Origin: an uncultured Oscillospiraceae bacterium
Lineage (GTDB): Bacteria; Bacillota; Clostridia; Oscillospirales; Ruminococcaceae
Length of the DNA stretch: 64,000 nucleotides
Reading direction: 5' to 3'
Assembly: GCA_900548355.1 (NCBI GenBank)
Contig: URKR01000007.1
Coordinates: 1 to 64,000 of the forward strand
Notes under the pieces: model-generated
The model's database searches: none
Seen by the model: only the letters and a program-made list of their open reading frames with translations
What the model was told of the DNA's origin: nothing
Program-made: the position numbers and the translations under genes
In this document: one piece after another, positions 1-64,000 of the stretch
Numbering within the stretch: position 1 is the first letter of the stretch
How the letters are laid out: each line of letters starts with the position of its first letter

Positions 1-21
1 CTATATCATACACATTTTCTC

Positions 22-51
22 TTGACTAGTGGTGCATACATGGTGTATATA
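22..51 (+). promoter_or_regulatory. putative promoter of the 75-392 gene
   Basis: A TTGACT box (22-27) lies 18 bp from TATATA (46-51). The spacer and -10 region carry repeated GGTGTATATA/GGTATATA half-sites that could bind a repressor. The Shine-Dalgarno AGGAGGTGA follows at 62-70, so the leader would be very short. This piece probably belongs to the foreign end of the window. Confidence 0.4.
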
Positions 52-74
52 TGGTATATATAGGAGGTGATACT

Positions 75-392
75 ATGCGAGAGAGCACCCAATCCCTATT
101 GGAAGCCCTATTCCTGGACTACTTATCCGTGATGGAAAAAGCCGACCCGGAACTGCGCACCCTGAACGAACAGTCCTCCGCCCTTCAGGCGGCCTTTCGC
201 CGGGAGTTCCGGGAGACCCCCCTCCTCCTCCGGCTCAACGACCTGCTGGACCTCCAGGCCACCATCGCCGCCCGGCGGGAGACCCTCCTCTTCTCCGCCG
301 GGCTCCACCTGGGGCTGGAGCTGGGCGGCCTGGACCCCCTGGAGCCCTTTTTTGCCGCAAAGGGAAACTTTTTCCGCCCCTCGTCCGTCTGA
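75..392 (+). CDS. small DUF6809-like helical protein
   Basis: A 105-residue protein of unknown function. The ATG at 75 is chosen because AGGAGGTGA sits just upstream (62-70); the in-frame ATG at 51 has no ribosome site. The protein is Leu/Glu/Arg-rich and predicted all-helical, with no membrane segment. Its pattern (a short N-terminal helix, an EQ-x-F-x-x-F stretch, a final Gly-rich helix) resembles the DUF6809 family of about 100-residue Firmicutes proteins, identified from memory of the family only. It lies in the first ~0.7 kb, which appears to come from a different genome than the rest of the window, so its neighbours here say little about its role. Confidence 0.5.
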   Translation: MRESTQSLLEALFLDYLSVMEKADPELRTLNEQSSALQAAFRREFRETPLLLRLNDLLDLQATIAARRETLLFSAGLHLGLELGGLDPLEPFFAAKGNFFRPSSV

Positions 393-423
393 ACCTACAA
401 ACACAGGAAAGGTTGGAGATTTT

Positions 424-1536
424 ATGAAACGATCCCTGCTCAAACTGCTGTCCCTGACCCTCTGCGCCGCCATGCTCTGCGGCTCCGCCCTGGCCCTGGA
501 GGTCGCCGGCGAGGAGAGCCGCCCCGGCCCTGTGGGGGTGTGGGGCACCGCCACGCGGATGGAGAGCGGCAGCCTCTATCTGGAAAACAGCGATGAGACC
601 GTCCTCCACCAGGAGATTGTCGTCCACATCAGCGACGAGACCGCCGTGGTGGACGGCGTGTCCGGCCTGCCCATGGACCCCGCCGCCATCGCCGACGGCG
701 ACACCGTGCGGGTGGCGCTCTACCTGGTCGGCGGCGGCGCGGCCGAACCGCGCACCATTGCCCACGACCTTGGCCTTAAAAGTGTCGAAGCTGCCAAGCG
801 CGCGCTGCAATACTGGGTAGGCGCCGGGCTGCTTGACCGGGGCGCCGATGCGGCGCTGCCAGAAAACCCGTCCCCGCGCACCCGGCTGGACCCCGATGCC
901 ATAAACGACCCGTTTGTCGCGGTGCTTTGCCAGGAAGCGCAGGCGAGCTTTGGCCGCGCGCTGAGCCGCAGCGAGATGCTGCGCCTCGTCTCGCTCTATC
1001 TCGACGAGGGCTGGCAGCCCGATGTGATTTTGACCTGCTGCGCCGAGATTGCCCGCCAGCCAGGCAATGCCCGCAAGACAGTCGCTTCGGTCTGCCGGGA
1101 ACTGCACCGCTGGCGCGAAGCCGGCGTTGAAACCGGGGCCGACGCTGAAAAGTATCTTCAGCGTGAAGCCTTGCGCGCCGAACGCCGGCAGGAGGTCGCC
1201 CGCCTGTTTGGCGTGGACCCGGCCGATTTCACCCGGTGGGAGCGCAGCGCGATCGACCGCTGGTTTGAGCAGGGCGGCTTTTCGGCCGAGGTCATTGCCG
1301 AGGCGATCCTGCGGGCCGAAAACCACCGCACCGTGCGGTATGTGGACGGCATTCTGCGCGCCTGGCACGCCCAGGGCCGCACCACGCTTGACGCCGTACG
1401 CGGCCAGGGCCAGCTGACCGGTGCGAACATCCTGGCCACCGGCGCCAAACCGGCCGCCAGCGCAAGTACCGCCCCCGCTAACGATTTGTTCCACACCGAC
1501 TGGAACGCTATTTTTGATGACGAGACCGAGGTGTAA
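424..1536 (+). CDS. chimeric CDS: secreted-protein N-terminus fused to DnaD-type replication protein
   Basis: 370 residues from the ATG at 424 (GGTTGGAG upstream). Residues 1-24 form a clean signal peptide (MKRSLLKLL...GSALA). Residues 25-~95 resemble the first beta domain of secreted Oscillospiraceae proteins. From about residue 97 the sequence becomes a DnaD protein: a winged-helix ending in the motif ALQYWVGAGLL, then two DnaB_2/DnaD C-terminal repeats (about 164-225 and 257-321). DnaD is a cytoplasmic primosome protein that brings the helicase loader to DNA, so a signal peptide on it makes no sense. The normal DnaD N-terminus of roughly 40 residues is missing. The following gene, 3 bp downstream, is the DnaC-like loader normally paired with DnaD. 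The DnaD part is secure; the fusion is probably an assembly chimera with the joint at about 700-740, less likely a real recombination. Confidence 0.75.
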   Translation: MKRSLLKLLSLTLCAAMLCGSALALEVAGEESRPGPVGVWGTATRMESGSLYLENSDETVLHQEIVVHISDETAVVDGVSGLPMDPAAIADGDTVRVALYLVGGGAAEPRTIAHDLGLKSVEAAKRALQYWVGAGLLDRGADAALPENPSPRTRLDPDAINDPFVAVLCQEAQASFGRALSRSEMLRLVSLYLDEGWQPDVILTCCAEIARQPGNARKTVASVCRELHRWREAGVETGADAEKYLQREALRAERRQEVARLFGVDPADFTRWERSAIDRWFEQGGFSAEVIAEAILRAENHRTVRYVDGILRAWHAQGRTTLDAVRGQGQLTGANILATGAKPAASASTAPANDLFHTDWNAIFDDETEV

Positions 1537-1539
1537 CCC

Positions 1540-2517
1540 ATGCGTACCAAGGATGAGCTTTTCCGCGAGGCCCAGCGCCACATTGCGGCCCGCCGCCAGC
1601 GCGCTGTGACCGAGGCCGCCCGCCGCCGCGCCGCCGCCTTCGCCGCCCACCCGGCGCTGGCCGAAGCAGAGGAAGCCCGCACCCAGGCCGGCTTGGCCCT
1701 GACGCTCGCCGCCGCAAGCGGGCGGGATACCGCCCCGGCCCGGCAAAAGCTTGAAGCCGCCGGCCGGGCGCTCAACACCGCGCTGGCTGAAGCCGGCTAT
1801 GCGCCCAACGGCCTGGCCCCGCGCTATACCTGCGCGGTTTGCCAGGATACCGGCATTGCGAACGGCGCGCCCTGCGCCTGCGTGGCCGAATTGGCCCGCA
1901 CGCTGCGGCGGGAGGAGATCAACGCCGCCAGCCCGCTGGCCCTGTGCGGGTTTGAAACCTTTGACGTCACCCGCTACCCGACCGAGCCTGACCCTGAGCT
2001 CGGCGGCTCGGTGCGGGACTATATGGCCAAGGTGCTGGCCTACTGCCGGCGCTATGCCGAAACATTTGCCCCCGCCAGCCAGAACCTGCTGTTTATGGGC
2101 GGGGCGGGGCTTGGCAAAACCCACCTGGCGCTGGCCGTGGCCGATGCGGTGCTGGCCCGCGGGTTCGATGTGCTCTACACCTCCAGCGCGGCGCTGGCCG
2201 CAAGGCTCGGCCGCGAACACTTTGACTATGACGGCGACGACAGTTGGCTTGAAGCCTGCCAGGAAGCAGACCTGCTGATCCTTGACGATCTCGGCACCGA
2301 GCACCTGACCACTGTGACGATCAGCGTGCTGTATGAGCTCATCAACACCCGGATGCTCTGCCACCGGCCCACCATCTACACAACCAATATTGTGGACCAG
2401 GGCGTCTTTACCACCCGCTATACCGAAAAGGTGGCCAGCCGGATGCTTGGCAATTGCCGGATCTTCAAGTTTTTTGGGCAAGACCAGCGGCTGGCAGGGA
2501 AGGGAAGAGCGAAATAG
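1540..2517 (+). CDS. DnaC/DnaI-like helicase loader ATPase
   Basis: 325-residue AAA+ ATPase that would load the replicative helicase (DnaB is encoded at 18777) together with DnaD. Residues 1-90 are helical and Ala/Arg-rich. A four-Cys cluster (Cys98, 101, 112, 114) looks like a zinc site of the type found before the ATPase core in clostridial DnaC-like loaders. Walker A GGAGLGKT is at 187-194, Walker B LLILDD at 245-250, and a sensor-1-like TTN follows. It starts 3 bp after the DnaD stop codon, so the two are translated from one mRNA. No terminator is obvious downstream. The family assignment is firm, but whether it should be named dnaC or dnaI is a matter of convention. Confidence 0.88.
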   Translation: MRTKDELFREAQRHIAARRQRAVTEAARRRAAAFAAHPALAEAEEARTQAGLALTLAAASGRDTAPARQKLEAAGRALNTALAEAGYAPNGLAPRYTCAVCQDTGIANGAPCACVAELARTLRREEINAASPLALCGFETFDVTRYPTEPDPELGGSVRDYMAKVLAYCRRYAETFAPASQNLLFMGGAGLGKTHLALAVADAVLARGFDVLYTSSAALAARLGREHFDYDGDDSWLEACQEADLLILDDLGTEHLTTVTISVLYELINTRMLCHRPTIYTTNIVDQGVFTTRYTEKVASRMLGNCRIFKFFGQDQRLAGKGRAK

Positions 2518-2806
2518 GGAAGAATTAGGAGTTGCGGCGGATCGGCGGCCGCCTCCCATTTGCCTGTAGGGGCCGATGCCCGCATCGGCCCGGAAACCCC
2601 GCCGTGTCGCAAGCGCCCCGGATTCCGGCGGGATGCCCTCATCCGGCCCTGTGCGTGGACTTCATGTTTGTTGCCAACACGGCAGGCTCGTGACCGTATT
2701 TTGCGCCCCTGCAGATAATTTTTGTGTTGCAAGTAATACGGAATAGAACTGGTGGATCGCATACCGGCGATTCGCCTTTTTTCATTATTATTTTTCTCGC
2801 TGCCCC
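2518..2806. repeat. intergenic region with a GGGCCGATGC palindrome
   Basis: No gene is visible here. GGGCCGATGC (2570-2579) and GCATCGGCCC (2582-2591) form a perfect 10-bp hairpin preceded by CTGTAG. It resembles the short 'TGTAGGGGC...' palindromes dispersed in Faecalibacterium-like genomes. A related 8-bp version lies at 5181-5199. No T-run follows, so it is not a clear terminator. Confidence 0.5.
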
Positions 2807-2860
2807 TTGACAACTGTGTATATACAGTATATACTGTGAATACAGGATATGTACAGTACA
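2807..2860 (+). promoter_or_regulatory. promoter and GntR/YtrA-type operator of the ABC operon
   Basis: TTGACA (2807-2812), a 17-bp spacer and TATACT (2830-2835). The -10 box lies inside the perfect palindrome ACAGTATATACTGT (2824-2837). Two 11-bp odd palindromes, TATACAGTATA (2821-2831) and TGTACAGTACA (2850-2860), repeat the same ACAGT core 29 bp apart. Autorepression by the GntR protein encoded just downstream is the natural reading. Confidence 0.75.
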
Positions 2861-2877
2861 CCCTGAAGGAGCCATCG

Positions 2878-3252
2878 ATGGAACTTTTTATCTCAAATAC
2901 CGGGCAGGAGCCGATCTACGCGCAGATCACGCGGCAGATCAAGGATAAGATCCTGGCCGGCGAACTCAAGGAAGGGGATGCGCTGCCCAGCATCCGGCTT
3001 TTGGCCAAAGAGCTGCGCATCAGCGTCATCACAACCAAACACGCCTATGAAGACCTTGAACGCGAGGGTTTCCTTGTCACGATGCCGGGCAAAGGCAGCT
3101 TCGTGGCCCCGCAGAGCCCCGAGCTCCACCGCGAGGAAATGCGCAAACAGGTGGAGGATCATCTGCAGCAGGCCATCGACGCCGCCCGCCGCGGCGGCAT
3201 CACCCGTGACGAGGTTTTCGCCGCCATCCAACTCTTGTGGGAGGATACCTGA
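2878..3252 (+). CDS. GntR-family transcriptional regulator, YtrA subfamily
   Basis: 124 residues. The ATG at 2878 follows AAGGAG (2866-2871); a longer in-frame reading would start inside the promoter and is rejected. Residues 10-75 form the GntR winged helix (PIYAQITRQIKDKI, LPSIRLLAKEL, TTKHAYEDLEREGF, GKGSFV). The short C-terminal helical tail is typical of YtrA regulators, which have no large effector domain and sit upstream of ABC transporter genes. It overlaps the ribosome site of the ATPase gene. It probably represses its own operon through the palindromes at 2821-2860; the inducer is unknown. Confidence 0.9.
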   Translation: MELFISNTGQEPIYAQITRQIKDKILAGELKEGDALPSIRLLAKELRISVITTKHAYEDLEREGFLVTMPGKGSFVAPQSPELHREEMRKQVEDHLQQAIDAARRGGITRDEVFAAIQLLWEDT

Positions 3253-3254
3253 TT

Positions 3255-4115
3255 ATGTTTGCCACAGCCGCCGCTTTACACGACATTGAAAAGCGCTACA
3301 AAACCTTCACCCTCGGCCCGCTTACCCTCACCATCCCGGCCGGCAGTATCGTCGGTCTGGTGGGGGAGAACGGCGCCGGCAAAACCACCACCCTCAAACT
3401 GCTGACCGGTGTCATCCGCCCCTCGGCCGGCCGGGCCGAGCTGCTCGGCGGCAACCCGGCCGACCCCGCAACCCGCGCCCGGATCGGCGTTGTGTTTGAG
3501 GACGCCTACTTCTACGAAAACCTTACCGCCGCCCAGGTCGGCCGCAGCATGGCCGGCATCTTCGGCGCGCGCTGGCAGCCCGAAGCGTTCGCCGGGTATC
3601 TTACCCGCTTCGGCCTTGACCCGCGCCAGAAAATCAAGGAGTACAGCCGTGGGATGCGGATGAAGCTGAGCCTTGCCACCGCGCTGGCCCATGCGCCCGA
3701 ACTGCTCGTGCTCGACGAGCCGACCTCCGGCCTTGACCCGGTTGTGCGGGGCGAAATTCTCGATCTTTTCCTCGATTTCATCCAGGACGAAACCCGCAGC
3801 ATCCTGATGAGCAGCCACATCACAACCGATCTCGAACAGGTGGCCGATTCGATCGCCTACCTGCACAAAGGCCGGCTGCTCTTTCAGGAGGACAAGGATG
3901 AACTGCTCGCCGAGTACGGCCTGCTGCGCTGTGCGCAGGCAGATCTCGCCAAACTGCCGGACGGCGCGGCCATCCACACTGAGCGCCGCGCCTTCGGCTG
4001 CGAGACTCTCGTGCGCGGCCGCGAAGCCGTGCGCGCCGCGCTGCCCGGCGCGGTCTGCGACCCGGCCGGCATCGACGATATCATGCGCTTTTATTCGGGG
4101 AGGGATACCCAATGA
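3255..4115 (+). CDS. ABC transporter ATP-binding protein
   Basis: 286-residue ABC ATPase with Walker A GENGAGKTT, signature SRGMRMKLSLA and Walker B LLVLDEPTSGLDP, then an H-loop SSH. The ATG at 3255 is preferred over an in-frame ATG 18 bp upstream because GGGAGGAT (3239-3245) is then correctly spaced. The C-terminal ~70 residues are the usual variable regulatory part. Its stop overlaps the permease start (ATGA at 4112). Together with the GntR regulator and the permease this forms a YtrA-type export operon, whose substrates are commonly antimicrobial peptides or lipids. The actual substrate cannot be read from the sequence. Confidence 0.92.
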   Translation: MFATAAALHDIEKRYKTFTLGPLTLTIPAGSIVGLVGENGAGKTTTLKLLTGVIRPSAGRAELLGGNPADPATRARIGVVFEDAYFYENLTAAQVGRSMAGIFGARWQPEAFAGYLTRFGLDPRQKIKEYSRGMRMKLSLATALAHAPELLVLDEPTSGLDPVVRGEILDLFLDFIQDETRSILMSSHITTDLEQVADSIAYLHKGRLLFQEDKDELLAEYGLLRCAQADLAKLPDGAAIHTERRAFGCETLVRGREAVRAALPGAVCDPAGIDDIMRFYSGRDTQ

Positions 4116-4771
4116 TCGGATTGCTCAGAAAAGACCAGACCCTTTTGTGGAATACCTATAGCAAAAATTTCCTGGTCGTGCTGCTTGTCTATACCGCGAT
4201 GATGCTCGCCTCGGACAGCTTGATCTTTGTGATGTACGCGCTCGTGTTCCTCGGCGGCATGTACGCCGTCAGCACCCTGACGCTGGACGAGTACAGCCAC
4301 TGGGATACCTACGTCCGCACCCTGCCGGTCACGCCGAAACAGATTGTCGGCAGCAAATACCTGCTTGCGCTGGGCTGGGCGCTGCTCTGCTTTGTGCTCT
4401 CGACCGCGCTCTGCGCGCTGGGCGGGGCAATCCGCGGCAACCTGGCCGAAACCTGGCCGCAGACGCTGGCCAGCAGCATCGCCGCGCTGGCCGTGGTGCT
4501 GGGCTATAACGCATTCGCGCTGCCGCTCTCCTACAAATTCGGGGCCACCAAGGCCCGCAGCGCCACGATGGTGGCGTTCTGCATCCTGATCGCCGCTGTG
4601 GTAATCGCCGGCGGCCTGCTGGCCAACCAGCTGCCGGCCGGCGACAGCGCCGAAGCGATGGGGGAGACCGGCGTGCTGTTGGCCGTCGGTGGCTTTACCC
4701 TCGCCGCCCTCGCCGCCTACCTCCTCAGCTTCTTCATCAGTACCGGGATTTATCGAAAGAAGGCGGCGTGA
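4112..4771 (+). CDS. ABC-2 type transporter permease (ABC2_membrane_5-like)
   Basis: 219 residues with about six hydrophobic segments (roughly 22-52, 82-102, 118-135, 150-170, 188-212). The motif YVRTLPVTPKQIVGSKYL after the second segment is the hallmark of short ABC-2 permeases paired with YtrA-type ATPases. Translation is coupled to the ATPase by the 4-bp ATGA overlap. The complex would be a dimer of permease and ATPase in the cytoplasmic membrane. A weak hairpin with T-run follows at about 4838-4866. Confidence 0.85.
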   Translation: MIGLLRKDQTLLWNTYSKNFLVVLLVYTAMMLASDSLIFVMYALVFLGGMYAVSTLTLDEYSHWDTYVRTLPVTPKQIVGSKYLLALGWALLCFVLSTALCALGGAIRGNLAETWPQTLASSIAALAVVLGYNAFALPLSYKFGATKARSATMVAFCILIAAVVIAGGLLANQLPAGDSAEAMGETGVLLAVGGFTLAALAAYLLSFFISTGIYRKKAA

Positions 4772-4772
4772 G

Positions 4773-4920
4773 GAAATAATGAAGAATTAGGAATTAAGAA
4801 TTGAGAATGAAGGTGGATCGGCTGCCTGCGCCGTCTCAAAAAAGCCAACGCTTTTTGGCATTTTTCAAAACCGCGCCAAAAGCGCACCACATCTCAACTC
4901 TCTAAACTTTCAACTCTTTG
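4773..4920. repeat. dispersed intergenic element, copy b
   Basis: Non-coding. It begins with GAAGAATTAGGAATTAAGAA and ends with CTCAACTCTCTAAACTTTCA, with a GC-rich middle containing CGGCTGCCTGCGCCG and GCCAACGC-TTTTTGGC. AT-rich ends in inverted orientation around a GC palindrome are shared with many other intergenic regions of this window. The inner GCCAA/TTGGC hairpin with its T-run (4844-4866) may also end the ABC operon transcript. Confidence 0.55.
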
Positions 4921-4929
4921 GAACAAGCC

Positions 4930-4978
4930 TTGACAATCGGTATTGCCGCGGGTATAATAAAACACATCGGCAATACCG
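4930..4978 (+). promoter_or_regulatory. tRNA-Gly promoter with flanking perfect inverted repeat
   Basis: TTGACA (4930-4935), 17 bp, TATAAT (4953-4958): a consensus strong promoter. CGGTATTGCCG (4938-4948) in the spacer and CGGCAATACCG (4968-4978) at the start of the transcript are exact 11-bp inverted repeats bracketing the -10 box. They could be a repressor operator or a 5'-leader/cruciform structure. Confidence 0.8.
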
Positions 4979-4979
4979 C

Positions 4980-5054
4980 GCAGGTGTCGTACAACGGCTA
5001 GTACATCAGCCTTCCAAGCTGAGGACGAGGGTTCGACTCCCTTCACCTGCTCCA
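4980..5054 (+). tRNA. tRNA-Gly (anticodon TCC)
   Basis: Cloverleaf traced by hand. Acceptor GCAGGTG (4980-4986) pairs with CACCTGC (5044-5050). The anticodon loop CTTCCAA carries TCC, and the T-loop is GGTTCGACTCC. T is the discriminator base and CCA (5052-5054) is encoded. It is a single gene with its own strong promoter and terminator. Confidence 0.96.
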
Positions 5055-5061
5055 AACAATT

Positions 5062-5100
5062 CCGCGCTGGGACGATCTGTTTCGGCGCGGGTTTCTTTTT
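5062..5100 (+). terminator. intrinsic terminator of tRNA-Gly
   Basis: CCGCGC pairs with GCGCGG across a loop of about 17 nt (5062-5090), followed by GTTTCTTTTT (5091-5100). Confidence 0.75.
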
Positions 5101-5304
5101 GGGTACACACGGAACTACTCACTTCGGCTTCAGGGGCGCGCCTTGCTTTTTTGCCGCCCTGCGCCGCCGCAAACACCTGCGGGCGAGCGATGCTCGCCCC
5201 TGCGGTCTCTGTATTTTTCAGCGGCCGCAGGCCGGCGATCCGCCTTACCTAAACGCTAAACCATTTTCAAACTTTCAACTCTCACCCACAAGCGAGGTAG
5301 AACA
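5101..5304. repeat. intergenic region with palindrome and repeat-family end
   Basis: No gene supported. GGGCGAGC (5181-5188) and GCTCGCCC (5192-5199) form a perfect hairpin like the one at 2570-2591. The stretch 5225-5285 (ACCTAAACGCTAAACC, CAAACTTTCAACTCTC) matches the right-hand end of the dispersed intergenic family. Confidence 0.45.
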
Positions 5305-5724
5305 ATGCCAACCATTCAAACCCATTCCACCCTGCCGCGGGCGGCGGCTGCGATTCGGCAGGCGGTTTTTGTGCAGGAGCAGGGCTTTGTGGAGGAATTC
5401 GACGCGCAGGACGCCGCGGCGACCCACCTGGTGCTAGTGGCCGACGACGGCCGCCCGATGGCGACCTGCCGCTATTTTCAAGACGCCGACGGCGCCTGGG
5501 TGATCGGCCGGGTGGCGGTGCTGCCGGAATTTCGCGGCGCGCACGGCGGGGCCGCGCTGCTGCGGGAGGCCGAACGCCAGATCGCGGCGCGCGGCGGGCG
5601 GGAGATCCGCCTGGCCGCCCAGGTGCGGGCCCGCGGCTTCTACGAAAAAGCCGGCTACACCGCCTACGGCGAAGAATTCCCCGAGGAATATTGCCCGCAC
5701 ATCTGGATGAAAAAGCAGGCGTAA
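5305..5724 (+). CDS. GNAT N-acetyltransferase (ElaA-like)
   Basis: 139 residues. The start at 5305 follows AGCGAGGTAG. The GNAT fold is visible: the opening VFVQEQGF stretch typical of ElaA/YjcF-type acetyltransferases, the beta strand WVIGRVAVLPEFRG, the acetyl-CoA loop RGAHGGAALL, then ARGFYEKAGYTAYG and the ending EEYCPHIWMKK. It would transfer acetyl from acetyl-CoA to a small amine or a protein N-terminus in the cytoplasm; the substrate is unknown. It stands alone, preceded by repeats and followed by a hairpin without T-run (5731-5749). Confidence 0.85.
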   Translation: MPTIQTHSTLPRAAAAIRQAVFVQEQGFVEEFDAQDAAATHLVLVADDGRPMATCRYFQDADGAWVIGRVAVLPEFRGAHGGAALLREAERQIAARGGREIRLAAQVRARGFYEKAGYTAYGEEFPEEYCPHIWMKKQA

Positions 5725-5804
5725 TGCGGGAAGCAACCGCGGGTTGCTTGGCGGGGAACGCTTGCCGTGGTATACTGCCTACAGCAAAGGAGGCTGCGAC
5801 CACG

Positions 5805-5943
5805 ATGGATACCAAGGAAATATTGCTAAAACTGCGCACCCAAAGCGGGCTGACCCAGGAGATGCTGGCCGCCCGAGCAGGTGCGGGCCTATTTGGAGGA
5901 AACCCTCCCGCAGCTCAAACACTGGAAGAAAATTGAAAAATAG
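5805..5943 (+). pseudogene. internally deleted XRE regulator remnant
   Basis: An ATG at 5805 with the ribosome site AAAGGAGG (5786-5793) opens MDTKEILLKLRTQSGLTQEM, the first helices of an XRE helix-turn-helix. After codon 24 (about 5876) the match shifts frame: the +1 frame reads EQVRAYLEETLPQLKHWKK, the C-terminus expected for XRE proteins with a C-terminal zinc-ribbon domain. The rest of the helix-turn-helix and the zinc ribbon are missing. The frame as it stands ends at 5936 and the shifted one at 5943. This is a decayed gene that kept its promoter-like TATACT and ribosome site. Confidence 0.65.
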
Positions 5944-5944
5944 A

Positions 5945-5990
5945 GCAAGGCGGCAGAGCGTTCATGTGCTCTGCCGCCTTGCGGTTTTGC
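5945..5990. terminator. strong bidirectional terminator
   Basis: A perfect 15-bp stem, GCAAGGCGGCAGAGC (5945-5959) with GCTCTGCCGCCTTGC (5968-5982), is followed by GGTTTT on the plus strand and by a T-rich stretch on the minus strand. It serves the XRE remnant and the converging MATE gene. Confidence 0.9.
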
Positions 5991-6009
5991 CGGGATTTAT
6001 GAGAAAGAA

Positions 6010-7401
6010 TCAACCCGTTTCCCCCTGCGTCTCGGCCGGTTCGGGTGCGAGCAGCCGGCGTTTGAGCACCGGGCGCATCGCGATGAGGTAGACCGTGACC
6101 GTCACGATCGGGCCGAGCAGGTCGGAGATCGGCTCGGCGAAGAAGGCGGCCTGCGCGCCGAAGAACGCCGGGCAGACGAACAGCGCAACAAAATAGACGA
6201 ACTTGCGCCAGAACGACAGCGGCAGCGAATACCGCACCAGCCCCATTGCGGTGAAGCCGTCCACAATCTCGTACTGCACGCCGAGCGGCAGCAGCATCAG
6301 GGTACAGACCCGGATCGCCCGGACCGCTTCGCGGGCAACCTCGGCATCCGCTGTGAACAGCCGTACAAAAGCCGGCCCGGCCACCCAGGCCAGCAGCTGC
6401 AAAATTGCCGCATACCCCACGCACAGCCCGATGATCCGATGCTGGGCCTGCCGCACCCGACGAATGTGTTTGGCGCCGTAGTTGTAGCTCAAAATCGACT
6501 GGGTACCGCCGCTGATGCCGCCAAGCGGCATCGTCACAACCAGCATGAAGCTCTGGGTGATCGTTGCGCAGGTGACGAGCAGGTCGCCCCGGCCGGGGCC
6601 GCCATACTGCTGCAGCACCATGTTCATTGCGATAATCATGATGTTATCCACCGCAATGATCGCAAACGGGGTGAACCCGACCGCGAGAATCCGCCCCATG
6701 ATCCGCGCCTGATACCCGCCGAACCGGATCGAAATCGGCGGCCAGGGCCCGAACAGAAAACGCAGAACAAAGCAGCAGCTTGCCAGCTGGGAAAGCACTG
6801 TCGCAATCGCTGCGCCGGCCACCCCGAACCCAAGTGCAAAGATAAAAATAGGGTCAAGCACAATGTTGAGCACCGCACCCAGAATGACCGAGCACATCGC
6901 AATCTTGGCGTATCCCTGGCAGATGATGTACTGGCTCATGCCGGTGGCCAGCAGCGAAAAGACGGTGCCGATCAGGTACCAGCTGAAATAGGTTTCGGCG
7001 TAAGGGATTGTCGCTTCGCTCGCGCCAAAGAACAAAAGCATCGGCCGGCGGACTGCAAACAGCAGGCCGGTCAGCGCCAGACCAAACACGCAGAGCATCA
7101 AGAAGGCGTTGGCGACGATGTCCCGCGCGGCTTCCTTCCGGCCTTCACCAAGCCGGATGCTCATCAGCGGCGCGCCGCCAACCCCGATGAGCGAAGCCAC
7201 CGAGCCGACCATCGTGATAACCGGCCCGCAGACGCCGACGCCGGCCAGCGCGATCTCGCCGATGCCGGCAATGTTGCCGATGTACATCCGGTCCACAATG
7301 CTGTATAGAACACTGACAAACTGGGCCAGCATGCTCGGGATGGCCACCCGCCAGACCAGCTTGCCGATCGGGTCATGCCCCAGATCGTTTTCCTGTCTCA
7401 T
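6010..7401 (-). CDS. MATE-family multidrug/Na+ antiporter
   Basis: 463 residues with 12 hydrophobic segments arranged as two similar six-helix halves. Typical sequences are IPSMLAQFVSVLYSIVDRMYIG near the N-terminus, SLIGVGGAPLMSIRLGEGR, and in the second half PLGGISGGTQSILSYNYGA. MATE pumps export cationic drugs or metabolites in exchange for Na+ or H+; the substrate is unknown and the type is closest to MepA-like pumps. It is transcribed alone, downstream of the gpsA terminator, and ends at the shared 15-bp terminator. GGGAAGG precedes the ATG. Confidence 0.92.
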   Translation of the reverse strand: MRQENDLGHDPIGKLVWRVAIPSMLAQFVSVLYSIVDRMYIGNIAGIGEIALAGVGVCGPVITMVGSVASLIGVGGAPLMSIRLGEGRKEAARDIVANAFLMLCVFGLALTGLLFAVRRPMLLFFGASEATIPYAETYFSWYLIGTVFSLLATGMSQYIICQGYAKIAMCSVILGAVLNIVLDPIFIFALGFGVAGAAIATVLSQLASCCFVLRFLFGPWPPISIRFGGYQARIMGRILAVGFTPFAIIAVDNIMIIAMNMVLQQYGGPGRGDLLVTCATITQSFMLVVTMPLGGISGGTQSILSYNYGAKHIRRVRQAQHRIIGLCVGYAAILQLLAWVAGPAFVRLFTADAEVAREAVRAIRVCTLMLLPLGVQYEIVDGFTAMGLVRYSLPLSFWRKFVYFVALFVCPAFFGAQAAFFAEPISDLLGPIVTVTVYLIAMRPVLKRRLLAPEPAETQGETG

Positions 7402-7420
7402 CGATATACCTTCCCCACAG

Positions 7421-7461
7421 AAAAAATATATAGCAGCGTGCCGAGAGACTCGACACGCTGC
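7421..7461 (-). terminator. intrinsic terminator of the BMP-phosphoesterase-gpsA operon
   Basis: On the minus strand GCAGCGTG pairs with CACGCTGC (7433-7461) with a further CGAG/CTCG inside, followed by TATATATTTTTT (7421-7432). Confidence 0.85.
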
Positions 7462-7492
7462 AAAAGGGGCAACAGCCGCGCACTGCCGCCGC

Positions 7493-8503
7493 TCACTCTC
7501 TCTTCAAATCCCGGCCCATCAGCGCGGCGACGGCGGCTTTGGCGGTTAGTTTGCCGTCAAGAATGCGCCCCACGGCCTCGACAATCGGCATCTCGACCTT
7601 ATACTGGCGGGCCAGCTTGCGGGCGGCGGGCAGCGCATTGATGCCCTCCACCACCTGGCCGACCTCCTTCTTGGCTTCCTCAACATCCATGCCGCGGCCC
7701 AGCAGCATGCCTGCGTGCAGGTTGCGGCTGTGCATGCTCGTGCAGGTCACGATCAGATCCCCCATGCCCGAAAGCCCGGCGAATGTTGCAGCCTGGCAGC
7801 CCATCGCGACGCCAAGCCGCGCAAGTTCGGCGTTGCCGCGGGTGATCAGCGCGGCCTTGGCATTGTCGCCGTAGCCCAGCCCCAGCGCCATGCCAACGGC
7901 CAGCGCGATCACGTTTTTGACTGCGCCGCCCAGCTCGACGCCAAGACGGTCGGGGTTGGTGTAGACCCGGAAGTTCGGATTGTTGAAAAGCTTCTGCACG
8001 GTTTGGGCGGCCGCCTCATCGGCGCAGGCTGCCACAATCGCGGTGGGCAGGTCGCGGGCGACCTCCTCGGCGTGGGTCGGGCCGGACAGCGCAACCACCG
8101 TGCAGGCTTCGTGACCCGGCACGGCGGCGAGTTCCTGCTCAATCACGCCGGACATTGTCAGAAAGGTCTTTTCCTCAATACCCTTGGCTACATCCACAAT
8201 CATCTGGCCGTTTGGCAGGTGGGGAGCGGCCTTTTTGGCCGTTGACCGCACAAAAACTGAAGGCACCGCAAAGACCAGCAGGTCGCGCCCTGAGCAGATT
8301 TCAGCAATGTCGGCGGTGTAGTGCAGCAAAGCGGGCAGCTCCATGCCGGGCAGGTTGGGGTGGCGGCGGGTTGTTGACATATTTTTGAGTTCTTCGGGCA
8401 GCGCGCTCCAGATGGTCACATCGTGCCCGTTTTCACACAGCAGCCTGGCCAGGGCAGTACCCCAGGTGCCGGCGCCCAAAACACCGATCTTCTTCATTCT
8501 CAT
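7493..8503 (-). CDS. gpsA: glycerol-3-phosphate dehydrogenase [NAD(P)+]
   Basis: 336 residues, full length. Converts dihydroxyacetone phosphate to sn-glycerol-3-phosphate, the backbone for membrane phospholipids, in the cytoplasm. The N-terminal Rossmann motif is GVLGAGTWGTALA; the substrate region includes DVAKGIE and GPTHAEEV, and the catalytic Lys lies in GGAVKNVIALAVG. The C-terminal half has GNAELARLG and GLSGMGDLIVTC, all signatures of the family. It is the last gene of a three-gene operon, 35 bp after the phosphoesterase, with a clear terminator downstream. Confidence 0.97.
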   Translation of the reverse strand: MRMKKIGVLGAGTWGTALARLLCENGHDVTIWSALPEELKNMSTTRRHPNLPGMELPALLHYTADIAEICSGRDLLVFAVPSVFVRSTAKKAAPHLPNGQMIVDVAKGIEEKTFLTMSGVIEQELAAVPGHEACTVVALSGPTHAEEVARDLPTAIVAACADEAAAQTVQKLFNNPNFRVYTNPDRLGVELGGAVKNVIALAVGMALGLGYGDNAKAALITRGNAELARLGVAMGCQAATFAGLSGMGDLIVTCTSMHSRNLHAGMLLGRGMDVEEAKKEVGQVVEGINALPAARKLARQYKVEMPIVEAVGRILDGKLTAKAAVAALMGRDLKRE

Positions 8504-8538
8504 TCCACACTTTCCCGCCGGCGGGGGCCGGCGTGGTT

Positions 8539-9186
8539 TTATCGGCCGCTGCGCAGCCTTGCAAACAGCCCCCGCGCCGGGATCTCGGGGCGGTCGGGCA
8601 GTTCTAAATCAAAACGTTCATAACAGTTGATAATGCGGGTGGCGCCGTACTGATGTTCCCGCGGGATGTTCGCCCCGTATGACAGATGCACATGGCCGTG
8701 CAGCATCACAGCGGGTTTATAGGCGTCCAGCACCTCACGGAAGACTGTAAAACCGCGGTGCGGCAAATCATTCAGATCCCCGTAGCCGTGCAAAGGCGCA
8801 TGGGTGACCAGCACGTCCACCCCGCCGGCATGCATGACCTTGCTGCGCGCCTTGCGGATACGCCGGCGCATTTCGGCTTCGGTAAACTGCCAGGCGCCGG
8901 TGCGGTACCGGCAGCTGCCGCCCAGGCCCAAAAAGCGGTAGCCTTTGTAGCAGAACACATCGTCGTCAATGCAGATCGCCCCTGTAGGGGGATGGGTGTC
9001 GTAGCATTCGTCATGGTTGCCGTGAACGTACAAAACCGGCATGGGGGCCACACTGGCCAAAAAGGTCATATAATGCATGCTCAAATCGCCGCAGGCGACA
9101 ATCAGGTCGTAGCCGTGCAGCTTTTCGGGCTCATAATAATCCCACAGGTATTTGGATTCCTCATCAGCAACAGCCAGAATCCTCAT
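8539..9186 (-). CDS. calcineurin-type metallophosphoesterase
   Basis: 215 residues. Metal-binding motifs are visible: ACGDLS (the usual GDL/GDxx block), VHGNHDE, VLVTHAPLHG and HGHVHLSYG. The first block near the N-terminus is degenerate (VADEES in place of D-x-H), as in a subgroup of this family. Probably a cytoplasmic phosphatase or phosphodiesterase of unknown substrate. Its start overlaps the stop of the upstream BMP-domain gene by ATGA (9183-9186), so the two are translationally coupled and may act together. Confidence 0.88.
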   Translation of the reverse strand: MRILAVADEESKYLWDYYEPEKLHGYDLIVACGDLSMHYMTFLASVAPMPVLYVHGNHDECYDTHPPTGAICIDDDVFCYKGYRFLGLGGSCRYRTGAWQFTEAEMRRRIRKARSKVMHAGGVDVLVTHAPLHGYGDLNDLPHRGFTVFREVLDAYKPAVMLHGHVHLSYGANIPREHQYGATRIINCYERFDLELPDRPEIPARGLFARLRSGR

Positions 9187-11159
9187 AGCTCGGCCTCCTT
9201 CTCCACCGGCAGGCGGTCGCGATGGATACCCTGCATACGGTATAGGGGCTTTGCCTCTTCGGTCAGTTCGTCATAGCCGGGCACATGGCCGTTAACTGCG
9301 TCGCACAGCCAGTCCATGTGCAGAATCTGTTCCGGCGCAAAGCCGGTGTTGCCCTCGTTCATCAGGGTGCCGTCCTGTGCGATAATATGGCAGGCGAACG
9401 GGTCGATCGCGCCCGCAATCACGCCCTGGCGCAGGATGTTGGCAAGGTGGCGCACATCGTGCGGCAGCTCACGGCTGAACAGCACGTCCATGGCGCCGCT
9501 GTTCATGCCCCACCAGTAATTGACGGCGCGGCGCTCATCGCTCGGCTCGTCACGGTTCCAGGCGCCGTTGAGCACGCTGCGGATTACATTTTCATACAGC
9601 TGCCCCCAGTGCCAGAACGGGGAGGCAAGGTCTTCCAGCATGCCGCCGCGCAAAATCCGGAACACGCCAAACTCCCGCGCCGGGCGCCCCGGGGCCGGGG
9701 TATCGCGGCCCGAAATCACCGTGATGCCTTTTTCGGCAAAGGCCCGCATCGGGTCGCCGGGCAGGCAGGTCCATTCCAGGTCCACCCGCACGCGGGGGTT
9801 CACCATCCGCGCGCCGAGCGCAAAGGCGTTAATGTCGGCCGGGGTGCCGAAGTTCGGTGAGACGGCCAGATAGCCGATCCTGTCGCTGCGGGCCATGGCG
9901 CTGGCAATGGCGCCGCTGATAAACTTTGCCTCATACACCCGTGTGTAATAGGTGCGGATGCTGGTATACGGCATATCGACCGAGCAGTTCAGGATGCGGG
10001 TTTCCGGGTGGCGCAGCGCCGCGCGCAGCGCCGCGCCGACAAGTTTGGGGCTGGTGGTAAAAACAATGTCCGCCCCTTCTGCAATGGCCTGTTCCACCAG
10101 GGCATCGGCATTGGAACCCACCACGGCGTTGTGGTAGGCGACGGTTTCGACCGTGCCGGGGAACACCTGGTCGAGCTGGCAGCGGCCAAACTCATGCTGG
10201 CTGGTCCAGGTGCTGGTTTCAGGCGAGCGCTCGTTGACAAAGGCCACCTTGAGGTGGGTGGGTTTCTGGTTGGGCAGGATCGCCGGCAGGATCTTGTTGA
10301 GGAGTTTGGGCCCGGCGGGTTCGGCAGGCTCAGCCGGTTTGGTGCTGAGCTTGACAGGCTGCGGGTGCTCAATTGCCAGCACATCGTCCCAGATGGCGTC
10401 CAGATCCTTTGCCAGCTCGGCGGGGGAGCGCTTTTGCAGGTCGGCCATTGTGTACACCCGCATCAAAAGCAGCATGACATCGCCGACCGTTGTGTGCAGG
10501 TGCTGCCCGCCGTGCGCGTAGTAAGCCTTTTTCACCCAGTTGTACAGCGAGATGACATTGGCCCGGTCATCGTTGGACCACTTTTCCCCCGGCGCTTTGC
10601 CCAGCGCTTTCTGCAGCCGGGCAAAGCTGCCTTCCTGGGTGAAGGTCAGGGTATACAGCTGGCAAAGCGGGTAGTATTCCACAAACTCATAATAGAGCTT
10701 GACGAGGGGGCTGTCGCTGTATTGAGGCATAACGCGGGTGACATTGGCCGTGATCGAATCCGCGTTGAAGTATTTCAACACGCTGACCCGCTTGTTGCCT
10801 TCCTGCACATAAAACCGGCCCAGATATTCAAAGCAGCGGATCGGGTCGCGGATGCCTTCGTCCACATGGGCCTGACAGAGCGAAACCCACTTGCTGGCAA
10901 ACTCGGTTTTGGGGCTTAGCAACGGCAGAAAGTTGGAGGCAAAAGCGGCTGTGCGCCCGGCTGTCTTGGTGCCGACGACAAGCGCAAGCGGAATCTCCAC
11001 CGTGCCGATGGGCAGCTGATTTTCCACACGGGCGTTTTCGAGAATATCGTCCAGAACCGGCAGGTAGGGATACTGGCCGGCAGCCATCTTTTCGCGGTAA
11101 TCGCGCTGGGCACGCTTTTGGGCGTGGACATATTCTTCCAGTGCTTCCATACGGGTCAT
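9183..11159 (-). CDS. cytoplasmic BMP/PnrA-like protein with ParB-like N-terminal domain
   Basis: 658 residues. The ATG at 11159 is chosen because AAAGGTGG lies correctly upstream; a longer frame to 11186 lacks a site. No signal peptide or lipobox is present, unlike normal BMP lipoproteins that bind nucleosides outside the cell. Residues ~36-115 (PIGTVEIPLALVVGTKT, FYVQEGNKRVSVLKYF) look like a ParB/sulfiredoxin-type fold. Residues ~300-560 (KVAFVNERSP, GADIVFTTSPKL, YTRVYEAKFISGAIASAM, IGYLAVSPNFGTPADINAF) match the BMP family. A soluble ligand sensor or nucleoside-binding regulator is possible but unproven. First gene of the operon with the phosphoesterase and gpsA. Confidence 0.7.
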   Translation of the reverse strand: MTRMEALEEYVHAQKRAQRDYREKMAAGQYPYLPVLDDILENARVENQLPIGTVEIPLALVVGTKTAGRTAAFASNFLPLLSPKTEFASKWVSLCQAHVDEGIRDPIRCFEYLGRFYVQEGNKRVSVLKYFNADSITANVTRVMPQYSDSPLVKLYYEFVEYYPLCQLYTLTFTQEGSFARLQKALGKAPGEKWSNDDRANVISLYNWVKKAYYAHGGQHLHTTVGDVMLLLMRVYTMADLQKRSPAELAKDLDAIWDDVLAIEHPQPVKLSTKPAEPAEPAGPKLLNKILPAILPNQKPTHLKVAFVNERSPETSTWTSQHEFGRCQLDQVFPGTVETVAYHNAVVGSNADALVEQAIAEGADIVFTTSPKLVGAALRAALRHPETRILNCSVDMPYTSIRTYYTRVYEAKFISGAIASAMARSDRIGYLAVSPNFGTPADINAFALGARMVNPRVRVDLEWTCLPGDPMRAFAEKGITVISGRDTPAPGRPAREFGVFRILRGGMLEDLASPFWHWGQLYENVIRSVLNGAWNRDEPSDERRAVNYWWGMNSGAMDVLFSRELPHDVRHLANILRQGVIAGAIDPFACHIIAQDGTLMNEGNTGFAPEQILHMDWLCDAVNGHVPGYDELTEEAKPLYRMQGIHRDRLPVEKEAEL

Positions 11160-11338
11160 ACGGGGTCCACCTTTCTTTAACAGCAAAGGGAAAATCCAAA
11201 TACGGCGGGATGCCGGGCGCCGCAGCCGCTGCGCAAAAGCGGCAGGCCACAGGGCTTGGCAAAGCGGGCCGGGCTGCCGCCTTTTTGCGGCGCATGAATA
11301 ACGCAGCGCGCGGAGCCATAGGAGCCATATCTAAAGTT

Positions 11339-11368
11339 ATTATATCATAGCCAAGCGGGGGACTGCAA
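11339..11368 (-). promoter_or_regulatory. promoter of the BMP-phosphoesterase-gpsA operon
   Basis: On the minus strand TTGCAG (11363-11368), an 18-bp spacer and TATAAT (11339-11344) preceded by TG. The -35 box directly abuts that of the divergent cysE promoter. The leader of about 170 nt between here and 11159 contains GC-rich inverted repeats but no recognised RNA element. Confidence 0.7.
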
Positions 11369-11397
11369 TTGCAATCGGGTAAAAAGTGTGGTATGGT
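11369..11397 (+). promoter_or_regulatory. cysE promoter
   Basis: TTGCAA (11369-11374), 17 bp, TATGGT (11392-11397). It is back-to-back with the divergent promoter. No T-box or S-box features are seen in the short leader. Confidence 0.6.
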
Positions 11398-11450
11398 AAA
11401 TACAAAAGCAACGCCGCGCCCGCGCGGAGATAAGGAAAAGAGGAAACAAG

Positions 11451-12152
11451 ATGGGCCTGTGGGCAGATGCAAAAAACATCCGGGATAAGGACCCCGCCGC
11501 GCGCAATGTGGCGGAGGTGATCCTTTTGTACCCGGGCTTCCATGTGCTGGTGACCCACCGCATTGCACATTGGCTGTACAACCGCAGGCTGCTGTTTTTG
11601 GCGCGGCTGGTCAGCCAGTTGGCGCGCCACCTGACCGGCATTGAAATCCACCCCGGCGCAAAGATCGGCCAGCGGCTGTTTATTGACCACGGCATGGGCA
11701 TCGTCTTTGGCGAAACAACCGAAATCGGGGACAACTGCACAATTTACCACGGGGTCACGCTTGGCGGTACAGGAAAGGATGTGGGCAAACGTCACCCCAC
11801 CTTGGGGGATAATGTTCTGATCGGCGCCGGGGCCAAGGTGCTCGGCCCGGTGTTTATCGGGGATAACGTGCGGGTCGGGGCCGGCAGCGTCGTGCTGCAG
11901 AACATCCCGGCCAACGCGACGGCGGTCGGCGTGCCGGCCGAGATCGTGCGGGTTGGCAACATCCGCTGCTGCCCGGCCGACGACCTTGACCAGCAGGCCC
12001 TGCCCGACCTGCCGCAGCAGCGCCTCAACGAGCTCGAGGCCCGCCTCAGCCGCATCGAGGCCGCCATGCAGGGCGAGTATCCGCCTGGCACCGCACAAAA
12101 CCCGCTGGATTTTGTTCCGGAGAAGCACGGCGAAAAAGCGAAACAGAAATGA
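11451..12152 (+). CDS. cysE: serine O-acetyltransferase
   Basis: 233 residues. Makes O-acetylserine from serine and acetyl-CoA, the first step of cysteine synthesis. It is the short EpsC-like form lacking the long N-terminal helical domain of the enterobacterial enzyme. The start region has HRIAHWLY, then the left-handed beta-helix of hexapeptide repeats with the catalytic [24 protein letters not shown] and [10 protein letters not shown], and the coenzyme A loop [20 protein letters not shown]. The C-terminal tail from about residue 180 is variable and polar. It stands alone, with no cysK adjacent. Confidence 0.95.
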
Positions 12153-12156
12153 GGAA

Positions 12157-12197
12157 GCCCTCCCGCTCGCTGCATGGCGAATGGGAGGGCCTGCTTT
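12157..12197 (+). terminator. cysE terminator
   Basis: GCCCTCCC (12157-12164) pairs with GGGAGGGC (12183-12190), followed by CTGCTTTAT. The T-run is short; a moderate terminator between converging genes. Confidence 0.65.
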
Positions 12198-12198
12198 A

Positions 12199-12243
12199 TA
12201 TAGAGTTCAGGGTTGAGAGTTGAGATGTGGTGTGCCTTCGGCG
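12199..12243. repeat. dispersed intergenic element, partial copy d
   Basis: TATAGAGTTCAGGGTTGAGA followed by GTTGAGATGTGGTGTGCC: only the AT-rich left end of the family and a short GC piece (GCCTTCGGCG) remain before the mnmA stop codon. Confidence 0.45.
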
Positions 12244-13311
12244 TTATTCTTCGACCACCTCAATAAACCCGCCGCCGAACACAAACCCGCCGCGGTAGAA
12301 GACGGCGCTCTGGCCGGGGGCCGGGGCGCGCACCGGGTCGGGGAAGGCGACGGAAAGCCCGGCGTCGGTGCGCGTGACCTCACAGGGAACTGCTTTGGCC
12401 GCACTGCGTACCTTGACGCGGTAGGCGCCTTCGGCCAGCGGTTGGGCGTCCGGCGTGACGACGCCGGTTACGGTTAGGCGGGATGCATATTCACCGCCGC
12501 TTTCGGCCAGACGGATATCGCCATTGGGCAGAATCTCCTTGACGAAGAGCGGCCGCCCGGCCGCAATACCGAGCCCTTTGCGCTGGCCGACCGTATAGTG
12601 ATCCACCCCGGCATGAGGACCGAGATCCTCGCCTTCAGGGCCCAGGAACCGCCCGGTACGCGGCTCAAACCCGCGCGCACGGATGAAGGCCGCGTAATCG
12701 CCATCCGGGATGAAGCAGATTTCCATCGAATCCGGCGCGTCGGCGCAAGAAAGGCCGATGTCCCGCGCAATCTCCCGCACGTCGTCCTTTTCAAACTCGC
12801 CAAGCGGCAGGATCAGCCGGGCCAGGATTTCCTGCGGCAGGCGGTAGAGCATATAGGTTTGGTCGCGCGCGGCGCTCTCGGGCGCGCAGAGGCGGTTGAC
12901 CCCGTCGTCACAGCAGACAACCCGCGCATAGTGGCCGGTCGCGATGTAGCGGCAGCCGAGCTCATCGGCCTTTTGGGCCAGCAGCCGAAATTTGACGGCC
13001 GGGTTGCAAAGGATACAGGGGTTCGGGGTGCGGCCGGCGCAGTAGCTCTCACAGAAAGGGGTGACAACGGCGGACTCAAACGCATCGGCCGCATCAATCA
13101 CATGCACCGGCACGCCAAGCGCCGCGCCGGCGTCTTTGGCGGCTTCAACCGCCGCGTCATGCGCAGGGGAAAAACGGATCACGGCGCCCTGCACGGCAAA
13201 GCCCTGTTCCTGCAGGATGCGGACCGTCACACTGGAATCAACCCCGCCGCTCATCCCGACAAGAACCTTGTCCTGCTGTTCAAACGTATTAAAACCAAGC
13301 GATGCGTCCAT
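12244..13311 (-). CDS. mnmA: tRNA-specific 2-thiouridylase MnmA
   Basis: 355 residues. Adds sulfur to U34 of tRNA Lys, Glu and Gln in the cytoplasm, using ATP and sulfur relayed from a cysteine desulfurase. PP-loop SGGVDSS is at 21-27. The catalytic pair is Cys99 in RTPNPCILC and Cys199 in SMEICFIPDGDY. YTVGQRKGLG and the C-terminal beta-barrel are present, so it is full length. GGAGGATTC precedes the ATG at 13311, and a 10-bp GC hairpin lies just upstream of that site. It is preceded in the same direction by rnhA but with a repeat between them. Confidence 0.97.
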   Translation of the reverse strand: MDASLGFNTFEQQDKVLVGMSGGVDSSVTVRILQEQGFAVQGAVIRFSPAHDAAVEAAKDAGAALGVPVHVIDAADAFESAVVTPFCESYCAGRTPNPCILCNPAVKFRLLAQKADELGCRYIATGHYARVVCCDDGVNRLCAPESAARDQTYMLYRLPQEILARLILPLGEFEKDDVREIARDIGLSCADAPDSMEICFIPDGDYAAFIRARGFEPRTGRFLGPEGEDLGPHAGVDHYTVGQRKGLGIAAGRPLFVKEILPNGDIRLAESGGEYASRLTVTGVVTPDAQPLAEGAYRVKVRSAAKAVPCEVTRTDAGLSVAFPDPVRAPAPGQSAVFYRGGFVFGGGFIEVVEE

Positions 13312-13329
13312 CGGTGAATCCTCCTGTTA

Positions 13330-13358
13330 TGCCCCGCGCGGTATGAAAACGCGCGGGG
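13330..13358 (-). promoter_or_regulatory. GC-rich hairpin in the mnmA leader
   Basis: GCCCCGCGCG (13330-13339) and CGCGCGGGGC (13349-13358) form a perfect 10-bp stem with a 9-nt loop. In the minus-strand mRNA it ends 10 nt before the AGGAGG of mnmA. It lacks a T-run, so it may affect translation or mRNA stability instead of terminating rnhA. Confidence 0.5.
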
Positions 13359-13375
13359 CGGACTATGATAGATTT

Positions 13376-13450
13376 GTGCAAAGAGTTGAGAGCTTAAATA
13401 AGGTGTCCGGCGGCTATGCCGCCAGGCGCGCGATCCATCGCATCTAAACG
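13376..13450. repeat. dispersed intergenic element, copy e
   Basis: Left end GCAAAGAGTTGAGAGCTTAA, core GTCCGGCGGC-TAT-GCCGCCAGGC (a GGCGGC/GCCGCC hairpin) and right end CATCTAAACGCTTCACTCTG. Same organisation as the other members. Confidence 0.55.
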
Positions 13451-13463
13451 CTTCACTCTGAAA

Positions 13464-13916
13464 TCAGCGAAACTTCCTGCTCTCCTCCACCGCCATCTGG
13501 TCGCAGCGCTCGTTTTCCGGGTGACCGGCGTGGCCTTTGAGCCAGTGGTAATGGATTGTGTGTTTGGCGCTTTCTTCCAGCAGCGCGCCCCATAAATCGG
13601 GGTTCAGCGCGGGGGATTTGTCTGCCTTTTTCCAGCCGCGGGCGCGCCAGCCCTTCGCCCAGCCCTTTTCCAGACCGTTGATGACATACTGGCTGTCTGA
13701 AAACAGGTCGATGTCGCAGGGCTCTTTCAGCTGCCGCAGCGCTTCCAGCAGGGCGGTCAGCTCCATGCGGTTGTTGGTGGTGGAAGGTTCGCCGCCGTGC
13801 AGTTCCTTCTCAAACACACGACCGTCCGAGGTGCGAAACCGCAGGATGGCCCCCCAGCCGCCCGGGCCGGGGTTGCCGCTGCAGGCGCCGTCGGTATAAA
13901 TTTCAATATGTTTCAT
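13464..13916 (-). CDS. rnhA: ribonuclease HI
   Basis: 150 residues. Cuts RNA in RNA-DNA hybrids (primers, R-loops). The ATG at 13916 is used because the protein then begins [20 protein letters not shown] as in the family and GGAG lies 7 nt upstream; a 13-residue longer frame would begin in the promoter. Catalytic Asp9, Glu52, Asp74 and Asp139 are present, and the basic [13 protein letters not shown] loop (85-97) matches the handle region of RNase HI. Own promoter at 13947-13975. Confidence 0.97.
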
Positions 13917-13946
13917 GGTTGGCTCCAGTTCAATTGATCTTGCCCC

Positions 13947-13975
13947 ATTATACATGGTTTTGCCCGGGCTTGCAA
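13947..13975 (-). promoter_or_regulatory. rnhA promoter
   Basis: Minus strand TTGCAA (13970-13975), 17 bp, TATAAT (13947-13952). It gives a leader of about 25 nt. Confidence 0.75.
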
Positions 13976-13988
13976 GGCGGCCCGCTAT

Positions 13989-14017
13989 TTGACAACAGGC
14001 CGTGCAGGAACTATAAT
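13989..14017 (+). promoter_or_regulatory. RNase J operon promoter
   Basis: TTGACA (13989-13994), 17 bp, TATAAT (14012-14017), a consensus promoter divergent from rnhA. Only 13 bp separate the two -35 boxes. Confidence 0.8.
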
Positions 14018-14280
14018 AAAGCTAACTGCAAAGGTGCGCAGATACGCCGCGCCCGGAGCCTGCCGGATAATCCCCCTGGGGCCGGCCGGCCCCAAGGGGC
14101 GGCGGCGCAAAGCGGCGCACGTCGTGTTTTTTACGGGGCCCGGTCGCATCCTGTCGGATGGACTTTCCGCGCCCGATCCCGCCGGACGGCCTATCATCTG
14201 CCGTCAGCAGGGGAAAACCATGGCCAGCAACCCTCGCGATTGTCAGCGGGGAAGAACAACTTTTTTGTGGAGGATATCGA
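14018..14280 (+). promoter_or_regulatory. long structured 5' leader of RNase J
   Basis: About 255 nt of leader with no supported gene. An 11-bp stem (14073-14083 with 14088-14099, one bulged A) is built from CCCCTGGGGCC and GGCCCCAAGGGG around GGCC. Further GGCGGC/GCGGC repeats follow, and TTTTTT lies at 14126-14131. The length and structure suggest post-transcriptional control, possibly self-cleavage by RNase J; this is inference. No known riboswitch or SRP/6S RNA signature was recognised. Confidence 0.45.
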
Positions 14281-16221
14281 ATGGAAGAATTGAATCAGAA
14301 GCGTCCCGCAGCCAAACGCCCCCGCCAGAACGGCGAAACGCCCCGCCGCCCGCGCCAGGGGGAGGGCAAATCCGTCACCAAGCGCGCACCGCGCCCGGCG
14401 CGCCAGAATACAAAGGGGGGCGATTCCCCGGCCGAGCGCCAGAATGACCGCGCCCCGGCCCGCCGCCCGCGCCAGGCCAGCCAGCCCCGCCTGCCCGGCG
14501 CCCAGCCTGCCCCGCGGCTGCCGCGCCGCCGCCAGGCCGCCCAGTTTTATGAGGAGCCCGCTGTTCCGATGCATATTATCCCGCTTGGCGGTCTCGGCGA
14601 AGTGGGAAAGAATATTACGCTGTATGAATGCCAGGGGGATATGATCCTGGTTGACTGCGGCCTTGTCTTCCCGGATGAAGAAATGTTCGGCGTCGATCTC
14701 GTCATACCGGATTTCACCTATGTGCTGGAAAACAAGGACCGCATCAAGGGCCTGTTCATCACCCACGGGCATGAGGACCATATCGGCGGCCTGCCCTATC
14801 TGCTCAAAAAGTTCAATGTGCCGATCTATACAGCCCGGCTGACCATCGGCCTCATCAAGAACAAGCTTGAAGAACACGGCCTTGCCTCCAGCGCGATTTT
14901 CCATGAAATCCGTCCGCGCCAGAAGGTCAAGCTCGGCTGTTTCACGGTGGAGCCGATCCATGTCAACCACAGCATTCCGGACGCGCTCGCCTTTGCGATT
15001 GAGTGCCCGGCCGGTATCGTGCTGCAGACCGGCGACTTCAAGATCGACTATACCCCGCTGGCGGATGCCGTGACCGACCTTTCGACGATTGCGGAATATG
15101 GCCGCCGCGGTGTGCTGGCGCTGCTGTCGGATTCGACCAACGCAGAGCGCCCTGGATTTACCGCAACCGAGCAGACGGTGGCCGAAGGGGTGCGCGCGCT
15201 GTTTGCCCGCGCCAAAAACAGGCGGATCATTGTGGCGACCTTTGCTTCAAACATCTACCGCATCCAGCAGATCATCGAATTGGCGATGGAGAGCGGGCGC
15301 AAGGTGGCGGTCAACGGCCGCAGCATGGTTTCCAATACCGAGATGGCCCGCGAACTTGGCTATATCCGCGTGCCGGACAATGTCCTGGTCGATATTGAAG
15401 AGATCAACAAATACCCGCCCGAAAAACTTGTGCTGATCACAACCGGCTCGCAGGGCGAACCGCTGTCGGCGCTTTCCCGCATGGCGCAGGCGAGCCACCG
15501 CAACGTCAAGGTCGGCCCGAATGACTTCATCATCATCTCGGCCCGGCCGATCCCCGGCAATGAAAAGACGGTGACCAAGGTTGTCAACGGTCTGCTTTCG
15601 CTTGGCGCCGAAGTCATCTATGAAAATATGTACGACACCCATGTTTCGGGCCATGCCTGCCAGGAAGAACAGAAGCTCATCCTGACCCTTGCGCATCCGC
15701 AGTATTTCCTGCCGGTGCACGGTGAGTTCAAACAGCTCAAGCGCCACGCCGAAACGGCCGAGCATCTCGGCTATCTGCCAAAGGCGAATATCTACATCGC
15801 CCAAAACGGCCAGAACCTGCGCATCTCACGCGATGAGCTGACGCTGGAAGGCACGGTGCCTTCGGGCGCCGTGATGGTGGACGGGTACGGTGTGGGCGAT
15901 GTCGGCAACGTGGTTCTGCGCGACCGGCATCACCTTTCGGAGGATGGCATCATCGTCGTCACGGTGGCGGTGGACGGCCGCACCGGCCAGGTGGTTTCGG
16001 GGCCGGAACTGGTCAGCCGCGGCTTTGTCTATGTGCGGGAAAGCGAAGAGCTGCTGGAAGGCGCGCGCACCCAGGTTGAGATGGCTCTGGACCGCAGCAT
16101 GGCCGAAAATCTGCACGACTGGGCCAGCGTCAAGGCGCGCGTGCGGGAGGCGCTGTCGAATTACATCTACCGGCGCACCAAACGCAGCCCGATGATCCTG
16201 CCGATTCTGCTGGAAGTGTAA
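14281..16221 (+). CDS. rnj: ribonuclease J
   Basis: 646 residues. Metallo-beta-lactamase/beta-CASP endo- and 5'-exoribonuclease central to mRNA decay and rRNA processing in Firmicutes. The ATG at 14281 follows GTGGAGGATATC. Residues 1-96 are an unusual basic, disordered extension rich in Arg, Pro, Gln and Ala. The standard enzyme begins at Met97 with IIPLGGLGEVGKN. Metal site HGHEDH is at 162-167, followed by HVNHSIPDALAF, TGDFKID, LSDSTNAE and the beta-CASP motif ISARPIPGNEKTV; HVSGHACQEE and LPVHGEFKQL follow. The extension could bind RNA or partner proteins. Transcribed with the GdpP-like gene 43 bp downstream. Confidence 0.96.
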   Translation: MEELNQKRPAAKRPRQNGETPRRPRQGEGKSVTKRAPRPARQNTKGGDSPAERQNDRAPARRPRQASQPRLPGAQPAPRLPRRRQAAQFYEEPAVPMHIIPLGGLGEVGKNITLYECQGDMILVDCGLVFPDEEMFGVDLVIPDFTYVLENKDRIKGLFITHGHEDHIGGLPYLLKKFNVPIYTARLTIGLIKNKLEEHGLASSAIFHEIRPRQKVKLGCFTVEPIHVNHSIPDALAFAIECPAGIVLQTGDFKIDYTPLADAVTDLSTIAEYGRRGVLALLSDSTNAERPGFTATEQTVAEGVRALFARAKNRRIIVATFASNIYRIQQIIELAMESGRKVAVNGRSMVSNTEMARELGYIRVPDNVLVDIEEINKYPPEKLVLITTGSQGEPLSALSRMAQASHRNVKVGPNDFIIISARPIPGNEKTVTKVVNGLLSLGAEVIYENMYDTHVSGHACQEEQKLILTLAHPQYFLPVHGEFKQLKRHAETAEHLGYLPKANIYIAQNGQNLRISRDELTLEGTVPSGAVMVDGYGVGDVGNVVLRDRHHLSEDGIIVVTVAVDGRTGQVVSGPELVSRGFVYVRESEELLEGARTQVEMALDRSMAENLHDWASVKARVREALSNYIYRRTKRSPMILPILLEV

Positions 16222-16264
16222 GCCTGCGCCCGCCACCCGCGGGCCGGCCAAAAGGGGAAAGACG

Positions 16265-18241
16265 ATGAAACACAGGAACAGTCCCGATTTGGTCATCTTT
16301 GTGCTGTTGCTTGCCGTGGCCTGCGTGGCGCTGGCGGTGCCGGTGGCGCTGCTGGACCCGCGCTGGCTGCTGCCGCCGGCCGTGCTGGTGGCGGCGGCGG
16401 CCGTGCTGCTGGCCTTCAACCTGCGCCGGCTGCGCCGCTTCATCAACCAGAATCTCAGCGGCCGTGCGTTTGAAAGCAGCCGCATGCAGTATTCGCTGGC
16501 CGAGCTGCCGGTGCCGGTGATCCTGCTGGAGGAAGGCCGCGTCGCCTGGTATAATCCCTATTTTCGGGATGAAGTGCTCGGCGGGGAAGACCTTGTCCGC
16601 CCGGCTGTCGGCCGGGTGCTGCCGGGGTTTGATCTTGCGGTTTGTGCGCGGCCCCACGGCCAGGACCTTACGGCAAACGGCAACCGGTTCACCGCCTACG
16701 CCAGCCCGGTGCGCGGCGGGGCGGGCGGGGCGCTCGTCTACCTGATCAACGATACGTTTTACAAAGATACCCTGGATGAATACACAGCCAGCCGCCCGGC
16801 TTACCTGAACATCGTGATAGACAGTTACGATGAACTCTTCACCGATATGAAGGATTCGGAGCAGGCGCATGAGCTGGAATCGATCAACCGCCTGCTGGAA
16901 GACTATTTTGCCAAAACCTCCGGCTTCCTGCGCAAGGTTTCGAACAACCGCTACATTGCGGTGGTGGAAGAACGCGATGCCAAGATCATGATCGAAAACC
17001 GGTTTGATATTCTTGACCAGGTGCGCGCTCTGCTTCCCAGCGGGATGCTGACCCTTTCGATCGGGCTGGGCCACGGCGGCAAGACGCTGTTTGAGTGCCA
17101 GGAAATGGCCCGTGAAAGCATTGACATTGCCCTGGGCCGCGGCGGCGATCAGGCGGCTGTCAAAACAGCCGACGGGTTTGAATTTTACGGCGGTGTTTCC
17201 CACGGGGTGGAAAAGCGCAGCCATGTGCGCAGCCGCATCATTGCCCACGCCCTGGCCGACCAGATCCGCCAGAGCGACAGCGTCATCATTATGGGCCACC
17301 GCATGTCCGACCTTGACGCGATCGGCTCGGCCATCGGCGTGCTGCGGATGTGCAAGCTCTGCGATGTACCTTCGGTCATTGCGGTGCAGCGCGGCGCCAC
17401 GCTGGCCGGCGCGCTGATCGATACATTTGACGATGCAGGCGAATCGCACAATTTCATCGAACCGCGCGAAACCCTGCCCCTGATTACCGACAACACGCTG
17501 CTCATTGTGGTGGATACCTACCAGAAAGGGCTGCTTGAAAGCCGCGAAGTCTACGATAAATGCAAGCGGGTGGTCGTCATCGACCACCACCGCATGGCGG
17601 TCGGCCACATTGACAACCCCGTCCTGCTTTACCACGAACCCTACGCCTCCTCAGCCAGTGAGCTGGTCTGTGAACTGCTGCAGTTTATGCCGGCGGCGGG
17701 CAACATCACCCCGCTTGAGGCGCAGGCGCTGCTGGCCGGCATCATGCTGGATACCCGCAGCTTTGCGCTGCATGTGGGGGTGCGCACCTTTGAAGCAGCC
17801 GCCTGGCTGCGCAGCCGCGGTGCGAACACAGCGCAGACCAAAATCCTTTTCAATACAAGCAAGGAGGAATACGAGGCCCGCGCCTCGATTGTGGAAAGCG
17901 CCTACATTTACAAGGGCTGTGCGATTGCGCTGTCGGATGAGCTTGACCCCGGCATGAGCGTGGTGCTGCCGATGGCAGCCAACGACTTGCTGACCCTTAA
18001 CGGGGTGGATGCAAGCTTTGTCGCCGTCGCCAAAAACGGCGGCGTCAATATCAGCGCTCGCAGCATGGGCGCGCTCAACGTTCAGGTGATTCTGGAACCG
18101 CTTGGCGGCGGCGGACACCTGACCATGGCGGGCGCCCAGCTTAAAAACTGTACGATCCGGGAAGCCGAGGCCCGCATGCGCGAGCAGATCGACCTCTACC
18201 GCCAGAACCAGGCAGCCGGCAAGGCTGAAGCCCGGGTCTGA
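16265..18241 (+). CDS. gdpP: cyclic-di-AMP phosphodiesterase, GdpP/YybT family
   Basis: 658 residues. Two N-terminal membrane helices (about 10-30 and 36-52), a PAS-like region (~75-160), a degenerate GGDEF domain (~165-300), then DHH (motif VVIDHHRM, with [14 protein letters not shown] before it) and DHHA1 ([13 protein letters not shown]). It would hydrolyse c-di-AMP to pApA at the membrane, controlling K+ and osmotic balance. The order gdpP-rplI-dnaB is a conserved Firmicutes neighbourhood, which supports the call. AAAGGGGAAAG precedes the ATG. Confidence 0.95.
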
Positions 18242-18278
18242 GCTTTTTCAAACTTTATATGTTAGGGGAGAGAACACC

Positions 18279-18728
18279 ATGAAAGTTATTCTCAAACAGG
18301 ATGTCAAAAGCATTGGCAAAAAAGACGAAATCCATGAAGTGTCGGACGGCTACGCCCGCAACTTCCTGCTGCCGCGCGGCCTGGCCGCCGCCGCGGACGC
18401 AAACGCTTTGAACACCGCACGCACCAAGAGCGAGGCTAAGGCCCACCACGAAGCCGAAGCCCGCGCCGCGGCTGAAGCGCTTGCCGCCAAAATCAAGGAT
18501 CGCACCGTGACCATCAAGGTGAAGGGCGGCGCTTCCGGCAAGCTGTACGGCAAGGTTACCGCCAAGGAGGTGGCCGAGGCGCTTGGCCAGCTTACCGGCG
18601 CCGAGATCGACAAGAAAAAGGTGGAACTGCCCGCCGCCATCAAGGAGTTCGGCGCATGCACCGCCCAGGTGCGGCTGTACGCCGGCGTTGTGGCCAGTTT
18701 CCAGATCAGTGTCCAGCCGCTGGATTGA
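18279..18728 (+). CDS. rplI: 50S ribosomal protein L9
   Basis: 149 residues, the normal length. N-terminal domain [36 protein letters not shown] is replaced here only by position: the L9 signature covers residues 1-36, with the connecting helix rich in Ala/Glu/Lys (45-75) and the C-terminal domain from about 78. It binds 23S rRNA and helps keep the reading frame. GGGGAGAG lies upstream, and 48 bp separate it from dnaB. Confidence 0.97.
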
Positions 18729-18776
18729 GCGGAATGTTCGAACGCAGGCTGAAAACAGGGGGAAGGGGGTGCCCGT

Positions 18777-20168
18777 GTGGCCAATGAACTGAGCCTGGCT
18801 TCGCTGGGCATCCAGATGCCCTACAACATGCAGGCTGAGCAGAGCGTTCTGGGTGCGGCGCTGATGGATGAAAACATCCTCAACCGGCTTATCACCGAGC
18901 TGGTTCCGGAAATGTTCTATTCAGACCAGAACCGCGCGGTGTTTGACCAGATGCGCGCGCTGTTCAGTGAAAGCGAAGCTGTCGATGTCATCACGCTTGT
19001 CGATGCACTGGCCCAAAACGGCGTCTTCCGCGGCGCCGATGAGGCCAAAACCTACATCGCCCAGATCGCGGAGACGGTGCCCGCAATTTCAAACGTCGAT
19101 TCCTATATCAGGATTGTCAAGGAGAAATACCAGACCCGCCGCCTGATCGAAGCGGCGCGCTCCACCCTTGAGCAGGCCGTCAACGAACCGGACGCCGACC
19201 TCCTGCTGGAAAGCGCAGAACAGAAACTCTATGACATCCGCGGCGGGCAGGACAAATCCGGCGTCAAGAGCATCCGGGAATCAATCCTTGAAGTCATTGA
19301 TACGATGCAGAAGCTCAGCGGCGCCGACCGTGACAAGTTTGCCGGCATCCCGACCGGTTTCAACTACCTCGATACCGTCTTGACCGGCCTGGGCCGTTCC
19401 GACCTCATCATCCTGGCGGCCCGCCCCGGCATGGGCAAAACAAGCTTTGCGTTGAACATTGCGACCAACGTCGCCCGCCAGCAGAAGGTGCCGACGATCA
19501 TATTCTCGCTCGAAATGACCTGCGAGCAGCTCACCGACCGTATTCTATCCAGTGTGGCCGGCATTGACAGCCAGGCGTTCCGTACCGGCCGGCTCAACAA
19601 CTCTGACTGGAACGACTTTGCAACGGCGACCTCGCTGCTCTACAACGTTCCGATTTATATGGACGATTCTTCCGGCATTTCGGTGCCCGAAATCAAGGCT
19701 AAGATCCGCCAGATCAACCAGGACCCAAAAAAGGAACCGATCGGCCTTGTCATCATCGACTATCTGCAGCTTATGCAGAGCGCCAAACGCACCGAAAGCC
19801 GCGTGCAGGAAATCAGCGATATCACCCGGAACCTGAAAATTATGGCGAAGGAGCTTAATGTGCCGGTCATCGCATTGTCGCAGCTTTCGCGTGCGGCCGA
19901 AAAGACGGCCGGACGCTCCGACCATCGGCCGCAGCTGTCTGACTTGCGTGACTCCGGCTCAATCGAGCAGGATGCCGACATCGTGCTCTTTTTGTACCGC
20001 GCAGCCTATTACAACAAGCTGAATGGCGAAGGCGAGCAGGCCAACGAAAACGAGGCCGAGTGCATTGTGGCCAAAAACCGCCACGGCGAAACCAGCACGG
20101 TTCGCCTTGGCTGGGACGGCGCGCATACGAGGTTCTCGAACCTGGACGAGATTCATGAGCAGTACTGA
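18777..20168 (+). CDS. dnaB: replicative DNA helicase DnaB/DnaC
   Basis: 463 residues with a GTG start at 18777; GGGGGAAGGGGG lies upstream and the protein then begins MANELSLASLG. N-terminal DnaB domain: NMQAEQSVLGAALMD to about residue 115. RecA-like ATPase: Walker A ARPGMGKTS around 215-223, Walker B VIIDYLQLM, and the C-terminal motifs LSQLSRA, LRDSGSIEQDAD and AKNRHGETSTV. It is the hexameric helicase loaded by the DnaD/DnaC-like proteins at the left of this window. No inteins are present. Confidence 0.97.
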   Translation: MANELSLASLGIQMPYNMQAEQSVLGAALMDENILNRLITELVPEMFYSDQNRAVFDQMRALFSESEAVDVITLVDALAQNGVFRGADEAKTYIAQIAETVPAISNVDSYIRIVKEKYQTRRLIEAARSTLEQAVNEPDADLLLESAEQKLYDIRGGQDKSGVKSIRESILEVIDTMQKLSGADRDKFAGIPTGFNYLDTVLTGLGRSDLIILAARPGMGKTSFALNIATNVARQQKVPTIIFSLEMTCEQLTDRILSSVAGIDSQAFRTGRLNNSDWNDFATATSLLYNVPIYMDDSSGISVPEIKAKIRQINQDPKKEPIGLVIIDYLQLMQSAKRTESRVQEISDITRNLKIMAKELNVPVIALSQLSRAAEKTAGRSDHRPQLSDLRDSGSIEQDADIVLFLYRAAYYNKLNGEGEQANENEAECIVAKNRHGETSTVRLGWDGAHTRFSNLDEIHEQY

Positions 20169-20170
20169 AC

Positions 20171-20281
20171 GGAGAGTTCAGTGTTAAAAGGGAAGCGTTT
20201 GGATGCGGTGCGCCTGACAGCGCGTTTTTAAAACGACAATATCTTCATTCTCCACCCTAAACTCTTATTTTTTAAGATCGC
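20171..20281. repeat. dispersed intergenic element, copy f
   Basis: Left end GGAGAGTTCAGTGTTAAAAG, core GGTGCGCCTGACAGCGCGTT and right end CACCCTAAACTCTTATTTTT. It fills the whole dnaB-tilS gap apart from the tilS ribosome site region. Confidence 0.55.
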
Positions 20282-20291
20282 CGGTGATACG

Positions 20292-21698
20292 ATGAACGCC
20301 AACGAGCAACAGAAGATCATCCAAAAGACAGAGCAGACCCTGCTTGCCTATTGCAAGCGGCAGGGCCTGTTCAAGGCAGGCGACAGGGTCATTGCGGCCT
20401 GCTCCGGCGGGGCAGACTCGATGGCCCTCTTGCTGTTTCTTTTGCGCCGCAAGCGAGACCTTGAAATCGAGGTGCTCGCCACCCATGTCGATCATGGCAT
20501 CCGGGGCGAGGCTTCCCGCGCCGACGCAAACTTTGTGCGCAAATTCTGCGCGGCCCGCGGTGTGGAGCTCTTCTTGTACGACGCCCGCCGTGCCGGCGTG
20601 ACCGTCCCCGACCACCCGAGCGAGGATTGGGCCCGCAGGCTGCGCTACGCCTGGTTTGACGAACTTGCCGCGCGGGAGGAAGCCCACATCGCCACCGCGC
20701 ACACTCTGTCCGACCAGGCCGAAACGGTGCTGTTGCGGCTTGCGCGCGGCACCGGTGTGCACGGGTTGGGCGGCATCTTGCCGCGCCGCGGGGTCTACCT
20801 GCGGCCGATGCTCTGCCTGAACCGCGCCGAGACCGAGGCATACTGCGCGGCGCTCGGGCAAAGCTATGTGCAGGACGTTACCAACGAAACGGACGCTTAC
20901 GCCCGCAATCGAATCCGGCACGATGCGATCCCCGCCCTGCAGCAGGCAAACCCTGCGGCTGAGCGCTGTATAGCGCGCCTGTGCAACCAGATGCAGGCGC
21001 TGGACGCCTGGCTTGGCGCCGAAGCCGCCGCCCTGCTGCAGGCGGCGGCCACATCCGATGGGTACGACCTGCAGACGCTGCGGGATGCCGACGGCCCGGT
21101 TCTTGAAACCGCGCTGCACAGCCTGGTTGCGCCGGTGCGGGATGCCGAGGAAAAATATGTCAGCCTGCTGCGCTTTGTGGTGTTGCAGGGGGAAGGCGCG
21201 GTTCAGCTGCGGCCGGATGTGACATATAAAGTGCAAAAATACCCCGGCGGCAAGGAACTTGTGCGCCTGGCGCCGGCGGGCAGCGCCCCGCCGCCCGCCC
21301 CGCCGCAGCCCGCATTGCCCGGGCTGTATCACCTGCCCGGGGGGTATACGCTGGCGCTGCGGGTCGAAAAGTATGAAGAATTTCTGAAAAATGCGCCAAT
21401 TTTCAAAAAAGACTTAAACTGTTGCGCGGATTATGCTAAAATAAGCAAGAATGTTTTGCTGCGCACCCGCCAGCCCGGCGATGATTACCGCCCGCGCGGG
21501 CGGCATTTGCGCAAGACGCTCAAAAAATACTACAATGAACTCGCGGTGCCAAGCAAAGAACGCCCGCTGCTGCCGCTTTTGGCCGATGGCAGCGAGGTGC
21601 TTTGGCTTTGGGGATCAGGCTTTGCCGAAGGCCTTGCCCCTGATGCCTATACCCGTGAAGTTCTGTGGATCAGGACCGAAAAAACGGAGGTGCCCTAA
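20292..21698 (+). CDS. tilS: tRNA(Ile)-lysidine synthetase
   Basis: 468 residues. Attaches lysine to C34 of tRNA-Ile(CAU) using ATP, so that it reads AUA. PP-loop SGGADS is at 38-43; THVDHGIRGEASRAD, HTLSDQAETVLLRLARGTG and the tail motif RQPGDDYRPRGR follow, with a C-terminal substrate-binding domain to 468. Its stop codon overlaps the hpt start as TAATG, and tilS-hpt-ftsH is a conserved Firmicutes order. The usual catalytic motifs are intact. Confidence 0.95.
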   Translation: MNANEQQKIIQKTEQTLLAYCKRQGLFKAGDRVIAACSGGADSMALLLFLLRRKRDLEIEVLATHVDHGIRGEASRADANFVRKFCAARGVELFLYDARRAGVTVPDHPSEDWARRLRYAWFDELAAREEAHIATAHTLSDQAETVLLRLARGTGVHGLGGILPRRGVYLRPMLCLNRAETEAYCAALGQSYVQDVTNETDAYARNRIRHDAIPALQQANPAAERCIARLCNQMQALDAWLGAEAAALLQAAATSDGYDLQTLRDADGPVLETALHSLVAPVRDAEEKYVSLLRFVVLQGEGAVQLRPDVTYKVQKYPGGKELVRLAPAGSAPPPAPPQPALPGLYHLPGGYTLALRVEKYEEFLKNAPIFKKDLNCCADYAKISKNVLLRTRQPGDDYRPRGRHLRKTLKKYYNELAVPSKERPLLPLLADGSEVLWLWGSGFAEGLAPDAYTREVLWIRTEKTEVP

Positions 21699-22258
21699 TG
21701 CAGCCTATCCACCCAGATGTGGACCATATCCTTGTGACCGAAGCCGAGCTCCAGGCCAAGGTGGCGGAACTTGGCGCCCAAATCAGCGCCGATTACGCCG
21801 GCCGGGACCTGCTGCTTGTCTCCATCCTGAAAGGGGCGGTCGTCTTTATGGCCGACCTGATGCGGGCCATCACGATCCCCTGCTCGATCGACTTCATGGT
21901 TGTGTCAAGCTACGGCGGATCGAACACAAGCTCGACAGGCCTGGTCAAGATCATCAAGGACCTTGACCAGGACCTGACCGGCAAGGATGTGCTGATTGTT
22001 GAGGATATCCTTGATACCGGCATCACCCTGTCGAACCTTGTGCCGATGCTCCAGCTGCGCAATCCCAGCAGCGTGCGGCTCTGCACAATCTTAAGCAAAC
22101 CCAGCCGCCGCAAGGCGCAGATCGAACCTGATTATTGCGGGTTTGAAGTGCCGGATGAGTTTGTCGTCGGCTATGGGCTTGATTTTGACGAACGGTACCG
22201 CAACCTGCCCTATGTGGGCGTTTTGAAGCCGTCGGTTTACGAAACGGCGGCAGAATAA
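21698..22258 (+). CDS. hpt: hypoxanthine phosphoribosyltransferase
   Basis: 186 residues from the ATG at 21698, which overlaps the tilS stop and has GGAGG at 21686-21690. Salvages hypoxanthine and guanine with PRPP. Visible motifs: LLLVSILKGAVVFMADL, the PRPP loop VLIVEDILDTGITL, and the C-terminal PDEFVVGYGLDFDERYRNLPY. In Firmicutes it is part of the tilS-hpt-ftsH operon and in some species interacts with TilS and FtsH. Confidence 0.97.
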   Translation: MQPIHPDVDHILVTEAELQAKVAELGAQISADYAGRDLLLVSILKGAVVFMADLMRAITIPCSIDFMVVSSYGGSNTSSTGLVKIIKDLDQDLTGKDVLIVEDILDTGITLSNLVPMLQLRNPSSVRLCTILSKPSRRKAQIEPDYCGFEVPDEFVVGYGLDFDERYRNLPYVGVLKPSVYETAAE

Positions 22259-22300
22259 GCAGGGCAGCGGCGGCGCCGCACCCGGTAAGGAGTTGATATT

Positions 22301-24349
22301 TTGCAGCATAAACCACGCCTGAGCGGCATTATTGTGACAGCTGTTTTGTTGGTGCTGGTGCTGGTTATGGCCACCACCTATTCTTCGATGTCTTCATCAA
22401 GCGCCAGCACGATGCGGCTGAGTGAGGTCATGAACTACTTTGAGGCCAACCAGGTCACCTACTTCAACCTGGATCTCAACACCGGCCTGATTGACCTGAG
22501 CCTGAAAGAAGGGGAGTACCCCTTGCCGGAAGAAGCCGAAACCCAGCAGCAGGCGGCCGGCGGGCTGCTTTCACAGCTGTCCGACAGTGAGGACTACGGC
22601 CCCCAGAACGGCGGGATCGTTTCGGTCACATACCGCCTGCCCTATACGGCTTATTTCCTTGAATATATCCAAGGGTATATTGATGCCTACAACGAGGCCA
22701 ACCCCGACGCCCCGATGGAGTATGACATGGTTGGCCTGCGGGATTCGATCCCCTGGTTTGAGATCCTGCTCTATGCCTTTATGATCGGCAGCGTGGTGCT
22801 GCTCTTCATGTCGATGTACCGCGGCGGGGCAGGGGGCGGCGGCCTGATGAACGTCGGGCGCGCCAAGGTCAAGGACCAGCAGGAAGGCCAGCGCAAGGCT
22901 ACCTTCGCTGATGTGGCCGGCGCCGATGAGGAAAAAGCCGAACTGCAGGAGGTTGTCGAATTCCTCAAAGCACCCGGCAAATTCAACTCCCTCGGCGCGC
23001 GCATCCCGCACGGCGTGCTGCTGGTAGGCCCTCCGGGTACCGGCAAAACGCTGCTCGCCCGCGCCTGCGCCGGCGAAGCCGGCGTGCCGTTTTACGCGAT
23101 CTCCGGCTCCGATTTTGTTGAAATGTATGTCGGCGTCGGCGCATCCCGCGTGCGTGATCTGTTTGAAAAGGCCAAAAAGACGATGCCCTGCATCATCTTC
23201 ATTGACGAGATCGACGCGGTCGGCCGCCAGCGCGGCGCCGGCCTTGGCGGCGGGCATGACGAGCGTGAACAGACGCTGAACCAGCTGCTTGTCGAGATGG
23301 ACGGTTTCGACGCGAACGACGGCGTTATTGTCATGGCGGCCACCAACCGCGCCGATATCCTGGACAAAGCGCTGCTGCGCCCCGGCCGGTTTGACCGCCA
23401 GGTGTATGTCGGCCTGCCGGATGTCAAAGGCCGTGAGGAAATCCTCAAGGTGCACACCCGCAACAAGCCGCTTGCGCCGGATGTCAGCCTCAAAACCATT
23501 GCCAAATCGACAGCCGGTTTCTCAGGCGCAGACCTTGAGAACCTTGTCAACGAGGCCGCGCTGCTTGCCGCCCGCAAAGGCAAGAAGGCGATCACCGAGG
23601 CCGAGATTGAGGAAGCCTCGATCAAGGTTGTTGCCGGGCCTGAAAAGAAGAGCCGTGTTGTGACCGACAAGGAAAAGCGCCTGACCGCCTACCACGAAAC
23701 CGGCCATGCGATCACCGGCTATTTCTGCAAAACCCACGACCCCGTGCACCAGATCAGCATCATTCCGCGCGGCGCAGCCGGCGGCTTTACGATGTATCTG
23801 CCGGATAAAGACCCCAGCTATGTCACCAAGACCGCGATGAGCGAGAACATCGTCTGCCTGCTGGGCGGCCGCGTGGCTGAGCAGCTTGTGCTCGACGATA
23901 TCTCGACCGGCGCCTCGAACGACCTGCAGCGCGCGACCGATACCGCCCGCGCAATGGTCACGCGGTACGGGTTCTCGGAACGGCTCGGCCCTGTCGTGTA
24001 CGGCACCGACCCCAGCGAAACCTTCCTGGGCCGTGATTTCGGCCAGGGCAAGGGCTACAGCGAGAACATCGCTGCCGAGATCGACAACGAAATCCGGGAT
24101 ATTGTCGATGAAGCGTATGAGACTGCCCGCCGCATCCTGTCCGACCATATGACCGAGCTGCACCGGGTGGCGGCTGTGCTGATGGAACGTGAAAAGATCA
24201 GCGGCGAAGAGTTTGATACCCTGATGAAGGGCGGCCAGCTCGGCCCGTTTGACCTGAGCGGCAACACCGAACCCCCGGCCCCTGTGCCGGCCGCACCGGC
24301 CCCCGAACCCCCGGCCGCACCGCAAGAACCTTCCGCAAGTGATGAATAA
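22301..24349 (+). CDS. ftsH: ATP-dependent zinc metalloprotease FtsH
   Basis: 682 residues with a TTG start at 22301, 8 nt after TAAGGAG. Membrane helices are at 8-26 and about 152-172 with an extracytoplasmic domain of ~125 residues between. AAA+ Walker A GPPGTGKT is at 243-250, Walker B FIDEID at 300-305, the second region of homology [20 protein letters not shown], and the zinc site HETGH at 465-469. The C-terminal 30 residues are a Pro/Ala-rich tail. It degrades unassembled membrane proteins and short-lived regulators. The low-activity start codon would limit synthesis. Confidence 0.97.
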
Positions 24350-24377
24350 GCAAACGCTGAATAAGGTGGAGTGAATC

Positions 24378-25421
24378 ATGGATCAGAATTTTACCCTCAT
24401 GGCGCAGTCCCGCGCAAACTACTATACCGCGGGCAGCCCGGTTCAGTTTGTCCGTGTCGAGCTGCTCAAGGGGGACGTTACCGGAGAGGTCGCCGTCTGC
24501 CTGACCTTCAAGAATGTCGGCACCGAGCCGCTGACAGGCCTGGTCATCCACTTCAAATGCAAGGACGCCGCCGGCCAGGTGCTGTGTGAAGATGATTTCT
24601 ATTATGAAAACCTCAACGCCCAGCCCGGCGATCTCTTCGGCGCTGACGATGCGGTCTTTGTCAGCGATACGCCGGTTTCCAGCGTCGAGACTGAGCAGGA
24701 CCGCGCGTTCCTGAACGGCCGCGGGGTTGATCTGCGCGGGTATAAGCGGGTGCGCCTGCCCCAGCCGCGTGTGCTGCCGGCTTCCATCGCCAAAACCCTG
24801 CAGGCGCGCACGGGCAACCCGCAGCTGACCTGTGTGCCTCAGGATACCGAGTACGGCTGGTTCTGTGCCTGCGGCGCGTTCCACCCCAATGAGGAAGCCG
24901 CCGCCGTCTGCAGTGAATGCGGCGGTGACCGCGCCTTCGTCAAGGCCAGCCTGACCACCATTCTGGAAGAAGCTCGCCGTGCGGCGGAAGAGCAGCAACG
25001 TGAAATCAATGCCGTAACCGGTGCGGCGCAGCAGCCTGCCGCCCAGCCAAACCCGGCGGCGGCTACTGCAGCGGCGGCCCAGGCAGCCATCGCCCAGGCG
25101 GAAACCGAACCGGAAGAGCCCACCGCCCAGTTCAACCCCGAAGAAGCCACCAACGCCGAGATGGCCCGTGTCCGGCGCTACGCCCCCAACGGCAGTTTGT
25201 TTGAGGACGAAGAGGATGAGGACGACAGCACCCGGATGTTTGACAGCGAGGACGGTGAGGAGGACGCAGCCCCCCGCCGCGGCCGCTATGTCGATGACGA
25301 GGAGGAAACGGAGGACGATGTTATGGCAGAGCGGATCATCCGCTGGGCCCCGCCGATCACCGCAATCGTCTGCGCGCTGATTGTCGCCGTTTCACTGATC
25401 TATTATTTTGTGATTGCCTGA
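24378..25421 (+). CDS. tail-anchored zinc-ribbon protein of unknown function
   Basis: 347 residues, not recognised as a named family. Residues 1-135 form a beta-rich domain (TFKNVGTEPLTGLVIHFKCKD). A zinc ribbon with Cys163, 165, 178 and 181 (FCACG...CSECGG) follows, then a coiled, Ala/Gln-rich stretch (185-245), a highly acidic region (Glu/Asp runs, ~265-315) and a single C-terminal membrane helix (about 325-346) with almost no residues after it. That makes it a tail-anchored protein facing the cytoplasm. It sits 28 bp after ftsH with a terminator behind, so it is probably cotranscribed and might be an FtsH partner or substrate adaptor; this is inference from position only. Confidence 0.7.
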   Translation: MDQNFTLMAQSRANYYTAGSPVQFVRVELLKGDVTGEVAVCLTFKNVGTEPLTGLVIHFKCKDAAGQVLCEDDFYYENLNAQPGDLFGADDAVFVSDTPVSSVETEQDRAFLNGRGVDLRGYKRVRLPQPRVLPASIAKTLQARTGNPQLTCVPQDTEYGWFCACGAFHPNEEAAAVCSECGGDRAFVKASLTTILEEARRAAEEQQREINAVTGAAQQPAAQPNPAAATAAAAQAAIAQAETEPEEPTAQFNPEEATNAEMARVRRYAPNGSLFEDEEDEDDSTRMFDSEDGEEDAAPRRGRYVDDEEETEDDVMAERIIRWAPPITAIVCALIVAVSLIYYFVIA

Positions 25422-25441
25422 ATTTGCATCAAAACCGCGCA

Positions 25442-25476
25442 CAGGGCGCCCGCTTTACGGCGGGCGCCCTGTTTTT
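25442..25476 (+). terminator. terminator of the tilS-hpt-ftsH operon
   Basis: Perfect 12-bp stem CAGGGCGCCCGC/GCGGGCGCCCTG (25442-25453, 25460-25471), then TTTTT. Confidence 0.95.
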
Positions 25477-25595
25477 GCGCCGTGGCGGGCGGGATGCAGA
25501 GCTGAACAAAAGAAAGCGCAATCCGGCAGACAGAGCAATACAACAAACGATTGGGCGAAAAAAGTTGTTCGATTCGCTGTTTGCACAAAAATCGC

Positions 25596-25623
25596 TTGAA
25601 TTTTTTATACACGGTGCTATAAT
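25596..25623 (+). promoter_or_regulatory. V/A-ATPase operon promoter
   Basis: TTGAAT (25596-25601), 16 bp, TATAAT (25618-25623) in an AT-rich stretch. The leader carries a small GGAGA/TCTCC hairpin just before the ribosome site CGAGGTGA. Confidence 0.65.
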
Positions 25624-25665
25624 AAATCGCGAAAAGGGAGAAGACTCTCCTTTCGAGGTGATAGC

Positions 25666-26007
25666 ATGAAAGATCTGAATGACTTGATGCAAGCGATCCT
25701 GGATATGGACGCCGCACAGCGCAAGGCGACCGAGGCCGCCAAAGCGGAGCGGGCCGAACAGCTTGGCCGGCTGGATGCGCAGCGGCGCGCCATCGCCGAT
25801 GATTTTGCAGCCAAAGCCCAGGCGCGAAGCCAGGCGGCCGCCGCAGCTGCGGCGGCCGCCAACCGCGATGAACACAGCGCCCTGGAAGCGCGCCGCCAGG
25901 CGGCCGAAGCCGCGCTGGAAGCTACAGCGGCGGCCCATAAGGATGAATGGGCTGCGACGCTTTGCCGCCGTGCGCTGGCCGGCAACGAAGCCGGGGGTGA
26001 GGCCTGA
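25666..26007 (+). CDS. ntpH: V/A-type ATPase peripheral stalk subunit G/H
   Basis: 113 residues, almost wholly helical and Ala/Glu/Arg-rich with heptad-like spacing (AEQLGRLDAQRRAIADDF and onward), as expected of the coiled-coil stalk subunit that pairs with subunit E. Sequence identity to the family is low, so the call leans on length, composition and being first in an otherwise complete V/A-ATPase operon. It overlaps the next gene by one base (TGATG). Subunit H in archaeal-type enzymes is of similar size and likewise begins near MDxLxxIxxxE. Confidence 0.75.
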   Translation: MKDLNDLMQAILDMDAAQRKATEAAKAERAEQLGRLDAQRRAIADDFAAKAQARSQAAAAAAAAANRDEHSALEARRQAAEAALEATAAAHKDEWAATLCRRALAGNEAGGEA

Positions 26008-27104
26008 TGGAGTTGCCGCTGCGCGCCAAGGCCAGCAATGCGGCGCTGGCCAAAGCCCGCGCCCTTTACGGCCGGCGCCTGACCGCGGCCGATTACCGCC
26101 GCCTGGCCGCCTGCCGCACCATGCCGCAGCTGGCCGCTGAGCTCAAGGCGCTGCCGATGTACGCAGGCGCGCTTGAAACCGTCAACGCCCCGCTGGCACG
26201 CCGCGCCCAACTGGAAGCGCTGCTCAGCCAGGCTATTTTTGACCGGTATGACAGCCTGTGCCGGTATGAGCTTTCCTCTGGCGAAAAGGTGTTCCACTAT
26301 ATCATCATCAGCTGCGAAGTGCAGGAGATCCTTTCCTGCCTGCGCTGTCTGGACGCCGGCCGGCCGGGAGACTACCTGTACAAACTGCCGGACTTTTTGC
26401 AGCAGCACTGTACGGTGGATCTGTACGCCCTGACCAAGGTGGCCGATGCCGCCAGCCTGCTGGCGGCGCTGGCCGGCACGCCGTATGCGGCGCTGCTCGC
26501 CCCGCTCAGGCAGATCCCTGCCGGGCGCAAATTGCTGGTCTATGCGGAACCCTATCTGGAAGGGTATCGGCATGAGGCGCTTGTGAACCTGGCCAAGGAA
26601 GGCCCCGGCCCGGCTTCGCCCGGCAAGGCGCCCAGCCTGTGGGACTATATCGCGCTGGACTGTGATATTGAGGCGCTCTCCAATGCAGGCCGGCTGATCC
26701 GCCTGGGTGCCGACCCGGCAACAATTTCCGAAGCGGTGCGGCGCGACTGCACGGCCCTCAAGCCGGCCGAATGGGAGCAGCTGCTCGCTTCCCACGATTT
26801 TCCCTCATTCCAGGCGGCGCTGCGCCGTACCCGGTATGGCCAGGCACTGCAAGGGTACCGATACACCTTCCTGAAGGAAGGGCTGCGGCATTACCAATAT
26901 GACTGGTGCCGCAAGTGGCTGCGGTTTTCCACCGACCCTGCGCTGGTCATGCTGTGTTATATCCGGCTGGCCCGCTGCGAGGTGGACAATCTGGACCATA
27001 TCATTGAGGGCGTACATTATGGTATGCCCGCTGATGAGCTGCTTTCCATGCTTGTCGGTGCGGAAGAAAATGAAACCCAAACAAACCAAGGGAGGGTGCA
27101 TTGA
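26007..27104 (+). CDS. ntpC: V/A-type ATPase subunit C (AC39/d-like)
   Basis: 365 residues. The funnel-shaped subunit that links the membrane rotor ring to the central stalk. Typical features: an N-terminal ARALYGRRLTAADYRRLAAC segment, repeated three-helix units, FHYIIISCEVQEILSCLRCL and Y-R-Hx-spaced basic residues near RYTFLKEGL. No membrane segments. The start overlaps ntpH's stop by one base, and its stop lies 1 bp before the TTG of ntpI. All neighbours belong to the same enzyme. Confidence 0.9.
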   Translation: MELPLRAKASNAALAKARALYGRRLTAADYRRLAACRTMPQLAAELKALPMYAGALETVNAPLARRAQLEALLSQAIFDRYDSLCRYELSSGEKVFHYIIISCEVQEILSCLRCLDAGRPGDYLYKLPDFLQQHCTVDLYALTKVADAASLLAALAGTPYAALLAPLRQIPAGRKLLVYAEPYLEGYRHEALVNLAKEGPGPASPGKAPSLWDYIALDCDIEALSNAGRLIRLGADPATISEAVRRDCTALKPAEWEQLLASHDFPSFQAALRRTRYGQALQGYRYTFLKEGLRHYQYDWCRKWLRFSTDPALVMLCYIRLARCEVDNLDHIIEGVHYGMPADELLSMLVGAEENETQTNQGRVH

Positions 27105-27105
27105 T

Positions 27106-29043
27106 TTGGTTGAAAAGATGAAACTGATCCATGTGCAGGGCACCTTGCCCCACCTGGATGAATTCCTGGGCCGCTGCTGCCTGGACGGCCGGGTCAACCT
27201 GGAACCGGCCAGCCAGTATATGTCGGCTTCGCTCGGGTACGGCCCCCTGAACGAGGAGGACCCCTACACCCCGCTGGTTGCCCGGATCGAGACGCTGGCC
27301 CAGCAGCTGGAAGCCCAGCTGCCGGCAACCCCGGCCCGCCCGCTGGGGGCTTCCGGCGATGATGCGGCGCTGCTTGACCAGCTGGGCCACAAACTGGCCG
27401 ACCTGCGCGGCCAGCGTGACAGCCTGGTGGATCAACAGCGCCTGTGCGAGGAGGGGATCGCCCAGTACAGCCACTTCTTGAGCCTGAAGGCCAATGTGGA
27501 TGAAATCACCAGCTGCACCCATGTCAAAGTGCGGTTCGGTTTTCTGCCCAAAGCCGGCTACAACAAGCTCATGAGCTCCTACGCCGACGACCCCTACATT
27601 CTGTTTGTGCCCTGCAGCCAGACGCCCGAAGGGTACTGGGGCGTTTACCTGACGCCGCGCAGCCGCTCACAGGAGACAGACGGCATCTTCTCAATGCTTT
27701 ATTTCGAACCGCTGCGGGTGCCCGGCGCAGCCGGCAGCCCGGCCGAGATTGTCGAGCATTTCCGCGAGAATCTTGAACTGGTGCAGAAAAGCATTGATGA
27801 ACTTGACGCCGAGATCCGGAACATCTGGACGGAAAATGAGGAAAAGATCGAACAGATCTATGCTGCGGCGCGGTATGGGGCTGCGGTGTTCAGCCTGCGC
27901 CACTTTGCCGCGGTGAAGGGCCAGCACTTCTTCTGTGTAGGCTGGGTGCCCGCATCCCAGATTGACGCCATCACCCAGGAGGCCCGCGCGATTGAAGGAA
28001 TCCGCCTTACAGTGGATGAACCCGACCCGCACGGCCGCCAGACACCGCCCACCAAGCTGCGTAATCCCTGGTTTGTGCGCCCTTTTGAGTTTTTTGTCGA
28101 GATGTACGGCCTGCCCAATTATGATGAGACCGACGCCACCCCGTTCGTGGCGTTGACCTTCACCGTCCTCTTCGGCATTATGTTCGGTGACGTGGGGCAG
28201 GGCGTCGTGCTGACGCTGTTCAGCCTCTTCATGTGGAAGGTCAAGAAAAACGCACTGTTCCACCTGATGATCCCCTGCGGCATCGCCAGCACCATCGCCG
28301 GGTTTGTCTACGGTTCCTTCTTCGGGTATGAAGAGTTCCTTGACCCGCTCTACCACGCGGTCGGCCTGCCGGGCAAACCGGTTTCGGTCATGGAATCCAT
28401 CAACGGTATCCTGATCTTTGCCGTATATATCGGCGTGGTACTTGTGCTGGCCGCCATGGGCATGAACATCTACACCCAGGCCCGCCGTGGCAAATGGGGC
28501 AGCGTGCTCTTTGGCACCAACAGTGTGACCGGCGTGCTGACCTATCTGGCCGGCGTGGACCTGGTCAGCGCCTTTATGGGGGCGACGGTCTTCGCGCCGG
28601 TGCCGCTGGCCGCCGTTGTGCTTGGCCTTGGGCTTGCAAGCCTGCTTTTTGCCGAAGTGCTCGCCCCGCTGTTTAACGGTGAACCGGACTGGAAGCCTGC
28701 CGACGGCTGGGGCGGCTACCTGATGCAGAATGTCTTTGAACTGCTGGAAAGCGTGCTGAGCTATCTGTCCAACACAATCTCGTTTTTGCGCGTCGGCGCC
28801 TTTGTCATTGTGCACGCCAGCATGATGATGGTTGTTTTCACGCTGGCCGGCGAACCTTCGAACCTTGTGGTGGTGGTCCTGGGCAACGGGGTAGTCATTG
28901 CGCTGGAAGCGCTGCTGTCCGCCATTCAGGGCATCCGCCTGGAGTTCTATGAAATGTTCAGCCGCTTTTATGTCGGCGGCGGCCGCAAGTTTGAGGCCCT
29001 GAATCTGGCCGAAGCTTCCGTCCAGCCGGGAAAGAGCGTTTGA
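27106..29043 (+). CDS. ntpI: V/A-type ATPase subunit I (a subunit)
   Basis: 645 residues with a TTG start at 27106, 8 nt from GGGAGGGTG; the ATG at 27118 is too far from that site. The N-terminal half is cytoplasmic and helical (VEKMKLIHVQGTLPHLDEFL; coiled coil ~120-160 and ~255-285). The C-terminal half has about seven membrane helices, beginning with PFVALTFTVLFGIMFGDVGQG, the classic subunit I motif. LSYLSNTISFLRVGAFVIVHASM contains the conserved Arg that works against the rotor glutamate. It forms the ion half-channels of the stator. A repeat element separates it from ntpK. Confidence 0.95.
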   Translation: MVEKMKLIHVQGTLPHLDEFLGRCCLDGRVNLEPASQYMSASLGYGPLNEEDPYTPLVARIETLAQQLEAQLPATPARPLGASGDDAALLDQLGHKLADLRGQRDSLVDQQRLCEEGIAQYSHFLSLKANVDEITSCTHVKVRFGFLPKAGYNKLMSSYADDPYILFVPCSQTPEGYWGVYLTPRSRSQETDGIFSMLYFEPLRVPGAAGSPAEIVEHFRENLELVQKSIDELDAEIRNIWTENEEKIEQIYAAARYGAAVFSLRHFAAVKGQHFFCVGWVPASQIDAITQEARAIEGIRLTVDEPDPHGRQTPPTKLRNPWFVRPFEFFVEMYGLPNYDETDATPFVALTFTVLFGIMFGDVGQGVVLTLFSLFMWKVKKNALFHLMIPCGIASTIAGFVYGSFFGYEEFLDPLYHAVGLPGKPVSVMESINGILIFAVYIGVVLVLAAMGMNIYTQARRGKWGSVLFGTNSVTGVLTYLAGVDLVSAFMGATVFAPVPLAAVVLGLGLASLLFAEVLAPLFNGEPDWKPADGWGGYLMQNVFELLESVLSYLSNTISFLRVGAFVIVHASMMMVVFTLAGEPSNLVVVVLGNGVVIALEALLSAIQGIRLEFYEMFSRFYVGGGRKFEALNLAEASVQPGKSV

Positions 29044-29215
29044 TATAAGAGTAAAGAGTTTAGCGTTTAGAGTTAAGATAAGGTGCGCCCGACGGCGCGT
29101 TTTAATAAGAATGAAGGAAAGTTCCGACGCTTTTTTGAGCGCGCCGCCGGCACGCGATCCACCGCAACGAAACGCTAGACACTGAACTCTTTTATAAACC
29201 ACGACCGATATTTTA
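29044..29215. repeat. dispersed intergenic element, copy g, inside the ATPase operon
   Basis: About 170 bp non-coding. Left end AAGAGTTTAGCGTTTAGAGT, core AGGTGCGCCCGACGGCGCGT with GGCGCGCC-type inverted repeats further on, and right end AACGCTAGACACTGAACTCT. It is the longest intergenic gap in the operon and lies just before the rotor ring gene, which needs the highest stoichiometry. Confidence 0.6.
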
Positions 29216-29243
29216 ACTGTCAATCCTTTCAGGAGGGGTATGT

Positions 29244-29618
29244 ATGAAAACCAATCTGCGCAAACTGATCGCTACTGTCCTTGTTGTCTTTGCGGTTGCC
29301 TGCTTCGGCACCATGACGGCTTTCGCTACCGATGACACCGCCGCCACGACCGCTGCCACCACACAGACTACCGAGACGGAATCCACCAATGACCACAACA
29401 CCAGCCTCAGTGTCGGCCTGATCGCGGCCGCCCTCGCCACTGGCCTGGCCGGCATCGGCGGCGGCATCGCGGTGGCCGCCGGCGCGCCGGCTGCCATCGC
29501 CGCCAACAGCGAAAACCCCAAGACCTTCGGCAAGAGCCTGATCTTCGTCGCGCTCGGTGAATCCATCGCGCTGTACGGCCTCGTCATCTCGATCATGATC
29601 CTCAGCCGTTTGACCTGA
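29244..29618 (+). CDS. ntpK: V/A-type ATPase subunit K (c ring proteolipid) with signal peptide
   Basis: 124 residues. Residues 1-28 are a signal-peptide-like helix (ending TMTAFA), residues 29-52 a Thr-rich linker and residues 54-121 a single two-helix hairpin. The first helix has GLAGIGGGIAVAAGAPAAI, the second FVALGESIALYGLVISIMIL with the ion-binding Glu106. Ser107 and Tyr111 recall the E-S/T-x-x-x-Y pattern of Na+-binding c subunits, but the Gln usual in helix 1 of those is absent. It has two helices where the Enterococcus Na+ V-ATPase K has four. RBS AGGAGGGG precedes the ATG. Multiple copies form the rotor ring. Confidence 0.93.
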   Translation: MKTNLRKLIATVLVVFAVACFGTMTAFATDDTAATTAATTQTTETESTNDHNTSLSVGLIAAALATGLAGIGGGIAVAAGAPAAIAANSENPKTFGKSLIFVALGESIALYGLVISIMILSRLT

Positions 29619-29634
29619 TCCGGGGGCGCTGACC

Positions 29635-29943
29635 ATGCGGTTCTATCTCATCAGCGATAACTCCGACGCAATGAACGGCCTGCGTCTGGCCGGCATCGAG
29701 GGAACCGTCGCCCGCAGCGAGGCCGACCTGCGCGCCGCCCTGGCCGACGCGGCCGCCCAGCCGGACATCGGCATGATCCTTGTCACCGAAAAGATCGCCG
29801 ACGCCTATACCGCGCTGCTTGACCCGGTGCGGGCCGACCAGAGCGGCCCGCTGCTGGTCACGGTGCCCTCCACCGGCGGTTCGGCCGCCGGCAAGGGGCG
29901 CATCACCCGCTACATCCGCGAGGCTGTCGGCATCAAGATATGA
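29635..29943 (+). CDS. ntpF: V/A-type ATPase subunit F
   Basis: 102 residues, the usual size. A small Rossmann-like subunit of the central stalk. It begins MRFYLISDNSDAMNGLRLAG and has IGMILVTEKIAD in the middle and a GRITRYIREAVGI C-terminal helix, all family-typical. It lies 16 bp after ntpK. Confidence 0.92.
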   Translation: MRFYLISDNSDAMNGLRLAGIEGTVARSEADLRAALADAAAQPDIGMILVTEKIADAYTALLDPVRADQSGPLLVTVPSTGGSAAGKGRITRYIREAVGIKI

Positions 29944-29998
29944 CAAGCAAAACCATTCACGTTATCTGCGTTTATAGATAAGAAAGGCAGGGAAGAGC

Positions 29999-30583
29999 AT
30001 GATTGAACTCAAAACCCGCGCCGAGCAGTTCCTGAGATCCATCCAGGCGGAAGGCGAGCGCGAGTGCGCCGCCATCCGTGAAAAAACCGACACCGAGGTG
30101 CGCGAGACCCTTTCCGCCGCCAAGGCGGAGGAACAGGCCCGCGCCGACCGCACCGTCGCCTTTGAGGCTTCGCGCGCCAAAACCCAGGCCAACCGCGCGC
30201 TTTCGGCCGCCCGGGCCGAAGCCCGCGCCTCCCTGGCGGGCCGCCGCCAGGCCCTGGCCGACGAGGCCTTTGCCGCCGCAGCCGAAAAACTGCGCGCCTT
30301 CACCGAGGGCGAGGACTATACCGCCTGGCTGCAGGCCGAGGCCAAGGCCCTGGCCGGGCGGCTGGGGCAAGGCACGGTGCTGTACGCCCGGCCGCATGAT
30401 CTTGCCCGCTTGGGGGATCTGCCCGCCGGCTGTACGGCCGAAGCGGACCCTTCCATCGAGCTTGGCGGCCTGCGGGCTGAAAACAAGGCGGCCCATATGG
30501 CGGCCGACGACACCCTGACCTCCCGGCTGGCGGCCCAGCGCCCCTGGTTCCTGGAAAACGCCGGCCTGTCTATTGAACTGTAA
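29999..30583 (+). CDS. ntpE: V/A-type ATPase subunit E
   Basis: 194 residues. Residues 1-105 form a long charged helix (peripheral stalk coiled coil), followed by a globular C-terminal domain (YARPHDLARLGDL to GGLRAENKAAHMAADDTLTSRLA), where the GG-L pattern resembles the end of subunit E. It pairs with the H subunit to hold the catalytic head in place. It sits between F and A as in related operons, 14 bp before the GTG of ntpA. Confidence 0.9.
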   Translation: MIELKTRAEQFLRSIQAEGERECAAIREKTDTEVRETLSAAKAEEQARADRTVAFEASRAKTQANRALSAARAEARASLAGRRQALADEAFAAAAEKLRAFTEGEDYTAWLQAEAKALAGRLGQGTVLYARPHDLARLGDLPAGCTAEADPSIELGGLRAENKAAHMAADDTLTSRLAAQRPWFLENAGLSIEL

Positions 30584-30597
30584 GGGAGGTTACAGAC

Positions 30598-32376
30598 GTG
30601 CAAACCTATCAACTGTACAGCATCAACGGTCCCGTCGTTACGGTGCGCGGCCGCACGGCCCTTTCCATGCGGGAAATGGTCTATGTGGGCCGCGAACGCC
30701 TTGTCGGCGAAGTGATCCGCCTGGACGACACCTGCGCGACAATCCAGGTTTATGAGGAAACCAGCGGCCTGAAGGCCGGCGAACCGGTGGAACCGACCGG
30801 CGGCCCGCTTTCGGTCACGCTGGGCCCCGGCATCCTGCGCAATATTTATGACGGCATCCAGCGCCCGCTGCCTGCCATTGAAGAGGAAATGGGCAGCTTT
30901 ATCCAGCGCGGCGCGCGCCAGCCCGCCCTGGACGAGGAAAAGAAATGGGACGTCACCCTGACCGTTAAGCCGGGCGATACCCTTGAACCCGGCAGCATCT
31001 ACGCCACCTGCCCTGAAACCCCGGCCATCACCCACCGCTGCATGCTCAGCCCGCTTTACGGGCCCTGCACCGTGACCTGGGTCGCCGAAAACGGGGCTTA
31101 TACCGTCAATGATACGGTCGCCAAAGTCACCGGCAAAGACGGCCGCGAGCATGAACTGACCCTGTGCCAGCGCTGGCCCATCCGCACCCCGCGCCCGGCG
31201 GCCGCGCGGCTCACCAGCCCCCGCCCGCTGATTACCGGCCAGCGGGTCATTGACACAATGTTCCCACTTGCCAAGGGCGGCGCGGCGGCCATCCCCGGCG
31301 GCTTCGGCACCGGCAAAACGATGACCCAGCACCAGCTGGCCAAGTGGTGCGACGCCGATATCATCGTCTATGTCGGCTGCGGCGAACGCGGCAACGAGAT
31401 GACCCAGGCGCTGCAGGAGTTCAGCGAGCTGACCGACCCGCGCACAGGCAAGAGCCTGATGGACCGCACCGTGCTGATTGCGAACACCTCGAATATGCCG
31501 GTCGCCGCGCGCGAAGCCTCGATCTATACCGGCGTCACGCTGGCCGAATACTACCGCGATATGGGCTACCACACCGCGATGATGGCCGACTCGACCTCCC
31601 GCTGGGCCGAAGCGCTGCGCGAAATCTCCGGCCGGCTCGAAGAAATGCCGGCCGACGAGGGTTACCCGGCCTATCTGCCGAGCCGCCTGGCCGAGTTCTA
31701 CGAGCGCGCCGGCTATGTCCGCACCCTGAACGGGGCCGAGGGCTCGGTCTCGGTCATCGGCGCGGTCAGCCCGCAGGGCAACGACTTCTCGGAGCCTGTC
31801 ACCCAGAACACCAAGCGGTTCACCCGCTGCTTCTGGGCGCTGGATAAGAGCCTGGCCTACGCCCGGCACTACCCGGCCATCAACTGGAATGATTCCTACA
31901 GCGAATACCTCGGCGATCTGTCCGAATGGTATTACGACAACGTCGGCGCGGATTTCATGACCTGCCGCAGCCGGATTGCCGACCTGCTTTTGCAGGAAAA
32001 CAGCCTGATGCAGATCGTCAAGCTGATCGGCTCCGATGTGCTGCCCGACGATCAGAAGCTCACCATCGAGATCGCCCGGGTCATCCGGGTTGGTTTCCTG
32101 CAGCAGAACGCATTCCATGCGGTGGATACCTATGTCCCGCTGGAAAAGCAGCTCAAGATGATGGAGGTCATCCTCTACCTCTACGATAAGTGCAACGCGC
32201 TTGTCGCCAAACAGGTGCCGGTCAGCACGCTGCTGGCCACCGGCCTGTTTGACGAGCTGGTCAAGATCAAATACACAATCCCGAACGACGACATGAGCGG
32301 CTTTGATAAGCTTCGCAGCGAGATCGACCGCAAGCTGGCGTCGGTCAGCGCAGGGGAAGGGGGAGAGGCAAAATGA
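30598..32376 (+). CDS. ntpA: V/A-type ATPase catalytic subunit A
   Basis: 592 residues with a GTG start at 30598, nine bases after GGGAGG. Walker A GGFGTGKT is at 234-241 (GGFGTGKT is usually GAFGSGKT, a mild variant), followed by [11 protein letters not shown] with the catalytic Glu, and [20 protein letters not shown]. The non-homologous insert typical of A subunits lies around 110-200 ([27 protein letters not shown]). It hydrolyses or makes ATP in the A3B3 head. ATGA overlap with ntpB. Confidence 0.97.
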
Positions 32377-33767
32377 TTCTGGAACATATTGGTCTGTCCC
32401 AAATCAACGGCTCGCTCGTCGTGCTCGAGGGCGTGCCCGGCGTGCAGTACGACGAGATGGTCGAGCTGCATCTTGATAACGGCACCACCCGCCTTGGCCG
32501 TACCGTCATGGTCGAGGAAGACCGCTGCGTGATCCAGGTGTTTGAGGGCGGCGACGGCCTGAGCCTTGAAAACACCCGCACCGTGCTGACCGGCCGCCCG
32601 ATGACCGTCGATCTCAGCCCCGAACTGCTCGGCCGGGTGCTGGACGGTCTGGGCCGGCCGATCGACGGGCTCGGCCCGATCTACCCGGTCGCCCGCCGCG
32701 ATGTCAACGGCGCGCCGATCAACCCGGTCAGCCGCATCTATCCGCGCAACTATATCCGCACCGGCATCTCGGCCATTGACTGCCTGACCACCCTGATCCG
32801 CGGCCAGAAGCTGCCGATCTTCTCGGGCTCCGGCATGAAGCACAACGAGCTGGCCGTCCAGATCGTCAAGCAGGCTTCGGTCGCCGACGGTTCCGACTTT
32901 GCGATCGTCTTTGCCGCGATGGGCGTCAAGAACGACGTCGCCGAATACTTCCGCGATTCGTTTGTCAGCGCCGACGCGATGGACCGCGTCGTCATGCTGC
33001 TGAACCTTGCGAACGACCCGATCGTCGAGCGCATCATCACCCCGCGTGCAGCCCTGACCGTGGCCGAATACCTGGCTTTTGACCTTGGCAAAAACGTGCT
33101 GGTCATCCTGACCGATATGACAAGCTACTGTGAAGCCGTGCGGGAGTTCTCCTCCTCCAAGGGCGAGATCCCCGGCCGCAAGGGCTTCCCGGGCTACCTC
33201 TATTCCGACCTCGCAAGCCTGTACGAGCGGGCCGGCATCCTCAAGGGCAGCACGGGTTCGGTTACCCAGATCCCGATCCTGACGATGCCCGGCGACGACA
33301 TCACCCACCCGATCCCCGACCTGACCGGCTACATCACCGAAGGCCAGATCGTGCTTGACCGCGGTATGGATGCCACCGGCCTCTACCCGCCGATCTCGGT
33401 GCTGCCGAGTTTGTCCCGTCTGATGAAGGACGGCATCGGCGAGGGCTACACCCGTGCCGACCATGTCACGCTGTCCAACCAGCTCTTCGCCTCCTACGCC
33501 AAGGTGCAGGACGCAAAGGCGCTGGCCAGCGTCATCGGCGAGGAGGAACTCTCGGCGCAGGATAAGCAGATCATGGCCTTCGGCCGCGCGTTTGAGCAGA
33601 AGTTCATCGCCCAGGGCGATACCAACCGCACGATTGAGCAGACGCTTGATCTCGGCTGGGAACTGCTCGCAACGCTCCCGCGGGAAGCGCTTGACCGTTG
33701 TGACGATGCAACCCTTGATAAATACTACGAGCCCGCAAAGGCCCGGCTGCAGGCCGCGGCCCACTAG
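32373..33767 (+). CDS. ntpB: V/A-type ATPase subunit B
   Basis: 464 residues. Non-catalytic nucleotide-binding subunit of the A3B3 head: it has the F1/V1 core but a degenerate P-loop ([12 protein letters not shown] in place of GxxGxGKT). Other family signatures: [38 protein letters not shown] text at ~245-262, and [22 protein letters not shown]. It begins within the ATGA overlap with ntpA and is followed by ntpD after 66 bp. Confidence 0.97.
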
Positions 33768-33833
33768 GGCGTATCTGAAAAATCCCTTAGCACTGTTCAA
33801 TTCTACTAAAAAGCAGGAAGGAGGTTCCCGCGT

Positions 33834-34448
33834 ATGGCCCAGCAAGTATTCCCCACAAAATCCAACCTGATGGCCACCCGGCGCAGCCTGGCGCTGGCCA
33901 ACCAGGGCTACGAGCTGATGGACCGCAAGCGCAACATTCTGGTGCGCGAGATGATGCGCCTGATTGACCGGGCGGCCGCCATCCAGGATAAGATCAGCGC
34001 CGCCTACGCCGAAGCCTACGCCGCCTTGCAGCGCGCGAACATTACGCTTGGCTCGGTCGGCGAGTTCACGGCCAGCGTGCCGGTGGAACACGGCCTGCAG
34101 ATCGACCGCCGCAGCGTGATGGGGGTGGAACTGCCCACCGTCAGCCTGCACCCAAGCGCGCCGCTTGGCATCTACTACGGGCTCGAATCCACCAACGGCA
34201 TTCTGGACACGGCCTACCTCAAATTCAATGAAGTCAAGGCCCTGACCGTCGAGCTCGCCGAGGTTGAGACGAGCGTTGTCCGGCTGGCCGAGGCAATCCG
34301 CAAGACCCAGAAGCGGGCCAACGCCCTAGGCAATGTGCAGATCCCGCAGATGAAGGCGACGATCAAACGTATTGATGAAGCCCTGAGCGAAAAAGAACGC
34401 GAAGAGTTCAGCCGGCTTAAGGTGATTAAGAGCCAGAAGGGACAATAG
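33834..34448 (+). CDS. ntpD: V/A-type ATPase central stalk subunit D
   Basis: 204 residues, the usual length. The rotor shaft: long antiparallel helices (FPTKSNLMATRRSLALANQGYELMDRKRNILVREM is the family opening, residues 6-41) and the C-terminal RKTQKRANALGNVQIPQMKATIKRI. The ATG at 33834 follows GGAGG. Last gene of the operon. No extra downstream subunit such as J is seen. Confidence 0.96.
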   Translation: MAQQVFPTKSNLMATRRSLALANQGYELMDRKRNILVREMMRLIDRAAAIQDKISAAYAEAYAALQRANITLGSVGEFTASVPVEHGLQIDRRSVMGVELPTVSLHPSAPLGIYYGLESTNGILDTAYLKFNEVKALTVELAEVETSVVRLAEAIRKTQKRANALGNVQIPQMKATIKRIDEALSEKEREEFSRLKVIKSQKGQ

Positions 34449-34512
34449 CAGAAATTCAGAACGAAGAATGAAAATTATGGCGCAACGCGCGCCTGACGGC
34501 GCGCGTTGCACG
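34449..34512. repeat. dispersed element, copy h, with a 12-bp hairpin
   Basis: AATTCAGAACGAAGAATGAA leads into GCAACGCGCGCC (34482-34493), loop TGAC, GGCGCGCGTTGC (34498-34509), a perfect 12-bp stem. There is no T-run after it, so it is better viewed as an element of the intergenic family than as a terminator. Confidence 0.55.
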
Positions 34513-34542
34513 ATAGATTTCCATTATTCGGAAACAAACAGT

Positions 34543-34580
34543 CGCCCCCGCAGCCATCCGGCTGCGGGGGCGTTACGTTT
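34543..34580. terminator. terminator between ntpD and the converging nitrilase gene
   Basis: 13-bp perfect stem CGCCCCCGCAGCC/GGCTGCGGGGGCG (34543-34555, 34560-34572), then TTACGTTT on the plus strand and GACTGTTTGTTT on the minus strand. Confidence 0.8.
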
Positions 34581-34595
34581 ATCCAGGGCTTCTCG

Positions 34596-35480
34596 TTACC
34601 CGCGGTATTCCTCCCGCACAAACGGCGGGCGGATGGCGGTATCGGTCAGGGCGGTATAGAGTTTGGGGCGGCGGAAGGCATTGCCGTGCGCTTCGGTCTC
34701 GCGGTAACGGCGCAGCTGCGCCAGGTCGAGTTTTGCTATATAAATCCCCGGCTCCGACCCGGCCTGCAACACGCACATATCCCGTGAACCGGGCTGGTCG
34801 GGCAGGTAGGCGACCCCGTCGTACAGCGTCGAACCGCCGTTGCAGTCGGGCACGCCGGCGGGATAGTTGCAGGTTGCGATGGCCAGCATATTCTCATACG
34901 CCCGGCCGCGCAGCTGGCCCAGGCGGTTGCGCTCCATCGGGCAGGCGTTCGGGGTCAGGATCAGCTCGGCGCCCTGCAGCATCAGGATGCGGGCGCTTTC
35001 GGGAAATTCGCGGTCAAAGCAGATCATCGCCCCCACCTGCACAGGGCCGGCTGCGGTGTCCAGCTCGGTCACAAAAAAGCCGTCGCCGGGCGTCAGGTTG
35101 CGTTCGACGTCAAAATCGCAGGTGTGGACCTTCGCGTAGGTCAGCTTGCGCTCGCCGCGCCGGTCAAACAGCACCAGGGTGTTGCGCGGGCCGCCGGGCC
35201 AGGCTTCCAGCAGCGTGACGCCGATGGCCATCTCGAGCTCAGCGGCAAGACGGCCGAAGGCGGCGACAAATTCGCCGTCGGCCGGCAGCGCTTCGGCCTG
35301 CCAATCGGCGACCGGCCGGTTGTAGATGCGGTAGCCGTTGCTCCACATCTCGGGGAAAAGGGCAAGATCCGCCCCGCGCTCCTTGGCGCGGCGGCAGGCG
35401 GCAAGGCCGATGGCCAGGTTTTCAGCGGCCGAATTGCCGGGCACAAGCTGCAGCAGCGCGATGGTCAGGGTGGTTTTCAT
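34596..35480 (-). CDS. carbon-nitrogen hydrolase (nitrilase superfamily)
   Basis: 294 residues. The ATG at 35480 follows GGAAGGAGG. The catalytic triad is visible: Glu44 in LFPEMW, Lys117 in TYAKVHT and Cys154 in ICFDREFPES. It hydrolyses or condenses amide bonds, and in this subgroup (N-carbamoyl-amine or omega-amidase-like) the substrate is often a small amide; the exact one cannot be read. Downstream of galM in the same operon (22-bp gap), which gives no direct hint of a substrate. Confidence 0.88.
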   Translation of the reverse strand: MKTTLTIALLQLVPGNSAAENLAIGLAACRRAKERGADLALFPEMWSNGYRIYNRPVADWQAEALPADGEFVAAFGRLAAELEMAIGVTLLEAWPGGPRNTLVLFDRRGERKLTYAKVHTCDFDVERNLTPGDGFFVTELDTAAGPVQVGAMICFDREFPESARILMLQGAELILTPNACPMERNRLGQLRGRAYENMLAIATCNYPAGVPDCNGGSTLYDGVAYLPDQPGSRDMCVLQAGSEPGIYIAKLDLAQLRRYRETEAHGNAFRRPKLYTALTDTAIRPPFVREEYRG

Positions 35481-35502
35481 GGGAACCTCCTTCCCCACAA
35501 CC

Positions 35503-36552
35503 TTACTGCGGCGCGATATCAAACCGGTAAAGCGTCGTTGCGCTGTAGGCGGTCTTCGGTGTCACGGTGGTATCGGGGAATTCCATGTGGTTCGGCGCGT
35601 CGGGATAATCCTGGGTTTCCAGGCAAACGGCGGCGCGGCGGTCATACACGGCGCCCCCCTTGCCGGGGCGGTCCAGCTCCAGCATATTGGAGGTGTATAC
35701 CTGTACGGCGGGCAGCGTGGAAAGGGTTTCCATACGGATGCCGGTTTCAGGGCCGGTCAGCCAGGCAAAGTGGCGCAGACCGGCGTCGGGCACGGTAAAG
35801 CAGTGGTCATACCCGCCGCCCAGGTGCAGCGCCGGGTAATCGGCGCCGATATCGCGCCCGATGGTTTTCTCTTCGGTGAAGTCCATCGGGGTGCCGGCCA
35901 CCGGGATGATCTGCCCGGTCGGGATCAGCTGGGCGTCGGTTTCCAGATAAGCGTTGGCGTCCATCGCAAGGCGATGCCCCAGCACGCTGCCGGCGTTGTG
36001 GCCGTTGAGATTGAAATAGCTGTGGTTGGTGATGTTGATGACGGTGGGCGCATCGGTCGTGGCGGTGTACTGGATCATCAGCCCGCTGCCGACGAGCGAA
36101 TACAAAACCTCCAGCGTGACGGTGCCGGGGAACCCGTCCTGCCCGTCGGGGCTCACCGCGCGCAGCAGCACGCCGTCCTCCACATCGGGGGCCTGTTCCA
36201 TCTCAAACACGGTGCGGTCAAACCCGTGCAGGCCGCTGTGCAGGCAGTTGCCGTTGTCGTTGGCGGTCACGGTGTATTCTTCCGCATTCAGATAAAAATG
36301 CGCGCCGGCAATCCGGTTGGCAAACCGGCCCACAACCGAACCCAGCGAACCGCCGTTTGCCTCATAGCCGGCCACGTCGTCAAAACCGAGAACCACGTCA
36401 ACCTTCCGGCCTTTGCTGTCGGGCACAAACAGTTTCTGGATGGCTGCCGCATAGCTCAAAATATGAACCTCGATCTGCCCGTTGTTCAATATGGCCAGCT
36501 GGACCGGGGTGCCGTCCGCCGTGTGGCCGTATTCCTTCAATACTACACTCAT
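35503..36552 (-). CDS. galM: aldose 1-epimerase (galactose mutarotase)
   Basis: 349 residues. Interconverts alpha and beta anomers of galactose or glucose. Family residues are visible: FANRIAGAHF, CLHSGLHGFDRTVFE, the catalytic His in NITNHSYFNLNGH, and the Glu in AVCLETQDYPDAPNH. No signal peptide, so cytoplasmic. Its start overlaps the stop of the TrpR-like gene as ATGA (36549-36552), showing translational coupling. No other galactose genes lie nearby. Confidence 0.95.
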   Translation of the reverse strand: MSVVLKEYGHTADGTPVQLAILNNGQIEVHILSYAAAIQKLFVPDSKGRKVDVVLGFDDVAGYEANGGSLGSVVGRFANRIAGAHFYLNAEEYTVTANDNGNCLHSGLHGFDRTVFEMEQAPDVEDGVLLRAVSPDGQDGFPGTVTLEVLYSLVGSGLMIQYTATTDAPTVINITNHSYFNLNGHNAGSVLGHRLAMDANAYLETDAQLIPTGQIIPVAGTPMDFTEEKTIGRDIGADYPALHLGGGYDHCFTVPDAGLRHFAWLTGPETGIRMETLSTLPAVQVYTSNMLELDRPGKGGAVYDRRAAVCLETQDYPDAPNHMEFPDTTVTPKTAYSATTLYRFDIAPQ

Positions 36553-36890
36553 TGTGAGCCTCCTTGTTCGGCGGGGGTGTCAGGGGCTGCCTGCGCCAGG
36601 TCATACTGTACGCTGGCCGCCACCGCACCGGTGCCGTAATTCAACATCCGGTTAACCCGGCTGACCGTTGCGCTTGAAGCGCCGGTCTCACGGCGGATTT
36701 CGCTGTATACCTTGCCCTGCACCAGGCAGCTGGCCACATCGTACCGCTGTTCCAGGGTGCGCAGTTCGGTCACAGCGCACAAATCTTCAAAAAAGCGCAG
36801 GCACTCGTCCAAATTTTGCAGCCGAAGAATCGCTTCATACAAAGCGGTGCTGCGCTGGGCGGGGCTGCCCTGGGGGTTCGCAGTGCGCAT
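36549..36890 (-). CDS. TrpR-like YerC/YecD-family DNA-binding protein
   Basis: 113 residues. The ATG at 36890 is preferred, with GGGAGGCGCC upstream; two further in-frame ATGs would add a charged tail with no site. The TrpR-type helix-turn-helix lies at about 20-95: ILRLQNLDECLRFFEDLC, ELRTLEQRYDVASCLVQGKV, YSEIRRETGASSATVSRV and NRMLNYG. Members of this family are found across Firmicutes; their ligands are mostly unknown. Coupled to galM, it may regulate the galM-nitrilase operon. Confidence 0.9.
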   Translation of the reverse strand: MRTANPQGSPAQRSTALYEAILRLQNLDECLRFFEDLCAVTELRTLEQRYDVASCLVQGKVYSEIRRETGASSATVSRVNRMLNYGTGAVAASVQYDLAQAAPDTPAEQGGSQ

Positions 36891-36966
36891 GGGCGCCTCC
36901 CTCTCCTTCGCGTCTTGTTTTGTCATGGGTTTTAAGGCGGCCGGGCCGCCGCTTTCCTGTGCTTTT

Positions 36967-36995
36967 ATTGTAGCAACTCCACCTGGGCAAGTCAA
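36967..36995 (-). promoter_or_regulatory. promoter of the TrpR-like/galM/nitrilase operon
   Basis: Minus strand TTGACT (36990-36995), 17 bp, TACAAT (36967-36972). Confidence 0.7.
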
Positions 36996-37090
36996 GGCGA
37001 AGCGGGCACAATGACAGGCGGGTTTGACAAAAAACGGGGCGGATTTTCAACAATTCCGTAAAAGATGTGGCAAAAAAGCCGTTTCGCCCC

Positions 37091-37119
37091 TTGACATTTT
37101 TCCTGCCCTCCGCCATAAT
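37091..37119 (+). promoter_or_regulatory. promoter of the Na+-decarboxylase beta gene
   Basis: TTGACA (37091-37096), 17 bp, CATAAT (37114-37119). Confidence 0.7.
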
Positions 37120-37159
37120 AAATAGCAGTAAACGTACAATTGGGAGGTTACTGCATACT

Positions 37160-38281
37160 ATGGAGGCACTATTTGGCAATATCTTCAACCTCCAGTGGCA
37201 GCAGGTGGTTATGTGGGCCATCGGCGGGCTGCTGATCTGGTTGGCGATCAAAAAACAGATGGAACCCTCGCTGTTGCTGCCGATGGGCTTCGGCGCGATT
37301 CTTGTCAACCTGCCGATGTCCGGCGCGGTTACGCAGATCGTTGACGGCGTGACCGAGTTCGGCCCGATCGACGTGTTGTTTGACGCCGGCATCTCGAACG
37401 AGTTGTTCCCGCTGCTTCTGTTTGTCGGCATCGGTGCGATGATTGATTTCACCCCGCTGCTCTCCAACCCGAAGATGATGATTTTCGGCGCGGCAGCGCA
37501 GTTCGGCATCTTCTTCACCCTGTGCGTGGCGGTTCTGCTCGGCTTTGATGTCAAGGACGCTGCTTCCATCGGCATTATCGGCGCGGCTGACGGCCCCACC
37601 GCGATTGTTGTCGCCAACATGTTCCAGTCGAATTATCTCGGCGCGATCGTCGTCGTGGCCTATTCCTACATGGCGCTGGTGCCCATTGTGCAGCCGTTCG
37701 TGATCAAGCGCATCACCACCCAGCATGAGCGCAAAATCCGTATGAGCTATGCGGCCCGCCCTGTTTCCAAGATGACCAAGATCCTCTTCCCGGTCATCAT
37801 CACGGTGATCGCCGGCCTTGTGGCCCCGCGCAGCGTCTCGCTGATCGGCTTTTTGATGTTCGGCAACCTGATCCGCGAATGCGGCGTGCTGGATGGCCTT
37901 TCCGAAACGGCGCAGAAAGATCTTGCCAACCTGATTACCCTGTTCCTTGGCCTGACTGTTTCGACCAAGATGCAGGCGGCGAGCTTCCTGACCCCGCAGA
38001 CCTTGCTGATCCTGCTGCTCGGCCTTGTCGCCTTCACCTTTGATACCGTCGGCGGCGTGCTGGTGGCCAAGGTTTACAACATCTTTGCCAAAGAAAAGAT
38101 CAACCCCATGATCGGTGCGGCCGGCATTTCGGCCTTCCCGATGTCTGCCCGTGTGATCAACAAGATGGGCCTTGAGGAAGACAACCAGAACTTCCTGCTC
38201 ATGCATGCGGTTGGCATCAACGTTTCGGGCCAGATTGCTTCGGTTATCGCCGGCGGCATGATCATGACCCTCTTTGCCTGA
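37160..38281 (+). CDS. sodium ion-translocating decarboxylase, beta subunit
   Basis: 373 residues with about 9-11 membrane helices. The beta subunit of oxaloacetate, methylmalonyl-CoA or glutaconyl-CoA decarboxylases, which couples decarboxylation of a carboxybiotin partner to export of two Na+ ions. The conserved Asp lies in IIGAADGPTAIVVANM (about residue 144), and SAFPMSARVINKMGLEEDNQNFLLMHA is the C-terminal signature. The length fits GcdB/MmdB better than the 430-residue OadB. The carboxyltransferase and biotin-carrier subunits are not in this window. ATG at 37160; GGGAGG is 12 nt upstream. Confidence 0.93.
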   Translation: MEALFGNIFNLQWQQVVMWAIGGLLIWLAIKKQMEPSLLLPMGFGAILVNLPMSGAVTQIVDGVTEFGPIDVLFDAGISNELFPLLLFVGIGAMIDFTPLLSNPKMMIFGAAAQFGIFFTLCVAVLLGFDVKDAASIGIIGAADGPTAIVVANMFQSNYLGAIVVVAYSYMALVPIVQPFVIKRITTQHERKIRMSYAARPVSKMTKILFPVIITVIAGLVAPRSVSLIGFLMFGNLIRECGVLDGLSETAQKDLANLITLFLGLTVSTKMQAASFLTPQTLLILLLGLVAFTFDTVGGVLVAKVYNIFAKEKINPMIGAAGISAFPMSARVINKMGLEEDNQNFLLMHAVGINVSGQIASVIAGGMIMTLFA

Positions 38282-38313
38282 TCCTCTTTATTTCGTAAAG
38301 GAGCGAATATAGA

Positions 38314-38442
38314 ATGTCCACCTTTCAGACTTTCCTTCAGGTGCTGCCGCTGGCAGGCGCCGGTTGGCTGGGTGTCTTTGTGGTGACCATCGTCATCATT
38401 TTGGGGGCTGACCTGCTCAACTACTTTACCAGCAAAAAGTAA
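38314..38442 (+). CDS. 42-residue membrane peptide, OadG-like
   Basis: A 42-residue protein too short for most gene finders. The ATG at 38314 has AAAGGAG (38297-38303) upstream. One membrane helix spans residues ~13-35 (LAGAGWLGVFVVTIVIILGA), with a short Lys-containing C-terminus (YFTSKK). The gamma subunit OadG of Na+ decarboxylases is a single-helix membrane protein that assembles the alpha and beta subunits, and gamma-like genes often sit next to beta. Position 32 bp after the beta gene and topology support this call, but OadG is normally about 80 residues or more, so this would be a minimal form. Confidence 0.7.
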   Translation: MSTFQTFLQVLPLAGAGWLGVFVVTIVIILGADLLNYFTSKK

Positions 38443-38483
38443 GCGGTTCCCTTTGCTTTTTTGCGCGAGGAAGGGCGAAAACA

Positions 38484-38512
38484 TTGACAAACGCCGCCTC
38501 AGACGCTAGAAT
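38484..38512 (+). promoter_or_regulatory. promoter of the sigma factor gene
   Basis: TTGACA (38484-38489), 17 bp, TAGAAT (38507-38512). Confidence 0.7.
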
Positions 38513-38553
38513 GGGAACAATCCGCAGCGGTGTCACAAGGAAGGGAGGCCCCC

Positions 38554-39102
38554 ATGCAGCCGATCCAGGAGGAGTTGCTGCGGGGCGCCCAGGCCGGGCA
38601 GGAGGCGGCGATCGCCGCGCTCATTGCCCGGCTGATGCCGGTTATCCGCAAAGGCGCCCGGGACAACCGGGCCCCCGGGCTGGAGTTTGAAGACGCCGTG
38701 CAGGAAGGGCTGATCGGGTTGTTCGGCGCTGTGCGCAGCTATCAGGCCGAAAAAGGACCGTTTGTGCCCTATGCAGTGGCCTGCATTGCCCACGCGCAGC
38801 AGGATGCCCGCCGCGCCGCAACCCGCCAGAAACACGCCCCGCTCAATGACAGCGTGCCGCTGACCGAAGGCGAACCGGCCCCCGGTCTGCCCGACCCTGT
38901 GGAGCAGGCCATTGCCAACGAAACCTGTGCGCGGGTGTTTGAGCGGATTGACACCCTGCTCTCACCGCTTGAACGCGCCGCCCTGCTGGCCAGCCTGGAA
39001 GGCCGCACCGCAGCCCAGACGGCCCGTGCGCTTCGCCGTGCCCCGAAAACGGTGGAGAATGCGCTGGCACGCGCGCGCCGCAAACTGCGGGACGCGCGCT
39101 GA
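38554..39102 (+). CDS. sigma-70 family RNA polymerase sigma factor (SigH/ECF-like)
   Basis: 182 residues. The ATG at 38554 follows GGGAGGCCCCC; an upstream GTG (38530) is possible but lacks a site. Region 2: RKGARDNRAPGLEFEDAVQEGLIGLFGAVRSYQ (about 33-65) with the -10 recognition part after it. Region 4: SPLERAALLASLEGRTAAQTARALRRAPKTVENALARARRKLR. The spacer (~100-125) is short and Pro-rich, like the SigH/Sigma-F-type group and unlike housekeeping sigma factors. No anti-sigma gene is adjacent. The regulon is unknown. Confidence 0.85.
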   Translation: MQPIQEELLRGAQAGQEAAIAALIARLMPVIRKGARDNRAPGLEFEDAVQEGLIGLFGAVRSYQAEKGPFVPYAVACIAHAQQDARRAATRQKHAPLNDSVPLTEGEPAPGLPDPVEQAIANETCARVFERIDTLLSPLERAALLASLEGRTAAQTARALRRAPKTVENALARARRKLRDAR

Positions 39103-39247
39103 CCCACTCTAAGGACTAAGGCAAAACGCCTGGTCAAAATAAACGTGCCCCCAGTAGCGTGACAATCAGTTCTTCTTTGGTCCCCACCAATAGGCGTTCG
39201 GTTCCATTCTTCCGCGGGCAAATATTTGAATGAGGAGATTACCCATT

Positions 39248-39523
39248 ATGTTCGAAGACAAGACTTTGGTATGCAAAGATTGCGGCAAAGAGTTCGTCTG
39301 GACGGCTGGCGAGCAGGAGTTCTATGCTTCCCGCGGTTTTGAAAACCAGCCCCAGCGCTGCAAAGCCTGCCGTGATGCCCGCAAGAACGCTGTCCGCGGT
39401 GAGCGCCAGATGTTTGACGCTGTCTGCGCCAGCTGCGGCAAAGCCTGCAAGGTGCCCTTCCAGCCCCGTGAAGACCGTCCCGTCTATTGCAGCGAGTGCT
39501 TCGCCAAGATGAAGCAGAACTAA
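39248..39523 (+). CDS. small zinc-binding protein (zf-trcl type, four CxxC motifs)
   Basis: 91 residues. The ATG at 39248 follows GAGGAG (39232). Four CxxC pairs at about 10-13, 38-41, 61-64 and 81-84 make two zinc ribbons: LVCKDCGKEFVWTAGEQEFYASRG is a recurring opening in the 'probable zinc-ribbon' family (zf-trcl). Such proteins are common and highly expressed in Clostridia; the function is unknown, perhaps nucleic-acid or ribosome associated. The upstream gap (39103-39247) holds a 7-bp long-range pair AACGCCT (39125-39131)/AGGCGTT (39192-39198). Confidence 0.88.
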   Translation: MFEDKTLVCKDCGKEFVWTAGEQEFYASRGFENQPQRCKACRDARKNAVRGERQMFDAVCASCGKACKVPFQPREDRPVYCSECFAKMKQN

Positions 39524-39540
39524 AGCTTTTGCAGATCAAA

Positions 39541-39575
39541 CGCCGCCCGGCTTGTTTGGCCGGGCGGCGTTTTTT
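39541..39575 (+). terminator. terminator of the zinc-ribbon gene
   Basis: 11-bp stem CGCCGCCCGGC/GCCGGGCGGCG (39541-39551, 39559-39569) followed by TTTTTT. Confidence 0.95.
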
Positions 39576-39612
39576 GTACAATGCCGGGTCGGGGTGCCCG
39601 GGAAAGGCTGCG

Positions 39613-40164
39613 CTACAGCCCGAGCATAGTCAGGACGTTCGCCGTGATGGCGGCGTTGCCGGCGTCGTCGCCTTCGGCAGCCAGGCGGTGGCCGACGCCG
39701 GGGCAGAGGAGGAACGGGAACCCATGGCCGGCGCAGAAGGTTTGCACGGCGCGCCAGTCGATGAGCTTGTCCGTCTCACCCGATACCATGCCGAGCACCG
39801 TGTCGCCCGGCTGCACCAGCGCGAGGGTATCGGCCAGCGGGGTCAGGTACAGGCTTCGTACCGGCACGCTGCGCGGCGCAAGAGCGCGCAGCGTGCGCGC
39901 GGCCGTCACCGTGCCAAGGCTTTTGGAAAGGAAGAGAATGTCGTCATAACGCGCCCAGCTGACAGCGGCCAGCTGCGGGCGGACGGCTGCTTCGGCCAGG
40001 TTAAAAGCTTCGGCAAAGGTGGGCACGGGCCCGAAATCAATTCCATAGTCAAGCGGCAGGGTCTCATACCCGGCCGCTTTCGCGCGGGCCAGGCCGGCGG
40101 CCAGCAAACCGGTTCCGCAGGTGTAGCCGGTACCGGGAAAGGCTACAAGCAGGTTTCGCTTCAT
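39613..40164 (-). CDS. alpha/beta-hydrolase-like protein
   Basis: 183 residues. The ATG at 40164 follows AGAAGGTG. It opens with VAFPGTGYTCGTGLLAAGLA, has a nucleophile elbow-like LSKSLGTVTAA (Ser in S-x-G is plausible), and LGMVSGETDKLIDWR followed by GVGHRLAAEGDDAGNAA carrying the Asp/His candidates. That is the layout of short alpha/beta-hydrolases (dienelactone-hydrolase-like or 'phosphoglycolate'-type), but there is no clear subfamily. Cytoplasmic, function unknown. Own promoter at 40209-40237. Confidence 0.7.
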   Translation of the reverse strand: MKRNLLVAFPGTGYTCGTGLLAAGLARAKAAGYETLPLDYGIDFGPVPTFAEAFNLAEAAVRPQLAAVSWARYDDILFLSKSLGTVTAARTLRALAPRSVPVRSLYLTPLADTLALVQPGDTVLGMVSGETDKLIDWRAVQTFCAGHGFPFLLCPGVGHRLAAEGDDAGNAAITANVLTMLGL

Positions 40165-40208
40165 AAAGGGCACCTTCTTCTTATGGTTTGGCGCAGGCTT
40201 CTTTTGGC

Positions 40209-40237
40209 ATCATACCACAAAGCCGGCCACGCGGCAA
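40209..40237 (-). promoter_or_regulatory. promoter of the hydrolase gene
   Basis: Minus strand TTGCCG (40232-40237), 17 bp, TATGAT (40209-40214). Confidence 0.6.
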
Positions 40238-40299
40238 GCGGGCCGGCAACAGGGAAAGGTTTACCGTGTACGGAACCCGCTGTGCAGGCTCTGCCTGTC

Positions 40300-40328
40300 T
40301 TGACAGGGCGGCAGCGGCATGGTAGAAT
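40300..40328 (+). promoter_or_regulatory. pyr operon promoter
   Basis: TTGACA (40300-40305), 17 bp, TAGAAT (40323-40328). The transcript would start near 40335, giving a ~225-nt leader before pyrC that contains a short reading frame and a terminator. Confidence 0.8.
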
Positions 40329-40379
40329 ATTAAAAATCACGCAAAACCTCTGTAAAAAACCGTCGAAAGGAGGCGCCGC

Positions 40380-40469
40380 ATGCTGCGTTCTGTTGCCAAC
40401 AGCCATCGCAATCCGCATTTTGTCGGCGCTGTGTTTTTTCCTGACGGGACGCAGGGGTGCCTTTTTTAA
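40380..40469 (+). CDS. 29-residue leader peptide of the pyr operon
   Basis: ATG at 40380 after a perfect AAAGGAGG (40367-40374), 29 codons, TAA at 40467-40469. The peptide begins MLRSVANSHRNPHF and ends GTQGCLF; it has no run of one amino acid and no membrane segment. Two T6 runs lie in its coding sequence (40434-40439 and 40462-40467), and its stop codon overlaps the 5' arm of the attenuator terminator. The layout suggests a regulatory leader peptide whose translation keeps pace with RNA polymerase. Whether it is translated is not shown here. Confidence 0.7.
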   Translation: MLRSVANSHRNPHFVGAVFFPDGTQGCLF

Positions 40470-40500
40470 CTTTTCCCTTTTTCGGGAAAAGTTTTTTTTT
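40468..40500 (+). terminator. attenuator terminator upstream of pyrC
   Basis: Perfect 10-bp stem AACTTTTCCC (40468-40477) with GGGAAAAGTT (40484-40493), 6-nt loop, then TTTTTTT to 40500. It lies 60 bp before pyrC and after the leader frame, so it must be read through for the operon to be expressed. A ribosome stopped at the leader's TAA would cover the 5' arm. Confidence 0.9.
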
Positions 40501-40560
40501 GCCCATTCCGTCCCGGCCGCGCCGGGCCTGATTGCCGCGTGCTATGATAAGGAGGTTCCT

Positions 40561-41751
40561 ATGCTGATCCGCCATGCGAAGGATGCGAACGGCCGCATCT
40601 GTGACTTTCTTTTGCAGGATGGCAAAATTGCCGCCATCGGTATCAACCTGCCCGCCGCAGAAGGGGAAGAGGTGGTTGATGCCGCCGGCCTGACCATCCT
40701 GCCTGCCTTTATCGATACCCACTGCCACTGGCGTGAGCCGGGTTTCGAATATAAAGAGGACGTCGCGACCGGCTCGGCTGCTGCTGCGGCCGGCGGGTAT
40801 ACCTTTGTCAACCTGATGCCGAATACCAAGCCGGTCTGTTCCGACGCCGAAACCGCCCACGCCGTGATGGCCAGGGCGGCCGAGGTTGGCCTGTGCGATG
40901 CCAACCAGACTGTCTCGATTACCAGGAATTTTGACGGCCACACCCTGGACCATCTGCTCACCCTGCCGGACGACCTGCGCTACATTACCGAGGACGGCAA
41001 CGGCGTGCTGGATAACGCCGTGATGGCGCGTGCTTTCGCAATCGCAACCGACCGTGATCTGACCATTATGTCCCATGCCGAGGACCGGGAAATCAGCCCC
41101 TGGGATTACCGCCTGGCCGAAAATATCGAGACGCTGCGCAACTGCCACCTGGCTGAATACTATGGCACCAAGCTGCATATGTGCCATGTTTCGACCAAAG
41201 AGGCCGTCGATATGGTTCGGCAAAGCCGCCGGCGCGGCGCGCGGGTCAGCTGCGAGGTCACGCCCCACCACCTCTGGTTTGACGATAAGCGGCTGCGCTA
41301 CAAGGTTAACCCGCCCATCCGTGAAGCCGCCGATGTTCAGGCGCTGGTCCGCGCGATTCAGGACGGCACGGTCAGCTGCATCGGCACCGACCACGCCCCC
41401 CACACGGCGGAGGACAAGGCGGGCGGCGCGGCCGGTATGGTGGGGCTGGAGACCGCGTTCGGCGTCTGCTACACCAAACTCTGCCGGCTGGAAGGCTTAC
41501 CGCTGGAACACCTGAGCTTCCTGATGAGCGCCGGCCCGGCCGAACTGCTCGGTCTGGGTGACCGCAAGGGGCAGCTTGCCCCCGGCTATGACGCCGACAT
41601 CGTGCTGGTTGACCTTGACCATCTCTACACCGTCGAAGCCGAAAAGCTGCACTCCAAAAGCAAGAACTGCCCGTATGACGGGGAACGCCTCTACGGCCGC
41701 GTCGTGATGACGGTCAAGGGAGGAAAGGTCACCTACCGCGGCCAGGCGTAA
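40561..41751 (+). CDS. pyrC: dihydroorotase
   Basis: 396 residues. Closes carbamoyl-aspartate to dihydroorotate, third step of UMP synthesis. The ATG at 40561 follows AAGGAGG. The metal site is His54 and His56 in THCHWREPG (type I dihydroorotase), followed by NLMPNTKPV, MSHAED, the HVSTKEAV strand, EVTPHHL and the catalytic Asp in GTDHAPH. It lies behind the attenuator and is followed by a repeat-containing 180-bp gap before pyrF. No pyrB (aspartate transcarbamoylase) is in the window. Confidence 0.97.
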   Translation: MLIRHAKDANGRICDFLLQDGKIAAIGINLPAAEGEEVVDAAGLTILPAFIDTHCHWREPGFEYKEDVATGSAAAAAGGYTFVNLMPNTKPVCSDAETAHAVMARAAEVGLCDANQTVSITRNFDGHTLDHLLTLPDDLRYITEDGNGVLDNAVMARAFAIATDRDLTIMSHAEDREISPWDYRLAENIETLRNCHLAEYYGTKLHMCHVSTKEAVDMVRQSRRRGARVSCEVTPHHLWFDDKRLRYKVNPPIREAADVQALVRAIQDGTVSCIGTDHAPHTAEDKAGGAAGMVGLETAFGVCYTKLCRLEGLPLEHLSFLMSAGPAELLGLGDRKGQLAPGYDADIVLVDLDHLYTVEAEKLHSKSKNCPYDGERLYGRVVMTVKGGKVTYRGQA

Positions 41752-41870
41752 ATGAGAAAAACGGCGCCGGATGCGCCGATATTTTGCAAAAAGTTGGCAG
41801 CAAGCCATCAACGCGATTTTTGAGTGCGCCGCCGGCGTGCGGGACATCCTTCTTTGTGCTTTTTCTTTCT
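41752..41870. repeat. dispersed element, copy i, between pyrC and pyrF
   Basis: Includes CGGCGC/GCGCCG (41762-41767, 41773-41778) followed by ATATTTT, and GTGCGCCGCCGGCGTGCGGG. Its AT-rich ends are less clear than in the other copies. The small hairpin with following T's could lower transcription into pyrF. Confidence 0.4.
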
Positions 41871-41930
41871 TGTTTATTCTTTTGAAAAAAAGTTCCCTGT
41901 ACAAAATACACCGAGTGGGAGGATACAAAA

Positions 41931-42797
41931 ATGACCAATATGGACAAACTGTATGCCAGTGTGGCGGCCTATGGGCCGGTCTGCGTCGGGCTGGATACCG
42001 AGCTCAGCTACCTGCCCGAGTCGGCCATCGATGCGACCAAAACAGCGGGGGAGAACCTCGTCGCCTACAACCGCGCCCTGATCGATGCGACCAAGGAGGT
42101 CGCCGGCTGCTACAAGGTGCAGATCGCCTACTATGAGGCGCTCGGCCTGGACGGGATGCGTGCCTACGCCGAAACCCTGCGCCTGGTGCGGGAATCCGGC
42201 CGGCCGGTCATCGCTGATATCAAGCGCGGCGACATTGCCAAGACCGCCGAAATGTACGCCAAAGCGCACTTCACCGGTGATTTTGAAGCCGACCTCATCA
42301 CGCTGGCCCCCTATATGGGTCTCGATTCGATCAGCCCCTACCTGCCTTACTGCCAGGAACAGGGCAAGGGCGTCTTTGTGCTCTGCCGTACCTCCAACCC
42401 CGGCCGGGTTGATTTTGAGTACCAGACCCTCGCCGACGGCCGCACCGTCTACACGATGGTCGGCGACGCGCTGACCAAGCTTGGGGCCGACTATATGGGC
42501 GAAAACGGCTATTCGAGCATCGGCCTTGTCATCGGCGGTACGACCGGCGAGGAAGCGGCCGAGATCCGCGCCCGCTACCAGAATACCTTCTTCCTGATCC
42601 CCGGCTACGGCGCTCAGGGCGGCAAGGCGGCCGACATCGCGCTGTATATGAAGCAGGGCAACGGCGGCGTTGTCAACTCCAGCCGCGGCATCCTGCTGGC
42701 CTGGAAGAAGCAGCCCGGCGTCGGTTACGCCGAAGCCGCCTACAACGAGTGTGTGCGGATGAAGGAGGATATCCAAAGTGCATGCGACAAACTGTAA
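41931..42797 (+). CDS. pyrF: orotidine 5'-phosphate decarboxylase (type 2)
   Basis: 288 residues. Final step to UMP. The catalytic motif DIKRGDIA contains Asp96, Lys98 and Asp101; TLAPYMGLDSISPYL and VVNSSRGILLAWK are typical of the long type-2 enzyme. The ATG at 41931 follows GGGAGGATAC. Its 3' end overlaps the pyrK start by 20 bp, with the pyrK ribosome site AAGGAGG lying inside it. Confidence 0.97.
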   Translation: MTNMDKLYASVAAYGPVCVGLDTELSYLPESAIDATKTAGENLVAYNRALIDATKEVAGCYKVQIAYYEALGLDGMRAYAETLRLVRESGRPVIADIKRGDIAKTAEMYAKAHFTGDFEADLITLAPYMGLDSISPYLPYCQEQGKGVFVLCRTSNPGRVDFEYQTLADGRTVYTMVGDALTKLGADYMGENGYSSIGLVIGGTTGEEAAEIRARYQNTFFLIPGYGAQGGKAADIALYMKQGNGGVVNSSRGILLAWKKQPGVGYAEAAYNECVRMKEDIQSACDKL

Positions 42798-43557
42798 GGT
42801 GACGGTCTGCGCGCAGGATATCGTTGCGCCGGACATCCGCCGTCTGGTCGTGGCCTGGGGAGAGGGCGAACCCCAAGCCTTCCCCCATGCCGGCCAGTTC
42901 TATATGCTGCGCGCCTGGCGGGCCGATGAAGCGCCGCTGCTCTCCCGCCCGATCAGCGTGCATGACTGCGACCCGGCCGCCAAAACCCTGACCTTCCTCT
43001 ACCAGGTCAAGGGCCCCGGCACAGAAAAGCTTGCCGCCTTGCGCCCCGGCGATACGATGCAGCTGACCGGCCCCTGCGGCAACGGCTTTGATACGGCCGC
43101 CGCGGCTGCGACCGGGCGGGTGGCCGTTGTGGGCGGCGGCATCGGTGTTGCGCCGCTGCTTCTGCTCTGCAAGGAACTGTCCGCTGCCGGCCCCAAGCCG
43201 GAGCTTTACGTCGGCTTCCGGGATGAACCCTACGGCCTTGAAGCCTTTTTGCCGTACTGCGGCGCGATCAGCGTTGCGACCGATTCGGGCGCGGCCGGCT
43301 ATCATGGCCTTGTGACCGGCATCCTGCACCCCGAAAACTTTGACCTTGTGCTGGCCTGCGGCCCTACCCCGATGATGCGCGGCGTTGCCGCTCTCTGCAA
43401 AGAAAAGGGCGTGCGCTGCCTGGTCAGCCTGGAGCGCAAGATGGCCTGCGGCCTGGGGGCGTGCCTGGGCTGCACCTGCCAGACCAAGGTCGGCCCGCGC
43501 ACCGTCTGCAAGGACGGGCCGGTATTCAGCGCAGAGGAGGTGTTTGACCTTGACTGA
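42778..43557 (+). CDS. pyrK: dihydroorotate dehydrogenase B, electron transfer subunit
   Basis: 259 residues with a GTG start at 42778 inside pyrF (AAGGAGG at 42763-42769). FAD-binding motif LLSRPISVHD, NAD-binding GGGIGVAPLLLL, and a C-terminal 2Fe-2S cluster with four Cys in ACGLGACLGCTC...C. It passes electrons from orotate formation to NAD+, defining the type 1B enzyme. It overlaps pyrD by 8 bp. Confidence 0.96.
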   Translation: MHATNCKVTVCAQDIVAPDIRRLVVAWGEGEPQAFPHAGQFYMLRAWRADEAPLLSRPISVHDCDPAAKTLTFLYQVKGPGTEKLAALRPGDTMQLTGPCGNGFDTAAAAATGRVAVVGGGIGVAPLLLLCKELSAAGPKPELYVGFRDEPYGLEAFLPYCGAISVATDSGAAGYHGLVTGILHPENFDLVLACGPTPMMRGVAALCKEKGVRCLVSLERKMACGLGACLGCTCQTKVGPRTVCKDGPVFSAEEVFDLD

Positions 43558-44476
43558 GCGAGCAAACGTTGACCTGCGGGTCAATCTGGCCGGCCGCACG
43601 CTGGCCGGGCCGGTCGTTGCGGCTTCGGGCACCTTCGGCTTCGGGCCGGAGTATGCGGGCATCGAGGATCTGCGGGTACTCGGCGGCATCTCGGGCAAGG
43701 GGCTCACGCTCCACGGCCAGCCCGGCAACCCCGGCGAGCGGCTGCTGGAAACCCCAGCCGGCCTGATGAACTCGATCGGGTTGCAGAACCCCGGCGTGCA
43801 GCACTTCATCGACCATGAACTGCCCGCGATGAAAACGCTGGGCACGATGGTCTGGGCAAACCTCGGCGGCCACACGGTGGAGGAAAACGTCGAGGGCGCG
43901 CGGCTCCTCTGCGAAGCCGGCATCGACTTCCTTGAGCTCAACATCAGCTGCCCCAACGTCAAGCAGGGCGGGCTTGCCTTCGGCATCCGCGCGCAGGATG
44001 CGCAGGAGGTTGTCTCGGCCGTGCGCAAGGAATGCACTGTGCCGCTGATCGTCAAGCTCAGCCCGCAGGCTGAAAAGCTGGTCGATATGTGCCAGGCCGT
44101 TGAGGCTGCCGGTGCGGATGGCATCAGTTTGTGCAACACCTTCCAGGCCTGTGCGATCGATATCGAGCGCCGCCGCCCGGTCTTTGCGAATACCTTCGCG
44201 GGGCTCTCGGGCCCGGCAATCCGGCCGATCGCGCTGCGGATGGTCTGGCAGGCGGTCGGGGCGGTCAAGATCCCAGTCGTCGGCCTTGGCGGTATTCTGA
44301 CCGGGCGGGACGCGCTGGAATTCATCATGGCCGGCGCGACCGCCGTTCAGGTCGGCACGGCCAACTTCCAGGACCCGCGTGCCTGTGAGCGCATTACGGG
44401 CGAGATTGCAAGCTGGATGGAAACCCACGGCGTCCGGACGCTGGACGAGATCCGCGGCTGTGCACGCCAGGCTTGA
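43550..44476 (+). CDS. pyrD: dihydroorotate dehydrogenase B, catalytic subunit
   Basis: 308 residues with a TTG start at 43550 and GAGGAGG at 43534-43540; longer readings in this frame would run into pyrK and are rejected. FMN barrel: PVVAASGTFGFGPEY, GLMNSIGLQNPG, LELNISCPNVKQGG with the active Cys, LSPQAEKLVDMC and VVGLGGILTGRDALEFIMAGATAVQVG. It oxidises dihydroorotate and works with PyrK. Last gene of the attenuated unit. Confidence 0.96.
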   Translation: MTERANVDLRVNLAGRTLAGPVVAASGTFGFGPEYAGIEDLRVLGGISGKGLTLHGQPGNPGERLLETPAGLMNSIGLQNPGVQHFIDHELPAMKTLGTMVWANLGGHTVEENVEGARLLCEAGIDFLELNISCPNVKQGGLAFGIRAQDAQEVVSAVRKECTVPLIVKLSPQAEKLVDMCQAVEAAGADGISLCNTFQACAIDIERRRPVFANTFAGLSGPAIRPIALRMVWQAVGAVKIPVVGLGGILTGRDALEFIMAGATAVQVGTANFQDPRACERITGEIASWMETHGVRTLDEIRGCARQA

Positions 44477-44509
44477 TGTGTTTATAAAAATACAAAATAT
44501 ACAACTATA

Positions 44510-44538
44510 TTGCAATATTATGCAAATTGTGCTAGGAT
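44510..44538 (+). promoter_or_regulatory. probable promoter of pyrE-carAB
   Basis: TTGCAA (44510-44515, reading T44510-A44515), an 17-18-bp spacer and TAGGAT (44533-44538) with TG-type context, in an AT-rich 90-bp gap after pyrD. No hairpin terminator is seen between pyrD and this site, so read-through is also possible. Confidence 0.5.
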
Positions 44539-44568
44539 AACAACAAATATAGACGGAGGGAACCAACC

Positions 44569-45165
44569 ATGGCTAGAGATGCGAAAGAAGTTTTGAAGGA
44601 ATGCGGCGCGTTTTTGGAAGGGCATTTTCTGCTTTCCAGCGGCCGGCACTCGGGTGCGTACTGCCAGATGGCCTACCTGCAGCAGTACCCGGAAGCCTGC
44701 GCCGAAGTGATGGCCCCGGTGGCCGAAAAGATCAAGGCGATGGATGTCGATGTCATCGTCGGCCCGGCGATGGGCGGCATTGTCTACGCTTATGAGCTGG
44801 GCCGCCAGTGCGGGAAGCGGGCGATCTTCACCGAGCGGGTTGACAATGTCATGACCCTCAAACGGTTTGCAATCCAGCCCGGCCAGCGCTGCCTGATCGC
44901 CGAAGATGTGGTGACAACCGGCGTTTCGAGCCTTGAAACCAAGCGGGTCATTGAGGAAGCCGGCGGTGTCTGCCTGGGCATTGTCTGCGTGGTTGACCGC
45001 ACGACGGCGGCTGCGCCTTCCCCGATCCCGATCCTTGCCAGCGCGCTCAAGCTTGAACTGCCCAACTACGCGCCGGAGGAATGCCCGATCTGCAAAGAGG
45101 GCAAGCTGCCGCTGGTGCACCTGGGCAGCCGTAAGATGAACCAGCAGGCGAAACAGACACTGTAA
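44569..45165 (+). CDS. pyrE: orotate phosphoribosyltransferase
   Basis: 198 residues. Joins orotate and PRPP to give OMP. GHFLLSSGRHSGAYCQM, DVIVGPAMGGIVYAYE, the PRPP loop CLIAEDVVTTGVSSLET and a C-terminal CPICKEGKLPLV stretch with two Cys (a longer tail than the E. coli enzyme, as in some bacterial groups). The ATG follows GACGGAGGG. 20 bp before carA. Confidence 0.96.
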   Translation: MARDAKEVLKECGAFLEGHFLLSSGRHSGAYCQMAYLQQYPEACAEVMAPVAEKIKAMDVDVIVGPAMGGIVYAYELGRQCGKRAIFTERVDNVMTLKRFAIQPGQRCLIAEDVVTTGVSSLETKRVIEEAGGVCLGIVCVVDRTTAAAPSPIPILASALKLELPNYAPEECPICKEGKLPLVHLGSRKMNQQAKQTL

Positions 45166-45185
45166 AACGGAACGCGAGGCACATT

Positions 45186-46316
45186 ATGCAGGCATATCTG
45201 ATTTTGGCAAACGGAACGGTGCTGCCCGGCCAAAGCATTGGCTGCCCCGGCACTACGGTGGGGGAGGTTGTCTTCGCCACCGGCATGGTCGGTTTTGAGG
45301 AAACCCTGACCGACCCGAGTTACTATGGCCAGATCATCACCCAGACCTATCCGCTGATCGGCAACTACGGCATGAACAGCGAGGATATGGAAAGCGACCG
45401 CATCTGGGCGAAAGGCTATATTGTGCGCGAAGCGTGCACCGCCCCGAGCAATTTCCGCAGCGAAAAAACGCTTGATACCTTCTTAAAGGAAAACGGGATC
45501 ATCGGCATTGAGGGAATCGATACCCGCAGCTTAACCCGCACGCTGCGCGAAAGCGGCGTTATGAACGGCGCCATCACGACCGAGCTTGACCCCGCGGCTG
45601 ACCCTGACCGCCTGGCAAGCCTGATGCAGCAGATCCAGGGGTATGCCGTGCGCGGCGCGGTCAAAGCGACCACCTGCGCCGGCGCCGAGACATACCCCGC
45701 CACCGCCGCCCCGAAAGACGGCGGCCCCGAGCTGCATGTCGCGCTGCTTGACCTTGGCTGCAAGCGCAACATTGTGCGCTGCCTGCAAAAGCGGGGCTGC
45801 AAGGTTACGGTGCTGCCCGGCACCTCGACGGTGGAAGACCTGGCCGCGCTGCGCCCCGACGGGCTCATGCTCTCAAACGGCCCCGGCGACCCGGCCGAGA
45901 ATACCGAGATTATTGAAAACATCCGCAAAATGCTCGATACCGGTATCCCGGCCTTCGGCATCTGCCTGGGCCACCAGCTCACGGCGCTCGCGGCCGGCGC
46001 CAAGACCAGCAAGATGAAGTACGGCCACCGCGGCGCGAACCAGCCGGTTACCGATTTTGCCACCGGCCGCACCTTTATCACAAGCCAGAACCACGGCTAC
46101 GCCGTGTTGGGCTCCACGCTGCCCGCCGGCGTGGGCCGCATCAGCCATGTCAATGCGAACGACAAAACCTGCGAAGGGGTCGAGTATGCACAGTGGAACT
46201 GCTTTACCGTGCAGTTCCACCCCGAAGCCAGCGGCGGCCCGCGGGATACCGAGTTTTTGTTTGACCGCTTTATCCAGAACATCCGCCGCATCAACCGCGT
46301 AAAAGGAGGGCTGTAA
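45186..46316 (+). CDS. carA: carbamoyl-phosphate synthase small subunit
   Basis: 376 residues. Glutaminase that supplies ammonia to CarB. The N-terminal half has GTVLPGQSIG and VVFATGMVGFEETLTDPSYYGQ; the class I amidotransferase half has the nucleophile Cys in FGICLGHQL, and the His/Glu pair in VQFHPEASGGP. The full length is present and it ends 1 bp before carB. Confidence 0.97.
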   Translation: MQAYLILANGTVLPGQSIGCPGTTVGEVVFATGMVGFEETLTDPSYYGQIITQTYPLIGNYGMNSEDMESDRIWAKGYIVREACTAPSNFRSEKTLDTFLKENGIIGIEGIDTRSLTRTLRESGVMNGAITTELDPAADPDRLASLMQQIQGYAVRGAVKATTCAGAETYPATAAPKDGGPELHVALLDLGCKRNIVRCLQKRGCKVTVLPGTSTVEDLAALRPDGLMLSNGPGDPAENTEIIENIRKMLDTGIPAFGICLGHQLTALAAGAKTSKMKYGHRGANQPVTDFATGRTFITSQNHGYAVLGSTLPAGVGRISHVNANDKTCEGVEYAQWNCFTVQFHPEASGGPRDTEFLFDRFIQNIRRINRVKGGL

Positions 46317-46317
46317 G

Positions 46318-49300
46318 ATGCCGAAAGACCCCCGCATCAAAAAGGTCATGGTGATCGGCTCCGGCCCGATCATCATCGGCCAGGCGGCCGAATTTGACTA
46401 TTCCGGCACCCAGGCCTGCCGCGCGCTCAAAAGCGAAGGCATCGAGACGGTGCTCGTCAACTCGAACCCCGCCACGATTATGACCGACCCCGATATCGCC
46501 GACCATGTCTATATCGAACCGCTGACCGCCGAAGTCGTTGAGCGGATCATCGAGAAAGAGCGCCCCGACGCGATTCTGCCGAACCTTGGCGGCCAGATGG
46601 GGCTCAACCTCAGTATGGAACTGGCCCGTTCGGGCTTCCTTGACCGCAGCGGCGTGCGGTTGCTGGCTTGCCGGCCCGATACGATCGACCGCGCCGAAGA
46701 CCGCCAGCTTTTCAAAGATACAATGGAAAAGCTGCACCAGCCGATCGTCCCCTCCAAGGTGGTCGAGGAGCTTGAGGACGCCGTCGAATACGCCGGCACG
46801 ATCGGCTACCCGGTCATCGTCCGCCCGGCCTTCACGATGGGCGGCACCGGCGGCGGCATCTGCGAGGATGAGGAAAAGCTGCGCGAAATCGCGACCAACG
46901 GCCTGCGCCTTTCGCCGATCCACCAGATCCTGGTTGAAAAGTGCATCGCCGGCTGGAAGGAAATCGAATACGAGGTCATGCGCGACGCCAAGGGCAACGT
47001 GATCACGGTCTGCAACATGGAAAACCTCGACCCCGTCGGCGTCCACACCGGCGATTCGATCGTTGTCGCGCCCAGCCAGACCCTTTCGGATAAAGAATAT
47101 CAGATGCTGCGCACCGCCGCGCTCGACATCATCACCGAGCTCGGCATCGAAGGCGGCTGCAACTGCCAGTTCGCCCTCAAGCCGGACAGTTTCGAGTATG
47201 CGGTCATCGAGGTCAACCCCCGCGTGTCCCGCTCCTCGGCGCTGGCCTCCAAGGCGACCGGCTACCCGATCGCCAAGGTCGCGACCAAGATTGCCCTCGG
47301 CTATACCCTCGACGAGATCACCAACGACGTCACCGGCGAAACCTGCGCCTGCTTTGAGCCGGCGCTTGACTATGTCGTCGTCAAATACCCGAAATGGCCG
47401 TTTGATAAGTTTGTCTATGCGGACAAATCCCTCGGCACCCAGATGATGGCCACCGGCGAGGTCATGGCGATCGGCAACAATTTTGAGCACGCGCTGATGA
47501 AGGCGGTCTCTTCGATCGAGCTCGGCATGGACACCCTGACCCTGCCTGACTTCGAGAAACTCCCGACCGAGGAAATCATCGACCATCTGCACGTCCAGGA
47601 TTCCGAGCGCGCCTTCTGTGTTTATGAGGCGCTCAAGCGCGGCGTCGATCACAAGACGATCTATGACATCACCAAGATCGACTGGTGGTTCCTGGATAAG
47701 ATGCAGCACCTCGCGGACCTCGAGCTCGGCTTGAAGGAAGGCGAGCTGACCCGTGAAAAGTACCTCGAAGCGAAGAAGTACGGCTTTTTGGATAAGACGA
47801 TCCGCCGCCTTTCCGGCACCGAGGCCCTGCCGGTGGAAGACCTGCACGCCTCCTTTAAGATGGTCGATACCTGTGCGGCCGAGTTTGCGGCCAAGACCCC
47901 ATATTTCTACTCGACCTACGATGAGGACAACGAGGCCGCCGGCTTCATCGCCGAGCACAGTGATGAAAAGCGCAAGAAGGTGCTCGTCTTTGGCTCTGGC
48001 CCGATCCGCATCGGCCAGGGCATTGAGTTCGATTACTGCTCGGTACACGCGGTCTGGACGCTCAAAAAGCACGGCTGCGAGGCCATCCTGATCAACAACA
48101 ACCCCGAGACTGTCTCCACCGACTTTGATACCGGCGACCGGCTCTATTTCGACCCGCTCAACCCCGAAAGTGTTGACAACATCATCGCAACCGAAAAACC
48201 GGACGCCTGCCTTGTGCAGTTCGGCGGCCAGACCGCGATCAAGCTGGCCAACCATATGGACGAGATCGGCCTGCCGATTCTCGGCACCCCGGCCGACGCA
48301 ATTGACGAAGCCGAGGATCGTGAGCGGTTCGACGAGCTGCTCGAACGCTGCGGCATCCCGCGCCCCGAGGGCCGCACCGTTTACACCCTGGAGCAAGCGC
48401 TCAAGGCGGCCGAAGAAGTCGGCTACCCGGTGCTCATGCGGCCTTCCTATGTGTTGGGCGGCCAGAACATGATCGTAGCCTACAACTCGGCCGATGTTGT
48501 CGAATATATGGGGGTCATCACGGCCCATGTCGATATGTCCCACCCGGTGCTGATGGACAAGTACATCTATGGCACCGAATGTGAAGTCGATGCAATCTGC
48601 GATGGCGAAGATTACCTTGTCCCCGGCATCATGGAGCAGATCGAGCGCACCGGCGTACACTCGGGCGACTCGATCTGCGTCTACCCGCCGTATGATTTCC
48701 CGCAGAGCGTCATCGATACCCTGGTCGATTACACCGGCCGGTTTGCGCGGGAGCTCAAGGTCGTCGGCCTTGTCAACGTGCAGTATGCGGTGCAGAACGG
48801 CAAGGTGTATGTCATTGAGGTCAACCCCCGCTCTTCCCGCACCGTGCCGTACATCAGCAAGGTTACCGGCGTGCCGATGGTCGATCTGGCCGTGCGCTGC
48901 ACGCTGGGCGAAAAGCTCCGGGATATGGGCTATGGCACCGGGCTGTGGCGCGGCGGCCAGAGCCCGTACTACGCGGTCAAGGTGCCGGTTTACAGCTTCC
49001 TCAAGCTGCACGGCGTCGATACGATGCTCGGCCCCGAGATGAAATCGACCGGCGAGGTGCTTGGCATTGCGCCCACCTTCCATGAGGCGATGATGAAAGG
49101 CCTTGTCGCGGCCGGTTATCAGTTCAAGACCCCCGGCCCCGGCTCCTGTGTGATCATTACGGTCAAAGATGCCGACAAGGCGGAAGCCGCTGACCTTGCC
49201 TGGAAACTGCATGATTATGGGTACAAAATCTACGGTACGCCGGGCACGGCGCGGTATCTCAACAGCCAGATGATCCCCTGCAGCGTTGTGCGCCAGATGA

Positions 49301-49557
49301 GCGGCGAACGGCCGAATGCGATCGATTTGCTTGAGAGCGGGCTGGTGGATTACATCATCTCAACAAGCCCGCACGGGCGTGACCCGCACCGGGATTCGGT
49401 CAAGTTCCGCCGCAAGGCGACCGAGCTTTCGATCCCCTGCATCACGGCGCTGGACACCGCCCGGGTTTTGGTCGATGCTTTGCGCGGGGACCATGACATC
49501 AGCAAGATGGAACTGGTGGATGTGGCCACTCTGCACCGTGAGGCGGCGGCGCGCTAA
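46318..49557 (+). CDS. carB: carbamoyl-phosphate synthase large subunit
   Basis: 1079 residues, the normal length. Two homologous ATP-grasp halves: the first has PKDPRIKKVMVIGSGPIIIGQAAEFDYSG and VNPRVSRSSALASKATG; the second begins at about 550 with VLVFGSGPIRIGQGIEFDYC and has VEVNPRSSRTVPYISK. A C-terminal MGS-like regulatory domain covers about 935-1075. It makes carbamoyl phosphate from bicarbonate, ammonia and two ATP for pyrimidine and arginine synthesis. A weak terminator follows at 49629. Confidence 0.98.
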   Translation: MPKDPRIKKVMVIGSGPIIIGQAAEFDYSGTQACRALKSEGIETVLVNSNPATIMTDPDIADHVYIEPLTAEVVERIIEKERPDAILPNLGGQMGLNLSMELARSGFLDRSGVRLLACRPDTIDRAEDRQLFKDTMEKLHQPIVPSKVVEELEDAVEYAGTIGYPVIVRPAFTMGGTGGGICEDEEKLREIATNGLRLSPIHQILVEKCIAGWKEIEYEVMRDAKGNVITVCNMENLDPVGVHTGDSIVVAPSQTLSDKEYQMLRTAALDIITELGIEGGCNCQFALKPDSFEYAVIEVNPRVSRSSALASKATGYPIAKVATKIALGYTLDEITNDVTGETCACFEPALDYVVVKYPKWPFDKFVYADKSLGTQMMATGEVMAIGNNFEHALMKAVSSIELGMDTLTLPDFEKLPTEEIIDHLHVQDSERAFCVYEALKRGVDHKTIYDITKIDWWFLDKMQHLADLELGLKEGELTREKYLEAKKYGFLDKTIRRLSGTEALPVEDLHASFKMVDTCAAEFAAKTPYFYSTYDEDNEAAGFIAEHSDEKRKKVLVFGSGPIRIGQGIEFDYCSVHAVWTLKKHGCEAILINNNPETVSTDFDTGDRLYFDPLNPESVDNIIATEKPDACLVQFGGQTAIKLANHMDEIGLPILGTPADAIDEAEDRERFDELLERCGIPRPEGRTVYTLEQALKAAEEVGYPVLMRPSYVLGGQNMIVAYNSADVVEYMGVITAHVDMSHPVLMDKYIYGTECEVDAICDGEDYLVPGIMEQIERTGVHSGDSICVYPPYDFPQSVIDTLVDYTGRFARELKVVGLVNVQYAVQNGKVYVIEVNPRSSRTVPYISKVTGVPMVDLAVRCTLGEKLRDMGYGTGLWRGGQSPYYAVKVPVYSFLKLHGVDTMLGPEMKSTGEVLGIAPTFHEAMMKGLVAAGYQFKTPGPGSCVIITVKDADKAEAADLAWKLHDYGYKIYGTPGTARYLNSQMIPCSVVRQMSGERPNAIDLLESGLVDYIISTSPHGRDPHRDSVKFRRKATELSIPCITALDTARVLVDALRGDHDISKMELVDVATLHREAAAR

Positions 49558-49628
49558 AATGCAAGCATTCAAAGCGCCGAACTTTTCTTTTGTTGCCGCA
49601 TCTATTTTATCACAAATGACAATTTTTG

Positions 49629-49648
49629 CCCGGAAGGCCGGGATTTTT
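49629..49648 (+). terminator. weak terminator after carB
   Basis: CCCGG/CCGGG hairpin (49629-49642) followed by ATTTTT. Only 5 bp of stem. Confidence 0.5.
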
Positions 49649-49658
49649 GTAAAATCCC

Positions 49659-49687
49659 TTGATCTTGCGTCCTATTTTTCATATAAT
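49659..49687 (+). promoter_or_regulatory. promoter of the HU gene
   Basis: TTGATC (49659-49664), 17 bp, TATAAT (49682-49687). A GCGGCA/TGCCGC hairpin (about 49716-49730) lies in the leader. Confidence 0.7.
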
Positions 49688-49755
49688 GGTTAGCGAAATT
49701 ACCCGGCTTGCCGCGGCAAAATGCCGCAGGGCCGATAGAAATAGGAGATAGAGCA

Positions 49756-50031
49756 ATGACAAGATCGCAGTTGATTACCAAAGTTGCCGGCGACACCGGC
49801 ATGAGCGCCAGCGCCGTCGAGAAGGTTATGGATGGCATCTTCGGGACAATTGGGGACGTGTTGCGCGAAGGGGACAAAGTCACCATCGCGGGGTTTGGCC
49901 GCTTCGAAATGCGGGAGCGCCAGACCAAGAACTTCACCAACCCCAAAACCAAGGTTGTCAGCCAGCTGCAGCCTACCTCCATTCCCGGCTTTAAGGCGAG
50001 CGGTCGTCTGAAGGAAAAGGTTTCAAAATAA
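49756..50031 (+). CDS. hup: HU-family DNA-binding protein
   Basis: 91 residues from the ATG at 49756 (AGGAGA upstream). Nucleoid protein: TRSQLITKVAGDTGMSASAVEKVMDG, VTIAGFGRFEMRERQ and the PGFKASGRLKEKV arm end, all HU/IHF family. The beta-arm PTS-IPGFK replaces the usual KIPA. Monocistronic, followed by a 12-bp hairpin. Confidence 0.95.
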   Translation: MTRSQLITKVAGDTGMSASAVEKVMDGIFGTIGDVLREGDKVTIAGFGRFEMRERQTKNFTNPKTKVVSQLQPTSIPGFKASGRLKEKVSK

Positions 50032-50042
50032 GGCAAAAAGCC

Positions 50043-50070
50043 AACGCCCCGGCCATGCGGCCGGGGCGTT
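50043..50070 (+). terminator. terminator after hup
   Basis: AACGCCCCGGCC/GGCCGGGGCGTT (50043-50054, 50059-50070), very stable, followed by only CT; minus-strand side has GGCTTTTTG. Confidence 0.65.
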
Positions 50071-50089
50071 CTGCATGCCGGATTTGCGC

Positions 50090-50119
50090 AAAAAAATCGC
50101 CCCGGGGTTGCCCGGGGCG
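50090..50119 (-). terminator. terminator of the 43-residue membrane protein
   Basis: CGCCCCGGG/CCCGGGGCG (50098-50106, 50111-50119) with ATTTTTTT on the minus strand at 50090-50097. Confidence 0.8.
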
Positions 50120-50137
50120 CTGTGCTGCGGCGCAGGG

Positions 50138-50269
50138 TCAGCCTGCGTCGGTGTCATACAATTTGATATAGCCGGTGTCATCCTCACGCGCATTCAGCAG
50201 CGCGGCGATCAGCGCCAGCACGCCGGCCAGCAAGGCCAAGGCGGCGATCAGTTTGCAAAGCGTTTTCAT
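50138..50269 (-). CDS. 43-residue single-helix membrane protein
   Basis: The minus-strand frame starts with an ATG at 50269, GGGAGG 8 nt upstream, and a terminator 18 bp after the stop. One hydrophobic helix (about residues 4-26, LCKLIAALALLAGVLALIAALL) is followed by a charged tail ending REDDTGYIKLYDTDAG. No family recognised. Its own start, stop, ribosome site and terminator make it a real short gene. Function unknown; it faces away from the rnf promoter. Confidence 0.65.
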   Translation of the reverse strand: MKTLCKLIAALALLAGVLALIAALLNAREDDTGYIKLYDTDAG

Positions 50270-50398
50270 GCGGCGTACCTCCCTGCCCGGCGGGCAATGC
50301 TAGATTGTTTCCAGTATACCACATCCGGCCCCAAAAGGCAATGTGTGCAAAGCGCGCCCGTTTCGGCAAAGGCGGGGCAAAAGATTGCCGGTGTTTGT

Positions 50399-50428
50399 CT
50401 TGACTTGTCAAGTCTCCAAAGGTAAAAT
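50399..50428 (+). promoter_or_regulatory. rnf operon promoter with palindrome over the -35 box
   Basis: TTGACT (50400-50405), 17 bp, TAAAAT (50423-50428). CTTGACTTGTCAAG (50399-50412) is a perfect 14-bp palindrome (6-bp arms) that contains the -35 box, so a dimeric repressor or activator there would control Rnf. Confidence 0.65.
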
Positions 50429-50495
50429 GGTATTTGTATTCTATTCCGCCCCCGGTCCCGGGGTGCGGACTTACGGAAACGGGGGAAAAGGTTCC

Positions 50496-51830
50496 ATGTT
50501 CAAATTCCTGAAGCGCTCCGCCAAGGGCGCCGTGGTGCCGCATGAGAAAGCGACCGCCGGTATGGCCACTGTCCAGATGCCTGTGCCGGAAAACGTCGTG
50601 ATCCCTATGTCGATGCACATCGGCGCACCGGCCGAGCCGGTCGTTAAAAAAGGCGACCCGGTTATGGTCGGCACCTTGATCGGCAAAGCGGGGGGCTTTG
50701 TAAGCGCCAATATCCACGCAAGCGTCTCGGGCACTGTTGTCGATGTCGCGCCGATGCGGATGGTCAACGGCGCGGTCTGCCAGGCTGTTGCGATCCATTG
50801 CGATGGCAACCAGACGGTTGACCCCGCCTGCCAGCCGCCGGTTGTCAAGGACAAAGAGTCCCTGCTGGCCGCCGTCCAGGCCTGCGGGCTGGTCGGCGTG
50901 GGCGGCGCGGGCTTCCCGACGCATGTCAAACTGGCGGCCAAGGTTGATACATTGCTCATCAATGCGGCGGAGTGCGAGCCTTACCTGGCAACCGACGCGC
51001 GCGAAATGCTGGAGTGCAGCGAATCCATTTTGGCCGGCATCCAGGCGGCGATGAAGTATTGCGAAATCCCGCACTGCATCATCGGCATTGAACGCAACAA
51101 ACCGGAATGCATTGACCTGATGTGCACCCTGACCCGCGGCGTGGAAGGGGTACGGGTCAAACCGCTGCCGATGCGGTACCCGCAGGGCGCCGAAAAAACG
51201 CTGGTGGAAACCTGCACCGGGCGCGAAGTACCGCAGGTCGGCCCTTCGGGCAAACCGGGGCTGCCGGCCGATGTCGGCTGCATCGTGATGAACGTGACGA
51301 GCGTATCGACCCTGGGCAAATTCCTGAAAACCGGCATCCCGCTGGTCAGCAAACGGCTGACTGTCGATGGTGATGCAATCGCCAAGCCGCAGAATATTGA
51401 GGTGCCGATCGGCACGCTCTACCGTGATGTCATTGCGGCATGCGGCGGCATCAAGCCGGAAGTGGAGCTCGGTAAAATTATTTTCGGTGGCCCGATGATG
51501 GGCGGCGCCGCGCCAAGCGCCGATTTCCCGGTGCTCAAGCAGAACAACGGCCTGCTGCTGTTCGGCCGCAAGGCTGCCACGCTGCCCGAAGCGCAGCCCT
51601 GCATCCGCTGCGGCCGCTGCATAGAAGCCTGCCCGATGGGCCTTGAACCGGTTGTGATTGTCGAAAACTATAACCAGAAAGACACCGCCGCGCTGCAAAA
51701 ACTCTGCGTGGACCTGTGCGTTGCCTGCGGCAGCTGCACCTATGTCTGCCCGGCCAAACGGCCGGTCTCCCAGACTGTTACGCTGGCGAAAAACTGGTAT
51801 CTGCGTGAACAGCGCAAGGGGGGTAAATAA
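50496..51830 (+). CDS. rnfC: Rnf complex subunit C
   Basis: 444 residues. The NADH-facing peripheral subunit of the ferredoxin:NAD+ oxidoreductase. The ATG at 50496 follows GGGGGAAAAGG. Gly-rich NADH/FMN fold (GVGGAGFPTHVKL, NAAECEPYLATD), then two 4Fe-4S motifs CIRCGRCIEACP and CVACGSCTYVCP. No membrane helices. The order rnfCDGEAB is the standard Firmicutes one. Coupled to rnfD by TAATG. Confidence 0.96.
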   Translation: MFKFLKRSAKGAVVPHEKATAGMATVQMPVPENVVIPMSMHIGAPAEPVVKKGDPVMVGTLIGKAGGFVSANIHASVSGTVVDVAPMRMVNGAVCQAVAIHCDGNQTVDPACQPPVVKDKESLLAAVQACGLVGVGGAGFPTHVKLAAKVDTLLINAAECEPYLATDAREMLECSESILAGIQAAMKYCEIPHCIIGIERNKPECIDLMCTLTRGVEGVRVKPLPMRYPQGAEKTLVETCTGREVPQVGPSGKPGLPADVGCIVMNVTSVSTLGKFLKTGIPLVSKRLTVDGDAIAKPQNIEVPIGTLYRDVIAACGGIKPEVELGKIIFGGPMMGGAAPSADFPVLKQNNGLLLFGRKAATLPEAQPCIRCGRCIEACPMGLEPVVIVENYNQKDTAALQKLCVDLCVACGSCTYVCPAKRPVSQTVTLAKNWYLREQRKGGK

Positions 51831-52807
51831 TGGATCAATCTTTGCTTGTCACAGCCTCGCCCCATATCCGGGACACCGCCACCACCCGTGGGCTGATGGG
51901 CACGGTGCTTGTCGGGCTGGCGCCCTGCATTGTTGCATCGGGGCTGATCTTTGGCTACGGCGCGCTGGTCACGGTGGCTGTCACCGTGCTGGCCTGCGTT
52001 GCGTTTGAATATCTGTACTGCCTGCTGCGGAAAAAGCCCAATCCGGTGGGGGATCTTTCGGCCTGTGTAACCGGTGTGATTCTGGCGCTCAATGTGCCGG
52101 CCGGCATGCCGCTGTGGATCTGCGTCGTCGGCGCGTTTGTCGCCATCGTTGTGGTCAAACAGCTGTACGGCGGCCTTGGCTATAACTTCGCCAATCCGGC
52201 GCTGGTCGCCCGCATTGTGCTGTTTGTGAGCTTTGCTTCCCGTATGACAACCTATGTCTACCCGGATCTTGCGGTGGACGCGCTGGCTTCGGCAACCCCG
52301 CTGCAGGTCGTGGCCGAAGGCGGCGTGCAGGCGGCCGAGCAGCTCAGCCTGCTGGACCTTTTCCTTGGCAACCACGGCGGCATGCTGGGCGAAACCTGCG
52401 TGCTTGCCATTCTGCTGGGCCTGGCGCTGATGCTGGCTTTTGGCACAATCGAAATCACAATCCCGGCATCCATCACGGTTACGGTCTTTTTGTGCAGCTG
52501 GGCTGCCACCGGCAGCGTGCAGACGGCGCTTGTTGAGATCATGAGCGGCGGTTTGCTGTTTGGTGCGGTCTTTATGGCGACCGATTATGTCACCAGCCCG
52601 TTCACCACCAAGGGCAAGCTTTTTTATGGCGTCTTCATCGGCCTCATCACCTTCGCCATCCGAACCTTTGGCAGTATGAACGAGGGCATGAGCTTCGCGA
52701 TCCTGCTTGGCAACCTGATGACCCCGTGGTTCAATGCATGGAGCCGCCAGGTGCCGCTTGGCTTCAGCAAGAAGAAAGCAAAACAGAAGAAAGGGGGCGA
52801 AGCCTGA
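51830..52807 (+). CDS. rnfD: Rnf complex subunit D
   Basis: 325 residues with about ten membrane helices. Carries covalent FMN on Thr156 in the SATP motif (LASATPLQ), which suits the conserved flavinylation site. LYGGLGYNFANPALVARIVLF and DYVTSPFTTKGKLFYG are family signatures. It forms part of the ion-pumping core. The start overlaps rnfC by one base. Confidence 0.96.
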   Translation: MDQSLLVTASPHIRDTATTRGLMGTVLVGLAPCIVASGLIFGYGALVTVAVTVLACVAFEYLYCLLRKKPNPVGDLSACVTGVILALNVPAGMPLWICVVGAFVAIVVVKQLYGGLGYNFANPALVARIVLFVSFASRMTTYVYPDLAVDALASATPLQVVAEGGVQAAEQLSLLDLFLGNHGGMLGETCVLAILLGLALMLAFGTIEITIPASITVTVFLCSWAATGSVQTALVEIMSGGLLFGAVFMATDYVTSPFTTKGKLFYGVFIGLITFAIRTFGSMNEGMSFAILLGNLMTPWFNAWSRQVPLGFSKKKAKQKKGGEA

Positions 52808-53382
52808 TGGCAGCAAACAAGGCGAAAGGGGAGTCCACCTTTAAGACGATGGTCTACCCGGTCATCATCCTCGTTGTGATCTGCGTGGTCTGCAGTGCGG
52901 CGCTTGCCGTGCTTAATGATGTGACCGCCCCGATCATTGCGGCCAATGAGGCCGCCCAGACCCAGGAAGCCTATCTCGGCGTGCTGCCTGCGGGCACCGA
53001 CGCGGCATCCCTTGTCACCCACGACGGGCTGACAACCGAAGGCGTGATCGGCGCGGTGACAGCGCCGGACGGCACCATTGCGGTGCAGGCTTCGGCCGCC
53101 GGGTACAGCGGCAACCAGGTGACCCTCTTTGTCAGTTTTGATGCGGCAGGTTCGATTTTGAACCTCAGCGTTGACGCTTCCACCCAGACGACCGGCATCG
53201 GCTCCAAGGTGGCGGAGGACAGCTTTGTTTCGGCCTTCCTGGGCTGGAACGCCGCCGAGCCGGTTGCCGCGGGGAACCCGGTGGATGCGATTGCCGGCGC
53301 GACCTATTCCTCTGACGCGGTATTCAACGCCCTCAATGCGGCGATCACCTGCTACAACACCGAACTCAAGGGGGTGGCGTAA
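52807..53382 (+). CDS. rnfG: Rnf complex subunit G
   Basis: 191 residues. One N-terminal membrane helix (about 14-38) and an outside domain. Flavinylation motif DAIAGATYSS with Thr166 as the probable FMN-linked residue. ATG overlaps the rnfD stop (TGATG). The FMN is attached by ApbE, which is not encoded in this window. Confidence 0.94.
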   Translation: MAANKAKGESTFKTMVYPVIILVVICVVCSAALAVLNDVTAPIIAANEAAQTQEAYLGVLPAGTDAASLVTHDGLTTEGVIGAVTAPDGTIAVQASAAGYSGNQVTLFVSFDAAGSILNLSVDASTQTTGIGSKVAEDSFVSAFLGWNAAEPVAAGNPVDAIAGATYSSDAVFNALNAAITCYNTELKGVA

Positions 53383-53384
53383 AG

Positions 53385-54101
53385 ATGGCAGCCAAACAAA
53401 ACAAACCCAGCAAATGGAAAATCTTTACCGCCGGTATCATCCGCGAAAACCCGGTGCTGCGCCTGGTGCTCGGGTGCTGCTCGGCCCTGGCGATCACCAC
53501 CACGGTGTCCGGCGCGCTTGGCATGGGCCTTTCCATGACCTTCGTGCTCGTATGCTCAAACATTGTCATCAGCGCGCTGCGCAAGGCAATCCCGGACAAA
53601 GTTCATCTGCCCTGCTACATTGTCATTATTGCGGCCTTCGTCACCGTTGTACAGATGGTGCTGCAAGCCTATGTGCCGGATCTATACGAATCACTCGGCG
53701 TTTTCCTGGCGCTGATCGTCGTCAACTGCATCATCCTTGGCCGGGCCGAAATGTTCGCCTGCAAGCACACGGTGGTCGAATCCGCGCTTGACGGCCTTGG
53801 CATGGGCCTGGGCTACATCCTCACGATGCTCTGCATGTCCTCCATCCGGGAAATTCTCGGCAACGGCAGCTGGCTCGGCATCCAGATCATCCCGGAATCG
53901 GTTGACCGCATGGGCATCATGAACCAGGCGCCGGGGGGGTTCTTCGTATTCGGTTGCCTGATGGCGCTCTGCATCTTTATTGAAAAGAAGACCAACCACC
54001 CGATCGAGCGCAAGAGCTGCGGCGATGTCATGCTTGACACCATCGACGCAGCCAAGGCCGAAAACGGGGCCGATACCGCGAAAGGGGGTGACCAGGCATG
54101 A
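53385..54101 (+). CDS. rnfE: Rnf complex subunit E
   Basis: 238 residues with six membrane helices. FTAGIIRENPVLRLVLGCCSALAITTT carries the characteristic ENPV and the two Cys that hold an Fe-S cluster with RnfA. KHTVVESALDGLGMGLG and SIREILGNG follow. The C-terminal tail is Lys/Ala-rich. ATGA overlap with rnfA. Confidence 0.95.
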   Translation: MAAKQNKPSKWKIFTAGIIRENPVLRLVLGCCSALAITTTVSGALGMGLSMTFVLVCSNIVISALRKAIPDKVHLPCYIVIIAAFVTVVQMVLQAYVPDLYESLGVFLALIVVNCIILGRAEMFACKHTVVESALDGLGMGLGYILTMLCMSSIREILGNGSWLGIQIIPESVDRMGIMNQAPGGFFVFGCLMALCIFIEKKTNHPIERKSCGDVMLDTIDAAKAENGADTAKGGDQA

Positions 54102-54736
54102 GCCAGGTGGCTGTGTTTGCGACCATCTTCTTTAACCTGATCCTGGTCAACAACTACGTCCTTGTCCAGTTTTTGGGCATCTGCCCGTTTTTGGGTGTCT
54201 CGAAAAAGCTCGATTCCTCGGTCGGCATGGGCCTGGCCGTCATCTTTGTCATGGTGCTGGCCACGGCCGTGACCTTCCCGCTGCAGATTTATCTGCTGGA
54301 TGCGTTTGACCTTGGCTATATGCAAACGGTCATCTTCATCCTGGTCATCGCGGTGCTGGTCCAGCTGATTGAGATTACGCTCAAAAAGTATGTTCCGGCG
54401 CTTTACACCGCGCTCGGCGTCTATCTGCCGCTGATCACCACCAACTGCTGCGTGCTTGGCGTGACCATCCTCGCCGTGCAGGACTATTCCTCGGTCGTTA
54501 CGGAGCAGGGCTTTGGCCTGGCTTTTGCCGAAGCGCTGGTCTGTGCGGCCGGCGCGGGTGTCGGATTCCTGGTTGCGATGCTGCTGTTCTGCGGTGTGCG
54601 CCAGCGTGTCGAAGCCGCCAACCCGCCCGAAAGTTTCAAAGGCCTGCCGATCACGCTGGTTTCGGCTGCCATCACTTCGATGAGCTTTATGGGCTTCGGC
54701 GGCCTGGTCGAAAACATCATCGCCGCACTGCTGTAA
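54098..54736 (+). CDS. rnfA: Rnf complex subunit A
   Basis: 212 residues, six helices in inverted topology to RnfE. The signatures are FFNLILVNNYVLVQFLGICPFLGVS and YLPLITTNCCVLG with conserved Cys, the latter holding the membrane Fe-S cluster with RnfE. Coupled to rnfE. Confidence 0.96.
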   Translation: MSQVAVFATIFFNLILVNNYVLVQFLGICPFLGVSKKLDSSVGMGLAVIFVMVLATAVTFPLQIYLLDAFDLGYMQTVIFILVIAVLVQLIEITLKKYVPALYTALGVYLPLITTNCCVLGVTILAVQDYSSVVTEQGFGLAFAEALVCAAGAGVGFLVAMLLFCGVRQRVEAANPPESFKGLPITLVSAAITSMSFMGFGGLVENIIAALL

Positions 54737-54752
54737 AGAAGGGGGAACACAG

Positions 54753-55589
54753 ATGAATCCGATCATTCTGGCGGTCGCCGTACTGGCGGTGCTGGGGCTG
54801 GTGGGCAGTATCATTCTGGTGCTGGCTTCCAAGTTCATGGCGGTCTATGAGGACCCCCGCATTGCCGAAGTCACGGCCTGCCTGGCCGGCGCAAACTGCG
54901 GCGGCTGCGGGTATGCCGGCTGTGCCGATTATGCCAAGGCGATTGTTGAGGACGGTGCGCCGACCTTCAAGTGCGCACCCGGCGGAGACAAAACGGCCGA
55001 CGCGATCAATGAAATTATGGGGGCCGAAAGCTCCGACCGGCCGAGCCTGCGGGCCGTTGTGCTCTGCAACGGCGGCGAAAACTGCCAGCAGCGCTTTACC
55101 TACCAGGGCGTACAGACCTGCGTGGCCGCGGCCGCCGTGGCCGGCGGCCCCAGCGCCTGCGCCTACGGCTGCCTGGGCCTGGGGGACTGCACCCGCGCCT
55201 GCGTCTTTGACGCGATGCACATCGTGAACGGCGTGGCCAAAGTTGACCGCGAAAAGTGCACCGGCTGCACTGCCTGCCAGAGCGCCTGCCCGCGCGGCAT
55301 CATCGATATGAAGCCGATCGCTCCGCAGCCGGCCGTCAAATGCTCGAACACCGAGCGCGGCGCGGCGGTCAACAAAATCTGCAAGACCGGCTGCATTGCC
55401 TGCGGCCTCTGCGTCAAGAACTGCCCGCAGCAGGCGATCTTCCTCAAAAACAACGTTGCCGTCATCGATTACACCCAGTGCAACGGCTGCGGCACCTGCG
55501 TGACCAAGTGCCCGAAGAAGGCCATCCAGTGGATCGAAGGCAAACCCGCCTCGATCGACGCCCCGGTGCCCGCGCCTGAAGTGCGGTAA
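54753..55589 (+). CDS. rnfB: Rnf complex subunit B
   Basis: 278 residues. An N-terminal membrane helix (about 3-25), a CxxCxxC...C cluster (LAGANCGGCGYAGCADY, with the next Cys in FKCAPGG), then two bacterial 2[4Fe-4S] ferredoxin modules (CTGCTACQSACPRG, CGLCVKNCPQ, CNGCGTCVTKCPKK) and one further set (ACGLC...). It accepts electrons from reduced ferredoxin. GGGGGAACAC precedes the start; the operon ends here, with a repeat behind. Confidence 0.95.
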   Translation: MNPIILAVAVLAVLGLVGSIILVLASKFMAVYEDPRIAEVTACLAGANCGGCGYAGCADYAKAIVEDGAPTFKCAPGGDKTADAINEIMGAESSDRPSLRAVVLCNGGENCQQRFTYQGVQTCVAAAAVAGGPSACAYGCLGLGDCTRACVFDAMHIVNGVAKVDREKCTGCTACQSACPRGIIDMKPIAPQPAVKCSNTERGAAVNKICKTGCIACGLCVKNCPQQAIFLKNNVAVIDYTQCNGCGTCVTKCPKKAIQWIEGKPASIDAPVPAPEVR

Positions 55590-55735
55590 GTTTTGAGAGT
55601 TTAGAGCTCAGAGTTTAGAGTTAAGTTAAGGAAACGCGCCTGCGGCGCGATTTTGAAAAACGAGTCAAGGATGTTCCCGAGCGCTTTTCCAAATCGTGCC
55701 GCGAGCGCGTTTTTCTATCAAACAGGAAAAGGGGA
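55590..55735. repeat. dispersed intergenic element, copy j
   Basis: Left end TTGAGAGTTTAGAGCTCAGA, core ACGCGCCTGCGGCGCGATTT, then a more degenerate right arm (TCGTGCCGCGAGCGCGTTTT). It uses the same core words as the two identical copies at 56814 and 57559. Confidence 0.65.
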
Positions 55736-55743
55736 GAGGATCC

Positions 55744-56772
55744 ATGCAAGTCAAAACCATCCGCATCGTCAGCCTTTCGGCCGGTACCCTGGGCGAGGAT
55801 TTTGTGCGCCACGAGCTCGAAATCGGGCTGCAACGCCTGCGGGCCTGGGGCGTGCAGGTGCAATTCGGCGCGCACGCGCTGCGCGGCCGGGATTATATCG
55901 CCGCCCACTCCGAAGCCCGCGCCGCCGACCTGTGTGATGCCTTCCGCGACCCGGCGGTCGATATGATCCTCTGTGCAATCGGTGGGGACGATACCTACCG
56001 GCTTCTGCCCTATCTCTTCAGCCATGATGAACTGAAAAATGCCGTCACAAACAAAATCTTCCTCGGCTTTTCGGATACGACGGTCAACCACCTGATGCTG
56101 CACAAACTCGGCTTGCCGACCTTCTATGGACAGGCTTTCCTGTCCGATGTCTGTGAGATTGCCGATACCATGCTGCCCTATACCGAGCGGTATTTCACCG
56201 AGCTGCTGCGCACCGGCGCCATTCGCCAGGTTACGCCGAGCCCGGTTTGGTATGACGGCCGCACCGACTTTTCGCCGGCCGCCGTTGGCAGCGCGATGCC
56301 CGCTCACCCGAACGCCGGGTTCGAGCTTTGGCAGGGGCCGGCGCGGTTCGAGGGGAAAATCCTCGGCGGCTGCATTGATACGCTGTTCGACCTGTTTGAC
56401 AACACCCGCTACGCCGATTCAGTGGAAACCTGCGCGCGGTATGGCCTTTTCCCGACGCTGGAGGATTGGCGCGGCAAGATCCTGCTGCTGGAATCAAGCG
56501 AGGAACAGCCCGCGCCGGAAAAGTATCGCCGCATGGTGGAGGCGCTCAAACAAGCCGGCGTTTTTTCGGCCGTGTCCGGCGTGCTGGTCGGCAAGCCGAT
56601 GGACGAGAAATATGCCGGCGACTACCGCCGCATCCTCTGTGAGGTGGTTGCCGACCCGTCGCTGCCGATCCTTGGCAATCTGAACATCGGCCACGCCACA
56701 CCGCGCTGCATCCTGCCCCTCGGCATCCCCGCCGCCGTCGATGCCGACGCGCAGGTGATACGGTTTTTATGA
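55744..56772 (+). CDS. S66-family LD-carboxypeptidase/MccF-like peptidase
   Basis: 342 residues. The ATG at 55744 follows GGGGAGAGG. GGDDTYRLLPYLF and the nucleophile Ser in GFSDTTVNHLML match the MccF branch of S66, which removes amino acids from murein tetrapeptides or from microcin C-type nucleotides. The catalytic Glu/His would be in LLESSEEQP and GNLNIGHATPR. Cytoplasmic. It could act in cell-wall recycling or self-protection. No microcin genes lie nearby. Confidence 0.85.
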   Translation: MQVKTIRIVSLSAGTLGEDFVRHELEIGLQRLRAWGVQVQFGAHALRGRDYIAAHSEARAADLCDAFRDPAVDMILCAIGGDDTYRLLPYLFSHDELKNAVTNKIFLGFSDTTVNHLMLHKLGLPTFYGQAFLSDVCEIADTMLPYTERYFTELLRTGAIRQVTPSPVWYDGRTDFSPAAVGSAMPAHPNAGFELWQGPARFEGKILGGCIDTLFDLFDNTRYADSVETCARYGLFPTLEDWRGKILLLESSEEQPAPEKYRRMVEALKQAGVFSAVSGVLVGKPMDEKYAGDYRRILCEVVADPSLPILGNLNIGHATPRCILPLGIPAAVDADAQVIRFL

Positions 56773-56885
56773 GAGTTGAGATTTTAGAGGTAAGAGTTTA
56801 GATAAGGAAAACCCGCCTGCGGCGCGATTTGAAAAGATGACCGGTAACTTTCCGGCAATTTTCAAATTCGCGCCGCAGGCGCGTT
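56771..56885. repeat. dispersed intergenic element, left half with 72-bp core
   Basis: AGAGTTGAGATTTTAGAGG ends, then the 72-bp palindromic core (56814-56885), which begins CGCCTGCGGCGCG and ends CGCGCCGCAGGCGCGTT. The core is identical over all 72 bases to 57559-57630. The element's right end is missing here and is found after the second core. Confidence 0.85.
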
Positions 56886-57558
56886 GAATTTTGGTTAGAG
56901 AAGATGTGAGAACAGGAATTGTTTTTTACACAAATTTTCTGACATCGATTTGTATATAATTTATATTGACAAATATAGAAAAAGGATTATTTTGGAACTA
57001 TAGAAATAAAGGAAGGCAATACCGATGATGTAATGTATAGTATTTTCTTTGCCTCGTATTCCTATCAGATATCGACTGCTGAAGCCGCAGGCCGCGGCAT
57101 AATTATGAATATTCAGCGTGATTTGGTTTACGGTGGAGAAACAATTTGGTTTGAATCACAATAAAAGGCTCCATATATCAAAGCAACACGATATTAAGGA
57201 CATATGCGATGAAAAAGGCCAAATGTTGGACTGCTTGTTGGAAGATTCTTCGTTACGGGACGTTGCCCGTAATTTTAGTAAACACAATTATCCTGTTGCG
57301 TGAAGGAAACACAATTCTCATTTCGCTTATAGGCAACCAGCTTGGAGCCCTCATGTGGCTCATACACTTCATTTCAACCTTTGTACTTTCGATAACGCGG
57401 GAATATTTGAAGCAGTCTAATAGCGAGGTGGCGAAACCATCCGGCACAAGTGAAAAACAGGACAATGTACTTCCAAACACCGCCGAAGAGGATTCCAAAC
57501 AGCAGAAAACAGAGTGATTTAACACAGCATAATCCGCTCGCGTGGCTGAACCCATACG
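56886..57558 (+). other. AT-rich island between two identical 72-bp cores
   Basis: 673 bp, clearly more AT-rich than the surroundings, with TATA-rich stretches at 56945-56985. A coding-like frame reads from about 56980 (KKDYFGTIEIKEGNTDDVMY) and stops at 57164 after ...GGETIWFESQ; an ATG lies within it at 57033. The best membrane-protein frame is at 57209. No known element end, integrase or attachment site is seen. Confidence 0.6.
57209..57517 (+). CDS. hypothetical two-helix membrane protein in AT-rich island
   Basis: 102 residues from the ATG at 57209 (TAAGGAC upstream). Two hydrophobic stretches: about 17-30 (LPVILVNTIILL) and 36-62 (ILISLIGNQLGALMWLIHFI and onward). The C-terminal third is polar and Lys/Glu/Gln-rich. 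No family recognised. Composition is foreign to the window. An overlapping 61-residue frame (57118-57303) is less convincing. The whole segment may be a remnant, so this is a low-confidence gene. Confidence 0.35.
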   Translation: MKKAKCWTACWKILRYGTLPVILVNTIILLREGNTILISLIGNQLGALMWLIHFISTFVLSITREYLKQSNSEVAKPSGTSEKQDNVLPNTAEEDSKQQKTE

Positions 57559-57654
57559 CGCCTGCGGCGCGATTTGAAAAGATGACCGGTAACTTTCCGG
57601 CAATTTTCAAATTCGCGCCGCAGGCGCGTTCTATATCTAAACTCTCAACTCTTT
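57559..57654. repeat. second copy of the 72-bp core with the right end of the element
   Basis: 57559-57630 is base-for-base the core found at 56814-56885. It is followed by CTATATCTAAACTCTCAACT, which pairs with the AGAGTTGAGA...TTTAGA left end at 56771-56812. Taking out one core plus the island would restore one complete element. Confidence 0.85.
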
Positions 57655-58584
57655 TCAGAACAGCGGCCCCTTCGGGTAGCGCCCTTCCTCCGCCATGCGG
57701 GCCAGGGCGGCCATCAGGGCGGGTTTGTCCTCGCGGTAGGTGATGCCGTACCATTTGTCGGGGCTGGTCAGCACCTGCACCGTCGCGGCGCGGTCGGCCA
57801 GCGCGGCGGTCACGACGCTCGGCAGGTAATACTCGCATTTGAGCGGGTTCTTCGGCAGATTTTCCTGCAAAAACGCTGCAAAACCGTCCCGCGCGCGGTC
57901 GAGGAAATCCGGCGTAAAGCCCCACAGATTCATCGAGACGACGTCCTTGGCGTCAAGCGGTTGCCAGCTCGCGCCGTCATCCTCGGTATAGGCAATGCCG
58001 TCGCCGCGCGTCTCGATCCGGGTGCGCTCGGTCACCCGGATCAGCTTGTTTTCAGCGTCCAGTTCGCACACCCCGCGGGAAACCGACCCGTTCTCGCTGA
58101 CTGTGTTGCCGAGCAGAAAACCGACCATCGCCCAGGGGCTGGGGGTTCCGGGCTCGGTTGCGGCATGGGCCAGGTGGTCGTAGATCAGCCGGAAGCCGGT
58201 CGGGCCGTAGTAGTCGTCGGCGTTGATGACAGCGAACGGTGCGTCGAGCGCTTCGGCCGCTGCAAGCACCGCGTGGGCCGTGCCCCAGGGCTTGACGCGG
58301 CTTTCGGGAACTGTGAACCCGGCCGGCAGCTTGTCCAGCGTCTGGTAGGCGTAGCGCACGGTGAGCCCGGCTTTTTCGGCGCGTGCGCCGACGCTCTCAC
58401 GGAAAGCCGCGTCGATCTCCGGCTTGATGATAAAGACGACGGTCTCAAAACCGGCACGGCGCGCGTCAAACAGGCTGTAATCCAAAATTGCCTCGCCGTG
58501 CGGCCCCACCGGGTCAATCTGCTTCAGCCCGCCGTAGCGGCTGCCCATGCCGGCCGCCATCACGGCCAGGATCGGTTTGTTCAT
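57655..58584 (-). CDS. sugar-phosphate nucleotidyltransferase-like protein
   Basis: 309 residues. MAAGMGSRYGGLKQIDPVGP is a variant of the G-x-G-x-R-x4-P-K loop; the divergent SRYGGLKQ is typical of a Clostridia nucleotidyltransferase group often annotated as NTP transferase. INADDYYG is the metal-binding DxD site. C-terminally WGFTPDFLDRARDGFAAFLQENL. It would activate a sugar phosphate or choline-like phosphate with NTP. No kinase or glycan gene lies beside it. The stop codon abuts the repeat. Confidence 0.82.
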   Translation of the reverse strand: MNKPILAVMAAGMGSRYGGLKQIDPVGPHGEAILDYSLFDARRAGFETVVFIIKPEIDAAFRESVGARAEKAGLTVRYAYQTLDKLPAGFTVPESRVKPWGTAHAVLAAAEALDAPFAVINADDYYGPTGFRLIYDHLAHAATEPGTPSPWAMVGFLLGNTVSENGSVSRGVCELDAENKLIRVTERTRIETRGDGIAYTEDDGASWQPLDAKDVVSMNLWGFTPDFLDRARDGFAAFLQENLPKNPLKCEYYLPSVVTAALADRAATVQVLTSPDKWYGITYREDKPALMAALARMAEEGRYPKGPLF

Positions 58585-58717
58585 GCAAAAAACTCCCTTT
58601 CACTGAAAACGCTGAGGTTTGCTGTTTCTATTGTACACCGCCCGCCGCCCGCTGGCAAGCGGCAGCGGGAAGGAATGGAAGAAAGCCCGAAATTATGAAG
58701 TTTTTGTAAAATTTCGT

Positions 58718-58746
58718 TTGCGCCGCCCGGACGCCTGTGCTATACT
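58718..58746 (+). promoter_or_regulatory. promoter of the CarD-dmpA unit
   Basis: TTGCGC (58718-58723), 17 bp, TATACT (58741-58746) with TG at -14. Confidence 0.65.
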
Positions 58747-58814
58747 ATTATTATAGGTAGGAAATCAAAGGCGGCGCCGCGTGCCGGCGCCGCGGGACAA
58801 GAAAGTGTGAAGCC

Positions 58815-59333
58815 ATGTATCAAAAAGGGGACATCGTCATCTATGGGGCGCACGGGATCTGCCGTGTGGAGGAGGTAGCCCCGCTCAAAATGCGCATCGC
58901 AACCGAACATCGCCTGTACTACACCCTGCGTGCATACTATCAGCAGGAACTGGTCATCTATGCGCCGGTAGACGGGGCGGCCATTGTCATTCGCCCGCCG
59001 CTGACCAAGGCGGAGGCTGAAGCCGTTATTGCAGACCTGCCCGGCATTGAACCCCTTACAGTGCAGGATGAAAAAAAGCGTGAGGCCGATTACCGCGCCG
59101 TGCTTCATGGCTGTGACTGCCGCGCCATTGCGGCGCTGCTGAAAACCCTGCGCGCCCGGCGGGTACAGCGTGCCAAACAGGGCCGGCACCCGACCGGCCT
59201 GGATGAGCGGTATACCCACCTGGCCGAAGAGCAGCTCTACGGTGAGCTTGGCTATGTACTGGGCATTCCCCGTGCCGAAGCCCCCGCCTATGTCCGCCGC
59301 CAGCTCGGGCTGGATGAAGCGGATGCAAGCTGA
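58815..59333 (+). CDS. CarD-family transcriptional regulator
   Basis: 172 residues. N-terminal CarD/TRCF RNA-polymerase interaction domain at about 1-60 (YQKGDIVIYGAHGICRVEEV, YYTLRAYYQQELVIYAPVD) and a helical DNA-binding C-terminal part (about 75-165). It would bind RNA polymerase beta and stabilise open complexes at certain promoters. In Clostridia the number of CarD paralogues varies. The next gene begins 13 bp later, so they are probably cotranscribed. Confidence 0.88.
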   Translation: MYQKGDIVIYGAHGICRVEEVAPLKMRIATEHRLYYTLRAYYQQELVIYAPVDGAAIVIRPPLTKAEAEAVIADLPGIEPLTVQDEKKREADYRAVLHGCDCRAIAALLKTLRARRVQRAKQGRHPTGLDERYTHLAEEQLYGELGYVLGIPRAEAPAYVRRQLGLDEADAS

Positions 59334-59346
59334 AAGGAGACAGCAT

Positions 59347-60321
59347 ATGGAACTGCAGCAAATTCCATTGACCGCACTGGCCGGTGTGCAAATCGGCCAT
59401 GCACAGGATGAAGCAGCCGCGACCGGCTGCACCGTTTTCCTGCTGGGGGCGGAAGGCGCCCCGGCCGGGCTGGATGTGCGCGGCGGCGGGCCGGCCAGCC
59501 GGGAAAGCGAACTGCTCAAACCGCTGGCTGCCGCCGGGGCCATCCATGCCATTTTGCTGAGCGGCGGCAGCGCCTTTGGGCTGGATGCCGCCGGCGGTGT
59601 GATGCGCTATCTGGAGGAAAACGGCATCGGGTTTGATACCGGCTACGCCAGGGTGCCGCTTGTCTGCCAGGCAGATCTGTACGACCTGAGCCTGGGCAGC
59701 GCAGCGGTCCGCCCCGACGCCGCAATGGCTTACGCCGCCTGCCAGGACGCCGCCCGCAGCACATGGCGCGGCGGGAATGTCGGGGCCGGGGCCGGGGCTT
59801 CGGTGGGCAAGCCCTGCGGCATGGAGCGTGCGATGAAATCCGGCATCGGCGCCTGTGCGTTCCAGCTCGGCGCGCTGCAGGTGGCCGCCGTGGTGGCTGT
59901 CAATGCCCTGGGCGACGTGATTGACCCTGCTACCGGCCGGCGCGTAGCCGGCCTGCGTGATGCGGACGGCCAGTTCCGCCCGGACAGCCTTGGCGCCGAA
60001 GCCGCCCTGCTGGCTTCTACCGCCGTGACAGAAAACCGTTTTGTTTCGAATACCACACTGGGCGTTGTGCTGACCAACGCGCAGTTTGACAAAACCGCGC
60101 TGTGCAAGATCGCCGGTATGGCGCAGGACGGCCTGGCGCGGGCGATCTGCCCGGTGCACACTTCGGCCGATGGCGATACCGTGTATGCGGTCAGTCTGGG
60201 GCAGGTGGCGGCCGACCGGGATGTGGTCGGCACACTGGCCGCCCGCGCTGTCGAAGGCGCCATTCTTGACGCTGTCCGGGTACCCGGCGCAAACGGTCTG
60301 CCGGGCATCCAGGATGCCTGA
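59347..60321 (+). CDS. P1/S58-family peptidase (DmpA/NylC-like)
   Basis: 324 residues. ATG at 59347, AAGGAGA upstream. AILLSGGSAFGLDAAGGVMRYLEE and the self-cleaving site NTTLGVVLTN (Thr/Ser nucleophile after Asn) match the DmpA/P1 N-terminal nucleophile family, which splits itself into two chains and cleaves beta-alanyl or D-amino acid peptides or amides. GGNVGAGAGASVGKPCG is the Gly-rich family motif. Cytoplasmic; the substrate is unknown. Terminated at 60343. Confidence 0.9.
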   Translation: MELQQIPLTALAGVQIGHAQDEAAATGCTVFLLGAEGAPAGLDVRGGGPASRESELLKPLAAAGAIHAILLSGGSAFGLDAAGGVMRYLEENGIGFDTGYARVPLVCQADLYDLSLGSAAVRPDAAMAYAACQDAARSTWRGGNVGAGAGASVGKPCGMERAMKSGIGACAFQLGALQVAAVVAVNALGDVIDPATGRRVAGLRDADGQFRPDSLGAEAALLASTAVTENRFVSNTTLGVVLTNAQFDKTALCKIAGMAQDGLARAICPVHTSADGDTVYAVSLGQVAADRDVVGTLAARAVEGAILDAVRVPGANGLPGIQDA

Positions 60322-60342
60322 ACAATATACACAGCAGTTCCC

Positions 60343-60378
60343 AACCCGGGCGCGCAGTTTTTCTGCCGCCCGGGTTTT
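60343..60378 (+). terminator. terminator after the DmpA-type peptidase
   Basis: AACCCGGGCG/CGCCCGGGTT (60343-60352, 60367-60376) with an inner GCAG/CTGC pair and TTTT. Confidence 0.85.
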
Positions 60379-60439
60379 GCTGTGCGGCGCCCCAAAGCCG
60401 GGCCACGGGCGCGTTCCGGTGAAAATTCCGGGTATTGCA

Positions 60440-60468
60440 TTGATTTTTGCGAACAGCAGTGCTATAAT
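60440..60468 (+). promoter_or_regulatory. promoter of the DUF4956-CotH-VTC operon
   Basis: TTGATT (60440-60445), 17 bp, TATAAT (60463-60468). Confidence 0.7.
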
Positions 60469-60499
60469 ACGCACCATTACCGGGTAAGGAGAAAAGAGA

Positions 60500-61174
60500 A
60501 TGAGCACGCGTCAAATTTTGGAATACCTGCTGGAAACCAACACAAGCGTTTCGGTTTTGCAGCTTTGCTTTTCGCTGCTGTTGGCGGCGGTGTTGTCGGC
60601 GTTTATGTATTTTGTGTATCGTGGCACCTACCGCGGCACGCTGTATTCCAAAAACTTCAACGTCACGCTGGTGCTTGTTGCGCTGATCACAACGGTGGTT
60701 ATGATCGTCATCGGCACCAATCTCGCGCTTTCGCTCGGCATGGTGGGCAGCTTGTCCATCATCCGTTTCCGTACCGCCATCAAGGAACCGCGCGATATTG
60801 CCTTTGTCTTTTGGGCGGTCGCCATCGGTTTGGCCTGTGGCAGTGAGTTTTACCTGGCCGGTGTGCTGGGCAGCGCGCTGATCGCGGTGGTGCTGGTTGT
60901 TGCAAACCTTGATTTGTACGATTCGGTCTCTTACCTGCTGGTTGTGCAGGGCGGCGATGAAGCGCTGGACCCGGCCGCAGTGGAAGCTGCGGTACACGGC
61001 CAGGTGCGGGCTTCCAAACTGCGGATGCGCAGCGTGCGCGCCGGCAGCCAGGAACTGACGTATGAACTGCGGCTGAAAAGCGGCAACACGGCGGCCCTTG
61101 TGGCGGCGGTACGCGGCTGCGCCGGGGTGGAAAGCGTCAACCTTGTCAGTTACAGCGGGGAATCCATCGGATGA
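60500..61174 (+). CDS. DUF4956 membrane protein
   Basis: 224 residues with about four membrane helices (roughly 18-40, 55-85, 95-112, 116-135). Between helices 2 and 3 the motif GSLSIIRFRTAIKEPRD is conserved in the family; the charged loop faces the cytoplasm. A small C-terminal alpha/beta domain (~150-220, ELTYELRLKSGN) resembles the ACT-like tail of MgtC-type proteins. Genes of this type often lie next to CotH and VTC-domain genes, as here. ATGA overlap with the CotH gene. Function unproven. Confidence 0.9.
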   Translation: MSTRQILEYLLETNTSVSVLQLCFSLLLAAVLSAFMYFVYRGTYRGTLYSKNFNVTLVLVALITTVVMIVIGTNLALSLGMVGSLSIIRFRTAIKEPRDIAFVFWAVAIGLACGSEFYLAGVLGSALIAVVLVVANLDLYDSVSYLLVVQGGDEALDPAAVEAAVHGQVRASKLRMRSVRAGSQELTYELRLKSGNTAALVAAVRGCAGVESVNLVSYSGESIG

Positions 61175-63393
61175 GCCGGCACCGGCTGCTTCCGGTTGTG
61201 CTGCCGCTGTCCCTGCTGGCGGCCGCCGCGCTGACAGGGGCGGCTCTGCTGCGCCAGGACCTTGCCGGGTTGGACGGATACGCCGGCCGCACCGTCCTTA
61301 TCAATGAAGTCTGCGCCAAAAATCTGACCGGGCTGACCGATGGCGACGGCCAGACGCCGGACTGGATTGAACTGCTCAACACAACCGGGCAGGATGTGGA
61401 CCTTTCCGGCTGGGGGCTCAGCGACGACCCTGACGACCCGTATAAATGGACCTTCCCCGAAGGCACGGTGCTCAGCGGCGGGGCAAACAACATCCTGCTC
61501 CTGTATGCCGATGGGGCTGATGGTCTTGATGCCGACGGCGCGCTGCACACGGGGTTCCGGCTGGGCCGCCGCGGCGAGACCCTGGTGCTGACCACGCCCG
61601 AAGGCACGGCGGTGGACACCCTTGATTTTCCCGCGCAGGAATATGACCTGAGCTATGGCTATCTGGCCGGTTCAGGCAGCGAAGTGGGTGTGTTGGCAGC
61701 CCCGACCCCCGGCGCGGTCAACAGCACGGCTTTCTTGCAGCCCAGCGATGAAACAGCCGACCTGCCCGCCGTGACCTTTTCAGCCGGGGCCGGGTTTTAC
61801 CAGGATGCGCTGGAACTGACCCTTTCCTGTACCGATGCCGGCGCGGCCATTGTGTATACGCTGGATGGCAGCCTGCCCACCGGCAGCAGTACCCTGTATA
61901 CCGGGCCGATCACCCTGACCCCGCGCAGCGGCGAGGCCAACCGGTATGCCAGCCTGCCCACCGTGCTGCACGGCGGTTGGCTGGCAAACTACGCCTACTC
62001 CTATGCGCCGGAACCGGTTGCCAAGGCGACTACGGTCACTGCGCGCGCCTATAAGGACGGAAAGCTGGGCGAAGCGGTCACCGTCGCCACCTACTGGGTA
62101 GGCATTGCGCCGTACAGCCTGCCGGTGGTCAGCGTCACGGCGGATGCGGACGATTTGTTCGGCGCGGCAGGGATCTATATGCCGGGCCAGACCTATTACA
62201 CGCTGCACAAATACGGCGATACCAGCGCCACCGGCAACTACAGTGGCCGCGAAACGGCTGATGTGCGGGTGCAAATCCTGGAGACGGACGGCACGGTGCA
62301 GACCGCCGCCGAAGGCACGGTGCGGGTGTCGGGCGGGTGGAGCCGCAGCGGCGTCCAGCTCAAAAACCTGCACACCAAGCTGAAAGACGGAGCCCAGACC
62401 GATCTCCTTGCCGCTGCGCCGGGCGGGGGAACCCTTTCCACCGTTGTGCTGCGCGGCAGCGGCAACGGCACGGCGTACCAGAGCCTGCACCAGGACGCTT
62501 TCCTCAACAACTACCTGTACGACCTGGATGTCGGTACACAGTGGAATGAACCGGTCATTCTGTTTCTGGAGGATGAATATTGGGGCGTGTATACGGTGCG
62601 CGAAAGCAAAAACGAAGATTTTTATGCACGTCACTACGGCCTGGAAGAGGATGAACTGATCTGCCCCGGCACCAGCGACGAGGAAAACGCCCAACCGGAA
62701 AAAATCGCGTTCGGGCTCGGGGTGGATGCGCTTGACGCCACAACGGCCGAAGGAATGGCCTGGGTGGAAGCCAATGTCGATGTGGACGAATATATCCGGT
62801 ATGTCATCGCCCAGATGTATACCTATAATTCGGACGGCATGTACAATGGCGGCAACAATTCCATCCTTTGGAAAAGCGCGGTGCTTGACCCGGACACCCC
62901 CTATGCCGACGGGCGCTGGCGGTTCCTGCTCAACGACCTGGATTCCACCCTTTATGATGTGGAGGTAGACCCGTTCGCCTACCTGCTGGAAAACGATTTC
63001 TCGTTTGCAGCCAGGGAAACAGCGCCGTGGTACTCGGTGGTTGACAATCTGTTCCAAAAGCTCTGGCAAAACGCGGACTTCCGCGCACGTTTTGCCGAAG
63101 AATTCCGCCGGGAAATGGCCACGGTTTATGCGCCGGATTCCATCCTTCCGGCCTTTGAGGCGTGGGTCGCCCGGCTTGCGCCTGAAATTCCGCAGGACCT
63201 GGCCCGCCAAAAGGTGGAGACAACCTGGCTGGCGCCGCTGGCCCGCGCGCTCGGCGTTGAGGTGGAGCCCGGCGGCATTACCGAAACCGAGTGGGATCAA
63301 AATGTCGAGAAGGTGCGGGATTACTTTGCCCGCCGTGCCGACATCATGCTGTCATACCTGGATACATATTTGAAGGAGGCGGATATAATATGA
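61171..63393 (+). CDS. CotH-kinase family exported protein with lamin-tail domain
   Basis: 740 residues. N-terminal hydrophobic helix (7-28), probably a signal anchor. A lamin-tail domain at ~40-165 (VLINEVCAKN, DWIELLNTTG, DLSGWGLSDD), a beta-sandwich (CHB_HEX_C/Fn3-like, YTLDGSLPTG, TTVTARAYKDG) at ~199-311 and a CotH kinase domain from ~315 to 735. The motifs HQDAFLNNYLYD (substrate/ATP His region) and LLNDLDSTLYDVE with a DxD-like metal site lie in the CotH core. In Bacillus CotH phosphorylates spore coat proteins; here it would act on the cell surface. ATGA overlaps on both sides couple it to DUF4956 and VTC. Confidence 0.85.
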   Translation: MSRHRLLPVVLPLSLLAAAALTGAALLRQDLAGLDGYAGRTVLINEVCAKNLTGLTDGDGQTPDWIELLNTTGQDVDLSGWGLSDDPDDPYKWTFPEGTVLSGGANNILLLYADGADGLDADGALHTGFRLGRRGETLVLTTPEGTAVDTLDFPAQEYDLSYGYLAGSGSEVGVLAAPTPGAVNSTAFLQPSDETADLPAVTFSAGAGFYQDALELTLSCTDAGAAIVYTLDGSLPTGSSTLYTGPITLTPRSGEANRYASLPTVLHGGWLANYAYSYAPEPVAKATTVTARAYKDGKLGEAVTVATYWVGIAPYSLPVVSVTADADDLFGAAGIYMPGQTYYTLHKYGDTSATGNYSGRETADVRVQILETDGTVQTAAEGTVRVSGGWSRSGVQLKNLHTKLKDGAQTDLLAAAPGGGTLSTVVLRGSGNGTAYQSLHQDAFLNNYLYDLDVGTQWNEPVILFLEDEYWGVYTVRESKNEDFYARHYGLEEDELICPGTSDEENAQPEKIAFGLGVDALDATTAEGMAWVEANVDVDEYIRYVIAQMYTYNSDGMYNGGNNSILWKSAVLDPDTPYADGRWRFLLNDLDSTLYDVEVDPFAYLLENDFSFAARETAPWYSVVDNLFQKLWQNADFRARFAEEFRREMATVYAPDSILPAFEAWVARLAPEIPQDLARQKVETTWLAPLARALGVEVEPGGITETEWDQNVEKVRDYFARRADIMLSYLDTYLKEADII

Positions 63394-64000
63394 ACCAACC
63401 GCTCCTTTCGGTCAGCCGGCATGAGGAAAAATACCTGCTCAACCCGGCCGAGGCCGTTGCGCTGCGCGGCATGCTGGATGCGCTGCTGCGGCGGGACCGG
63501 TATTCGGCCGGCGGCGCCTACTTCATTCGCAGCCTGTACTTTGACACGCCCGAAAATACCGATTATGAGGACAAAGTCCTTGGCGTCAGCGAGCGAAGCA
63601 AGTTGCGGATGCGGCTTTACGACCCGGCAGGCGGGCAGGCGCGCCTTGAACGCAAAGCGAAAAGCGGGATCTACGGCCACAAAACCGGACTTTGGCTGAC
63701 CCGTGCCGAGGCGGAAGCCCTGATTGCCGGCGACGATACGCCGCTGTGCCGGCAGGACACGCCGGCGGCCCGCAGGCTTTGGGCGGCCTTCCGGCGGGAA
63801 TGGCGCCGCCCGGCCGTTCTCATTGACTATGAGCGCACGGCCTGGGCGCTGGATTTTGAGCGGGTGCGGCTGACGATTGACGAACATGTGCGCGCAGCCA
63901 AAAGCAGCGCTCTGTTTGACCCGGCGGTGCCGATGCTCGGCCTGCACAGCGGGGCCATGACAATCCTGGAAGTCAAGTATGACCGCTTTTTGCCCGGCCA
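63390..64000 (+). CDS. VTC-domain (polyphosphate polymerase) protein, 3'-truncated by window end
   Basis: 203 codons visible, open at the end. Begins MNQPLLSVSRHEEKYLL; then RSLYFDTPENTDYEDK, KLRMRLYDP, the Lys/Arg-rich LERKAKSG, VLIDYERTAW, RLTIDEHVRA and ILEVKYDRFLP. These basic strands form the tunnel of the VTC catalytic domain that makes inorganic polyphosphate from ATP in yeast Vtc4. In Clostridia similar proteins accompany CotH and DUF4956. It starts at the ATGA overlap with the CotH gene. Confidence 0.85.
   Translation, partial: MNQPLLSVSRHEEKYLLNPAEAVALRGMLDALLRRDRYSAGGAYFIRSLYFDTPENTDYEDKVLGVSERSKLRMRLYDPAGGQARLERKAKSGIYGHKTGLWLTRAEAEALIAGDDTPLCRQDTPAARRLWAAFRREWRRPAVLIDYERTAWALDFERVRLTIDEHVRAAKSSALFDPAVPMLGLHSGAMTILEVKYDRFLPG

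Follow-up and report, generated by a model that had tools for sequence, protein, structure and literature searches.

In the rph-pyrE operon of E. coli, the upstream ORF ends just before a terminator stem, with a U-rich tract and UTP-sensitive coupling of transcription and translation. The leader ORF of pyrBI in the same organism, pyrL (NC_000913), carries a UUUUUCUUCCCG tract, encoding FFFP, that lies about 20 nt 5′ of the stem. As reported in the accessible part of an E. coli study, termination fell from ∼90% to <10% once a stop codon lying 28 bp before a terminator was shifted to 5 bp before it, and this effect vanished when translation was uncoupled (PMC4824070). Histidine leader peptides of bacilli were described as, to the knowledge of their authors, the first outside Proteobacteria and Actinobacteria except for ermC, and no pyr leader is named in the portion of that article available to us (PMC2965389).

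We analyzed a stretch of 64,000 nt from an uncultured Oscillospiraceae bacterium, referred to as the window, which contains a short ORF ending on an intrinsic terminator ahead of pyrC. This leader probably attenuates transcription of the pyrC-F-K-D-E-carAB operon in the manner of pyrBI, with a ribosome-mediated response to UTP. Among the literature matches listed, consisting of titles and abstract openings with subscription journals mostly outside, no paper on such a leader in Faecalibacterium or other Firmicutes was found.

The leader locus and its occurrence in related genomes

The features of the locus are collected in Table 1. A sequence-only reading of the window had described a promoter, a ribosome site, a 29-codon ORF and a TAA on the 5′ arm of a 10-bp terminator; all of these were confirmed and correctly placed. 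By reading of the sequence, the −35 (TTGACA, 40300-40305) and −10 (TAGAAT, 40323-40328) elements have 11 of 12 matches and a spacer of 17. A promoter-like TTGAC/TANNNT pair lies 5′ of 67/67 leaders by a loose pattern that allowed five −35 variants and was applied without a shuffle control. The 10 pairs of the terminator stem join 40468-40477 to 40484-40493, and the stop codon contributes its final two bases as the first two of the stem. Both T6 runs of the earlier reading are present, with the correction that the last T of the second belongs to the stop codon as well. The ATG of pyrC lies 60 bp 3′ of the terminator T tail, as had been described for a pyrC-F-K-D operon; NCBIfam profiles extend the order of genes behind the leader to pyrC-F-K-D-E-carA-carB. 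The nearest relatives of the window PyrC are those of Candidatus Gemmiger MAGs, with 82-83% identity, so that the window probably belongs to a Gemmiger-like genome of the Clostridia.

Table 1. Leader and operon features in the window
Feature	Position	Strand	Basis
Sigma-70-type promoter, TTGACA-17-TAGAAT, TG-extended −10	40300-40328	+	sequence
Leader ORF Shine-Dalgarno (SD), AAAGGAGG	40366-40373	+	sequence; 6 nt 5′ of ATG 40380
Leader-peptide ORF (predicted), 29 codons, MLRSVANSHRNPHFVGAVFFPDGTQGCLF, stop TAA 40467-40469	40380-40469	+	sequence, conservation, frame-specific constraint
First U tract, T6, codons FF of GAVFFPD; putative pause tract	40434-40439	+	U peak in relatives
Second U tract, T6, running into stop codon	40462-40467	+	U peak in relatives
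Intrinsic terminator hairpin, AACTTTTCCC-TTTTTC-GGGAAAAGTT	40468-40493	+	sequence; MFE folds
Terminator T7 tail	40494-40500	+	sequence
pyrC ribosome site, AAGGAGG	40549-40555	+	sequence
pyrC, dihydroorotase, first gene of operon	40561-41751	+	TIGR00857 above cut-off
pyrF	41931-42797	+	NCBIfam above cut-off; ORF
pyrK	42778-43557	+	NCBIfam above cut-off; ORF
pyrD	about 43571-44476 (start approximate)	+	NCBIfam above cut-off; ORF
pyrE	44569-45165	+	NCBIfam above cut-off; ORF
carA	45186-46316	+	NCBIfam above cut-off; ORF
carB	46318-49557	+	NCBIfam above cut-off; ORF

Relatives were sampled both as loci picked by PyrC similarity (L001-L025 and L027) and as loci found by the terminator pattern alone. 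The terminator expression gave 112 matches and, after merging of identical ones, 71 distinct leaders: 26 obtained via PyrC similarity, the window, and 44 obtained from the pattern without use of the gene. Locus L026 has no match to the pattern, and the distant PyrC loci L028-L080 are outside this count. The gene behind the leader, in the clade of Gemmiger, Faecalibacterium, Fournierella and Anaerofilum, is pyrC in 66 of the 71 and pyrB in the other five. The pattern matched at most once per genome in every genome set scanned. It is present in 9/9 of the first genomes scanned, in 27/35 from the genus of G003 (Gemmiger, L007) and in 25/31 from the genus of G005 (Faecalibacterium, L014). In a draw of 396 genomes from the family of G005 it was found in 32; two of these (G040 and G061) were counted by the pattern only, with no locus obtained. 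Among the 14 genus-level misses, pyrC was found in 10, all with a variant of the leader whose stop is at −3/−4 in nine and in the loop in one (L190); the remaining four have no pyrC match at E ≤ 1e-60. Another 14 genomes without PyrR or the motif yielded seven pyrC matches, one of them with the leader (L194). No leader was found before pyrC in the other six, in 290 nt read (200 in L196; partly N in L198); in L195 pyrB precedes pyrC, and there the reading covered the sequence directly before pyrC.

In the Anaerofilum loci L016 and L020 (1601-1960), the leader is followed first by pyrB and then by pyrC, and it stands at the head of a pyrB-pyrC operon. The C-terminal stretch of the pyrB protein in both is cysteine-rich and, by eye, similar to PyrI. 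Among the genomes of Gemmiger, Faecalibacterium and Fournierella that were read (L172-L180, L182 and L183), pyrB stands apart from the pyrC operon, and reading of the 330 nt before these 11 pyrB homologues revealed no such leader. ATCase in those genomes may therefore be regulated separately.

Outside the clade, a scan of up to 2.6 kb 5′ of pyrC in L026-L080 (55 loci) gave six loci. The only one with an ORF ending at the stem (−1) is L027, itself a clade member; L047 (−10) and L077 (−5) are PyrR leaders, and the ORFs of L028, L037 and L060 end 33-40 nt past the stem start. A class-wide pattern scan gave 0/391, a weak negative: an A was required ahead of CTTTTCC, and G005 itself escaped the pattern. 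A search for distant DNA matches in E. coli genomes found none. Comparison of the related leaders, along the lines of the alignment of pyrC leaders from Faecalibacterium-like genomes that had been suggested as a check, shows the ORF with its stop at the stem kept in 67/71. We conclude that the leader is a conserved, putatively regulatory device of the Gemmiger/Faecalibacterium/Fournierella/Anaerofilum clade.

The short ORF, its U-rich tracts and the folded leader

Under a strict rule (SD, 12-33 codons and a stop at −3 or −4 from CTTTTC), an ORF was found in these 67 leaders, with lengths of 16-32 codons, 26 of them being 29 codons. The starts are ATG in 60, TTG in four and GTG in three, and the stops are TGA in 55, TAA in nine and TAG in three, in register −3 in 50 and −4 in 17. 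Since both stop codons and registers alternate, it is the stop itself that is conserved and not a fixed DNA motif. Three further leaders (L025, L100 and L110) depart from the rule only in SD spacing, with the ORF present by eye, while in L111 the stop lies 14 nt inside the hairpin. The ORFs of L111 and of L190, the latter outside the 71, run into the terminator stem, a layout nearer to that of E. coli pyrL.

A control rule (SD, 12-45 codons, stop between −4 and +2 relative to the stem) was applied alike to all sites. In 232 kb of the window and clade loci, it was satisfied by 24/25 pyr leaders versus 0/43 other terminator-like sites. With 800 kb of Faecalibacterium G005 that do not include the pyr locus, the comparison was 25/26 pyr leaders versus 2/236 sites, and the rule picked out 0/45 sites in a Clostridium (400 kb) and 0/68 in E. 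coli (300 kb). The two G005 sites with an SD-led short ORF ending at a stem are L206 10435 and L243 9481. The in-frame pN/pS over 21 disjoint pairs is 0.56, compared with 0.87 and 1.06 off frame, with scatter among single pairs (3 of the 20 with a defined ratio exceed 1.05, one reaching 3.0). By this pattern the ORF behaves as translated, with the peptide only loosely constrained. We read it as an SD-led ORF that extends up to the terminator and is predicted to be translated.

U-rich tracts were counted in 41 representative leaders of <80% identity. The U content peaks twice, at −1 to −9 relative to the stop (56%) and at −28 to −36 (41%), and it is 36% and 28% in the stretches between. At fourfold sites, U amounts to 33% in leaders versus 7% in the downstream genes of the same genomes (A, 9% versus 5%). 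The ratio TTT:TTC is 114:43 in leaders versus 178:220 in downstream genes (p 2e-9), and Phe is 5.9-fold enriched (157/1038 versus 398/15458). Thus U is favoured at synonymous and replacement sites alike. The first U run is often interrupted by TTC (e.g. GTGTTCTTTCC) and is absent in L006 and L112. TTNTTT, given as the B. subtilis NusG pause motif in the text available from PMC9226507, occurs in 27/41 representative ORFs versus a mean of 19.9 (sd 2.9) after shuffling of the codons (p 0.013). It mostly ends at the stop or near −30, and 14/41 are without it; nusG is present in G003 (Gemmiger).

Consensus structures computed for 28 Gemmiger-type and for 16 Faecalibacterium-type leaders each contain the terminator and one 4-bp pairing; the covariation terms, +0.70 and +0.54, are not in favour of either. 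The terminator hairpin is kept in the MFE structure of 67/67 folded leaders, and its 5′ arm is inside the local hairpin in all 67. The terminator is the sole well-supported RNA structure common to the leaders. The GGCGC/GUGCC pairing previously put forward as a pause hairpin does exist (40425-40429/40457-40461) and would close a 27-nt loop containing the first U run, but a pausing role is unsupported: all five pairs are kept in only 4/28 close relatives, the window included, and the pairing is missing from the consensus fold. A duplex of the leader SD with the pyrimidine-rich 5′ arm has a mean of −8.8 kcal/mol versus −6.3 kcal/mol for shuffled SD regions. As an antiterminator it was rejected, the arm being paired to the SD in 0/67 MFE structures and within the terminator in 67/67. 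With the terminator removed, the ORF region of the 41 leaders is somewhat more stably folded than shuffled sequences (mean z −1.77), with no common structure; for 40340-40466 of the window the z value is −2.13.

Proposed mechanism and alternatives

When UTP is ample, RNA polymerase would outpace the leading ribosome and stop at the terminator. When UTP is scarce, the polymerase would linger in the U tracts, perhaps aided by NusG at TTNTTT-like sites, and the ribosome could catch up so as to be at the stop codon while the hairpin is made. The footprint of the ribosome over the 10-nt 5′ arm would then prevent the hairpin and allow transcription into pyrC. A ribosome at a stop codon covers roughly 12 nt beyond it; past the TAA this would shield the entire 5′ arm at 40468-40477. 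The leader peptide itself is probably functionless, and translation together with a U-rich template would be what counts. The preference of the sequence-only reading for a pyrBI-like leader-peptide attenuator over a PyrR-dependent one is thus upheld by conservation, the frame, the U tracts, the stop position, the absence of PyrR and the lack of an antiterminator.

The finding that RNA polymerase outruns ribosomes in B. subtilis, as given in the part of PMC9226507 at hand, counts against the model. So do the leaders with a broken or missing first U run, the four leaders outside the strict ORF rule together with L190, the scatter of pN/pS among single pairs, and the 214/396 family genomes that carry neither PyrR nor the motif. 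We also measured distances from gene stops to stems, in a small, biased sample with home-made gene calls and a script that finds only 1/26 pyr leaders. The stem lies ≤12 nt from a gene stop in 22/64 cases in Faecalibacterium G005, 5/26 in E. coli and 3/12 in Clostridium, and overlaps the stop in 0/64, 1/26 and 0/12, respectively. These distances hint that ordinary coupling is looser in this clade. Looser coupling may fit a scheme in which termination is the default and coupling occurs only at pauses, yet it could also weaken the model.

Alternatively, the peptide could be the sensor, with a ligand-sensing arrest peptide of the TnaC or SpeFL kind stalling the ribosome. A ribosome stalled at the stop codon would sit over the 5′ arm, an FFP or LFP motif is repeatedly present some 10 codons ahead of the stop, Phe residues are common at codons −1, −6, −10, −11 and −16 of the 41 representatives, and pN/pS is below 1. 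However, the frame constraint is weak at 0.56, the last residues are highly variable (LF, RI, LS, SV, AQ, ES, KI, VE), and a peptide sensor leaves the U enrichment at synonymous sites unexplained; we believe this alternative to be unlikely. We give a somewhat smaller chance to NusG-dependent pausing at TTNTTT that synchronises ribosome and polymerase, in which case the signal would be translation rate or growth state and not UTP. It draws on the excess of the motif over shuffles, on nusG in G003 and on the B. subtilis precedents tlrB and vmlR, as far as they are described in the available text of PMC6851288 and PMC9226507. The enrichment is nevertheless modest, the motif is missing from 14/41 leaders, and a pyr operon behind the leader in 71/71 points to a pyrimidine signal. 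It is similarly improbable that a clade without PyrR evolved, independently of Enterobacteria, a single ORF combining two sensors of pyrimidine state, one by polymerase pausing and one by ribosome arrest on the FFP/LFP peptide.

An overlooked PyrR-type or riboswitch attenuator is very unlikely. In the window no Rfam family except a tRNA is over threshold, and 40200-40700 searched against Rfam at E ≤ 1 gave only a 14-bit chance match. No PyrR site was detected in 18 clade loci at gathering score, in 20 clade loci at E ≤ 0.1, or in L024 and L025 with the same library. That library does find PyrR sites in L028 and L030 (Clostridium) and L060 (Peribacillus) and, below gathering score, in L047 and L077 (Ruminococcus-labelled MAGs). 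These five sites are 0.6-2.6 kb 5′ of pyrC, and in L077 pyrR lies between the site and pyrC. The sites upstream of pyrC in these loci and the mean z of −1.77 for the leaders without the terminator are what speak for such an attenuator; no common structure accompanies that z value beyond the terminator and the weak 4-bp pairing. The earlier statement that the window leader has no PyrR-type loop is borne out by these searches of the window and clade loci. No PyrR protein scored over the cut-off in the genomes of 12 clade relatives (best 28 bits versus 138). In the family draw, PyrR at E ≤ 1e-25 was found in 0/32 genomes with the leader motif versus 150/364 others, in a search that often scored only eight first-look candidates per genome (Fisher p 1.3e-7, kinship ignored). 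Neither PyrR nor the motif is carried by 214/396 of these genomes, so that the absence of PyrR is not always paired with this leader. Within the clade, the short ORF on the terminator apparently stands in for the Firmicute regulator PyrR as a ribosome-based UTP sensor.

A Phe-tRNA attenuator with the Phe codons as sensor, to which the Phe enrichment might point, is very unlikely, as there is no antiterminator, the 5′ arm is held in the local hairpin in 67/67, other codons favour U too, the controlled genes make pyrimidines, and the stop overlaps the stem. Amino-acid attenuators have the terminator >20 bp from the leader gene according to the portion of PMC4824070 we could consult, so the stop-on-stem layout, taken with the spacing results of that source, fits pyrBI logic and not amino-acid logic.

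Relation to known attenuators

If the proposed UTP-sensing mechanism is true, polymerase-ribosome-coupled nucleotide sensing, known from Enterobacteria, arose separately in PyrR-less gut Clostridia. The 71 leader variants would be material for testing what makes a pause UTP-sensitive, and the leader would provide a natural readout of how transcription and translation are coupled in Firmicutes; for B. subtilis, the accessible text of PMC9226507 speaks of an uncoupled state.

PyrR attenuators (RF00515) likewise regulate pyrimidine genes by transcription attenuation, in related and more distant Firmicutes, but they need PyrR and an RNA binding loop, neither of which was found in the clade. The tlrB and vmlR leaders of B. 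subtilis, as far as described in the available parts of PMC6851288 and PMC9226507, also combine polymerase pausing with ribosomes on a short upstream ORF in Firmicute attenuation; they differ in relying on antibiotic-stalled ribosomes, resistance genes and further RNA structures. With E. coli pyrBI and its leader pyrL, the clade leaders share a short leader ORF, a U-rich tract about 20-30 nt 5′ of an intrinsic terminator, FFP-like coding of that tract and a pyrimidine operon. In contrast to pyrBI, they control pyrC or pyrB-pyrC and the genes behind, and they do so in Clostridia. None of six clade peptides matched the PyrL families PF08052 (PyrBI_leader) and NF007587 at E ≤ 5, while E. coli PyrL matches both. 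The leader thus probably works like pyrBI and probably arose separately. With its 44 codons, pyrL continues through the terminator, but the clade ORF of 16-32 codons stops on the stem. This stop-at-stem layout is nearer to that of rph-pyrE, in which the upstream ORF is the full-length gene rph rather than a short leader.
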